Below are positions 1 to 34,226 of a stretch of 34,226 nucleotides of DNA, piece after piece. The stretch lies in the NCBI GenBank assembly GCA_016181895.1, contig JACOYL010000003.1:1-34226 (forward strand), given 5' to 3'. The stretch's first letter is position 1; the number at the start of each line of letters is the position of its first letter. Below the pieces are notes generated by a model. The model saw only the letters and a program-made list of their open reading frames with translations. It made no database searches and was not told the DNA's origin. A program made the translations under genes and the position numbers. This stretch comes from Candidatus Pacearchaeota archaeon. GTDB lineage: Archaea; Nanobdellota; Nanobdellia; Pacearchaeales; GW2011-AR1.

Positions 1-1
1 T

Positions 2-64
2 TCAATAGGAGCGGATTTTGACAGAGTTTTTGATTATGTGAGAAATCAAGATTTTCATCATTAA
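2..64 (+). CDS. C-terminal end of an upstream protein (partial)
   Basis: The frame starting at base 2 is open from the window edge and ends at a TAA at 62-64. It encodes a tail reading SIGADFDRVFDYVRNQDFHH. The composition (acidic and aromatic residues, no low complexity) looks like real coding sequence, and a hairpin follows immediately, as expected at a gene end. The family cannot be named from 20 residues. Confidence 0.55.
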   Translation, partial: SIGADFDRVFDYVRNQDFHH

Positions 65-68
65 GACG

Positions 69-88
69 CCGTTGGCTTTAGCCAACGG
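69..88 (+). terminator. Perfect 8-bp hairpin between convergent genes
   Basis: CCGTTGGC, a TTTA loop, then the exact complement GCCAACGG. It lies five bases after the stop of the upstream + strand gene and 16 bases beyond the stop of the convergent - strand gene. No long U tract follows, so it may be a transcript 3'-end stabiliser or a bidirectional terminator rather than a classical intrinsic terminator. Confidence 0.5.
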
Positions 89-104
89 AGTACGTCACAG
101 TTTG

Positions 105-488
105 TTATTCGGAATATTTTTCTAATACAAATCCTCTGCCACTAATTTTTTTATAATCTTCAAGATGCCTTTCTATAATCCCCTTTACTTCTTCATCCCT
201 GTAATATGCAGCGGTATAATTATATCCCGTTCTTCCGTCATTTATTGAAAAAATATCCCTTATTTCAGGGTTTGCTCCAAAAAATCCTCGTGGTATTCTA
301 TTAACTAATGTAACAGTCGGACAGTCCCAATGCTCATATTTCTTTTTCTCGGGATGATAAATTTCAATTGTTAAAATTCCCCCGTATAATGGTGAAAGAT
401 CTCTCTTTAAATTATCGACAAGTTCCCTTACATGTTCGTCCATTATTTCCGGTTCCTTCTCTTTTTTTCTTGTTCCAAAAATTCCCAT
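105..488 (-). CDS. Hypothetical protein, 127 aa
   Basis: I recognise no family. The protein is soluble and mixed alpha/beta: a basic N-terminus (MGIFGTRKKEKEPE), a central segment rich in aromatic residues and prolines (around residues 40-90), and a helical C-terminus. No signal peptide or membrane segment is seen. The ATG at 488 is supported by a TATA-like TTTTATAAAAG about 24 nt upstream, the leaderless geometry seen across the window. It lies just downstream of tRNA-Val on the same strand but has its own TATA element, so it is probably transcribed independently. Confidence 0.7.
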   Translation of the reverse strand: MGIFGTRKKEKEPEIMDEHVRELVDNLKRDLSPLYGGILTIEIYHPEKKKYEHWDCPTVTLVNRIPRGFFGANPEIRDIFSINDGRTGYNYTAAYYRDEEVKGIIERHLEDYKKISGRGFVLEKYSE

Positions 489-525
489 AGTCCCATCAAG
501 AAAAATCTTTTATAAAACTTCCTAA

Positions 526-596
526 TGGTCCGTGGAGGAATCGGACCTCCGCTTCCTCGGTGTAAACGAGGTGTTCTGCCATTAGACTAACGGACC
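526..596 (-). tRNA. tRNA-Val(UAC)
   Basis: On the - strand the 7-bp acceptor stem GGTCCGT/ACGGACC closes a cloverleaf with a D arm, a 5-bp anticodon stem CCTCG/CGAGG and loop TTTACAC, giving anticodon TAC (valine GUA, with wobble). The T arm contains GGTCCGATTCC-type sequence. The discriminator base is A and no CCA is encoded, as is common in archaea. There is no intron. AT-rich TATA-like sequence lies upstream at about 616-628. Confidence 0.93.
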
Positions 597-654
597 TTGA
601 AAAACTAAAAATAAAATAAGTTAAAAGGCTTTCTGTCACTACTTTGTTAGAAAA

Positions 655-664
655 CTTTTAAAAG
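655..664 (+). promoter_or_regulatory. TATA box for the 686 gene
   Basis: The palindromic CTTTTAAAAG is centred about 26 nt before the ATG at 686. Archaeal TATA boxes lie about 25-27 nt before the transcription start, so the mRNA should begin at or next to the start codon (leaderless). Confidence 0.65.
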
Positions 665-685
665 CCATTTATTCATCAATTTATC

Positions 686-2488
686 ATGAAAAACGACGAA
701 AATCCCGATTCCAGAAATGAAATTCCGGAAATGGCTCTTGACAACAAATACAATGCCAAGAAAATTCCCGCTCAGGAAATGTCGGAAATGCAGAAGGAAA
801 TGGAAAAAACCAAGAAAGAACTGGAAAAATTAAAATCCGCGATTTTGAAAAAATTTTCTTTCATACAATCAATCTCCGTTTTGCCTCCGCAGTCGATAAA
901 GATTTTCATTCAGGAAGAGGAAGTTCCGAAGGAAACCGAGAAGCACATTCATCTTCTCGTGGTAATTCCGGAGGAAAAATTCAAGGAAGTCCAGAAAATA
1001 AAAAAAGAAATCGTTGCAGAGGTTGAAAAAACAAAGCAGAAAATCTGGCTTCATTTGAAAACTCCCGTTGATGTTTTTGAAATCTGCCTTGATTCAAAAT
1101 TTGAAATGGCTTCCGCGATTGCAATGTCTTTTCCCCTTCACGACAAGGGATTTCTCGGAGCCTTGAGAGTCGCGGAAATCCACAAGTCCTTGGTTTTGCA
1201 AAAATTCGAGAGATATGTTGTTTCTTATGTCGTCGCCGGCAGTCTTGTTAGAGGAGAGGCTGTGAAGACAAGCGACGTCGATATTTTCATTGTCATCAAC
1301 GATACCGATGTAAAGAGAATGCCCCGCGTCGAATTGAAGGAAAGATTGAGGGCGATAATTTTCCAGTACATAAATGAGGCCGGTGCTCTCGCAGGAGTGA
1401 AAAACAAGCTTTCTCCGCAGGTTTACCTGCTTACCGAATTTTGGGAATCTGTAAAAGACGCGCAGCCTGTTATTTTTACTTTCATCAGGGACGGAATTCC
1501 TCTTTATGACAGGGGCACGTTCATGCCTTGGAAAGCGCTCTTGAAAATGGGAAAACTTAAACCGAGTCCGGAAGCCATTGATATGTTCATGTCAATGGGG
1601 GACAAAACAGTCAAGAGGGCAAAACTCGCATTGCTTGACATTTTGATTCACGACGTTTATTGGGGCGTTTTGACTCCGAGCCAGGCATTGATAATGCTCT
1701 ACGGCTTACCTCCTCCGACGCCAAAACAAACAGTAAGGGAAATGGAAAAAATATTTTTGGAAAAGGAAAAAATGCTCGAGAAAAAATACATAACAATTCT
1801 TGAAAAAATAGTCGGATTGTACAAGGATTACGAGCATGAGAAATTGAAGGAAATCAGCGGAACAGAAATTGACAAATTGCTGAAGGATACAGAGGACTAT
1901 TTGAAAAGACTCAAGGAATTGAGGGAACAGATTGAAAAAAGAACGCAGGAAAAAACAATCGAGCAGATTTACGAAGATGTTTTTTCATTGCTTGAAACAA
2001 TTCTCGGAAAAAAATCGCAGGAAAAAATCATTTCGGATTTTGAATCGCAGATTGTAAGAACCGGAAAACTTCCCGAGCATTCCATAAGGACATTAAGGGA
2101 CATTGTCAATGCAAGAACGGAATTCAAGAAGGGAAAATCAAACAGCCACAAGATAGAAGAGGCGAGAAAAAGCTCTGCTATTTTGATGAATGAATTGATT
2201 GATTATTCCCAAAGAAAAGACCTGGCTGTTTTGGACAAGACAAAAATGCGCCTCAAATATTCTCATGACGGAAAAGAAAAGTTTGCGGAATTGATTGCGG
2301 CAAACGGAAACGTTTTTTTGATAAAGGAAAATCAGATTAAAAGAATCACAAACAAAATCGAAAATTCAAATCTTGAAGAACTTTCCCATGCTGTCGACGA
2401 GCAAAAGGCAAAAAAGAACGTCGAATTCAATTCCCATGTTTTTGAATTGCTGAAAAAAGAACTCGGAAGTTTTGAAGTTGTTTTGTAA
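686..2488 (+). CDS. Large nucleotidyltransferase-fold protein with coiled coils
   Basis: A 600-residue protein with a polymerase-beta/MNT-type nucleotidyltransferase signature: AGS at 184-186, then DVD at 197-199 (GS-x10-DxD), the metal-binding pattern of this superfamily. Residues 30-55 and roughly 345-430 are Lys/Glu-rich and predicted coiled coil. A helical block follows the catalytic core (around 290-345), ending in a PPPTP turn. The C-terminal ~170 residues are helical and charged. The same core order, including IRDG, a G-x-F-x-P block, GK-x-K and PE-x-I, recurs in the protein at 5085-6395, so the two are paralogues. Substrate is unknown: such folds modify tRNA, proteins or small molecules, or act as MNT antitoxins, and no HEPN R-x4-6-H partner motif is visible here. 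Leaderless promoter; the next ORF starts after a TAA-A-ATG junction. Confidence 0.85.
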   Translation: MKNDENPDSRNEIPEMALDNKYNAKKIPAQEMSEMQKEMEKTKKELEKLKSAILKKFSFIQSISVLPPQSIKIFIQEEEVPKETEKHIHLLVVIPEEKFKEVQKIKKEIVAEVEKTKQKIWLHLKTPVDVFEICLDSKFEMASAIAMSFPLHDKGFLGALRVAEIHKSLVLQKFERYVVSYVVAGSLVRGEAVKTSDVDIFIVINDTDVKRMPRVELKERLRAIIFQYINEAGALAGVKNKLSPQVYLLTEFWESVKDAQPVIFTFIRDGIPLYDRGTFMPWKALLKMGKLKPSPEAIDMFMSMGDKTVKRAKLALLDILIHDVYWGVLTPSQALIMLYGLPPPTPKQTVREMEKIFLEKEKMLEKKYITILEKIVGLYKDYEHEKLKEISGTEIDKLLKDTEDYLKRLKELREQIEKRTQEKTIEQIYEDVFSLLETILGKKSQEKIISDFESQIVRTGKLPEHSIRTLRDIVNARTEFKKGKSNSHKIEEARKSSAILMNELIDYSQRKDLAVLDKTKMRLKYSHDGKEKFAELIAANGNVFLIKENQIKRITNKIENSNLEELSHAVDEQKAKKNVEFNSHVFELLKKELGSFEVVL

Positions 2489-2489
2489 A

Positions 2490-2819
2490 ATGTCGCGGTT
2501 TAATGAAAACGAGAGAACTTTAATTTTCAGATTATATAACAATAATCCCAATGCTTCTGAAGTTTCAAGACGATCATTAGAAAAAATAGGAAGAAAAATT
2601 TCTGAAAGGGGAATTTTAAGGTTTTTAAGAAGAAATGGCATTGAAACATTTCAATGGGGAAAACCTCCGAGAATTGATGATGAAACTTTAGAGGAACATT
2701 TCCATAAATATGAAAATTTGGATATTGTTCAAGCCGCGAAAAAAACAGCGGCAGAACTTGGCTACAAAACTTATCTTACTATAAAACGACGTTGGGGATA
2801 TATGGGATTGATTCATTAG
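2490..2819 (+). CDS. Small helical, probably DNA-binding protein
   Basis: A 109-residue basic helical protein. I chose the ATG at 2490 because it sits one base after the preceding TAA (TAA-A-ATG junction), a recurrent coupling signature in this window; a TTG six codons earlier is possible but overlaps the upstream gene. The N-terminal half (NENERTLIFRLYNNN...) resembles a helix-turn-helix. The C-terminal half contains AAKKTAAELGYKTYLTIKRR, which matches the C-terminus of the next gene product (AAKLASQKYGYTYAAFQIRW). Target and role are unknown; a transcriptional regulator or a remnant of a mobile-element HTH protein are both possible. Confidence 0.65.
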   Translation: MSRFNENERTLIFRLYNNNPNASEVSRRSLEKIGRKISERGILRFLRRNGIETFQWGKPPRIDDETLEEHFHKYENLDIVQAAKKTAAELGYKTYLTIKRRWGYMGLIH

Positions 2820-2848
2820 TTTTAAAAACTCTTAATTTGAGAATTTTT

Positions 2849-3046
2849 ATGATTAAAAATTTGGAAAGAAAAATTGATCATCGTGGCGGGATGAGGCACG
2901 GAAAAACAGACGATGAATATAAGAAAATATTCGATGAATTTGATGGAAATGAAAATCATATATTTGCCGCAAAACTAGCATCTCAAAAATATGGGTATAC
3001 ATACGCCGCGTTTCAAATTCGTTGGAAAAGAATGAATCTAATATAA
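2849..3046 (+). CDS. Small HTH-like protein, paralogue of its upstream neighbour
   Basis: A 65-residue protein from the ATG at 2849. That start is supported by a TATA-like GTTTTAAAAACTC about 24 nt upstream, which overlaps the end of the previous gene, so it can be transcribed independently. Residues 20-65 align by eye with the C-terminal half of the 2490-2819 product: DDE at the beginning, an Ala-rich helix, a G-Y turn, then R/K-x-R-W and a terminal GLI/NLI. This looks like a single HTH unit, duplicated and truncated. Function is unknown. Confidence 0.6.
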   Translation: MIKNLERKIDHRGGMRHGKTDDEYKKIFDEFDGNENHIFAAKLASQKYGYTYAAFQIRWKRMNLI

Positions 3047-3100
3047 TTCAATCTTACCAATTTCAAAAAACTTTAAAAACCGATTTCTCAATTAATTAAA

Positions 3101-3361
3101 ATGGTATCTGGAAAAGTAATTCAGTTTCGTCGTGGAAGGCATACGATTCACGAGAGGCATTTTCTTGTTGAGTTGGAAGGAGTTTCAAAGAAATCCGAGG
3201 CTGAAAAATTCGTTGGTCGGATTTTGGAATGGAAATCCCCTGCTGGAAAAATAATAAAAGGCAAGATCGCGGCGGCTCACGGAAATAAGGGAATTGTCAG
3301 AGCAATATTTGAAAAAGGATTGCCGGGGCAATCCATAACAACTAAAGTTGAAGTAAAATAA
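3101..3361 (+). CDS. rpl35ae: Ribosomal protein eL33 (L35Ae)
   Basis: An 86-residue protein with the L35Ae pattern along its length: a start of the form GKVIQFRRGRHTIHERH, a central VGRILEWKSP-x-GK-x-IKGKI block, the HGNKGIVRAIFEKGLPGQ segment, and a terminal V-x-V. Length is normal for archaeal eL33, a large-subunit protein shared only by archaea and eukaryotes. A TATA-like ACTTTAAAAACC is centred about 27 nt before the ATG, so it is probably the leaderless first gene of a four-gene operon reaching uL16, with one-base spacers between all genes. Confidence 0.95.
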   Translation: MVSGKVIQFRRGRHTIHERHFLVELEGVSKKSEAEKFVGRILEWKSPAGKIIKGKIAAAHGNKGIVRAIFEKGLPGQSITTKVEVK

Positions 3362-3362
3362 A

Positions 3363-3590
3363 ATGATGCAAAAAATCTCAAAACACGGTTTGCTTAAAAT
3401 TTTGGTTAAGGAAGAAAGAGAAGTAAGAATAAAGTTTAATGGAACCGATGAGATATTTCAGGGAAAAATTGAATACAAAAACAATGGCTCAAATCCAGGT
3501 TATTATATTGGAGACAAGCAAATTCCTGTAAAAAAAATCATGTCTCCAGTAAGAATGTATAATGGAATTGTGCAATTGGAGTTGAAATAA
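3363..3590 (+). CDS. Small basic protein in ribosomal operon
   Basis: A 75-residue protein (ATG at 3363, or the next codon ATG at 3366) following eL33 by one base. I recognise no family. It begins with a short amphipathic helix and continues as alternating beta-like segments with the signature SNPGYYIGDKQIPVKKI around residues 42-58. The same NPGYYI-x3-Q-x-PV pattern occurs in the next gene, so the two are tandem paralogues. Position between two large-subunit proteins suggests a ribosome- or RNA-associated role (inference only). Confidence 0.8.
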   Translation: MMQKISKHGLLKILVKEEREVRIKFNGTDEIFQGKIEYKNNGSNPGYYIGDKQIPVKKIMSPVRMYNGIVQLELK

Positions 3591-3591
3591 A

Positions 3592-3858
3592 ATGGCTGGA
3601 GGAAGACAAAAAATTGCGATGAGGGAATTTTTAAGAAGTTTATTGGAAAAACAAGTGGATTTGATAGTTCATAAAAACGGCAAAGAAAAAATCGTGACAG
3701 GAATATTAAAAACGAGAGATTCCGGAATGAATCCGGGTTATTATATTGACAGAACCCAATTTCCCGTTTTAGGAATCAGGAGAGATACAAATCTTAGAAC
3801 AGTTCATTTTTATCCGGATAAAATCAAAGTTCCATATAGATGGAGGATATTAAATTAA
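3592..3858 (+). CDS. Second small basic protein in ribosomal operon, paralogue of 3363 gene
   Basis: An 88-residue basic protein, one base after its neighbour and one base before uL16, each through TAA-A-ATG. It shares with the upstream product an N-terminal helix ending in a basic/acidic stretch, a G-x-I/L-K/x segment and the hallmark MNPGYYIDRTQFPV near residues 44-57. It has a longer, basic and aromatic C-terminus (KVPYRWRILN). A small SH3/OB-like RNA-binding barrel is conceivable from the strand pattern, but no family is recognised. Confidence 0.8.
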   Translation: MAGGRQKIAMREFLRSLLEKQVDLIVHKNGKEKIVTGILKTRDSGMNPGYYIDRTQFPVLGIRRDTNLRTVHFYPDKIKVPYRWRILN

Positions 3859-3859
3859 A

Positions 3860-4402
3860 ATGTCCCTAAGAAAAGCGTCCGCATATTCAAAGAAGCATGT
3901 TGTTGCGTATACGAGAATAAGCAGGAAAAAAGGAAAGGCTTTCGTGAAAGTCGTTCCGCCGCAAAAAATCGTCAAGTTCACGATGGGAAACGAGCAGGGA
4001 TTCAGGGATGGAAAGTTCCCGTATCATTATTCTGTTTTTGCCGATGAAAACTGCCAGATAAGGCACAATTCTTTGGAGGCATGCAGGCAGTATATCAACA
4101 AGCGGCTTGAAACCGACTTTGCAGGGCAATATTTCTTTCGCGTGATTCCTTTTCCACACCACATCCAACGCGAGAACAAAATGCTTACCGGTGCTGGAGC
4201 GGACAGGATGCAAACCGGAATGCAGTTGTCATTCGGAAAAGCAACGGGAAAGGCGGCGATTGTGAAAAAAGGAAGCGGGATTTTTTTCATCGCAACGCAA
4301 ACAGAGAAGGCGATGCAACTTGCCAGAGGATTGTTTCACAAAGTCAAGCCGAAATTGCCTTGCAGGACAAGAACTATTTCTGAAGTTGTGAAAGAGCAAT
4401 AA
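3860..4402 (+). CDS. rpl10e: Ribosomal protein uL16 (L10e)
   Basis: A 180-residue protein of the archaeal/eukaryotic L10e (uL16) family, the large-subunit protein near the peptidyl-transferase centre and the 5S-proximal tRNA sites. Visible signatures: the basic N-terminus with AYTRISRKKGKAF, the MGN motif, NSLEACRQYINKRLE, the FFRVIPFPHHIQREN stretch, and the flexible-loop region MLTGAGADRMQTGMQLSFGK. Length is normal. It is the last gene of the eL33 operon; a gap of 72 bases follows before the next promoter. Confidence 0.96.
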   Translation: MSLRKASAYSKKHVVAYTRISRKKGKAFVKVVPPQKIVKFTMGNEQGFRDGKFPYHYSVFADENCQIRHNSLEACRQYINKRLETDFAGQYFFRVIPFPHHIQRENKMLTGAGADRMQTGMQLSFGKATGKAAIVKKGSGIFFIATQTEKAMQLARGLFHKVKPKLPCRTRTISEVVKEQ

Positions 4403-4474
4403 GAAGTAATTGACACTCCTTTCAAGTAAATACAAAAAAGAAAGATTTATAAAGTTCTTTTTTGAGATTTTGAT

Positions 4475-5095
4475 ATGAGAAATTTAGAATCAACAGTGAG
4501 CAAAACTACAGAATTCCTATTGGAAAATAATATGGTTCGTGTAGCTGCTACTGCAGTAAATCGTGGAGATTATGATACTGCTAAAGGCGCCTTGGCGCTT
4601 CACGCAAGAAATTTGGGAGCTGAAGTATACAGGGAAATAGAACCTTATCTTAAATTTGCAAGTCCTGAAGCTGTTGAAAATGTTACAAAGGACAAATTCA
4701 AGCATTATTCTGACGTCCTTAACAGCGCAACTATGCTGGAACTATTCAATTACTTTAGTCATACTAACGGATTTAATTTGAGTCAGAACTATGAACTGGA
4801 CGAATTAAGAGCCTTGCAGGCAAGAATGTTTATGCATAAAGACAAAACTTTTGGAGAAATTAAAGAGAGGCTAGAGAAAGCAGAAGAAATTATTAAAAAA
4901 TCCCAAACTAAAGGACACCAACTGCCTCCTGGTGCCGTGGAAGAAGCATTTATGATGAGAGATCTTTATAGAGGATATTTTATGGCTGTAAACAAATTAA
5001 TGGAATATGATGTTGCAGCTTTGGAAACGAATGCAAGAAAAACCGCAAACGAAACAGTTCTAAAGAATGTAAGCAGAGACGTTTTTAAGTACTAA
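4475..5095 (+). CDS. Hypothetical helical protein, 206 aa
   Basis: Predicted almost entirely alpha-helical and soluble, with no Cys in the visible motifs and no membrane segment. Heptad-like charged helices lie around residues 125-145 (EIKERLEKAEEIIKKSQ). A TATA-like GATTTATAAAGT is centred about 26 nt upstream of the ATG, so it is a leaderless single gene. It converges with the His-rich nucleotidyltransferase on the other strand, and the last 11 bases overlap. No family recognised. Confidence 0.75.
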   Translation: MRNLESTVSKTTEFLLENNMVRVAATAVNRGDYDTAKGALALHARNLGAEVYREIEPYLKFASPEAVENVTKDKFKHYSDVLNSATMLELFNYFSHTNGFNLSQNYELDELRALQARMFMHKDKTFGEIKERLEKAEEIIKKSQTKGHQLPPGAVEEAFMMRDLYRGYFMAVNKLMEYDVAALETNARKTANETVLKNVSRDVFKY

Positions 5096-6395
5096 TCGCT
5101 TCATCAACAAGTTTTGCCATTACCTGAAGAAATTCATTTGCTCTTTGCTGCCAATCGTCTATTTCAATTCCCTTCAAATCCGTGATTTCCCGATGAACAA
5201 TTTTTTTGTGGAGCAAAAACAAATCGCGATACCACATCACGTATTTAATCTTGAGTTTTCCCGAATTTACAAAATGCGTTTTTAACTCTGCGGGAATGTG
5301 CTCCGGAGAAGGCGGTTGCACGCCGATTGCTATCAAAGCAGCCTGCGATGAATCAACCATACCCCAAAAAAGCCCTTCTATTGCTCCGATTTCAGATGCC
5401 TTGCTTCTCAACAAATGCATCGGCGCCCTTTGCAGCAAACTGTAAATTGATTCCGGCGTGGCTTTGATTTTTCCGTTGACAAGAAGATATTTCAACGGCT
5501 CAAAAAATCCGCCGAAGTCAATCAATGTTTCCCCGTCTCTTATTATGTTTATGACAACAGGATCTCCTCTGAGCAAGTCATCCCACCACGTCGTCAACTT
5601 TATCGTGTTTATGTGCAGTTCCATGTTGTATGGATTTGCCTTGACGATTTTTTCCAATTCATTTCTGTACCATTCAATGAGTTCCTGATCCCATTTTATC
5701 GTCGCATCGTCAAGAATTATTATTACATCTATATCCGAGCCGGAAGTGTTTGATTGCTTTGCCGTCGAGCCGAATAAAACAACCGACTTGATTATCTTGT
5801 TGAATCTTTGATAAACTTTTGTCGCAAAATCCATCGCGATGTCTTTCTCGTCTTTCAGATTGAACGTGGGAAGATTGACTTTCTTGAATTTTGAATTTGT
5901 TTTTTTGGACTTGTGATTTTTTTTATGATGCTCAATTTTTTCCACATACTTTGGATTTTCCGGTTTATGCTCGTGATGTTCAACATGCGGATTTTTTGTT
6001 TGATGCATTTCGTGTTTCATTTCATGATTTTTTTTATGCTTGATATGATGCTCTTGATGCGCGGCATTTTCTCCGCGATGTTTATGTTTCTTGTGTTCAG
6101 CATGATGTGCATGTTTTTTTTCGTGATGTTCTGCTTTATGTCCTGCTTTGTGCTCTGGCTTGTGTTCATGATTTATGCTATGATGCTTGACATGTTTTAT
6201 TTTGTGTTCCGGATGATGTTTCATATGATGAACTTTATGGGGTATATTTTTTGAAGGATGATTTTTCTTGTGCTTGGCGTGATGTTTTTTATGAGTTTGA
6301 TGATGCTTTGATTTATGCTTTCCAAGTTCCTTCACGTCTTTTTCCATTTTTTCCAGAAACCTGTCATGAACTTTGGCTTTTGATTTGTGTTTCAA
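5085..6395 (-). CDS. Nucleotidyltransferase-fold protein with His/Lys-rich N-terminal extension
   Basis: A 436-residue protein in two parts. Residues 1 to about 165 are a low-complexity extension with roughly 45 histidines, mostly as HH, HKK, EHK and KHH units among Lys and Glu. Residues ~175-430 are a nucleotidyltransferase domain: LFGS at 207-210 and DID at 221-223 (GS-x10-DxD), then IRDG near 285-288 and a GGFFEPLKYLL block, as in the protein at 686-2488. The DNA of the extension still reads as a clean single frame. The His-rich arm might bind Zn, Ni or Co, or act as a pH-dependent nucleic-acid or surface tether; that is inference. Catalytic Asp residues are intact, so activity is plausible. 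Transcribed alone, convergent with the 4475 gene. Confidence 0.85.
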   Translation of the reverse strand: MKHKSKAKVHDRFLEKMEKDVKELGKHKSKHHQTHKKHHAKHKKNHPSKNIPHKVHHMKHHPEHKIKHVKHHSINHEHKPEHKAGHKAEHHEKKHAHHAEHKKHKHRGENAAHQEHHIKHKKNHEMKHEMHQTKNPHVEHHEHKPENPKYVEKIEHHKKNHKSKKTNSKFKKVNLPTFNLKDEKDIAMDFATKVYQRFNKIIKSVVLFGSTAKQSNTSGSDIDVIIILDDATIKWDQELIEWYRNELEKIVKANPYNMELHINTIKLTTWWDDLLRGDPVVINIIRDGETLIDFGGFFEPLKYLLVNGKIKATPESIYSLLQRAPMHLLRSKASEIGAIEGLFWGMVDSSQAALIAIGVQPPSPEHIPAELKTHFVNSGKLKIKYVMWYRDLFLLHKKIVHREITDLKGIEIDDWQQRANEFLQVMAKLVDEAIST

Positions 6396-6442
6396 TTTAC
6401 ACCCCTTATTTTAAATATATGTTCTAAAATATATTATGGATT

Positions 6443-7381
6443 TTAGTTTTTAAAACTTCTCCAAAAAAGAAACAAGGCAAAAATTATGGCTATTGTTCCC
6501 GCAATTGCAGCCGAAAAGTTTGCAGTCGTATTTCCTATGATGTTTCCGGTGATTCCTGTTCCTGAAGAAACCAGCAATCCAATTCCGAATATACTAAAAA
6601 TAGAAGCCGCGACTTTGTATCTCTCTGAATAATGTCTTGAACTTTCAAGAAAATCTTCATATCCTCTTCCTATGTTTCTGTTTATTTCACTCACTACGGC
6701 ACGCGCCTTTCTGTTCATTACACCTTTTTCATCAAGCACGTCCATTGCTTCGCGCAACGCCCCCATGTATCTTATAGTCTTGACGGATCTTTTAAGTTTC
6801 GGCATATTATCATAATGCCCCTCAGATTCAAACAATTCATCTATGTTTCTAAATGCCGCGATTAAATCGTCTATGTATTTTTCTCCTTTTAACTCCCTTC
6901 TTGCCAAAAATCCTTTGAAAAATCCAGACTCTGCTTTTTCTTCCAATCCCTTTCTTAAAATTGCGCGTCTTCCATTTGGATCAAGAATCTTTCCGGAAGC
7001 AACATAATCTGAAAGCACTTTTTCTAAATAATCCAACTTTTCTTCGTCGCTTAAATTTTCCTCGTCTTTTTTTTCATAAAGTCTTCTTGCTAATCCATAT
7101 AATTTTTCTTTGTCTATATGCTCGGAAAGGTAATCTCTAATTTTTCTGAATGAAGGATGATGTTCTGTTATCGCGGAAATTCCCCGTTTTATGGAACTTC
7201 CAATAGTTTTTGATTGCTTGTCTTTCCATTTTTTGTAACCTTGAGCGTAACCCTTTGTTCCTTCGTGGTAAGCTTTTCTTACACCATCAATTTCTGAATG
7301 CCTTAATCCACTTCCCAATCTGATCTTTCTGGATCCGATTGCACCCTTTCCTCCTATACGATTTCGCCATATTGCTGCCAT
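6443..7381 (-). CDS. C-terminally membrane-anchored helical protein
   Basis: A 312-residue protein. The first ~250 residues are basic and helical (N-terminus rich in Arg/Gly/Lys, then charged helices). The last ~55 residues hold two hydrophobic segments (about 258-274 and 290-308) separated by a short polar loop containing GITGNIIGN. This suggests a cytoplasmic body tethered by a C-terminal hairpin, ending in a basic tail (WRSFKN). It lies 38 bases after the TIM-barrel gene on the same strand, with a TATA-like AAATTTATTAAAAC between, so it may be co-transcribed or separately initiated. No family recognised. Confidence 0.75.
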   Translation of the reverse strand: MAAIWRNRIGGKGAIGSRKIRLGSGLRHSEIDGVRKAYHEGTKGYAQGYKKWKDKQSKTIGSSIKRGISAITEHHPSFRKIRDYLSEHIDKEKLYGLARRLYEKKDEENLSDEEKLDYLEKVLSDYVASGKILDPNGRRAILRKGLEEKAESGFFKGFLARRELKGEKYIDDLIAAFRNIDELFESEGHYDNMPKLKRSVKTIRYMGALREAMDVLDEKGVMNRKARAVVSEINRNIGRGYEDFLESSRHYSERYKVAASIFSIFGIGLLVSSGTGITGNIIGNTTANFSAAIAGTIAIIFALFLFWRSFKN

Positions 7382-7419
7382 TTTTATTTATTATTTTCTT
7401 GTTTTAATAAATTTATTTT

Positions 7420-9312
7420 TCACTCCATCGGAGTTCCCGACATTCTTCCTCTTCCTCCTGCTTGTCCTCCTCCGCCTCTCTGTCCTCCGAGTTCTGTCGG
7501 AAGATTTGAAAATCCGCCGCCGAAAGTTTCGTAATTTATCTGCGGCAAGAAAGCCCCGTAGCCTCCGAAATATCCCTGCTGGAATCCGGAAGATTGATTC
7601 CAATAAGGACCTTGTTTCATTCCGTAAATCGGCGAGCCCAAAGCCTCCATTGAAACGCCCATCGGAGATGTCTGCTGAAACTGCCACCAATGCGCAGCCT
7701 CGACGATTTTCCTCGCTTCTTCTCCCTGCTTGCCGAGTTTCTGCATGACTTCCTTGAAATCGACGTTCCCCATTCCCATCGGAAGCTCGACATTGTCCAA
7801 TCCAAAGTTGTCGGAGAGATGAACGTGCCTTACAAGGGGCGCTATTGTCTCCGCTTCTTTTATTATGTCTTTTCCAGTAAAGCCGAATTTTCTCAATTGA
7901 TTTATGTGCCCTACATCCCAGGTAACGCCGATTAATTCCTTTGAGCGTTTTTCAGCGTCGGATTTCGACATTCCCAAGCCGCCTTGCTCTTTTGACTTTG
8001 CGGCTTGTTCAACAAATTTTTCCCTTGATTTTTCAACGACATTTTTCAAATCTTCCGCCCTTGAAAGCCCGCCGCCCGCGGGAGGGTTTTCAATCAAAAC
8101 CAAAGGAGTCGTGTCTTTTTCTTTTCCGTATCCGAATTTTTTGTACGCCTCAAATGCGACGTTTCCGTAACTCTTCGCTGTTTTCTCGAGGGCGTATTCT
8201 TCTGATTTCACAAAAAGTTTTGGCTGTATATGATTTAATCCTTGAGTTAGTTCATATATGGCTTCGGATTGCGCAAGAGGATTAAAATATTTAGTTGGAT
8301 CAACTTCCTCTCCTTTTATCCCCAAAGTTTTAGAATATCTCTCTGCAAATGCTTTCAATATCTCTTTTTCCCTGTCGTCTCCGTATTTGTATCCCCTGTC
8401 AAAAAGCCCGTCCGCGCTTTTCTTTGCTTCTCTTAAATATGCTTCCGCAGAACGTATTTGTTTTATGTACTGTTTTTCTTCCGGCAACAAATCATCTTCT
8501 TTTATTTTTTTGGTTTTAAACTGAAGATACCTGCCGATAACTGTGGGATGAACATCTTTCATAATTTCCACCGCCCTTTGTCTGTTAAATTCAACCTGGT
8601 CGATTGAAGTGCTCCATTCATTGCTGTTCATAATTCTCAATTGGTCTTCTGCTTTATAGATTTCTTTTTGCACGGGTTCTTTTTCTATTCCGCTCGGCGC
8701 ATAATGTTCAATTTTCCTAACCTGATTTATCTGCCCTGTTTCCTGATTGACGACAGGCATCATGACCGTTTCTATTTCCCCTTTTTCGTTTCTTTCCCAA
8801 ACAGGTCCCGGAAGCTGGTTTGAAGTGTGAAAGGTTACAGGAATGTTTCCCTCTGGATTTATTTGATGGCTCCTTTCCAACGCCTGCAGAAGTTTTCTTT
8901 CAACCATTTTTCTTCTTTCCTCGTCGAACTGTCTTCCCTCTACAACTCCGGAAGCGTCTGTGATAGGTCCGTGAACCGTTACCTCAACTCCTGTCAATTT
9001 GCTCAATCTCCTTATTTCGTCCCAATGCTGTTTTGGAATTGCTTCAATCGGAGCCCCAAGGTCAATTGCGGAAAGCTCGATGACTTTTTCTCCCGGAGCG
9101 ATTTTCTCAGAGACTTCTTTCAAGATGTTCGCCGTTCTAGGATCCGTAGAAACCCCGAGCCTGCTTCCGTAAGTCTCTCCTGTTTTTACAAGAGGCGCAT
9201 GATATCCTGTGAAAACAGGCCCGTATCCGGAATCCAAAGAAGAATATCCTCCCTGATAAATGTCCGCGATGTGGTAGTTCGGCAAAACCGTGTCTGAATT
9301 TTCTTTTTCCAT
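7420..9312 (-). CDS. Xylose-isomerase-like TIM-barrel protein with low-complexity tail
   Basis: A 630-residue protein resembling the AP-endonuclease-2/xylose-isomerase TIM-barrel superfamily (endonuclease IV, sugar epimerases). The conserved metal-site elements appear in order: VTVHGP (H114), FHTSNQ (H162), LIENPP (E408), WDVGH (D466, H469), RHVHLSD (H496/H498, D501), and a late ME (E556). A long helical insert separates the second and third motifs (about 170-400), making it roughly twice the usual family size. From about residue 560 the chain is Gly/Gln/Tyr/Asn-rich and probably disordered. It could be a sugar-phosphate isomerase/epimerase or a DNA-repair nuclease; the sequence does not decide. 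Upstream are a TATA-like element at about 9346-9360 and a GAAGTGA ribosome-binding sequence just before the ATG, so this gene has a real leader. Confidence 0.8.
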   Translation of the reverse strand: MEKENSDTVLPNYHIADIYQGGYSSLDSGYGPVFTGYHAPLVKTGETYGSRLGVSTDPRTANILKEVSEKIAPGEKVIELSAIDLGAPIEAIPKQHWDEIRRLSKLTGVEVTVHGPITDASGVVEGRQFDEERRKMVERKLLQALERSHQINPEGNIPVTFHTSNQLPGPVWERNEKGEIETVMMPVVNQETGQINQVRKIEHYAPSGIEKEPVQKEIYKAEDQLRIMNSNEWSTSIDQVEFNRQRAVEIMKDVHPTVIGRYLQFKTKKIKEDDLLPEEKQYIKQIRSAEAYLREAKKSADGLFDRGYKYGDDREKEILKAFAERYSKTLGIKGEEVDPTKYFNPLAQSEAIYELTQGLNHIQPKLFVKSEEYALEKTAKSYGNVAFEAYKKFGYGKEKDTTPLVLIENPPAGGGLSRAEDLKNVVEKSREKFVEQAAKSKEQGGLGMSKSDAEKRSKELIGVTWDVGHINQLRKFGFTGKDIIKEAETIAPLVRHVHLSDNFGLDNVELPMGMGNVDFKEVMQKLGKQGEEARKIVEAAHWWQFQQTSPMGVSMEALGSPIYGMKQGPYWNQSSGFQQGYFGGYGAFLPQINYETFGGGFSNLPTELGGQRGGGGQAGGRGRMSGTPME

Positions 9313-9495
9313 TTCACTTCTTTTGTATTGTTAATGTTTAATATTTCTTTATTTATATATTCTGTTATCTTGGATTTTTGTTTCCAAATATTTCGGCAAT
9401 TTTTTATAATGAATCTTCATCAAATTATGTCTTATTTCATCGTGTTTTCAATAATTTTATTTTTCTTAACATCGCATTGCTTACTAAATTTTATT

Positions 9496-10035
9496 TTAAT
9501 ATTGCCCCTTTTCCAAATATTTTTTTTCAGGGGGTTCCTCGATTGATTTTTGTCCTTCTGTCTGCCATCTCTCTTCTCTTTCGTCTGTTTTCCATTCGCT
9601 TCTGACTTTCTGTCTTGCTGTCCTGTTTTCATCTTCTTTTTGTTTTTCAGAATAAGCTGTTTTTTCGCTGTATTTGAAAGTGTCCCTTTTTCTTTCGGCA
9701 GTAGGAGTTGCAAGATACTCTGATTTGTTATCACTGTATTTTATTCCCTTTTCCTCTTCATTTCCTCTCGGCTGAAATCTTACATTGGCAAGTTGCTGTT
9801 CCAGCTCCGGATTTTGCGCAACCGCAACTCTCTCAAGAACAGGGGCCCTCCTTGTAGGTTGCAAAAATTCCCGAAATCCAAAGTCGCTTATTTCCTCTTC
9901 TGTTTCCAAAATCTCTTCCTCGAGATTTTTTTCCTCCAAGGGAATTTTTATTTTCTTTAAATCAACTTTGTGCTTCTCGGCTTTTTTCTCAATCTTTCTC
10001 TTCTTCTTTTTCACTTCTTTTCTTCCTTTTTTCAT
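9496..10035 (-). CDS. Highly charged, probably disordered/coiled-coil protein
   Basis: A 179-residue protein dominated by Lys, Glu, Arg and Gln. Residues 1-50 form a Lys/Glu-rich coiled-coil-like stretch. A more ordered piece follows (ISDFGFREFLQPTRRAPVLE), and the C-terminal half is polar with scattered Tyr and Trp. No membrane segment or catalytic motif is seen. It is read in the same direction as the TIM-barrel and 507-residue genes around it and shares a divergent promoter region with the small gene at 10086. No family recognised; a scaffold or adaptor for its neighbours is possible. Confidence 0.65.
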   Translation of the reverse strand: MKKGRKEVKKKKRKIEKKAEKHKVDLKKIKIPLEEKNLEEEILETEEEISDFGFREFLQPTRRAPVLERVAVAQNPELEQQLANVRFQPRGNEEEKGIKYSDNKSEYLATPTAERKRDTFKYSEKTAYSEKQKEDENRTARQKVRSEWKTDEREERWQTEGQKSIEEPPEKKYLEKGQY

Positions 10036-10043
10036 GATTTACA

Positions 10044-10065
10044 AAGGATATAAATCTATATAAAT
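10044..10065. promoter_or_regulatory. Divergent TATA region
   Basis: Overlapping TATA-like sequences (GATATAAATC and CTATATAAATTTA) sit between the - strand gene starting at 10035 and the + strand gene starting at 10086. The spacing to the + strand ATG is about 28 nt. A GGAG at 10074-10077 may also serve the + strand gene as a weak ribosome-binding site. Confidence 0.5.
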
Positions 10066-10085
10066 TTATTTTCGGAGAATTATGT

Positions 10086-10358
10086 ATGGGAATAGAAAAA
10101 TTAACAAATGATATAAGAAAATTATTATCAAGTAAAAAAGCGTTTAATCATGAGGAATTTCTTAGCCTGGTTCGTCGTGCAGGATATAGAACAATAATTA
10201 ATGGAGATGAACATTTGGAATTTTATAGGGGTAATGAAGCATTAACTAATGAAGACGGTGTTGCAATCACGTTGTCAAATTCAAATAAAAAAATGGATTC
10301 TCTTGGAAAATACCGAAGGATATTGGGATTTATCCTCGATGAAATCGAGGAATATTAA
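10086..10358 (+). CDS. Hypothetical protein, 90 aa
   Basis: A small soluble protein with an N-terminal helix pair (GIEKLTNDIRKLLSSKK, then HEEFLSLVRRAGYRT), a beta-like middle (IINGDEHLEFYRGNE), and an acidic C-terminal helix ending EIEEY. The helix-then-strand order is loosely reminiscent of HicA-like folds, but the HicA core His motif is absent, so I do not assign it. It ends one base before the stop of the convergent 507-residue gene. Confidence 0.65.
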   Translation: MGIEKLTNDIRKLLSSKKAFNHEEFLSLVRRAGYRTIINGDEHLEFYRGNEALTNEDGVAITLSNSNKKMDSLGKYRRILGFILDEIEEY

Positions 10359-11882
10359 TCAGCCGTAATTCGGCATTCCGTGATTTTTCTTGTAAATGTC
10401 GAAGATGTCAAATGCGGCGTCGATTGAATTCTTTTTCGTAAATTCCCTTAGTTGCGTTTTTTCAACCCAGCTTTCCGGCTTGATGAATTTTATTTCCTTT
10501 TTTTCCTTTGATTTCTCCGAATCCGACACGGCGGAAAATCCGAATAATTTTTTCAACTTTGTTCCAAAAGGTTGTCCTTGCAAGGATTTTCTTTCCTCGC
10601 CCGACGTGTTGTAAAATCCGGCAATAGCCAAAATGGGATTGACTTCTTCCGTCCATTTCTCTTCCTTTTTCTCGTCTTTTGTTTTTTCCTCCAAAAAGAA
10701 ATTTATTTCCTCCTGCAATTGTCCAAGGCTTTCCGTCGTCGCCCCCTCAATCAAATTCAAAACATCTCCCATGTCTGATTTGTCCATTTCCTGCTTGAAC
10801 ATGTCAAGTTCGTCCTGGTTTAACGCATATCCGCTGAATGTGACGTCCGCCCTGCCTCCGAAAACATAATGTGATTGCTGTCCCGCCCTCTGCGGAATCC
10901 CTCGAAATTTGAATTCGACAAGAACGCACGAATAATAATCCCTTGGGAATTTCATGTTTTGCAAATCAGTCGGAAGTTCTCCCGCCATCGACGTTTCCTT
11001 TACATTGAGTTTCATTTTTCCCAGCAAAGTCAGTTCAAGCAAAATTGTGTTAAAGCTTTTTATCAGCGCAACGTCCTTGCTCATGTCGCTCATTTCAAGC
11101 TGCTGCGCCGCTTTCAAATAAGGCTTTGCCCAGCGCGAATAAAGTTTCAATGAATTTACCTGGCTTCTCAAATAAGTTTTTTCCAATTCGTATCTTTTTC
11201 TCAATTCTTTTTCCGATTGTTCAAGCCAGACGTTGAATTCCTGGATTCTCGGCTTCAGAATTCTTTTCACGACGTCGTTCAAGTCCATTTTGTCGACGTC
11301 TTTCTCGTTTTCCGCGGCAAGGAAAGCGTGAATCAAAGTCTGAAATCCTCCTTGGAAACTCATGGCTTTCACGCTTGAATTTCCCTTGTTGATATCCACG
11401 CGGTCCATCCAGATTTGCTTCAATGAAAGTCTTGCCGCCAATGCCTTGTCCTTGTCTTCCAGTTTCAAATTGTCGTAATGTTCCAATCTTATCCTGAATT
11501 CCTTCAAGTCGTAAATGATGTTCAAAACGCTTCTCAAGACAGTGTTAACGTCGCCCAAAATCTTGGCGCCTTGTTGCTGCATTATCGTCGCCCTTTGTCC
11601 GAGCTCTGCAAAGTGTCCGCTTCCGGGAGACGAGGCAAAATTATCTGTGATTTTTTCCGGAGGAAATCCGCGATTTTCCATGAAATCAATAATCCAGAAA
11701 TAAACCGGTTCCAATGTTTCGGAAGTGGAATCGTATATCAATTTGTGCTCTGCAAGCGATTTCGGTCTTACCTCGTCCGCGGGAATTTTGTCAATCGTTC
11801 CGTACTTTGCCAGAAGTTCAATTCCGTTTTCAGCATACAACCAGGGATTTATTTTTCCAAAAACATGCTTCGCCGTTGCCAT
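10359..11882 (-). CDS. Hypothetical protein, 507 aa
   Basis: A large soluble protein that I cannot assign. It is mostly helical, with a long Lys/Glu/Arg-rich coiled-coil-like region around residues 215-260. A more beta-rich section follows (about 310-370), containing FPRDYYSCVLVEFKFRGIPQ and a Gly/Phe-rich YVFGGRADVTFSG. The C-terminus is charged (about 400-500). No signal peptide, membrane helix, Walker or nuclease motif is visible. The ATG is supported by a TATA-like GAGATTTAAAAAATG (+ strand view, 11900-11914), so it is leaderless. Its neighbours (charged coiled-coil protein, TIM barrel, small membrane protein) are equally unrecognised. Confidence 0.8.
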   Translation of the reverse strand: MATAKHVFGKINPWLYAENGIELLAKYGTIDKIPADEVRPKSLAEHKLIYDSTSETLEPVYFWIIDFMENRGFPPEKITDNFASSPGSGHFAELGQRATIMQQQGAKILGDVNTVLRSVLNIIYDLKEFRIRLEHYDNLKLEDKDKALAARLSLKQIWMDRVDINKGNSSVKAMSFQGGFQTLIHAFLAAENEKDVDKMDLNDVVKRILKPRIQEFNVWLEQSEKELRKRYELEKTYLRSQVNSLKLYSRWAKPYLKAAQQLEMSDMSKDVALIKSFNTILLELTLLGKMKLNVKETSMAGELPTDLQNMKFPRDYYSCVLVEFKFRGIPQRAGQQSHYVFGGRADVTFSGYALNQDELDMFKQEMDKSDMGDVLNLIEGATTESLGQLQEEINFFLEEKTKDEKKEEKWTEEVNPILAIAGFYNTSGEERKSLQGQPFGTKLKKLFGFSAVSDSEKSKEKKEIKFIKPESWVEKTQLREFTKKNSIDAAFDIFDIYKKNHGMPNYG

Positions 11883-12109
11883 ATTTGCTTGAAGAAACCG
11901 AGATTTAAAAAATGTTTGTAGTGTTTTGTTCCCTAATTCGCAACTCTACTCGTTGTGAATTTAGCAAATTTGTCTCGCAAAGTTGCTCACACCCACCCTA
12001 AAAAGCAAAATGTTAACCCACAATCCAACTTTATTATAATTTTTAACAAAGGGTTTCGCATTAATAATTTTTATATCAAATGCAAGTTGCGAAAGCAACG
12101 AGAGCGTAT
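11883..12109. other. Non-coding gap with small hairpins
   Basis: No convincing ORF. It holds the 507-residue gene's TATA box (11900-11914). An 8-bp imperfect hairpin TTCGCAAC/GTTGTGAA lies at 11937-11959. A 5-bp stem GTTGC/GCAAC at 12086-12099 with a GAAA tetraloop (TTTC on the other strand) sits just past the stop of the - strand gene ending at 12110. GCAAC/GTTGC motifs recur through the gap. The last hairpin could mark the 3' end of that - strand gene. Confidence 0.4.
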
Positions 12110-12322
12110 CTATTTTCTTTTCTTCAGAAGCCTGTCAATCTTTTGCTCAATTACTTCAAGCCGTTTCATTCTTTTTCTTTCAAGAACAAAAAGAACAGTC
12201 ACATAAACAACCCACAATGCCGTGAAGATTCCGAGCCCCTTTATCCAAAGATTAATCTGGCTTATTTGCGTCGCCAATTCAGGAACAAGTTCTTCAATCG
12301 TCAAATCTCCCGTAATCGCCAT
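12110..12322 (-). CDS. Small single-span membrane protein with C-terminal coiled coil
   Basis: A 70-residue protein. The ATG at 12322 is preferred because a TATA-like ATATTTATAAAATAG is centred about 23 nt before it; an in-frame start five codons upstream would overlap that element. Layout: a short acidic N-terminus (MAITGDLTIEELVPE), a hydrophobic span (LWIKGLGIFTALWVVYVTVL), then a basic helical tail with Leu/Ile heptads (MKRLEVIEQKIDRLLKKRK). It is likely an inner-membrane adaptor or oligomerising protein. It is divergent from the coiled-coil gene at 12391. Stop is TAG. Confidence 0.75.
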   Translation of the reverse strand: MAITGDLTIEELVPELATQISQINLWIKGLGIFTALWVVYVTVLFVLERKRMKRLEVIEQKIDRLLKKRK

Positions 12323-12390
12323 GAAATTACAAATCAAACTATTTTATAAATATTGACAAATCTTAAAAACAACAACTTCCATTGTTTCTC

Positions 12391-12744
12391 ATGGGATTTT
12401 TCGGTTTCGGAAAAAAAGACAGGATTATTGACTTGTCTGAAAAATACAGAAGGCAGAGAGAAAAACAGGCAATAAACAATTCAAAAACGCAGCCAACAAA
12501 AATTGAAACAAAATCTCCTGCAACTTCCGGTATGTTCGGCATGTTTGATTCCCAAAATATTACAAATCAACCCGCTCCAGCTTCAAATGAAATTTCTTCA
12601 GAGGAAAGCCCCGAGGAAAAAAGAAAAAGATTCATGAAAAAATTTTCCGAAATGACGGAAAGGCTTGATACAATGTCGACAAGCTTGTATCATTTGTCTC
12701 AGAGAGTGGAGCTTCTTGAGAAGAAATTGAATTTGGGGCATTAA
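12391..12744 (+). CDS. Small protein with C-terminal coiled coil
   Basis: A 117-residue soluble protein from the ATG at 12391 (an in-frame TTG three codons earlier is less likely). The N-terminus MGFFGFGKKD is followed by a basic helix (DLSEKYRRQREKQ), then a polar, probably disordered Ser/Thr/Pro/Asn linker, then a C-terminal coiled coil with Leu/Met heptads (MTERLDTMSTSLYHLSQRV...LEKKL). The short Gly/Phe N-terminus could be a membrane- or partner-docking peptide. The divergent neighbour also ends in a coiled coil, so an interaction is possible but unproven. Confidence 0.75.
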   Translation: MGFFGFGKKDRIIDLSEKYRRQREKQAINNSKTQPTKIETKSPATSGMFGMFDSQNITNQPAPASNEISSEESPEEKRKRFMKKFSEMTERLDTMSTSLYHLSQRVELLEKKLNLGH

Positions 12745-12798
12745 AAATATTTTAAATATTTTAACAACCTTTATAAATAAACATTTAGCTGAATTGAT

Positions 12799-13080
12799 AT
12801 GGGAAATGGATATTCTGAAATGAAGATTAGAAATAAAAAAGACGAATTTTTTTTAATCAGAGAAGGGGTTAGGATAGCAGGGCAAAGAGGATTGGAAATA
12901 AAATTTGGAGATGAGGTTCTTGTTCCAAGAAATCCGAGGGGAATTTTGAATCTGCCATTTTATGAAGAAAGTGTTGATGTCAGACCTCTGATAGCGTTAG
13001 CTGGAGAAGAGCACCAGGAAATATTTGAAAGATACATTAACAACAGCGAATTGCTCAACGTTCCGGGTTATACCGCCTAA
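12799..13080 (+). CDS. Hypothetical protein, 93 aa
   Basis: A small soluble protein with strand-rich segments (EFFLIREGVRIAG, LEIKFGDEVLVPRNPRG) and an acidic helical C-terminus. A TATA-like CCTTTATAAATAAA lies about 26 nt before the ATG. The last 26 bases overlap, tail to tail, with the HicA-like membrane gene on the other strand. No family recognised. Confidence 0.65.
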   Translation: MGNGYSEMKIRNKKDEFFLIREGVRIAGQRGLEIKFGDEVLVPRNPRGILNLPFYEESVDVRPLIALAGEEHQEIFERYINNSELLNVPGYTA

Positions 13081-13462
13081 AATTTGATTCTCCGCTTAGC
13101 AAAGCCTTTTTTATACTGTGGTATGTTCCTGAAGAAATATCTCGGTGATGCGGAATCACCGTTATGGGATTTCCGTTCTCATCTAAAACCTCATAGCCCT
13201 CTCTGGCAACTTTTAAATCAAAACCCATATCTTCTGCAATATTTTTCAATTCCCTGGAGTTTAACATTCTCGCTCTTCTCAATCTTTCCAATCCAGATAT
13301 AACCAAAGCAATTCCGCCGACAACAAAACCCAATCCGAGAATTATTTTGACGCTGTTGACAATTCCAGTATTAATAACCGCCCCCGTAATTGAACTTGGA
13401 AATGAAATAAACAACATCCCGACAATTATCAAAACATATCCCAAAAATTTTCCTCTATTCAT
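13055..13462 (-). CDS. Membrane-tethered HicA-like protein
   Basis: A 135-residue protein from the ATG at 13462. Two hydrophobic spans (about 6-23 and 36-57) flank a short loop SSITGAVINTG. A basic stretch (LERLRRARM) follows, then a soluble domain (67-131) resembling HicA/YcfA: NSRELKNIAEDMGFDL at its start and the core ITVIPHHRDISSGTYHSIKK at 100-119, which matches the family's PHH/x-x-x-x-x-GT-x-x-x-I core. HicA toxins are mRNA interferases with a dsRBD-like fold and a catalytic His usually in a GSHH/GSHR-type turn. That turn here reads EGYEVLDENGN without His, so nuclease activity is doubtful. No HicB partner adjoins it. Confidence 0.7.
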   Translation of the reverse strand: MNRGKFLGYVLIIVGMLFISFPSSITGAVINTGIVNSVKIILGLGFVVGGIALVISGLERLRRARMLNSRELKNIAEDMGFDLKVAREGYEVLDENGNPITVIPHHRDISSGTYHSIKKALLSGESNFRRYNPER

Positions 13463-13466
13463 ATAT

Positions 13467-13476
13467 TTTATAAATT
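13467..13476. promoter_or_regulatory. TATA box for gltX in a divergent promoter
   Basis: TTTTATAAAT is centred about 25 nt before the gltX ATG at 13496 (leaderless geometry). The divergent gene starting at 13462 would use an AT-rich element around 13481-13494, so the two promoters interleave within 33 bases. Confidence 0.55.
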
Positions 13477-13495
13477 GCAATTGTTTAATAATTTA

Positions 13496-14710
13496 ATGGC
13501 TTTGAAAAATTTTGAAAAACTCGCTCTTGCTTATGCTTTGAAAAACGCGCTTTCTCACGACGGAAAATGCCAGCAATCCTCTGTTTTGTCTGCCTTGTTC
13601 AACGAAGGCTTGAAAAAAAACGAAGTTGGAAAACATGCAAAAACAATTTCTGAAATCGTAAGAGATGTTAATTCCCTGAATATTGAGGAACAGGAAAAAG
13701 AATTTGAAAATCTTAAGTCATTGATTTCCGAGAGGGAAGGGAGGGAAGGGCTTTCTGAACTGCCGAATGTTCCTAAGACAGGAGTGATAATGCGCTTCGC
13801 GCCCTCTGCTTCGGGACCTTTGCATGTGGGGCACGCGATGACGGCTTCTCTGTCTTTCCTGTATGTTCGGAAATACGGCGGGAAATTTTACATAAGAATC
13901 GAGGACACGAATCCAGAGAACATTTATCCTCCCGCATACAAGATGATTGAAAACGAGGCAGGATGGCTTTTCAGCAACGAACCGGAAGTTTTAATACAAT
14001 CTTACAGGATGGAAATTTATTACGATTACATTAAGAAATTGCTGAAGAAAAATGCGGTTTACGTCTGCACTTGTTCTTCCGAATTTTTTGAAAAATATGC
14101 CGAGCAAATGAAGAATTGCCCTTGCAGGAATTTGAAATCCGATGATAATTTGGAAAGATGGAACAAAATGCTTTCCAAAAACGGATTCAAGCCCGGCGAG
14201 GCTGTTTTAAGATTCAAGTCTCCAAAAGGAATGAAGGAAAAAAATCCCGCATTCAGGGATTTTCCCCTCGCGAGAATAAATCTCACCCCTCATATTTTGC
14301 AAAAAGACAAATACAGGGTCTGGCCTTTGATGAATCTTGCGGTTGCCGTTGATGACGTCGAATTGGGAATCACGCATGCAATTCGTGGAAAAGACCACAT
14401 TGACAATGCAAGAAAACAGGAAATGATTCACAAGTCCTTGGAAAAAAAATCTCCGTGGACTGGATTTCTTGGAAGATTTAATTTCAAGGACATGGATCTT
14501 TCAACAACAAAAATGAGAATCGCTATTGAGGACGGGAAATATTCCGGCTGGGATGATTCTCGGCTCCCGACAATCGCCGCCTTGAAAAAAAAAGGCTACA
14601 ATCCTCAGGCATTTTGGAAATTCGCGGAGCAAATCGGCTTGTCTGAGAAAGACAAGACGATGGACAAAAAAGATTTTTTTCTCTTGCTGGATAATTTCAA
14701 TAAAATCTAA
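13496..14710 (+). CDS. gltX: Glutamyl-tRNA synthetase, lacking C-terminal domain
   Basis: A class I archaeal-type GluRS, charging tRNA-Glu (and, in archaea lacking GlnRS, tRNA-Gln for later amidation). Seen: HVGH signature at 110-113 preceded by FAPSASGPL; the IRIEDTNPE block; a CTC...CPC zinc site at 191-210; VDDVELGITHAIRGKDH; and the KMSKS-equivalent DLSTTKM near 334-340, followed by the GWDD-x-RLPT segment. Archaeal enzymes are usually about 550-570 residues, with a C-terminal beta-barrel anticodon-binding region. This one stops at 404, right after LLLDNFNKI, where the catalytic/helical part normally ends. The next 269 bases show no continuation in any frame. The ATG at 13496 is chosen from its TATA spacing. 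Confidence 0.9.
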   Translation: MALKNFEKLALAYALKNALSHDGKCQQSSVLSALFNEGLKKNEVGKHAKTISEIVRDVNSLNIEEQEKEFENLKSLISEREGREGLSELPNVPKTGVIMRFAPSASGPLHVGHAMTASLSFLYVRKYGGKFYIRIEDTNPENIYPPAYKMIENEAGWLFSNEPEVLIQSYRMEIYYDYIKKLLKKNAVYVCTCSSEFFEKYAEQMKNCPCRNLKSDDNLERWNKMLSKNGFKPGEAVLRFKSPKGMKEKNPAFRDFPLARINLTPHILQKDKYRVWPLMNLAVAVDDVELGITHAIRGKDHIDNARKQEMIHKSLEKKSPWTGFLGRFNFKDMDLSTTKMRIAIEDGKYSGWDDSRLPTIAALKKKGYNPQAFWKFAEQIGLSEKDKTMDKKDFFLLLDNFNKI

Positions 14711-14979
14711 TTACGAAATTTGTTTAATAAGTGGTACCTGTTTAAATTCACGATTCCGGTTAAATTTGGCTCACCTTCGGCTCACGATTAATAATGATGA
14801 TAATTATAAATCCGCGGTTTTCATTTAACAATTTACCTTAATGCGAACGAGTTTGCGAGTGAGCCAATTTTATCTTGTTTAATAAGTCAAATCAATTAAG
14901 GATTTTTTAAACAAAATTCATCACAAAAACCTTTTTAAAGGATATTTCATTATATTGATTATTCAATAAAAGAGGCAAA
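14711..14979. repeat. Non-coding gap with direct and inverted repeats
   Basis: No coding continuation of gltX is visible. An exact 13-bp direct repeat TTGTTTAATAAGT lies at 14720-14732 and 14875-14887. A 9-bp inverted pair TTGGCTCAC (14766-14774)/GTGAGCCAA (14859-14867) lies between them and could close a stem around a loop of about 84 nt. CCTTTTTAAAGG at about 14930-14942 is the TATA-like element of the pilin gene. Confidence 0.5.
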
Positions 14980-15441
14980 ATGATTTACGATAAAAAAGGC
15001 TTGTCGACAATCATTGTTACATTAATCTTGATTCTTCTTGCAATCGTGGCAGTTGGAGTTGTATGGGTTGTTGTTAACAATGTTTTAGAAAGGGGAGAAG
15101 AAAACATCAACCTCGGTGCCGCATGTTTGGAAGTTGATGTAAGTGTTTCAACTGCATCATGCGCTGATAAAACGCCAGACTTTGATGAATGTACAGTAAC
15201 TTATGGAAGAACCGCAAGCGGCGATGATATAGGTGGTGTAACGCTTGTATTTTACAACGATACAGACAGCAATCCTGAAGATATATCTGGAAACGTTGCT
15301 CCTTTGGTAACGCAAACAAAGATTGTTCCATCTGCTGATACAAAAATTACAGGGGTAAACAAAATAGGAATTGCAGCTTATTTGGAAGATTCGGCGGGAA
15401 ACAAGCAGCAAACATGCACTGTCCAGGAATTTGAGATTTGA
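14980..15441 (+). CDS. Type IV pilin-like/archaellin-like protein, class III signal peptide
   Basis: A 153-residue protein with a classic archaeal prepilin N-terminus: MIYDKKG, then LST and an unbroken hydrophobic helix of about 26 residues. Prepilin peptidase (PibD-like) would cut after G7, leaving the helix to polymerise. The mature head (about residues 42-153) is acidic, rich in Thr/Ser/Asp, beta-like, with five Cys (for example AACLEV, ASCADK, DECTV, QTCTV) that may form disulfides. Unlike most genes here it has a leader: the TATA-like element is about 44 nt upstream and an AGAGG sequence precedes the ATG, suggesting strong Shine-Dalgarno-driven expression. Whether it forms pili, archaella or adhesins is undetermined. 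Confidence 0.85.
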   Translation: MIYDKKGLSTIIVTLILILLAIVAVGVVWVVVNNVLERGEENINLGAACLEVDVSVSTASCADKTPDFDECTVTYGRTASGDDIGGVTLVFYNDTDSNPEDISGNVAPLVTQTKIVPSADTKITGVNKIGIAAYLEDSAGNKQQTCTVQEFEI

Positions 15442-15578
15442 TTAATGAAAAGGTTTTAAAACACTCTTTCTTTTCTTTTTTTATGACAACTAATCGGAGT
15501 TATCGGCATAAATAAAAACGATTTCCTTAGTTGCAACCCTAATAAATATTCATCTCTTTTTTTTCGGGGGCAATGTGT

Positions 15579-15591
15579 AGGGGTGTCCCCT
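15579..15591 (+). other. Short G/C hairpin between pilin gene and tRNA-His
   Basis: AGGGG, a TGT loop, then CCCCT, in an otherwise AT-rich 204-base gap (15442-15645). It lies about 140 nt after the pilin stop and upstream of the tRNA-His TATA-like TTTTTATATC (15607-15616). The rest of the gap shows no ORF; poly-T runs at about 15470-15483 and 15557-15564 could be terminators for the pilin mRNA. Confidence 0.35.
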
Positions 15592-15645
15592 CGCTTTTCT
15601 GACAAACTTTTTATATCAACGTTTATTCAATTAAATAAAGACAAT

Positions 15646-15717
15646 GACGGTTGTGGTCCATTGGTAAGACGCGAGACTGTGGCTCTCGAGAAGGGAGTTC
15701 GATTCTCCCCAATCGTC
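15646..15717 (+). tRNA. tRNA-His(GUG), with encoded G-1
   Basis: Acceptor ACGGTTG/CAATCGT with an extra G at -1 (15646) opposite C73 (15717), the universal tRNA-His identity pair. The anticodon stem CGAGA/TCTCG closes loop CTGTGGC, giving anticodon GTG. The T arm is GGGAG-TTCGATT-CTCCC. There is no intron and no encoded CCA. Because G-1 is encoded, no Thg1-type addition is needed. The first gene of the hisS operon starts 20 bases downstream without its own TATA element. Confidence 0.95.
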
Positions 15718-15727
15718 CTGAAAAAAA

Positions 15728-15735
15728 GAGGTGAG
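15728..15735 (+). promoter_or_regulatory. Shine-Dalgarno sequence of the hisS operon
   Basis: GAGGTGAG lies two bases before the ATG at 15738, within a run reading AAAAAAAGAGGTGAG. It is a good complement of the archaeal 16S rRNA 3' tail (AUCACCUC). It stands out because most genes here appear leaderless, and it supports translation from a transcript that runs on from tRNA-His. Confidence 0.6.
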
Positions 15736-15737
15736 AA

Positions 15738-16157
15738 ATGATAACGTGGAAAGAATTTGAGGAATTTGTGAAAAGATGGCCAATCTGGTTGAGTGTACTC
15801 CTCTTATTTATACCAGGACTGATGTTCAAACTTCAAAGGGGTTTTCCTATATCTGAATATGGTGGAAGTTTAATAATTATTTTGTTAATGATTTCACTTT
15901 ATTATTCTCTCCCCTTTCTATTTCTTGGTTTTGCATATAGATTTATATGGAATTCTAAAGAAGAATATAATGCAGAAGATTTATTATACATAACTAGTGT
16001 GGGAGTAATTGGATATATGATTACAAATAAAGTTTGGATAGAATTAAGTTACAAGGGATACAATATTGATTTCTGGTATATTTGGCTTTTTTTAGTAGCA
16101 TTTGGAATTATAATAGTAGGAGTTAAAAGTTGGATTAAAACACAGAGGAAAAAATGA
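15738..16157 (+). CDS. Polytopic membrane protein, hypothetical
   Basis: A 139-residue protein with about four hydrophobic spans (about 16-32, 44-70, 85-98, 110-128), a cytoplasm-type basic C-terminus (KSWIKTQRKK) and no recognisable transporter signature. It is the first gene of an operon directly after tRNA-His and overlaps the phosphatase gene by four bases (ATGA). Its link to tRNA-His/HisRS is positional only. Confidence 0.75.
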   Translation: MITWKEFEEFVKRWPIWLSVLLLFIPGLMFKLQRGFPISEYGGSLIIILLMISLYYSLPFLFLGFAYRFIWNSKEEYNAEDLLYITSVGVIGYMITNKVWIELSYKGYNIDFWYIWLFLVAFGIIIVGVKSWIKTQRKK

Positions 16158-16573
16158 AACCCAAAAAAATATTGTTTGTTTGCAAGTACAACCGGTTCAG
16201 AAGCAGGGTTGCAGAGACTTATTTCAAAAAAATCAACAGGAACAAAGGAATAAAAGTTCAAAGCGCGGGTTTGATAAAGGGATATCTTCCTTTGGACAAA
16301 TCGCAGATAGCCGCCGCAGGAGAATATGGAATAAAACTTTCAGGAAAACCGAGAACAATGAGCATGGATTTCCTTGATAAACAGGATAAAATAATCGTTG
16401 TTGCAAATGACATTCCGAAAATTGTTTTCAATTATCCTTCCTACAAGAAGAAAGTTGTCATCTGGAAAATTCCGGACAATTTGGGAAGCAGCGTGGAAAA
16501 GGACAAAAAAATAGTAAGAAGCATCATGAAAAAAGTCAGCCAATTAAATAAAAAATTGGAGAAAGAAAAATGA
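16154..16573 (+). CDS. Low-molecular-weight protein-tyrosine-phosphatase-like protein
   Basis: A 139-residue protein of the LMW-PTP/ArsC-like fold. The phosphate-binding P-loop is VCKYNRFRS at 9-17: catalytic C10, then five residues, then R16-S17. An Asp in KIPD (D108) sits where the general-acid loop is expected. Other family traits are KVQSAGL, the ...EYGIKLSGKPRTM segment, and the IIVVAND strand. It could be a protein-tyrosine or arginine phosphatase, or an arsenate-reductase relative; the lack of further Cys makes thiol-linked ArsC less likely. ATGA overlaps on both sides place it in the hisS operon. Confidence 0.85.
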   Translation: MKPKKILFVCKYNRFRSRVAETYFKKINRNKGIKVQSAGLIKGYLPLDKSQIAAAGEYGIKLSGKPRTMSMDFLDKQDKIIVVANDIPKIVFNYPSYKKKVVIWKIPDNLGSSVEKDKKIVRSIMKKVSQLNKKLEKEK

Positions 16574-16758
16574 AAAAACAAGAAAGACGGGAATTGATAG
16601 AAGAATTTAATTTAATAATAGGTTCAATAGGGGTATTTTTAATACTCTTAGGAGGATTTAGGCTATTAAACATAAATACTAATTATCTTATTTTATCATT
16701 AATTGTTATTGGAATTATACTTTTCGTTTGGAAATTAATACTGGAGAATAAAAAATGA
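16570..16758 (+). CDS. Small two-span membrane protein
   Basis: A 62-residue protein with a charged N-terminus (KKQERRELIEEF), two hydrophobic helices (about 15-33 and 38-56) and a basic tail. It overlaps the phosphatase gene and hisS by four bases each (ATGA), so it is translationally coupled. No family recognised. Confidence 0.75.
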   Translation: MKKQERRELIEEFNLIIGSIGVFLILLGGFRLLNINTNYLILSLIVIGIILFVWKLILENKK

Positions 16759-17942
16759 CAATTGAAAAAGTGAAAGGGTTTAGGGATATATTTGCTCCTG
16801 AAAGTTTGAAGAAGGAGAAGATAATTGGGATTTTGCAGGAAAAGGCGAAATTATTTGGGTTCATGCCTGCTGAAACTCCGACAATTGAATATGATGAACT
16901 GCTGAAAGGCGACAATGGGAACGATGAGGCAGTTTCAGACAGATTTAGATTAAAAGACAAAGGAAACAGAGATTTGGGTTTAAGGTTTGAATTTACAGTC
17001 CAGCTTCCAAGAATTTTAAAAGAATTTCCTAATGTAAAGCTTCCTTGGAGAAGATATCAAGTTGGAAATATTTTTCGCGATGAACCTCTGAGAGCGGAAA
17101 GATACAGGGAATTTTCGCAATTTGATGCAGACATAATAGGAGATGAATCAATAAATGCAGATGCCGAATGCCTCGCTTTTGCAGATTCTGTTTTGAAGGA
17201 ATTGGGAATAAAAGCAGAAATAAAAATAAACAACAGGAAACTTCTTAACTCTATTCTCCAAAAATCAAACATAACAAAAAACCAGCAACAGATTTTGAGG
17301 GAAATTGACAAGATGGATAAATTGTCTCAGCAAGAAATCAAAAAAAATTTGAATAAATTTTTATCTGAAAAACAAATCAAAGATTTGTTTAATCTATTTA
17401 GCAAGAATTTGGATTATTTCACAAAAAATAATTTTTCCGGCTCTGAGGAGATTAAAGAGCTTGAAAATTTGGGAAAAATTTACGGATTTAAAATAAAATT
17501 CACTCCGATTTTAATGCGCGGATTTTCTTATTACACTGGAAATGTTTGGGAAATCTGGAGTAATGAAAAAAAGGCGGCTCTTGCAGGCGGAGGAAGATAT
17601 GATGACAAAGTCGGCAAATATGTAAATAGAAAAATTTCTGCAGTTGGAATTTCTTTTGGAACATTGCTTGACTATGATAAAATTGATATCTTAGATTCTG
17701 TGATGAAGTATCTCATTATATCCCTGAATCAAGACAAGGAAGCAATAAATCTTGCACAACAGATAAGAAGCAAAGGAAAAAGTGCAATGATTTATTACGG
17801 AAAACCAAGCAAAGCCCTGGAATACGCGAATTCGAATTTAATTCAAAACGCGGTTTTCGTCGGAGAAAAGGAAATAAAGTCGGGAAAGTTCAAGGTAAAG
17901 AATTTAAAGACGGGGAAGGAAAGTTTGCTGAGAATAATCTAA
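16755..17942 (+). CDS. hisS: Histidyl-tRNA synthetase
   Basis: A class II synthetase charging tRNA-His. Seen: the N-terminal GFRDIF; LRFEFTVQLPR (family LRFDLTVPLAR) near 76-86; motif 2 region RRYQVGNIFRDEP at 99-111 with the EFSQFDADIIG continuation; the HisRS-specific RGFSYYTG at 255-262; AGGGRYD at 277-283; motif 3 ISAVGISFGTLL near 294-305; and a C-terminal anticodon-binding domain, here rather short (total 395 residues). It is the last gene of an ATGA-coupled operon that starts right after the cognate tRNA-His gene. It overlaps the convergent secreted-protein gene by four bases. Confidence 0.95.
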   Translation: MTIEKVKGFRDIFAPESLKKEKIIGILQEKAKLFGFMPAETPTIEYDELLKGDNGNDEAVSDRFRLKDKGNRDLGLRFEFTVQLPRILKEFPNVKLPWRRYQVGNIFRDEPLRAERYREFSQFDADIIGDESINADAECLAFADSVLKELGIKAEIKINNRKLLNSILQKSNITKNQQQILREIDKMDKLSQQEIKKNLNKFLSEKQIKDLFNLFSKNLDYFTKNNFSGSEEIKELENLGKIYGFKIKFTPILMRGFSYYTGNVWEIWSNEKKAALAGGGRYDDKVGKYVNRKISAVGISFGTLLDYDKIDILDSVMKYLIISLNQDKEAINLAQQIRSKGKSAMIYYGKPSKALEYANSNLIQNAVFVGEKEIKSGKFKVKNLKTGKESLLRII

Positions 17943-18247
17943 ATTTCTCCTTTCAGTTTCTTGATAAGCGGGTTGCATTTTTCTAAAAATATACTGTATA
18001 TTTCTTCCGGTGTTTTCTCATCCTCCAATTTCATTTTTTCTAATACAACAGCCCTGTACCAATTTCTAACAGAAGATATGCATTCATCATTTAATCCAAT
18101 GGCGCTATGTTTGTCCACATTTGCTGAGTACAATAAACTAACTCCCGCTATATATTTTTCTTGCGTTTCCCTGTCTGGCATTTCTTGATTTGCAAACAAA
18201 GAACCGGCAGTTATCATTAATCCTGTCGCAATTGCCAAATATCGCAT
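17939..18247 (-). CDS. Small secreted protein
   Basis: A 102-residue protein with an N-terminal signal peptide (basic MR, hydrophobic YLAIATGLMITAG, likely cleavage after LFA near residue 19). The mature part is helical, with two Cys (DECISS, EKCNPL) that could pair. There is no lipobox. An AT-rich promoter lies between it and the divergent tRNA-Ala(CGC). No family recognised; it is broadly similar in style (short, signal peptide, soluble) to the protein at 19541-19960. Confidence 0.7.
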   Translation of the reverse strand: MRYLAIATGLMITAGSLFANQEMPDRETQEKYIAGVSLLYSANVDKHSAIGLNDECISSVRNWYRAVVLEKMKLEDEKTPEEIYSIFLEKCNPLIKKLKGEI

Positions 18248-18300
18248 ATTTTTTATACTCTATTTTAATTTTTAAATATTATTGTAATGGGTTTTCAAGC

Positions 18301-18371
18301 GGGCTCATAGTTCAGTGGCAAAACGTGTCGTTCGCAACGACAAGGCTCGGGTTCGATTCCCGATGAGTCCA
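18301..18371 (+). tRNA. tRNA-Ala(CGC)
   Basis: Acceptor GGGCTCA/TGAGTCC contains G3-U70, the alanine identity pair. Anticodon stem TGTCG/CGACA with loop TTCGCAA gives CGC (reads GCG). T arm TCGGG-TTCGATT-CCCGA, discriminator A, no encoded CCA, no intron. A TATA-like TTTTTAAATATT lies about 30 nt upstream. The convergent methyltransferase gene's stop begins at the very next base. Confidence 0.95.
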
Positions 18372-19373
18372 TTATTGTTTTTGCGCAATAAAAACATCCA
18401 TTGAAGCAATTTGTTTGATTAATTTTTTTGGCAAGGAACTATCACAACTCATAATTGCGGTTCCATAAGCAGTCTCAAAACAATTTTCATTAAATTTTCT
18501 TTCATCAAAACCAAAACCATGACTCTTTAATTGTCTTGCAAATTCTTTCTTTTTTGTCAGCGTTTCTCTTTTAATTTCTTGGTAAGTACCTATTCTGAAA
18601 CCAGCCTTTTCAAACAAATCCGCAAGATGTCTCATTAAATATGTTCCAAGTCTAATTTCTTCCCAGTCTAAAGAATTGATAGTTAAGATAATCCTTTCTC
18701 TTTCTTCGCCTATTGGCACGTTAGTTCCGGGCAGATATAACGGCGTAGACCTTACATGGGAACCAACATCAACATCTTTTTCCAAACCCCTGCCGATTCT
18801 TTTTTTGGATTCTGTCAATACAAGGGGCATTTCTGCCGGCTGTAAATTTTGATAATGAACAAAAAATCCGCCGGGACGAAGACATCTTCTGACTTCCTCA
18901 ACGCTTTTCTCAAAAAAATATATTGAGTCCCATGAATTGAATCCGACGATAAAATCCAAAGAAGAATTTTTTAAAGGCATTTCATACAAACTTCCGACCG
19001 CAATTTCGGGTTTTCCCTTAAATAATTTCACAGTATATTCTCTATTGTTCCCGACCGCTTTTGGATTTATGTCAAATTGAATTAATCTTCTTCCTTCAGG
19101 CAAAAGATAATTATAAAACCATCCGTAAGCTCCGCATCCAAATTCCGCACCGCAACCTTCCGGGAAAGTTTCCTTTACAATTTCCCTTGACGCTTCTAGT
19201 GTGCCAAGGCGCATAGGAATCCATTCCTTTTGTCTGTTTAATGAATTATTTTTTGAAAAACTTGTTTCCCTTCCTATAAAATAATCCCGCGGGTCTTTCA
19301 TTTTGAACCCGTCGGAGAAAAGGGTATCTTCTATTCTGTACGTTGTTAAATTTGTTTGCGGCAATTCTATCAT
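18372..19373 (-). CDS. SAM-dependent methyltransferase
   Basis: A 333-residue class I (Rossmann-fold) methyltransferase. SAM-binding motif I is AEFGCGAYG (about residues 95-103). It is followed by a strand ending in an acidic residue, IQFDINP, then GSLYEMPLKNSSLDFIVGFNSWD (motifs II/III, positions about 150-172) and the LRPGGFFVHYQN post-motif typical of Methyltransf_11 proteins. The long N-terminal ~80 and C-terminal ~120 residues are of unknown role. Substrate unknown. The ATG at 19373 is preferred over an in-frame TTG one codon earlier; a TATA-like AATATTTAAAAAC is centred about 23 nt upstream. Confidence 0.85.
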   Translation of the reverse strand: MIELPQTNLTTYRIEDTLFSDGFKMKDPRDYFIGRETSFSKNNSLNRQKEWIPMRLGTLEASREIVKETFPEGCGAEFGCGAYGWFYNYLLPEGRRLIQFDINPKAVGNNREYTVKLFKGKPEIAVGSLYEMPLKNSSLDFIVGFNSWDSIYFFEKSVEEVRRCLRPGGFFVHYQNLQPAEMPLVLTESKKRIGRGLEKDVDVGSHVRSTPLYLPGTNVPIGEERERIILTINSLDWEEIRLGTYLMRHLADLFEKAGFRIGTYQEIKRETLTKKKEFARQLKSHGFGFDERKFNENCFETAYGTAIMSCDSSLPKKLIKQIASMDVFIAQKQ

Positions 19374-19426
19374 CAAAAAACTTCTTGCAGCACGTTTTTA
19401 AATATTGTTGTAGAGATTTATAAATC

Positions 19427-19497
19427 GGGCTTGTAGTATACTGGTATTACACTTGGCTGGCAGTCAAGGGAACCGGGTTCGATTCCCGGCAAGTCCA
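19427..19497 (+). tRNA. tRNA-Ala(GGC)
   Basis: Acceptor GGGCTTG/CAAGTCC again with G3-U70. Anticodon stem CTTGG/TCAAG (one G-U) with loop CTGGCAG gives GGC (reads GCC/GCU). T arm CCGGG-TTCGATT-CCCGG, discriminator A, no CCA. It is the second alanine tRNA within 1.1 kb, separated from the first by only the methyltransferase gene. Confidence 0.94.
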
Positions 19498-19540
19498 TCA
19501 CAAAATTCTATTGATTTTGTTTGAAGAATCTTTATTCTGA

Positions 19541-19960
19541 TTAAATCAATTTTCCGGCAGGACACAATGCTCTGCTCATATCAAGCATAGTATCATAAGG
19601 AACTTCTTCAAGTTTATTGAATATATTATAATCCTTTCTTTGGATTACTCTCTTGGTTTTCATGTCCCTTATAAAAATGTCATACCTTTCTTTTTTGCCA
19701 TTTACCTCGCAATCAATGGTTGTTACAGCATATCTCTTAAATCCTTTTTCATGGAAAAAACGGAATAAAATAGGTCCATCTATTAGTATGTATCCTGACC
19801 CTGTATTTAGAAATTCCCTTGGACCAATTCTTTGTTCAAAACTCGGCTTCAACTTCTCAAAATCCGGAAGATGGAATTTGTTTTCTGCTTGTACATCACT
19901 AACAAACAAAGAAGAAGCAAATGCAGCTAATCCTGCAGTCAATGCAGTTAAAGTTTTCAT
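19541..19960 (-). CDS. Secreted protein, hypothetical
   Basis: A 139-residue protein with a clear Sec signal peptide: K2, hydrophobic LTALTAGLAAFASSLFV, cleavage site VQA before ENK (after about residue 25). The mature part is alpha/beta, with Cys in DCEVNGKK and ALCPAGK that may form a disulfide. No lipobox, no family recognised. A TATA-like CTTAAAAATAAAAG and a GGGTG sequence lie upstream of the ATG. Confidence 0.75.
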   Translation of the reverse strand: MKTLTALTAGLAAFASSLFVSDVQAENKFHLPDFEKLKPSFEQRIGPREFLNTGSGYILIDGPILFRFFHEKGFKRYAVTTIDCEVNGKKERYDIFIRDMKTKRVIQRKDYNIFNKLEEVPYDTMLDMSRALCPAGKLI

Positions 19961-19984
19961 CTTACAAATAACACCCTTTTATTT

Positions 19985-20476
19985 TTAAGCATTTCTGCAG
20001 AAATTCACAACAATATCCTTGTTCCTGACTTCGGGATGAAACAAAACTCCGTAAATATTTTCTTTATTGTAAATTTCAGAAAGAACATGAAATCCATGCA
20101 AGTGATAAACTTCTTTTTCGCCATTTATTCCAAGAAAATTTTTCGTTTGAATTTTTTTTAATCCGATTTCTTTTTTCTTTTTCAATTTTTCTCCAAAAAC
20201 CAATCCAATCAAATGCGCTCCGCCGCAGATTCCAAAAACCGGCTTTTTGTAATTTTTTATCCATTGGAATTTGTCTAAGTGATTCAAAAACTCATTGTCT
20301 TTTAATGAAGTCCCACAAATTATAATCTTGCTTGATTTCTTCAAGTTTTTATCAATTATTTTCGTGTAATGTCTTGTAAAGAATTTTATATCTTTCTTTT
20401 TCAGGATATCCTCGATTGGCTTCACAAACTCGTAAAAATGCAGTTTTTCCTTGCATATATTCACGATTAAAATCAT
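19985..20476 (-). CDS. Class I glutamine-amidotransferase-like protein
   Basis: A 163-residue protein of the triad GATase fold. The nucleophile elbow is FGICGGAHLIG with C84. The catalytic pair is FHPEV with H147 and E149, and an HGFH segment lies near 127-130. The family motif G-x-C-x-G is intact, so hydrolase/amidotransferase activity is plausible. The elbow differs from the GVCLGHQ of the GMP synthase GATase subunit, so I do not name it guaA. The partner synthase is not adjacent. It is divergent from the DUF218 gene, and both have TATA elements within the 38-base gap or just outside it. Confidence 0.8.
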   Translation of the reverse strand: MILIVNICKEKLHFYEFVKPIEDILKKKDIKFFTRHYTKIIDKNLKKSSKIIICGTSLKDNEFLNHLDKFQWIKNYKKPVFGICGGAHLIGLVFGEKLKKKKEIGLKKIQTKNFLGINGEKEVYHLHGFHVLSEIYNKENIYGVLFHPEVRNKDIVVNFCRNA

Positions 20477-20514
20477 CTTTATAAACTGCTGATTGCGTAT
20501 TTAAATTTAGTCAA

Positions 20515-21087
20515 ATGGGATTGAAATACGATGCTGTTTTGGTTTTATCCTGTGCGCCGGATGAAAACGGAAACCTCACAAATTATGGAATCAGTAGATT
20601 AGAGACAGCATATAATATTTTTGGGGTTGGAGAAACGCATAAAATAGCGTTATCAGGCAGTCAATCTCAAGAAATGAAAAAATACTTGATAGACAGAGGT
20701 GTTTTTGACAAGGCAATTTTTCTTGAAGATTTGTCAAGGGACACGATTGGAAACGCGGTTTTTTCAAAAATGTTTCTGGCTCTGCCGAACAGATGGGCAA
20801 ATATTGCCGTTGTTTCATCGGATTTTCATTTTCCAAGAGTTGATGAGGTTTTTGGTTTTGTATACGGGAAGGATTTCAAGATGACTTATATCAAGGCAAA
20901 GTCCGAAGGAAAGGTTGATTTTTCAAGTCGTGAAAAAAAATCATCGGAAAAATTCCGGGAAACTTTCAGCGGAATAAAACCCGGAGATGATTTGGAAATT
21001 ATCGCGCGCCTTTTTGAAAGCCATGAGTTGTACAAAAATATGGAAAACAGGAAAAACCTGATGGCAATGCTTTTAAGGCAGTTGTGA
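20515..21087 (+). CDS. DUF218/YdcF-like protein
   Basis: A 190-residue protein fitting the DUF218 family (ElyC/SanA/YdcF): DAVLVLSCAP at the start, R-x-x-x-A (RLETA), KIALSGSQSQEMKKYL, a Gly-x-x-x-x-x-I-x-x-E-x-x-S segment (FLEDLSRDTIGNAVFSK), and the late AVVSSDFHFPR strand. Bacterial members act in envelope metabolism, but this one lacks a membrane anchor and is cytosolic-looking. Enzymatic role uncertain. A 27-bp repeat follows 14 bases after the stop. Confidence 0.8.
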   Translation: MGLKYDAVLVLSCAPDENGNLTNYGISRLETAYNIFGVGETHKIALSGSQSQEMKKYLIDRGVFDKAIFLEDLSRDTIGNAVFSKMFLALPNRWANIAVVSSDFHFPRVDEVFGFVYGKDFKMTYIKAKSEGKVDFSSREKKSSEKFRETFSGIKPGDDLEIIARLFESHELYKNMENRKNLMAMLLRQL

Positions 21088-21101
21088 AATATGTTGCATC
21101 C

Positions 21102-21128
21102 TTAATCCCTTTGTTCTGAGTATGAAAT
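21102..21128 (+). repeat. Dispersed 27-bp repeat, copy 1
   Basis: Begins TTAATCCCTTTGTTCTGA and continues to a GAAAT at 21124-21128. It matches 32435-32461 with two mismatches. It starts 15 bases after the DUF218 stop codon. Confidence 0.75.
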
Positions 21129-21149
21129 GAGTAATAAATAATCATAAAA

Positions 21150-21275
21150 ATGTTACGTTATTATAAAGAGACCTTCATCTTGGGATTTGTAAACGCGTTT
21201 TTTGTGTTTGCTATGCTAACGCTGTCTGAGGATGTTTTGGAAAGCATCTTTAAGAGAACAAATAAGTTTTTATAA
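21150..21275 (+). CDS. Possible small membrane protein, 41 aa
   Basis: A 41-codon ORF from ATG 21150 to TAA 21273-21275 in an otherwise empty 308-base gap. It encodes MLRYYKETF, a hydrophobic span (ILGFVNAFFVFAMLTL) and a charged tail (SEDVLESIFKRTNKFL). Codon use and the charge-hydrophobic-charge layout resemble real small membrane proteins. No well-placed TATA box or ribosome-binding site is seen; an AT-rich AATAAATAAT lies only about 13 nt upstream. Confidence 0.4.
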   Translation: MLRYYKETFILGFVNAFFVFAMLTLSEDVLESIFKRTNKFL

Positions 21276-21277
21276 AT
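21267..21277 (+). promoter_or_regulatory. TATA box with no obvious large gene
   Basis: TTTTTATAAAT overlaps the end of the 41-codon ORF and is centred about 24 nt before an ATG at 21296. That ATG opens only a 39-codon frame, which ends inside the helicase gene. A CCTTTA/TAAAGG hairpin lies at 21336-21359. The unit could be a short RNA or a small leader ORF; the helicase has its own TATA at about 21363-21375. Confidence 0.35.
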
Positions 21278-21395
21278 CCCGAAGATTATTCTAGCATGAA
21301 GATAAAATATCTTCTCTCTTTCTTCCCAACCCCAACCTTTACGCTTTTCTGTATAAAGGGGAAATTTTTTATATCTAGCTGTTTAGGATATTTTC

Positions 21396-23552
21396 ATGAG
21401 CAAATTAAAATTTGATTCCCAAGGCAAATTTATAGGCATTAATGACAGAATATTCACTAAAAATGATAAATCAAAACCAACCCTTTCAAAAATGCATGGG
21501 AAAAAATATAACTGCCAAATTTGCGGAAGATCAATTAATCATGGAGGCAACTGTCTTGAATGCAATATCAGAAATAAAAAAGCCGCGGAATTGGCCATGG
21601 ACGATCTTTTAGGGAATAAAACAAAAAGAAAGGAACAAGACGAACAATCGGAAACGTCTTATTTTCAGAAATTTGATAACTCCAAAGATACTGAATATTG
21701 GAGTTTATATAAAAACAGCCAGAGACTGAGTCCCTTAAGATTTTCAAACGGCAAAACACAGGAAGATGTTGTTGAAGAGGCGGTTAATCTGATTAAATCG
21801 GGAGCAAAAATAATTTTCCTTCATGGTGTTTGCGGAACCGGAAAATCGGCAATTGCATTGAATATTGCCCGCGTTCTTGGACGGGCTGCAGTAGTGGTTC
21901 CTGTTAAGGGCCTGCAAAGGCAATACGAAGAGGATTATATGGGGAAAATGTTTCTTTTAAAATCTAACGGAGAAAAATTAAAAATTTCAATGATTACCGG
22001 CAGAGCCAACCATGACTCTGTATTCAAGCCGGGAGTTTCATGTGCCGACCCTTTTCTGCCGGACACAATCCAGATCACCGAAAAAAATTTTAAAAAAATT
22101 AAAAATTATTACGAGGAAAACCCCCTGATACAGCATAAAAGCATTCCTGCCAACCTTAATCAATTAAAAAGGATTTCAATTGCTCCGACAAATCCCTACT
22201 GGAGCCCGATCATACCTTCTAAATATAACATGAATCTCCCTGACGCCAAAAAGAAATTATATCCCGGTTTGCAAAATACAGACTTTATTTTTTATCATCG
22301 GAAAAAAGGGTGTTCCTATTACGACCAGTATGATGCATATCTTGATTCCGACGTGATAATTTTTAATGCGGCAAAATATAAAATTGAAACCGCGCTGAAT
22401 AGAAAACCGGAAACAGAAATAGACATTATAGACGAAGCAGATGAATTTTTGGACAGTTTTTCCAATCAAAGTGAGTTGAACCTGACGCGCCTGAAAAACT
22501 CGTTGGCTAACCTTTACTCAGAGCATGACGATACCATGGGCATTTTAAATAAAATTATTGAATTGATTAAATTAGAAGAGAAAAACAAAAAAGCAACGGG
22601 AGTGGACGAGAATAAAATTTTCCATATAGATGATACAAAAATGCGCGGGATTTTATCTTTAATGCTGAAAGACGGAAATATTGAGTCAGAAACTTATTTT
22701 GATGATTCGGCCTCCAACCACGTCAGCAAGGCTGTTGAAGTCGCCAAAGCGTTTGAAGATTTTTTTAAAGATACTTACATCACTTACAGGATTTATGAAG
22801 AGAACCTTTATGCAAATCTTGTCACCACCAATCTCTCCAAAAGACTGCAGGAAGTTCTCGATAAAAACAAGGCTTTTGTGTTTATGTCGGGAACATTGCA
22901 TTCAAAAAATGTCTTGGAGAATGTGTTTGGCATTACTGATTACAAAACTGTTGAAGCTGAAACAATCCCTCCCGGAACAATTGAGATTCATCAGACGGGA
23001 AAAGAATTTGACTGCAGATATGAAAATTTTAATCAGGGGAACAAAACGAGGGAGGATTATCTCAGGGCTTTGTCCGCCTGCATTGAGAAAGCAAAGAAGC
23101 CTTTATTGGTTCATGTAAGCGCTTTTGCCGACCTGCCGGAAAATAAAGAGGTAAATCAATTTTCTTTTAAAGATTTAATGTCTCGTGAAAAACTGATTGA
23201 GTTGCAGCAAAGCGATAAAACAGGGAAGATGATTTCTGAATTTAAAAGAAAGATATCTGACATTTTATACAGCACGAAATGTTCCAGGGGAGTTGATTTT
23301 CCCGGCAATTCATGCAATTCCATGGTGTTTACAAAATACCCGAATCCAAATCCAAAAGACACGTTTTGGAAAATCTTAAAGTTGACACACCCGGAATATT
23401 TTTGGGATTTTTACAAAGATAAAGCAAGAAGAGAATTCTTGCAGCGTTTATACAGGGCTTTGCGTTCCCCCAACGACCATGTTTTTGTTTTGTCTCCCGA
23501 TTCCAGGATTTTAGAAGCTGTAAAAAATCTGCAGTTAACATCCAAAAACTAA
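21396..23552 (+). CDS. Rad3/XPD-like SF2 helicase with N-terminal zinc ribbon
   Basis: A 718-residue ATP-dependent helicase of the Rad3/XPD/DinG branch. A four-cysteine zinc ribbon (C40, C43, C53, C56) begins the protein. Walker A is HGVCGTGKS (143-151). The DEAD box is IIDEADEF (344-351), followed by SNQ. Motifs of the second RecA domain include FMSGTL (496-501), CSRGVDFPG (629-637) and QRLYRALRSP (683-692) with DHVFVLSPDSR (motif VI region). XPD proteins carry four Fe-S cysteines between Walker A and DEAD; here only C216 and C306 are found in that interval, so the cluster is probably absent or altered. Role inferred: DNA repair or R-loop/G-quadruplex unwinding. Leaderless TATA about 26 nt upstream. 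Confidence 0.85.
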   Translation: MSKLKFDSQGKFIGINDRIFTKNDKSKPTLSKMHGKKYNCQICGRSINHGGNCLECNIRNKKAAELAMDDLLGNKTKRKEQDEQSETSYFQKFDNSKDTEYWSLYKNSQRLSPLRFSNGKTQEDVVEEAVNLIKSGAKIIFLHGVCGTGKSAIALNIARVLGRAAVVVPVKGLQRQYEEDYMGKMFLLKSNGEKLKISMITGRANHDSVFKPGVSCADPFLPDTIQITEKNFKKIKNYYEENPLIQHKSIPANLNQLKRISIAPTNPYWSPIIPSKYNMNLPDAKKKLYPGLQNTDFIFYHRKKGCSYYDQYDAYLDSDVIIFNAAKYKIETALNRKPETEIDIIDEADEFLDSFSNQSELNLTRLKNSLANLYSEHDDTMGILNKIIELIKLEEKNKKATGVDENKIFHIDDTKMRGILSLMLKDGNIESETYFDDSASNHVSKAVEVAKAFEDFFKDTYITYRIYEENLYANLVTTNLSKRLQEVLDKNKAFVFMSGTLHSKNVLENVFGITDYKTVEAETIPPGTIEIHQTGKEFDCRYENFNQGNKTREDYLRALSACIEKAKKPLLVHVSAFADLPENKEVNQFSFKDLMSREKLIELQQSDKTGKMISEFKRKISDILYSTKCSRGVDFPGNSCNSMVFTKYPNPNPKDTFWKILKLTHPEYFWDFYKDKARREFLQRLYRALRSPNDHVFVLSPDSRILEAVKNLQLTSKN

Positions 23553-23554
23553 AT

Positions 23555-24226
23555 TCATCCCACATCTATTTCCCTTCTCCATGAATTTTTTTCTCCAAAG
23601 TCTTTGAAACTTTTTATCTTCAATTTTTTATTAAAGAGTTTCGGAACATAAAGAACAAAACTTTCATATTCTCCTCCTTCTCCCGCGGGATTTATCTGGT
23701 ATTTTTCATTGAGTTTTTTCATGTCTTCGATGAATTTTCCGTCGATTTTTCTTCCCAACCAAGATTTGTCAAAAGGAAATGCAAACACCCCAGTAATTAT
23801 AACTTCAAACTTGTTTTTCAATAAATCCTCAAGCAATTCAAATTGATCCATCTGCCAAAGAGGATTGAAGCATTCAAGATTTAATTTGTCACAGATTTTC
23901 TGAATTCTGGAAGCCTGATAAACCGATTCAACGGCGCCAGTTACAATTCCTTGAATCTTGTATTTTTCTTTTGCTTTTTTTATGGCTTTTTCCAAATCTT
24001 TTAACTCAATTTCCTTTTGTCCTTTTGTTTTTTCGATGATTAACGGAATTTTCATTGTCTTGGCTTGCATTTTTGTTTTGGAGATTGAAGGAGTGTGAAA
24101 CATGTAACTTTCTTTGTTTTCAGAGATGATTGAAATAAGACAGGAAATTTCATGTCCCTCTTTTTTTGCCAGATACAAAGCCAGAGTTGAATCCTTGCCC
24201 CCTGAAAAAAGAACGCCGAGTTTCAT
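23555..24226 (-). CDS. dph6: Diphthine-ammonia ligase (Dph6)
   Basis: A 223-residue PP-loop ATPase of the Dph6 family, the enzyme that amidates diphthine to diphthamide on elongation factor 2 in archaea and eukaryotes. Seen: PP-loop SGGKDS at 8-13; the VTGAVESVYQASRI segment near 95-108; NPLWQMDQFELL (family NPLW motif); ITGVFAFPFDKSWLG; and the diagnostic GEGGEYES at 182-189. Length fits. It converges with the helicase gene (two bases between stops) and has a TATA-like CTTTATAAATATT 26 nt before its ATG. Confidence 0.9.
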   Translation of the reverse strand: MKLGVLFSGGKDSTLALYLAKKEGHEISCLISIISENKESYMFHTPSISKTKMQAKTMKIPLIIEKTKGQKEIELKDLEKAIKKAKEKYKIQGIVTGAVESVYQASRIQKICDKLNLECFNPLWQMDQFELLEDLLKNKFEVIITGVFAFPFDKSWLGRKIDGKFIEDMKKLNEKYQINPAGEGGEYESFVLYVPKLFNKKLKIKSFKDFGEKNSWRREIDVG

Positions 24227-24245
24227 TTTATTTTATATAAGGAAA

Positions 24246-24258
24246 TATTTATAAAGTT
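24246..24258. promoter_or_regulatory. Shared TATA element between dph6 and the 24317 gene
   Basis: ATATTTATAAAG (CTTTATAAATAT on the - strand) is centred about 26 nt from the dph6 ATG. On the + strand the leaderless distance falls at an ATG at 24280, which opens an 18-codon frame overlapping the start of the 24317 gene out of frame. That could be a short upstream ORF or a coincidence. Confidence 0.45.
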
Positions 24259-24316
24259 TTGATTTAAGGAAAATTTACAATGTCATTCGATTATCAGGCT
24301 TACCAAAAATCAAACA

Positions 24317-24526
24317 ATGATGAGAACATCTTATAAAGCGTTAAAAGACAGAAGTCCAAGACACGATTTATTAGGCAAAGTCTTCAAAGATGAAAATGAC
24401 ATATTTACTTTTAATCAGGCATTTCTGGATGAAAATTCAAATGGCAATTTATCAGAAATACATCTTTGGGCAAAATATGCTGCCGCATTAAGAAAAGCCC
24501 GAAAAGAACTTCTTGAAAAAATTTAA
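24317..24526 (+). CDS. Hypothetical protein, 69 aa
   Basis: A small helical soluble protein (alternative start at the second ATG, 24320). Basic N-terminus (RTSYKALKDRSPRHDLLGK), aromatic middle (DIFTFNQAFLDEN), and a C-terminal amphipathic helix (WAKYAAALRKARKELLEKI). No family recognised. The ATG is about 65 nt from the nearest TATA element, so a leader is likely. Confidence 0.55.
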   Translation: MMRTSYKALKDRSPRHDLLGKVFKDENDIFTFNQAFLDENSNGNLSEIHLWAKYAAALRKARKELLEKI

Positions 24527-24550
24527 ATACATTTTTCTTTTTGTTAAAAT

Positions 24551-25072
24551 ATGAAAAGGGGAAAGAACATCGAGAAAAAATATCTTCCGGAATTTGTCTA
24601 TGGAGGAATCGACGGAGCAGTTACAACTTTTGCGGTTGTTTCAGGAGTCATGGGCGCTTCCTTGAGTTCTTCAATCGTTTTGATTCTCGGCTTTGCGAAC
24701 TTGTTTGCCGACGGGTTTTCAATGGCGATTTCGGATTATCTTTCTGTGAAATCGGAAAATGAATTAAGCAAAAAGAAAAGAAACGCAAAAAAAATCGCTC
24801 TGGCGACATTTTTGTCTTTCATTTTTATCGGTGTAATTCCCCTTATTTCATTTATCCTGGCTTCCATGACAAAATATGAATATCTTCTTGAAAAACAATT
24901 TATAAATTCAATTATTCTTACCGCGTTTGCTTTGTTGTTTGTGGGCTGGTTCAAGGGAGAAATAACGGGAAAGCACAAACTGTTTTCATCATTGGAAACT
25001 CTAATCGTCGGAGGAATTGCCGCTCTTTTGGCTTTTGCCGTCGGATTCTTCGTCAGGAATCTGGTTGGATGA
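24551..25072 (+). CDS. VIT1/CCC1-family metal transporter
   Basis: A 173-residue polytopic membrane protein. The VIT1/CCC1 signature is YGGIDGAVTTFAVVSG near residues 17-32, then a second helix with GFANLFADGFSMAISDYLS (conserved polar residues N, D, S lining the channel in this family), followed by three more hydrophobic helices. Family members export Fe2+ or Mn2+ from the cytosol; substrate here is inferred. It is shorter than plant/yeast members and lacks the cytoplasmic metal-binding domain, as in many archaeal forms. TATA-like AATTTAAATAC about 25 nt before the ATG. Confidence 0.9.
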   Translation: MKRGKNIEKKYLPEFVYGGIDGAVTTFAVVSGVMGASLSSSIVLILGFANLFADGFSMAISDYLSVKSENELSKKKRNAKKIALATFLSFIFIGVIPLISFILASMTKYEYLLEKQFINSIILTAFALLFVGWFKGEITGKHKLFSSLETLIVGGIAALLAFAVGFFVRNLVG

Positions 25073-25103
25073 ATTTATAAATGGATTTCTTTGTACATAT
25101 TTC

Positions 25104-25514
25104 ATGAAGAATCATAAATTAATTAACCAGAAATCTTATGAGATTTCCACCGAGGCGTTAATAGGAGACATAAAAGAAGAAAAGGTTTTGGGAAAAATTA
25201 CTTCTGCCTATCCCGCTAAAATGGAAGTTTCACCCCTTTCTCCAAGGTTTCCAGCCACATCTCTGACAATTTATAGCTTTGAAAGAGAAGAAGAAATTCT
25301 CGGCGCTTTTCCAAGAGAGTTATCAGAAGAAGAGTTAAGAGTTTTATTAACCAAAAATCAAACAGTTAAATATTCTCATCAACTGACGGAAAAAGAACGT
25401 TTATTTAAATTGGAAATATTAAACGGTTTTAACAAAGGATGGACGCTTGAAGGTAGAATAGAAAGATTTAATCGGTCTACTTCTCAGATTCATCAATCTC
25501 TTTCTCTTCAATAA
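25104..25514 (+). CDS. Hypothetical protein, 136 aa
   Basis: The ATG at 25104 is chosen over longer in-frame openings because GAATTTATAAATG sits about 26 nt upstream, and the longer frame overlaps the transporter's hydrophobic codons. The protein is soluble and mixed, with an acidic segment (FEREEEILGAFPRELSEEELRV) and a basic C-terminus ending HQSLSLQ. No family recognised. The last 38 bases overlap the convergent scpA gene. Confidence 0.6.
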   Translation: MKNHKLINQKSYEISTEALIGDIKEEKVLGKITSAYPAKMEVSPLSPRFPATSLTIYSFEREEEILGAFPRELSEEELRVLLTKNQTVKYSHQLTEKERLFKLEILNGFNKGWTLEGRIERFNRSTSQIHQSLSLQ

Positions 25515-26322
25515 TTTCTTCCTCTCCATTCTTCAAATCATCAAAATGATTTTGATTCCTTTCAAAGAAAGTTTCCTTGTACCAAACATTTATGTCGCCG
25601 AAATGTTCTTCTTGATGAAGCCAGATTTTTTTCTGGTTTTCAAGATGCAGCAATGACGTGAAAGTGTAAATTTTCCCGTCTTTTTCATTTCCGACAAGAA
25701 CTGAAAACGGGACAAATCCCTCGCCGTTATTTTTCAAACATTCAAACAATCTTTCATAAATTTCTTTTATCCTGTCATTTATCGCGAATTTTCTTTTTGG
25801 CAGGGAAAAAGAAGCGTCAATCAAAGCCCTGTTGTTTAAAACCTCTTTTCTTATCCTCCTGTTTTCGGTTATTATCGCCTTGTTTAACGATTCAACCAAC
25901 TCGTTTATGGTGACTTTCCTGAATCTCGGCAGCGGACTTTTTGGAATCAACTCGGGAATTTCCTCGTCCAGTTCGATTCTTTCCATGATTGTTTGCTTTT
26001 TTTCCCTGCTTCCGAACAAGATTTCGTCGATGGTTTTTATGTATTTGTTCAGCAGGATTTCGGATTTTATTCTCAAAAGCAAGGCGGCGGCAAGAAGCAC
26101 CTTGCTGGAAACAAAATAATTCTCCTCGAGTTCCTGGATTTTCTCGAGATATTTATTTGTAAGGACGGTTATGTCGACGTTCCATGGATCAAGTTGCTCT
26201 GAATTAATCAAATCGTAAATGATTTCCTGCCAGCCGATTTCCTTGCTGAAAACAACGCTGTGAATTTTTTCCTGGTGAATGTTTATATCTTCACTTTTTT
26301 TAATTTCCTCTTGTTTTTCCAT
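25477..26322 (-). CDS. scpA: ScpA-like kleisin (segregation and condensation protein A)
   Basis: A 281-residue ScpA family protein, the kleisin that bridges SMC heads in chromosome condensation. N-terminal pattern: IYDLINSEQLDPWNVDITVLTN near 40-60 (family: D-P-W-x-I-D/V-x-x-L-T), then the YLEKIQELEE and LLAAALLLRIKSEILL helices (about 65-95). The C-terminal winged-helix part contains GKIYTFTSLLHLENQKKIWLHQ. Acidic tail. scpB is not adjacent; it may be elsewhere. TATA-like AGATTTATAATC about 25 nt before the ATG. Confidence 0.9.
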   Translation of the reverse strand: MEKQEEIKKSEDINIHQEKIHSVVFSKEIGWQEIIYDLINSEQLDPWNVDITVLTNKYLEKIQELEENYFVSSKVLLAAALLLRIKSEILLNKYIKTIDEILFGSREKKQTIMERIELDEEIPELIPKSPLPRFRKVTINELVESLNKAIITENRRIRKEVLNNRALIDASFSLPKRKFAINDRIKEIYERLFECLKNNGEGFVPFSVLVGNEKDGKIYTFTSLLHLENQKKIWLHQEEHFGDINVWYKETFFERNQNHFDDLKNGEEEIIEEKEIDESEK

Positions 26323-26409
26323 TTTATAATTAAGAAATGAGAGATTATAAATCTAATTTATATAACAAGGCACAATAATAATTAAAAAGTTGTTTGTTTT
26401 TGAAATTAA

Positions 26410-26703
26410 ATGGATCAGACAGAGATGGCTGGAAATTATGCAAGAGTCATAAGAGGAGGGCTTATGAAAGGCTACAGAATTGGAAGATTAACACGGGAGA
26501 TTTCCGCGCATAAAGAAGGGGATATTTTATTGTACATGCTGGAAAATGGAGAAATTATATTGGAAGGTTTGTTGGAAATAAATGAGGAAGAAATCAAATG
26601 CAGATTAGAGAATAAGGATTCGATATCGCAATATAGGGTTGCGCCGCCGCTTTCTCCTGAATTAATTGAAGAAATTTCTTTAGAAGAGTTGTGTAGTGTC
26701 TAA
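26410..26703 (+). CDS. Hypothetical protein, 97 aa
   Basis: A small soluble protein: basic N-terminal half (RVIRGGLMKGYRIGRLTRE), then strand-like alternation (GDILLYMLENGEIILEGLLE) suggesting a small beta-barrel, and an acidic C-terminus. A TATA-like TAATTAAAAAG lies about 24 nt before the ATG (leaderless). No family recognised. Confidence 0.65.
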   Translation: MDQTEMAGNYARVIRGGLMKGYRIGRLTREISAHKEGDILLYMLENGEIILEGLLEINEEEIKCRLENKDSISQYRVAPPLSPELIEEISLEELCSV

Positions 26704-26797
26704 TAAATATCAAAGTAGTACCTAATAAAGTTATCAATAATCACTACTAAGAAAAAGAAACCTCTCGTCATTCTTTAAGAGTAACAAAACCGAAACA

Positions 26798-26805
26798 TTT
26801 ATATA
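26798..26805 (+). promoter_or_regulatory. TATA box of a leader RNA
   Basis: TTTATATA preceded by CGAAACA (a plausible BRE). The predicted transcription start is about 26827, in the first copy of the tandem repeat, leaving a leader of about 114 nt before the ATG at 26941. An inverted pair TAGAG/CTCTA at 26804-26820 straddles the region just after the TATA box and could be an operator. Confidence 0.5.
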
Positions 26806-26821
26806 GAGGTTCAATCTCTAT

Positions 26822-26861
26822 TTTCTATCACCTCTTTTTCCTTTCTATCACCTCTTTTTCC
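26822..26861 (+). repeat. Exact 20-bp tandem repeat, two copies
   Basis: Copies at 26822-26841 and 26842-26861, each TTTCTATCACCTCTTTTTCC, identical. On the + strand each contains ATCACCTC, the core of the 16S rRNA anti-Shine-Dalgarno tail; on the - strand each reads AAAAAGAGGTGATAG, like a strong ribosome-binding site. Only two units, so it is not a CRISPR array. Confidence 0.9.
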
Positions 26862-26913
26862 CCAGGAGAGCGTTCAGGTCATCTTTTTGACTGGCTTGAA
26901 AACTCTCCCAGGG
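26861..26913 (+). ncRNA. Strong imperfect hairpin in the leader of the 26941 gene
   Basis: Stem of CCC/GGG (26861-26863 with 26911-26913), then GGAGAG/CTCTCC (26865-26870 with 26903-26908), TTCA/TGAA (26873-26876 with 26897-26900), and GTCA/TGAC (26878-26881 with 26888-26891) around a TCTTTT loop, with internal loops between. This is far more pairing than expected by chance in AT-rich sequence. It may be a cis-acting leader or an independent small RNA; no known riboswitch or guide-RNA motif is recognised. Confidence 0.55.
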
Positions 26914-26940
26914 TTATAGTAAAAAGATAAAAATAAATAA

Positions 26941-27219
26941 ATGGGAATAAAAAATCTTGTTGGAGATTTGCTAGGATATGGAAGATGCCCCGTAACAAAT
27001 GATACTTACTGGCATGCTGATATTGTTTCAGTTCCTTATTCAGAAAATTCAGGTGTTCTGATTTCAGCAAGGGCATTGAATGATGTTCCAAAGGAAAAAA
27101 TAGCGGATATTGTATTTCGAATGGGTCAAAGAAACAGAACTATCAAGAATAGATATTCAATTGAACAAATAGCCAATCAAATTCCCAAAGAATGCAGAAG
27201 ATTGACGACTGGTTTATAA
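26941..27219 (+). CDS. Hypothetical protein, 92 aa, with structured leader
   Basis: A small soluble protein with one Cys in YGRCPVTN and another in KECRRL. The middle is beta-like (HADIVSVPYSENSGVLISARA) and the C-terminus helical and basic. I recognise no family. Upstream is the structured leader at 26798-26940; a secondary TATA-like TTATAGTAA about 22 nt before the ATG could give a leaderless transcript instead. A 39-nt stem-loop follows 19 bases after the stop. Confidence 0.65.
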   Translation: MGIKNLVGDLLGYGRCPVTNDTYWHADIVSVPYSENSGVLISARALNDVPKEKIADIVFRMGQRNRTIKNRYSIEQIANQIPKECRRLTTGL

Positions 27220-27238
27220 TCATTAAATTTATTTAAGT

Positions 27239-27277
27239 CGTGGAGCGAGTTAGTTTTCTTTAAAATTAGCTTCCACG
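27239..27277 (+). terminator. Stem-loop after the 26941 gene
   Basis: Outer stem CGTGGA/TCCACG (27239-27244, 27272-27277) and inner stem TAGTTTT/AAAATTA around a CTTT loop, separated by small internal loops. It lies 19 bases downstream of the 27219 stop, consistent with a transcript 3' end. Confidence 0.45.
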
Positions 27278-27331
27278 CATTATATTTTTTAATGCAATTA
27301 ATTCTATAAATAAACATAATATAAAAATTAT

Positions 27332-27382
27332 ATGCTAATAAGAGAAGCGTTTAAGAAAAGATTGAACCTATTAGTTCCGTAA
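27332..27382 (+). CDS. 16-codon ORF, possibly the severed 5' end of the next ORF
   Basis: ATG at 27332, TAA at 27380-27382, encoding MLIREAFKKRLNLLVP. A TATA-like ATTCTATAAATAAAC (27301-27315) is centred about 24 nt before the ATG, the same spacing as for real genes here. The frame continues past the stop, in phase, into the ORF at 27398. Either a leader peptide or the first exon-like piece of a gene broken by one nonsense codon. Confidence 0.35.
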   Translation: MLIREAFKKRLNLLVP

Positions 27383-27397
27383 CAGGAAGATGAAATT

Positions 27398-27520
27398 ATG
27401 AGGAGAAGATTAATTGGTGAATTTGTTTCCACTTTTAGAGACGAAGATATTTATGATATTCTAACAAGGAAAAAACCGCTTTATTATGAGAAGGGTTCAG
27501 AAGCAGTTTATCTGCCATGA
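27398..27520 (+). CDS. Possible 40-aa protein, in phase with an upstream stop-interrupted ORF
   Basis: ATG 27398 to TGA 27518-27520, encoding a charged soluble peptide (RRRLIGEFVSTFRDEDIYD, then LTRKKPLYYEKGSEAVYLP). The composition looks coding. It ends directly against the stop of the convergent eS31 gene. Only a weak GGAAG lies upstream. The phase continuity with 27332-27382 (66 bases from ATG to ATG) suggests one 62-codon gene interrupted by TAA, or a two-cistron leader arrangement. Confidence 0.45.
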   Translation: MRRRLIGEFVSTFRDEDIYDILTRKKPLYYEKGSEAVYLP

Positions 27521-27730
27521 TTATTTCTTATTAAACTCCGAATAATGACACTTCCCGCAATACAATCTTCCCTGCGATTCCATCAGGAAAACGCCCGCTC
27601 CGCAACGAGGGCAAAATTGTTTTCTCGTGACTTTGTCCCCGCTGATTGTGTATTTTGCATATTTCTTGCTCGTCGGCTTGTTCTTGTGGGGCTTTTTGCC
27701 CTTCTTCACTGATTTCTTTTTCTTTCCCAT
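27521..27730 (-). CDS. rps27ae: Ribosomal protein eS31 (S27Ae)
   Basis: A 69-residue small-subunit protein: Lys-rich N-terminus, then YTISGDKVTRKQFCPRCGAG, VFLMESQGRLYCGKC and a C-terminal HYSEFNKK. The CPRC...CGKC zinc finger and the G-x-FL-x-x-x-x-R spacing match archaeal S27Ae. The N-terminal basic tail is longer than in many archaea, where the protein is about 50-65 residues. Last gene of the Rpo7-Spt4-eS24 operon; the 56-base gap to eS24 suggests co-transcription. Confidence 0.95.
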   Translation of the reverse strand: MGKKKKSVKKGKKPHKNKPTSKKYAKYTISGDKVTRKQFCPRCGAGVFLMESQGRLYCGKCHYSEFNKK

Positions 27731-27786
27731 GGAAATTTTGTAAAAAATTTACATTTATTGAATATTTGATTTCTTATTGTTAATTA

Positions 27787-28065
27787 TCAGGCTGGTTGAG
27801 CAGCTGCTTTTTTTGGCTTCGGCTCAACCTCTTCCTTGATTTCTTTTGAATTGTAAACAAAGGCGGAAATATGAAAAATTTTCGAGCCGAAATTTCCCGA
27901 TATTTTTTTTATCGCAATCCATTCCTCCGGCGTTGAAAATTCCTTGGAAATCATTTTTTCCGCGTCTTCTTTTTTTATTGAAGTGTCTGATTCAATTTCC
28001 ACATAAACCTCTTTTCTCTTGAACAAAGGATTTTCCTTTTCCGAAATAATTTTTAAAAATTTCAT
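27787..28065 (-). CDS. rps24e: Ribosomal protein eS24
   Basis: A 92-residue small-subunit protein of the archaeal/eukaryotic eS24 family: EKENPLFKRKEVYVEIE at 9-25, the KISGNFGSKIFHISAFVYNSKE block, and an EEVEPKPKKAAAQPA tail. It starts one base after the Spt4 stop, in an order (Rpo7, Spt4, eS24, eS31) widely conserved in archaea. Confidence 0.94.
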   Translation of the reverse strand: MKFLKIISEKENPLFKRKEVYVEIESDTSIKKEDAEKMISKEFSTPEEWIAIKKISGNFGSKIFHISAFVYNSKEIKEEVEPKPKKAAAQPA

Positions 28066-28066
28066 A

Positions 28067-28249
28067 TTAAGTTTTTATCGCGTAAGTTCCTTTTTCCTTG
28101 ACGTTTAATTTTTTCGCAATTTCCGATTTCTCGGGATTTATGATTATTGTCTTTCCTTTGAAACTGTCTGTTGATTCCTTGGAACCACAGGAAGGACATT
28201 TGTCTCCCTCGAAAATTCTCTTGCAGATTTTGCACGCGCGTTGTTTCAT
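28067..28249 (-). CDS. spt4: Transcription elongation factor Spt4 (RNA polymerase subunit E'')
   Basis: A 60-residue protein with the Spt4 zinc ribbon (RACKICKRIF, then GDKCPSCGSKE) followed by FKGKTIIINPEKSEIAKKL and a terminal GTYAIKT, matching the archaeal consensus. It partners with Spt5 to clamp RNA polymerase for processive elongation. It is coupled by one-base spacers to the 56-residue gene upstream and eS24 downstream. Confidence 0.94.
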   Translation of the reverse strand: MKQRACKICKRIFEGDKCPSCGSKESTDSFKGKTIIINPEKSEIAKKLNVKEKGTYAIKT

Positions 28250-28250
28250 T

Positions 28251-28421
28251 TTAATTATATTTCCCCATTATCTCGCGAACATTTCTAATTCCAAGCCCCA
28301 TTTGCAAAAATTTTAATGTTAATATTTCCGAAAGACTTAAGTTCCTATCAAATTTCAAATCTTCTAATTCCTCAACATATTCTCTCATTTCCTTTAATTC
28401 TTGTTTTGAATGTAATATCAT
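28251..28421 (-). CDS. Small protein between rpo7 and spt4, 56 aa
   Basis: A 56-codon ORF that exactly fills the space between the Rpo7 stop (28423) and the Spt4 start (28249). Both junctions are TAA-A-ATG, which is strong evidence that it is translated. Predicted as two or three helices: ILHSKQELKEMREYVEELED, then SLSEILTLKFLQMGLGIRNV and REIMGKYN. No family recognised. In other archaea this slot can hold unrelated small genes. It could be an RNA-polymerase-associated factor (positional inference). Confidence 0.75.
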   Translation of the reverse strand: MILHSKQELKEMREYVEELEDLKFDRNLSLSEILTLKFLQMGLGIRNVREIMGKYN

Positions 28422-28422
28422 T

Positions 28423-29037
28423 TTATTTTTTCTTCTTTTTTCCCCCTTTTGTTTTTTCAGCCTTTTCCTCGTCTCTTGAAATTTTCTTTGAAACCCTTTC
28501 CTTTTTGACTTGATCTTCTTTTATCCACTCGATTTTTCCCAATCCCGGTTGTCTCATTGTCAATCCTATTTTCGGGAAATCTCCCTTGTGGCTTATTGCT
28601 ACAATTCTTGCCATGCACAAGTCTCCGGATTTCAGGCTTCTCTTGGAAGATTTTCCGGACAAAGTATTTGTTTTGCTCATGCTTACATAATCCTCCATTG
28701 TCTGCCCTATGTGAATCATTCCCTTCAAAACGCCCATGTCGATGAAAGCCCCGAAATTTGTTATCTCTGTTATGTTTCCGAAGACGATTTCCTGCAGCTC
28801 CGGTTTCCATGTGACAAGTTTGAATCTCGAATTGTAGTAAGCCGCTCCGTCGCCGGGAATTATGACTCCGTCGCCGACTTCGAGAACCTCGACGATGGCG
28901 ACAACCTTTCCCATTTCCTTGTCGTAATAATCCTGGTAAATTTTCTTAAGCTGGTTTTCAACAGCCTCTATTGTAGGCAATCCAAAAAGTCTCGGCTCAA
29001 CCCTTACATAATCCTGAACTTCTGTCAGATAGAACAT
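28423..29037 (-). CDS. rpo7: RNA polymerase subunit Rpo7 (E')
   Basis: A 204-residue homologue of eukaryotic RPB7, the stalk subunit that works with Rpo4. The N-terminal tip domain begins MFYLTEVQDYVRVEP and runs through GDGVIIPGDGAAYYNSRFKL. The S1 RNA-binding domain contains FGNITEITNFGAFIDMG, LKGMIHIGQ and MARIVAISHKG, ending in PKIGLTMRQPGLG. A Lys/Glu-rich tail (after about 170) is an extension beyond the usual ~185-190 residues. First gene of the operon leading to eS31; its promoter is half of a perfect palindrome shared with the 29099 gene. Confidence 0.96.
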   Translation of the reverse strand: MFYLTEVQDYVRVEPRLFGLPTIEAVENQLKKIYQDYYDKEMGKVVAIVEVLEVGDGVIIPGDGAAYYNSRFKLVTWKPELQEIVFGNITEITNFGAFIDMGVLKGMIHIGQTMEDYVSMSKTNTLSGKSSKRSLKSGDLCMARIVAISHKGDFPKIGLTMRQPGLGKIEWIKEDQVKKERVSKKISRDEEKAEKTKGGKKKKK

Positions 29038-29057
29038 ATGAAAATTAAGCGAAAATT

Positions 29058-29079
29058 CATTTAAAAAGCTTTTTAAATG
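29058..29079. promoter_or_regulatory. Perfect 22-bp palindromic divergent promoter
   Basis: Arm CATTTAAAAAG followed directly by its exact reverse complement. Each arm holds a TATA-like TTTTTAAAT for one direction. The centre (29068.5) is about 31 nt from the rpo7 ATG (29037) and about 30 nt from the ATG at 29099, so the arrangement is symmetric. It could be a bidirectional TATA/TBP site and, as a palindrome, also a dimeric-regulator operator. Confidence 0.7.
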
Positions 29080-29098
29080 CTGAAATAAAGGCTTGATT

Positions 29099-29479
29099 AT
29101 GAAATATGAATACGGGAAAGACGAATGGAAAGATATAAGAGAAAAATTATTTGGGAATAAAAGAAAAATAAAGACAGTTTATTCTCTGTCATCCCTTCTT
29201 GGCGATGGAGCAATTTATGTGAAAATAGTAGAACATAACATGATAACAGATAAAGGTGAAAGTAACAAAGAAAAACGTCCGCTTGATATTATGTCAAAAG
29301 AGCCGTTTTTTTATCCGCCGGAAATGATTTTGGACGAAAGTTGTAGTTTTTTGGGTGGCGGCATTTATGGAAAATGGTATCATGCATATTATTCAATAGG
29401 TGAAGATGGCCAGAGATTTGCCAATGTTAATCAAATAGTGGATTTGATACGAAAATACAATAACGGGATTGTTATATAA
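29099..29479 (+). CDS. Hypothetical protein, 126 aa
   Basis: The ATG at 29099 is preferred over a TTG two codons earlier because of its TATA spacing in the palindromic promoter. A soluble alpha/beta protein with an acidic/basic N-terminus (KYEYGKDEWKDIREKLFGN), a Gly-rich stretch (CSFLGGGIYGKWYHAYYS) and a helical C-terminus. No family recognised. It shares its promoter with the RNA polymerase operon, so growth-linked expression is possible. It converges on the PIN gene with three bases between stops. Confidence 0.65.
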   Translation: MKYEYGKDEWKDIREKLFGNKRKIKTVYSLSSLLGDGAIYVKIVEHNMITDKGESNKEKRPLDIMSKEPFFYPPEMILDESCSFLGGGIYGKWYHAYYSIGEDGQRFANVNQIVDLIRKYNNGIVI

Positions 29480-29482
29480 AAA

Positions 29483-29836
29483 TTAAACAATCTCCAATTT
29501 CTTTTTTCCTCTCACAACTATTTTTTTGTTCTTGATTTTTCTTTTTATTCCTGAATCCAAAGTCGCGATGATTGTTTCGGGATTTTTCTTAGCATATTTT
29601 ATAATTCCCAAATCGACATTTTTTGTCTTCAAGTCAACTTCCCTGAATTTGTTTTTCTTCAAAACTTGCCCTGCAAGTTTTCCGTAATCTTTTGTTTTTG
29701 AAATTTTCTCTATTTCTCCGATGACTTGCTTTGGAATTATTATTTGAAATCCTTCGTTTTCCAGAAATTCAAAAAAATCTATTTTCTGCTTCGCGCAAGT
29801 CAAAATAAAACTGGAATCCAAAACCGCGGTTTTCAT
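29483..29836 (-). CDS. PIN-domain nuclease, Fcf1/Utp24-like
   Basis: A 117-residue PIN-domain protein. The ATG at 29836 fits the TATA spacing; a longer in-frame start would lie in the promoter. Motifs: VLDSSFIL with the first catalytic Asp (D6), IGEIEKI (Glu), and ATLDSGIKRKI (Asp), closing with VVRGKKKLEIV, a pattern like FCF1-type rRNA-processing PIN proteins (single domain, archaeal). In many archaea this gene precedes rpo7, and here it is separated from rpo7 only by the 29099 gene on the other strand. Role in 16S precursor cleavage is inferred from family. Confidence 0.85.
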   Translation of the reverse strand: MKTAVLDSSFILTCAKQKIDFFEFLENEGFQIIIPKQVIGEIEKISKTKDYGKLAGQVLKKNKFREVDLKTKNVDLGIIKYAKKNPETIIATLDSGIKRKIKNKKIVVRGKKKLEIV

Positions 29837-29856
29837 GATATTACTTATACAAAAAT

Positions 29857-29866
29857 ATTTATAAAT
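29857..29866. promoter_or_regulatory. Palindromic TATA box shared by two divergent genes
   Basis: ATTTATAAAT, a perfect 10-bp palindrome. Its centre is 25-26 nt from the PIN gene ATG (29836, - strand) and 26-27 nt from the ATG at 29888 (+ strand), the leaderless spacing in both directions. Confidence 0.65.
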
Positions 29867-29887
29867 CCTTATCATACGATTAATATT

Positions 29888-30169
29888 ATGTCATTGGATT
29901 TTTCAAAGATAAACGACAAGATAGTTGAAACAACTTCTATTGATAGGGGATATACCATTTGCCCGCAAAATAAGCTTTACGTTGAAAGGGAAGAGTTAAC
30001 AATTTCTTTTGAAAAGTTTATATCTCCTTTTTTAAGAAAGGCGAGAACTTATAGTGTGGTTTATAACAGGCTTTTCGAATCTTTGAGGTCAAAGTCCAAC
30101 AGAACAAACCCAATTAACGCCTCTGCAATAATGAGAGCCATGGATTTGATACATGAGAATTATTTGTAA
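29888..30169 (+). CDS. Hypothetical protein, 93 aa
   Basis: The ATG at 29888 is chosen from its TATA spacing; in-frame sequence upstream is the PIN gene's antisense. A soluble protein with a strand-like middle (GYTICPQNKLYVEREELTIS) and a basic helical C-terminal half (FLRKARTYSVVYNRLFESLRS, then IMRAMDLIHENYL), possibly DNA- or RNA-binding. No family recognised. Confidence 0.65.
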   Translation: MSLDFSKINDKIVETTSIDRGYTICPQNKLYVEREELTISFEKFISPFLRKARTYSVVYNRLFESLRSKSNRTNPINASAIMRAMDLIHENYL

Positions 30170-30206
30170 TCTTAACTTTTATTAACCCTTTTTATTTCTA
30201 TAATTC

Positions 30207-30767
30207 ATGCATGAAAAAGAGCACGTGATTCAAGTCCTTGAACAAACAAAAGAGGCGATAAGAAATGATGACGTCCTCAAACTCAAGGATTTGTCAAATC
30301 AGACGATTCACTCCGCCTCGACGGAGCAGGACACGGATTCCATAACCATAGCCATAGTCATTTATTCTTTGAGCAAAATCATAGAAAGAAAGCATCAATA
30401 CGGGGAAAAGGAGTGCAGGGAATTTTCCATGTTTGCTTTCAAGGAAATAGACAATGTATTGAAAATTCTCAAAAAAGACGGCGAGGGCGCGTTCACAAAA
30501 AGCCTCGAGGGAATAATGAAAAGGCTCGCAAAATCTTCAAGCGAATTCAAGAGCCACATAAACGAGGTTTTCGAGAAAGCGAGAATCAACAAAGCCTCGA
30601 AAATTTACGAGCACGGAATCTCGATGGAGCAAACCGCGAAACTTCTTGGAATTTCAATGTACGAGCTTGCGTCTTACGCTGGACAAAAAGGCTCCGCGAA
30701 TGTTCCTTATGCCAAGACAATGTCTGTAAGGGACAGAATTAAAATCGCAATGGATTTTTTTGGATGA
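30207..30767 (+). CDS. Helical protein with C-terminal HTH-like segment
   Basis: A 186-residue, almost entirely helical soluble protein. Residues 1-130 are charged helices. Residues about 131-160 read like a helix-turn-helix: KASKIYEHGISMEQTAKLLG and then ISMYELASYAGQ. It starts a four-gene operon with ATGA overlap to the acetyltransferase gene. No family recognised with certainty. A TATA-like AACTTTTATTAAC lies about 27 nt upstream. Because the operon ends in a PIN-like nuclease, a regulatory or antitoxin-like role is conceivable. Confidence 0.7.
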   Translation: MHEKEHVIQVLEQTKEAIRNDDVLKLKDLSNQTIHSASTEQDTDSITIAIVIYSLSKIIERKHQYGEKECREFSMFAFKEIDNVLKILKKDGEGAFTKSLEGIMKRLAKSSSEFKSHINEVFEKARINKASKIYEHGISMEQTAKLLGISMYELASYAGQKGSANVPYAKTMSVRDRIKIAMDFFG

Positions 30768-31189
30768 AAATTCGCAAAGCAACGATGAAAGATGCAAGTC
30801 AAATTTTAAAATTGTTGAATAGCGACACAAAAATGAGCGTTAATGGAAAAAAAGGAGATTATAACAAATATGATGTTGAAGATTACATAAAAGAAAAAAA
30901 CAACCAAACTTTTGTTTATGAGGAAGATAATAAAATATTAGGTGTGATAATCTGTCATTTTTTCACATCTTATTTTTATCTGGGTTCCATTATTGTCGAC
31001 AAAAATTTTCAACGTAAGGGCATAGGAAAAAAACTTGTAAAATATATAGAAACCTTGGCAAAAAAACGAGGAATAAGATATGTTGAATTAATAACTAAAA
31101 TAGAGAATATTGGTATGCAAAATTTATTAAAAAAATTAAATTACAAGAAAGGCGATAAGTTTTTTGCTTATTCAAAGAATTTCAGATGA
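30764..31189 (+). CDS. GNAT-family acetyltransferase
   Basis: A 141-residue GNAT N-acetyltransferase. MKIRKATMKDASQILKLLN is the typical opening. The acetyl-CoA-binding motif A is IIVDKNFQRKGIGKKLVKY (Q/R-x-x-G-x-G/A pattern, around residues 76-94). The C-terminal NLLKKLNYKKGDKFFAYSK matches motif B (aromatic Y/F). Substrate unknown (protein N-termini, lysines or small amines). Coupled by ATGA overlaps on both sides. Confidence 0.88.
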   Translation: MKIRKATMKDASQILKLLNSDTKMSVNGKKGDYNKYDVEDYIKEKNNQTFVYEEDNKILGVIICHFFTSYFYLGSIIVDKNFQRKGIGKKLVKYIETLAKKRGIRYVELITKIENIGMQNLLKKLNYKKGDKFFAYSKNFR

Positions 31190-31743
31190 AAATCATCCTA
31201 GTTCGCCACGGAGAATCGGAGCATAATGCGAAGACAAATTTGAGCAGAGATTCAAAATTGACGAAAAAAGGCGAAATTCAGGCGAAACATCTTGGAATGA
31301 AATTGAAAAAAGAAAAAATTAAAATTGATGCAATTTATACAAGCAACTTAATCAGAAGCAAAAGGACGGCGGAGATTATATCAAAAATTATTAAAGTTCC
31401 GATAAAAAAAAGTTTTGATGAATTTAATGAATATCACATCTATCATATTTTAAGCAAAATGGTAAGATTGGTTAGTCCAAGACTAAGAAAATTAGAAAAA
31501 CTTCTAAAAGAGATATCAAAAAACAAGACAAAAGACAAGACGATAATGATTGTTGCTCACGGAAGAACAAACCGAATAATAATTGCGTATCTGCTCCAAA
31601 TCCCGCTTGGAAAATATCTGGTCCGCCTTGCTCAACATAATACCGGATTAAGCGTTTTATATTGGAGTAAAACCTTCAAAAATTGGAGAATGGAATCCAT
31701 GAATGATTTTACTCATTTACCAAGGAGGTTGGCAACCCATTAA
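31186..31743 (+). CDS. Histidine phosphatase superfamily protein
   Basis: A 185-residue protein of the phosphoglycerate-mutase-like histidine phosphatase fold. The catalytic motif is VRHGES (R7, H8), then YTSNLIRSKRTAEII with the second Arg pair, an acidic EFNEYH (E82 region, candidate proton donor), and VAHGRTNR (H125). Specificity cannot be read; it may act on phosphosugars, phosphoproteins or alarmone-type nucleotides. ATGA overlap with the GNAT gene; the next gene begins after TAA-A-ATG. Confidence 0.88.
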   Translation: MKIILVRHGESEHNAKTNLSRDSKLTKKGEIQAKHLGMKLKKEKIKIDAIYTSNLIRSKRTAEIISKIIKVPIKKSFDEFNEYHIYHILSKMVRLVSPRLRKLEKLLKEISKNKTKDKTIMIVAHGRTNRIIIAYLLQIPLGKYLVRLAQHNTGLSVLYWSKTFKNWRMESMNDFTHLPRRLATH

Positions 31744-31744
31744 A

Positions 31745-32422
31745 ATGAAAGCCCTTATCTTCGACGCGGGAGCATTGATAAGCTTGAGCATGTCTTCTTT
31801 GATTGAAGAGCTCCGCGGCTTGAAAAAAATCTTCAACGGAAAATTTCTAATTACGAAAGAGGTAAAGGGAGAAGTCGTTGATAGGCCTTTGAGCATAAAA
31901 AGATTCGAGCTTGAAGCCATGAGAACCCAGCAACTTATCGACGACGGGGTTTTGGAAATGCCTTCTTCCATGAAGATAACTGATTCCGAAATCTCGCAAA
32001 AGACATACGAATTCCTTAACATTGCCAACAACATTTTTGAAACGCGAAAACGCCCTGTTCACTTGATTGATGTCGGGGAAGCTTCTTGTTTGGCTTTGTC
32101 CAAGATTCTGGATGAAAGGGGAATTGAAAACATAATTGCAATCGATGAAAGAACAACGAGAATGCTCGGAGAGAAACCCGAGAACTTGAAAAAGCTGATG
32201 GAAGGAAAATTGCACATGCCGATTTTCGAGAAGAAGCAGAATTACAAGGCTTTCAAGGATTTTCGTTTCGTGCGTTCAACAGAGTTGATTTATGTCGCCT
32301 ACAAAAAGGGATTGATAAGAATGAAAAACAAAAACATTCTCGACGCGCTTCTCTACGCATTGAAATTCAAGGGAACCGCGATTTCCGACGATGAGATCAA
32401 TGAAATTAAGAGAATTGGGTGA
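31745..32422 (+). CDS. PIN-like domain protein
   Basis: A 225-residue protein from the ATG at 31745 (TAA-A-ATG junction). It begins ALIFDAGALISLS with D7, has acidic positions in EVKGEVVDRP (E39/E43), then LIDVGEASCLAL (D109, E112) and IAIDERTTRML (D134), the order of PIN-domain acidic residues. The last 70 residues add a helical region. The domain is longer than VapC toxins (about 130), so it may be a larger RNase or a DNA/RNA-processing enzyme. Last gene of the operon starting at 30207. Confidence 0.75.
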   Translation: MKALIFDAGALISLSMSSLIEELRGLKKIFNGKFLITKEVKGEVVDRPLSIKRFELEAMRTQQLIDDGVLEMPSSMKITDSEISQKTYEFLNIANNIFETRKRPVHLIDVGEASCLALSKILDERGIENIIAIDERTTRMLGEKPENLKKLMEGKLHMPIFEKKQNYKAFKDFRFVRSTELIYVAYKKGLIRMKNKNILDALLYALKFKGTAISDDEINEIKRIG

Positions 32423-32434
32423 GTGTTATATTCT

Positions 32435-32461
32435 TTAATCCCTTTGTTCTGAATGTGAAAT
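32435..32461 (+). repeat. Dispersed 27-bp repeat, copy 2
   Basis: Matches 21102-21128 with two mismatches. It starts 13 bases after the PIN-like gene's stop and runs into the TATA element (AATTATATAAATAA) of the DUF4258 gene. Confidence 0.75.
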
Positions 32462-32491
32462 TATATAAATAACTATTTTATTTGGGGTATC

Positions 32492-32728
32492 ATGAGAATA
32501 ATCTTTACAGAACATAGTAAAGAAAGAATGGAAAAATATGACATAAACATAGAAATGATTAAAAATTGTTTAAACCTACCTGACTCAAAATCAAAAACTT
32601 ATATGAATAGAATGATATATCAAAAAAAGTTAAACGGATACTTTCTTAGAGTTATAGTTGAAGAAAGCAAAGAAATAAAAAGAATAATAACTGTATACAA
32701 AGCAAGGAGAAAAAGATATGGAATATAA
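32492..32728 (+). CDS. DUF4258-like protein (candidate toxin)
   Basis: A 78-residue basic protein. The opening IIFTEHSKERMEKYDINIEMI is the DUF4258 signature (F-T-x-H-A/S-x-x-R), followed by a P-x-S segment, a strand with MIYQKKLNGYFLRVIVEE, and IITVYKARRKRY. DUF4258 folds are RelE/BrnT-like and often occur as putative toxins with small antitoxins. TATA-like ATATAAATAAC about 26 nt upstream of the ATG. It overlaps the next gene (DUF2283) by 11 bases, as in a toxin-antitoxin pair. Confidence 0.8.
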   Translation: MRIIFTEHSKERMEKYDINIEMIKNCLNLPDSKSKTYMNRMIYQKKLNGYFLRVIVEESKEIKRIITVYKARRKRYGI

Positions 32729-32927
32729 ATATGATGCCGAAACCGATATTTTAGTGATAACTTTAACTAATGAGAAACCTGATTTTGCGGAACAGCAGGA
32801 AAGTATAATAACCCATTACAATAAAGATGGAAAACCAATTGAAATCGAAATCTTAGATGCCAGTCAAACAGCTTCAAAGATAACCGATGTTGTGTTCGGT
32901 ACCAAAAAAGCGATAAAAACAAACTAA
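32718..32927 (+). CDS. DUF2283-like protein, unit 1 (candidate antitoxin)
   Basis: A 69-residue protein with the DUF2283 pattern: YKYDAETDILVITL at the start (Y-D-x-x-x-D-x-L-x-I), a central acidic strand and KPIEIEILDAS near 46-56. DUF2283 proteins often accompany DUF4258 toxins. The 11-base overlap with the upstream gene supports translational coupling. First of three consecutive DUF2283 units. Confidence 0.8.
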   Translation: MEYKYDAETDILVITLTNEKPDFAEQQESIITHYNKDGKPIEIEILDASQTASKITDVVFGTKKAIKTN

Positions 32928-32986
32928 GAGTTGTTAGAAAGAAGGCTCCGTATTATCGGCTTATTTTACAAGAAGCATGAAATAAA

Positions 32987-33217
32987 ATGTCTAAAGGAAA
33001 CATGAGGATTTATTATGATGAAGAAAGAGATTATTTAGAGATATTTATCGGGGGTCCAAAACCCAATTATGGAGAAGATATTTCGGAGGGAGTGACTGTT
33101 TTTAAGGATGAAGAAACCGACGAGATAATTGGAGTGGGTATACTTAATTTCAGGGAGAAAGCAAAAGACTTAAAGGACATTGAATTGAAACCCCCCTTCA
33201 AGATAATTTCTGCTTGA
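32987..33217 (+). CDS. DUF2283-like protein, unit 2
   Basis: A 76-residue acidic protein (alternative ATG at 33002). IYYDEERDYLEIFIGG, then EGVTVFKDEETDEIIGVGIL, the DUF2283 strand pattern. It is about 59 bases after unit 1 and may be an independent or co-transcribed copy; no partner toxin of its own is adjacent. Confidence 0.78.
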   Translation: MSKGNMRIYYDEERDYLEIFIGGPKPNYGEDISEGVTVFKDEETDEIIGVGILNFREKAKDLKDIELKPPFKIISA

Positions 33218-33243
33218 TGATTAAATAGGATTGCAAGCGGAAG

Positions 33244-33438
33244 ATGGAAATAAAAGACAAGTACAACTATGATAAGAAGTCGGATTCATTGTTCATTTAC
33301 TTGGAAGAAGGCGAAGAGGACAGGTTTGAGGAAATAGCGCCGGGAATAAATATAGAGTTGGATGAAAAAGGGAAAATTATCGGAGTTGAAATTTTGAAAG
33401 CGTCGCGATTTCTGGAAGCTTCAAATTTTGTAAAGTAA
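33244..33438 (+). CDS. DUF2283-like protein, unit 3
   Basis: A 64-residue protein: YNYDKKSDSLFIYLEEG, then APGINIELDEKGKIIGVEIL, clearly the same family as units 1 and 2 and the closest to the consensus. GGAAG precedes the ATG, and a TATA-like GATTAAATAGG lies about 22 nt upstream. It converges with the nuclease gene. Confidence 0.82.
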   Translation: MEIKDKYNYDKKSDSLFIYLEEGEEDRFEEIAPGINIELDEKGKIIGVEILKASRFLEASNFVK

Positions 33439-33493
33439 ATTCTGCTTTAAATAAATCAGGGAAATGGAGAGGATTGGTTAGAGGTTATTTTAA

Positions 33494-34141
33494 TTATCTC
33501 CCCTCACACCACTCACAACTATCCTTAGGACAATCTGAATTTAATAATTTAATTGCCTTTTCAAATAATTTTTCAGCATCTTTGACATTTATTTTCATTT
33601 TCTTTAGAGTTGTTTCAAAAATAACTTCTCCTGTCTCCATAACTTCTTTAGGAACGTAAAACAATAAGAAGGCATAATCTTCCGTTTCATATCCGGCTTT
33701 TCTGAGAAGGAAATTGTAAATGTCTAACTGATCTTGATAATGTTCATGGGTGTCTTCTTTTAAGTCGTAACCTCTTGTTTTATAATCAAGAACTATAAGT
33801 TTTTTGCCTTTCATAAGAAGATTATCAACAGCTCCCTTTAGGATATTCCCTTTTTTATCCTCGTAAGTAATTCCCTTAAAATTGCTTCTCCATATTGCAA
33901 GCAGAGCATGATCATTAAACAGCGTCATATTATTGCAATGTTTGTTGTCACACAATTCAGGGGGAAGTTTTCCCTGTTCCATGAATTTATTAAAATGTTC
34001 TTTTAGAATTTTGTCCATTCCTGAAGGAAGCGATGGAAAAATTCCCTGCGGTCTTTTCCAAACTTTGTGCTGAGTCAGCCAAAAACAGCGCGGGCATTCT
34101 TTCATCAAATTCAAAGAGGAAGGAGAAAGTTTGAATGTCAT
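33494..34141 (-). CDS. PD-(D/E)XK nuclease, RecB/Cas4-like
   Basis: A 215-residue protein. Nuclease core: KGAVDNLLMKGKKLIVLDYKTRG (D near 104 and the DYK pair near 118-120), then YQDQLDIYNFLL with the Q-x3-Y motif. An N-terminal Cys in CPRCFW (C16 region) and a C-terminal cluster DCPKDSCEWC match the Fe-S ligand arrangement of Cas4/AddB-like enzymes. It may be a stand-alone DNA exonuclease; no cas genes or CRISPR repeats lie in the window. A TATA-like CTTTTAAATAATT is about 27 nt before the ATG. Confidence 0.85.
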   Translation of the reverse strand: MTFKLSPSSLNLMKECPRCFWLTQHKVWKRPQGIFPSLPSGMDKILKEHFNKFMEQGKLPPELCDNKHCNNMTLFNDHALLAIWRSNFKGITYEDKKGNILKGAVDNLLMKGKKLIVLDYKTRGYDLKEDTHEHYQDQLDIYNFLLRKAGYETEDYAFLLFYVPKEVMETGEVIFETTLKKMKINVKDAEKLFEKAIKLLNSDCPKDSCEWCEGR

Positions 34142-34226
34142 AATTAGTCTTTGAGGGGGAATTATTTAAAAGTTGGGGTTTCAGAGGAGAAGGGGAATGA
34201 ATAATATTATTGTGCTGAGGAATTAA
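34142..34226. other. Window end, no gene seen
   Basis: It contains the nuclease gene's TATA box (34160-34172) and no supportable ORF. A purine-rich stretch AGGAGAAGGGGAATG precedes an ATG at 34198, which opens only eight codons before the TAA at the window end. Confidence 0.3.

Follow-up and report, generated by a model that had tools for sequence, protein, structure and literature searches.

A small RNA gene with a conserved anti-Shine-Dalgarno-like 5' tail and its possible role in the translation of SD-led messages in archaea

Small RNAs with an anti-Shine-Dalgarno (anti-SD) motif are known from alphaproteobacteria, where alpha-r14/NfeR1 combines an ultraconserved anti-SD motif with divergent stems (PMC10746234). 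The alpha-r14 and 'cuckoo' RNAs are bacterial, contain three hairpins and carry CCUCCUCCC in the unpaired regions of these hairpins (PMC10746234). In the methanogen Methanosarcina mazei, sRNA154 and sRNA41 are reported to mask ribosome-binding sites (RBSs) by base pairing (PMC5867862). These two RNAs have specific targets (reached through loop 2 in sRNA154), and a phylum-wide invariant tail is not reported there (PMC5867862).

A small RNA gene was identified in the archaeal DNA analysed here, a stretch of 34,226 nucleotides referred to as the window. Its product resembles the alpha-r14/NfeR1 and cuckoo RNAs in its unpaired anti-SD motif, dissimilar stems, repeated modules and predicted multi-target antisense action (PMC10746234), and it resembles sRNA154 and sRNA41 in being archaeal and in the RBS masking, reported for that pair and proposed here (PMC5867862). 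In contrast to the alpha-r14/cuckoo RNAs, it has a single hairpin, preceded by a 5' tail that carries CACCUCUUUUU, and most genes of its phylum are SD-less. Neither CCUCCUCCC in unpaired hairpin positions nor an alphaproteobacterial distribution was found: the motif is the CACCUCUUUUU of the 5' tail, and the listed pattern matches are archaeal except for a few strays. The eukaryotic U7 snRNA is a short RNA composed of a 5' tail directed at a purine-rich mRNA element, a U-rich Sm site and a hairpin, and functions in the 3' processing of histone mRNA. The window RNA has the same order of tail, U-tract and hairpin, its Sm site being putative. The C (RUGAUGA) and D (CUGA) boxes of C/D box sRNAs are not among the conserved alignment columns, and there is no conserved ACA of the H/ACA type, the 3' end being GGGUUU(A). 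A scan of the window against Rfam 15 returned four tRNAs only, the RNA region gave only chance matches at a relaxed E-value, and none of ten homolog loci came near the gathering score; the family is absent from Rfam 15. A phylum-conserved regulatory RNA of DPANN archaea, this one included, was not found in the open-access literature searched.

The small RNA is almost certainly encoded by an independent, stand-alone gene (Table 1). The predicted product of about 50-75 nt consists of a single-stranded 5' tail, (AU)CACCUCUUUUU, a CCC...GGG-clamped hairpin and GGGUUUUA. An earlier note on this DNA, made from the sequence alone, had placed a TATA box at 26798 and an RNA start near 26827. The box is present as TTTATATA, with CCGAAA just 5' of it, and the start fits the promoter spacing across loci. 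Of 124 distinct loci, 114 have a TATA box that starts 28-31 bp ahead of the A of ATCACC (29 bp in 93), which puts the probable transcription start at or next to (AU)CACCUC. The conserved unit reaches upstream into the promoter and is independent of the downstream ORF. A motif search with the upstream element GTCATT...AGAGTAACA gave one match in the genome sample of G000 and one in that of G003, both at the RNA. The hairpin, described as strong in the earlier note, has a folding energy of -27.5 kcal/mol (z = -4.0), and the 5' tail is unpaired in the centroid fold. Two 20-bp repeats had also been pointed out; they are exact tandem copies, but they are not essential, one tail per unit being the norm in relatives, and the duplication is local and particular to the window's genome. 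The suggestion that the minus-strand copies serve as tandem RBS-like sites failed, as the promoter spacing, the covarying stem and the U-rich 3' end are all on the plus strand and there is no suitable minus-strand ORF.

Table 1. Positions of the small RNA gene, its parts and the neighbouring genes in the window
Feature	Position	Strand	Remark
scpA	25477..26322	-	lies divergent to the RNA gene in many relatives as well
Upstream element GTCATTCTTTAAGAGTAACA	26767..26786	+	precedes the TATA box of the RNA; kept in many relatives
Promoter, BRE-like CCGAAA and TATA box TTTATATA	26790..26805	+	TATA box itself 26798-26805
Exact tandem duplication, 2 x 20 bp TTTCTATCACCTCTTTTTCC	26822..26861	+	copies 26822-26841 and 26842-26861
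Small RNA gene	26827..26919	+	start predicted from promoter spacing; covariance model R2 match 26846-26919
5' tail copy 1, AUCACCUCUUUUU	26827..26839	+	anti-SD core CACCUC plus U5; extra copy by local duplication
5' tail copy 2, AUCACCUCUUUUU	26847..26859	+	abuts the hairpin directly; copy common to relatives
Hairpin, CCC...GGG clamp	26860..26913	+	compensatory changes in the variable stem among relatives
GGGUU(U)-A/U-rich 3' end	26911..26919	+	presumed termination region, predicted
92-aa ORF	26941..27219	+	outside the feature; homolog-less among 56 relatives
Ribosomal protein S27ae gene	27521..27730	-	convergent conserved neighbour
Ribosomal protein S24e gene	27787..28065	-	convergent conserved neighbour
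rpoE1/Rpb7 gene	28423..29037	-	convergent conserved neighbour

Conservation of the repeat and stem in relatives, which the earlier note had set as a test of its proposal, was found together with covariation. A DNA search with positions 26700-27230 gave matches in 43 of 56 genomes, the window's own among them, mostly over the promoter-to-hairpin stretch, and CACCTCTTTTTnCCCAG was present without mismatch in all 20 of the best loci when three mismatches were allowed. The sequence CACCUCUUUU was intact in 20/20 loci of the DNA search, 20/20 divergent genomes with otherwise dissimilar stems, 20/20 further members and the paralogs, a near-invariance partly favoured by member recruitment since the tail was scored by covariance-model and pattern searches. 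This sequence appears to be the invariant core, with its CACCUC part common to 16S rRNA, and the tail appears to be the part under sequence constraint. The U5 is invariant among the members compared. Distant members have a short hairpin of dissimilar sequence, often with a UUCG loop, and nearly all contain CACCUCUUUU-(U)-CCC and GGGUUU. Several Woesearchaeota-type genomes contain two complete units in tandem, 47-147 bp apart; the repeated part is tail plus hairpin, which therefore constitutes the module. Divergent second copies of the RNA (L090:2432-2508 and L132:1648-1712) retain CACCTCTTTT.

The stem covaries. In a covariance-model alignment of 86 sequences, which was fitted to the structure and hence favours covariation statistics, pairing cells amounted to 94.3% vs 78.9% in shuffles, two-sided changes numbered 175 vs 48 expected from shuffles, and the covariation score was 0.445 vs 0.171, with 0 of 500 shuffles as high. 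Shifting the partner by one column lowered pairing to 62%. A direct count in the ungapped basal stem gave the same picture (e.g., GC 80, AT 18 and TA 8 at pair 4).

Of 378 genomes in the class sample, 261 were matched by the covariance model, as were 207 of the 279 in the phylum sample (the samples overlap). About three in four sampled genomes of the phylum (Pacearchaeota, Woesearchaeota) have the RNA. Among 31 listed genomes with no model match, the tail module was detected by pattern search in 7 and was absent from the other 24. A pattern scan of GTDB found at least 113 stretches, nearly all of them in records named Pacearchaeota, Woesearchaeota, Nanoarchaeota or archaeon. A Pedobacter locus and one other (L075) are stray pattern matches that have no hairpin end. 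The full archaeal RNA is also present on a contig labelled Aminicenantes (L084) and on one labelled Bacteroidetes (L109), both probably misbinned.

SD-type motifs are rare 5' of genes and SD-bearing genes are few, in line with the earlier expectation of few SD-dependent mRNAs. When every ORF was crudely assumed to start at its first ATG, the regions 5' of 2313 genes contained AAAAGAGG 30 times and AAAGGAGG 28 times, compared with 2 and 1 occurrences, respectively, in a background window. The 14-nt tail fell below -10 kcal/mol with 70 RBS windows vs 22 control windows (1528 genes, four genomes). This excess of 48 was reached by 0 of 80 shuffles (mean 1.5, maximum 40); with the threshold at -12 kcal/mol, three of the shuffles equalled the real tail. 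By computation, the RNA thus has the accessible stretch, complementary to RBSs above chance, that characterizes anti-RBS antisense sRNAs. RBS complementarity exceeded control in all five sampled sRNA-bearing genomes (13-34 vs 3-9), together with SD-type enrichment. The sRNA-less genome G056, the one genome on which SD absence in sRNA-lacking lineages rests, gave 0 vs 8 in the control and no SD motif enrichment. A 16S-like tail complements the RBS windows at least as well as the RNA tail does. AGAGG and GGAGG are preceded by similar A-runs, those of AGAGG being no longer, so the sites resemble ordinary SDs within A-rich sequence and show no visible tuning to the RNA; tuning of RBSs to the RNA over 16S was rejected on these equal A-runs. 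The 12-nt complement AAAAAGAGGTGA at 15723-15734, which the earlier note had assigned to the RBS of the tRNA-His/hisS operon, is real, but the gene that follows it encodes a 139-aa hydrophobic protein (at 15738, no Pfam match), and hisS is the ORF at 16755, three ORFs beyond. Pyrimidine runs of the TTTTCTTT type are strongly enriched just 5' of start codons, at -22 to -3 (43 vs 5; G000, G003, G012, G045 and pooled loci), and are probably an initiator-like signal of leaderless genes.

The best reading, with an about even chance of being correct, is a class-wide anti-SD antisense sRNA that acts on SD-led mRNAs and is possibly bound by SmAP. Once transcribed, the predicted single-stranded tail (AU)CACCUCUUUUU, complementary to the SD-type RBS consensus AAAAAGAGGUG(AU), would pair in the cell with the RBSs of SD-led mRNAs and keep the 30S subunit off. 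SD-type sites serve a minority of mRNAs, the SD-less remainder being presumably leaderless, and the RNA would act as a class-wide repressor that turns down the translation of this minority, presumably in response to a controlling signal. The variable hairpin with its U-rich end would provide stability and termination, and the invariant U5 beside it would suit an SmAP/Lsm ring as chaperone. The blocking of SD-dependent mRNAs was already proposed in the earlier note, and we infer it here as well. A broader version is somewhat less likely than not: the RNA may be a DPANN phylum-wide switch by which SD-led mRNAs are selectively repressed while leaderless translation continues, the anti-SD mimic being retained in carrier lineages and absent where 16S has lost the anti-SD. 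If the mechanism holds, the RNA is an archaeal counterpart of the bacterial anti-SD sRNAs and could help to explain why a small SD-led set, enriched in secreted or membrane proteins, persists in genomes where SD-less genes predominate. Its fixed tail and fixed promoter spacing make it a marker RNA that is searchable in existing metatranscriptomes.

The alternatives follow in descending order of probability. The first, which is unlikely, is a decoy of the 16S 3' end: the tail would mimic (GG)AUCACCUC and titrate a binder of the 16S end (aDim2/Pno1, Nob1 or an initiation factor), coupling ribosome maturation to growth. The GGAUCACCUCC stretch is a binding site of archaeal Dim2 and of bacterial Era, and the commonest tail form, AUCACCUC, is identical to the 16S tail. 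However, the invariant part of the RNA continues into UUUUU-N-CCC, which is missing from the 16S tail, and the bases preceding CACC vary (UU, AC, AA). The 16S 3' tails of relatives are GGATCACCTCCT, with variants in three genomes; those of sRNA-bearing relatives contain CACCUCC, or UACCUCC in two, and the anti-SD element that the earlier note had required of the 16S 3' end is carried by relatives as CACCUCC or a one-base variant. The window genome's own 16S is truncated by the contig end. The 16S ends with GGATTACCTCCT in G009 and G012 and with GGACCACCTCCT in G033. The 16S tail has changed to GGAUUACCUCC in G009 and G012, whereas their RNA tails retain ATCACCTC; that of G033 has TACACCTC. The RNA thus does not follow the 16S tail, and strict 16S mimicry was rejected for lack of co-variation. 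Pairing to 16S or its near flanks was also rejected, the complement being inconsistent. The single-base changes in the 16S anti-SD region are GGATTACCTCC (two genera) and GGACCACCTCC, at loci L045, L055 and L043 (G012, G009 and G033, respectively).

In G056 and its relative G069 (family f13; L415 and L419), the 16S 3' end is GGATCTAGTTAA and has no anti-SD, whereas 16 other sRNA-lacking genomes retain CACCUCC. Anti-SD loss coincides with RNA absence in one lineage, and RNA absence does not require anti-SD loss. Since the anti-SD persists in many lineages without the RNA, its retention does not make the RNA indispensable. The coincidence in G056 agrees with the proposed repression of SD-led mRNAs and is not proof of it.

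The second alternative, also improbable, is an Sm-type ribonucleoprotein with another job. The U5 and adjacent hairpin would form an Sm-like site, and the tail would lead an SmAP ring to purine-rich RNAs that are then processed or degraded, by analogy with U7 snRNA, without a block of initiation. The order of tail, U-tract and hairpin, the U5 invariance among compared members and the presence of an Lsm protein gene in nearly all genomes (18 of 20 and 48 of 50) are in its favour. The SmAP site is putative, however, and Lsm genes are equally frequent in genomes with and without the RNA. Lsm therefore does not single out the RNA, and its presence was rejected as a correlate.

The third, likewise improbable, is an antisense sRNA of narrow scope that acts on only one or a few mRNAs (e.g., those of pilins or secreted proteins), in place of a general SD blocker. 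AAAAGAGG sites occur at some pilin-like genes (G012, G045, G000), and hydrophobic segments at the N terminus are more frequent in SD-type genes (34% vs 18%, uncorrected p = 0.012). This enrichment is, however, equal for both motif classes, canonical SD genes included, and most of the pilin-like genes found have other sites or none. Pilins were rejected as a dedicated target class on this mixed evidence. No conserved individual target was detected in 137 ortholog groups, where the real tail performed no better than altered tails.

A cis-acting leader RNA or riboswitch of the 92-aa ORF, as the earlier note had it, is suggested by the position of the RNA about 25 bp 5' of that ORF in the window, and is refuted by the missing homologs (self-match only in a search of 56 genomes) and the convergent downstream neighbours, its chance being close to nil. 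No conserved same-strand downstream gene was found, and the RNA recurs in relatives beside other neighbours and without the 92-aa ORF. The scpA cluster lies beside the RNA in 82 of 120 loci, mostly divergently; S24e, S27ae and rpoE1 do so in 54, 48 and 30 of the 120, respectively, mostly convergently. The gene order around the RNA in the window (scpA; S27ae-S24e-rpoE1) is the one often conserved in relatives. A 97-aa ORF beside the RNA gene (26410-26703) has no Pfam match; this ORF and the 92-aa ORF are possibly spurious or orphan. The short repeats GTAGTRYCTAA and TTACTACTTT are located 5' of the RNA promoter in the window (26693-26725) and in part of the relatives, and at least one GTAGTGCCTA-like copy lies upstream of the promoter in 44 of 124 loci. 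These repeats may be sites for a regulator or may belong to the scpA promoter.
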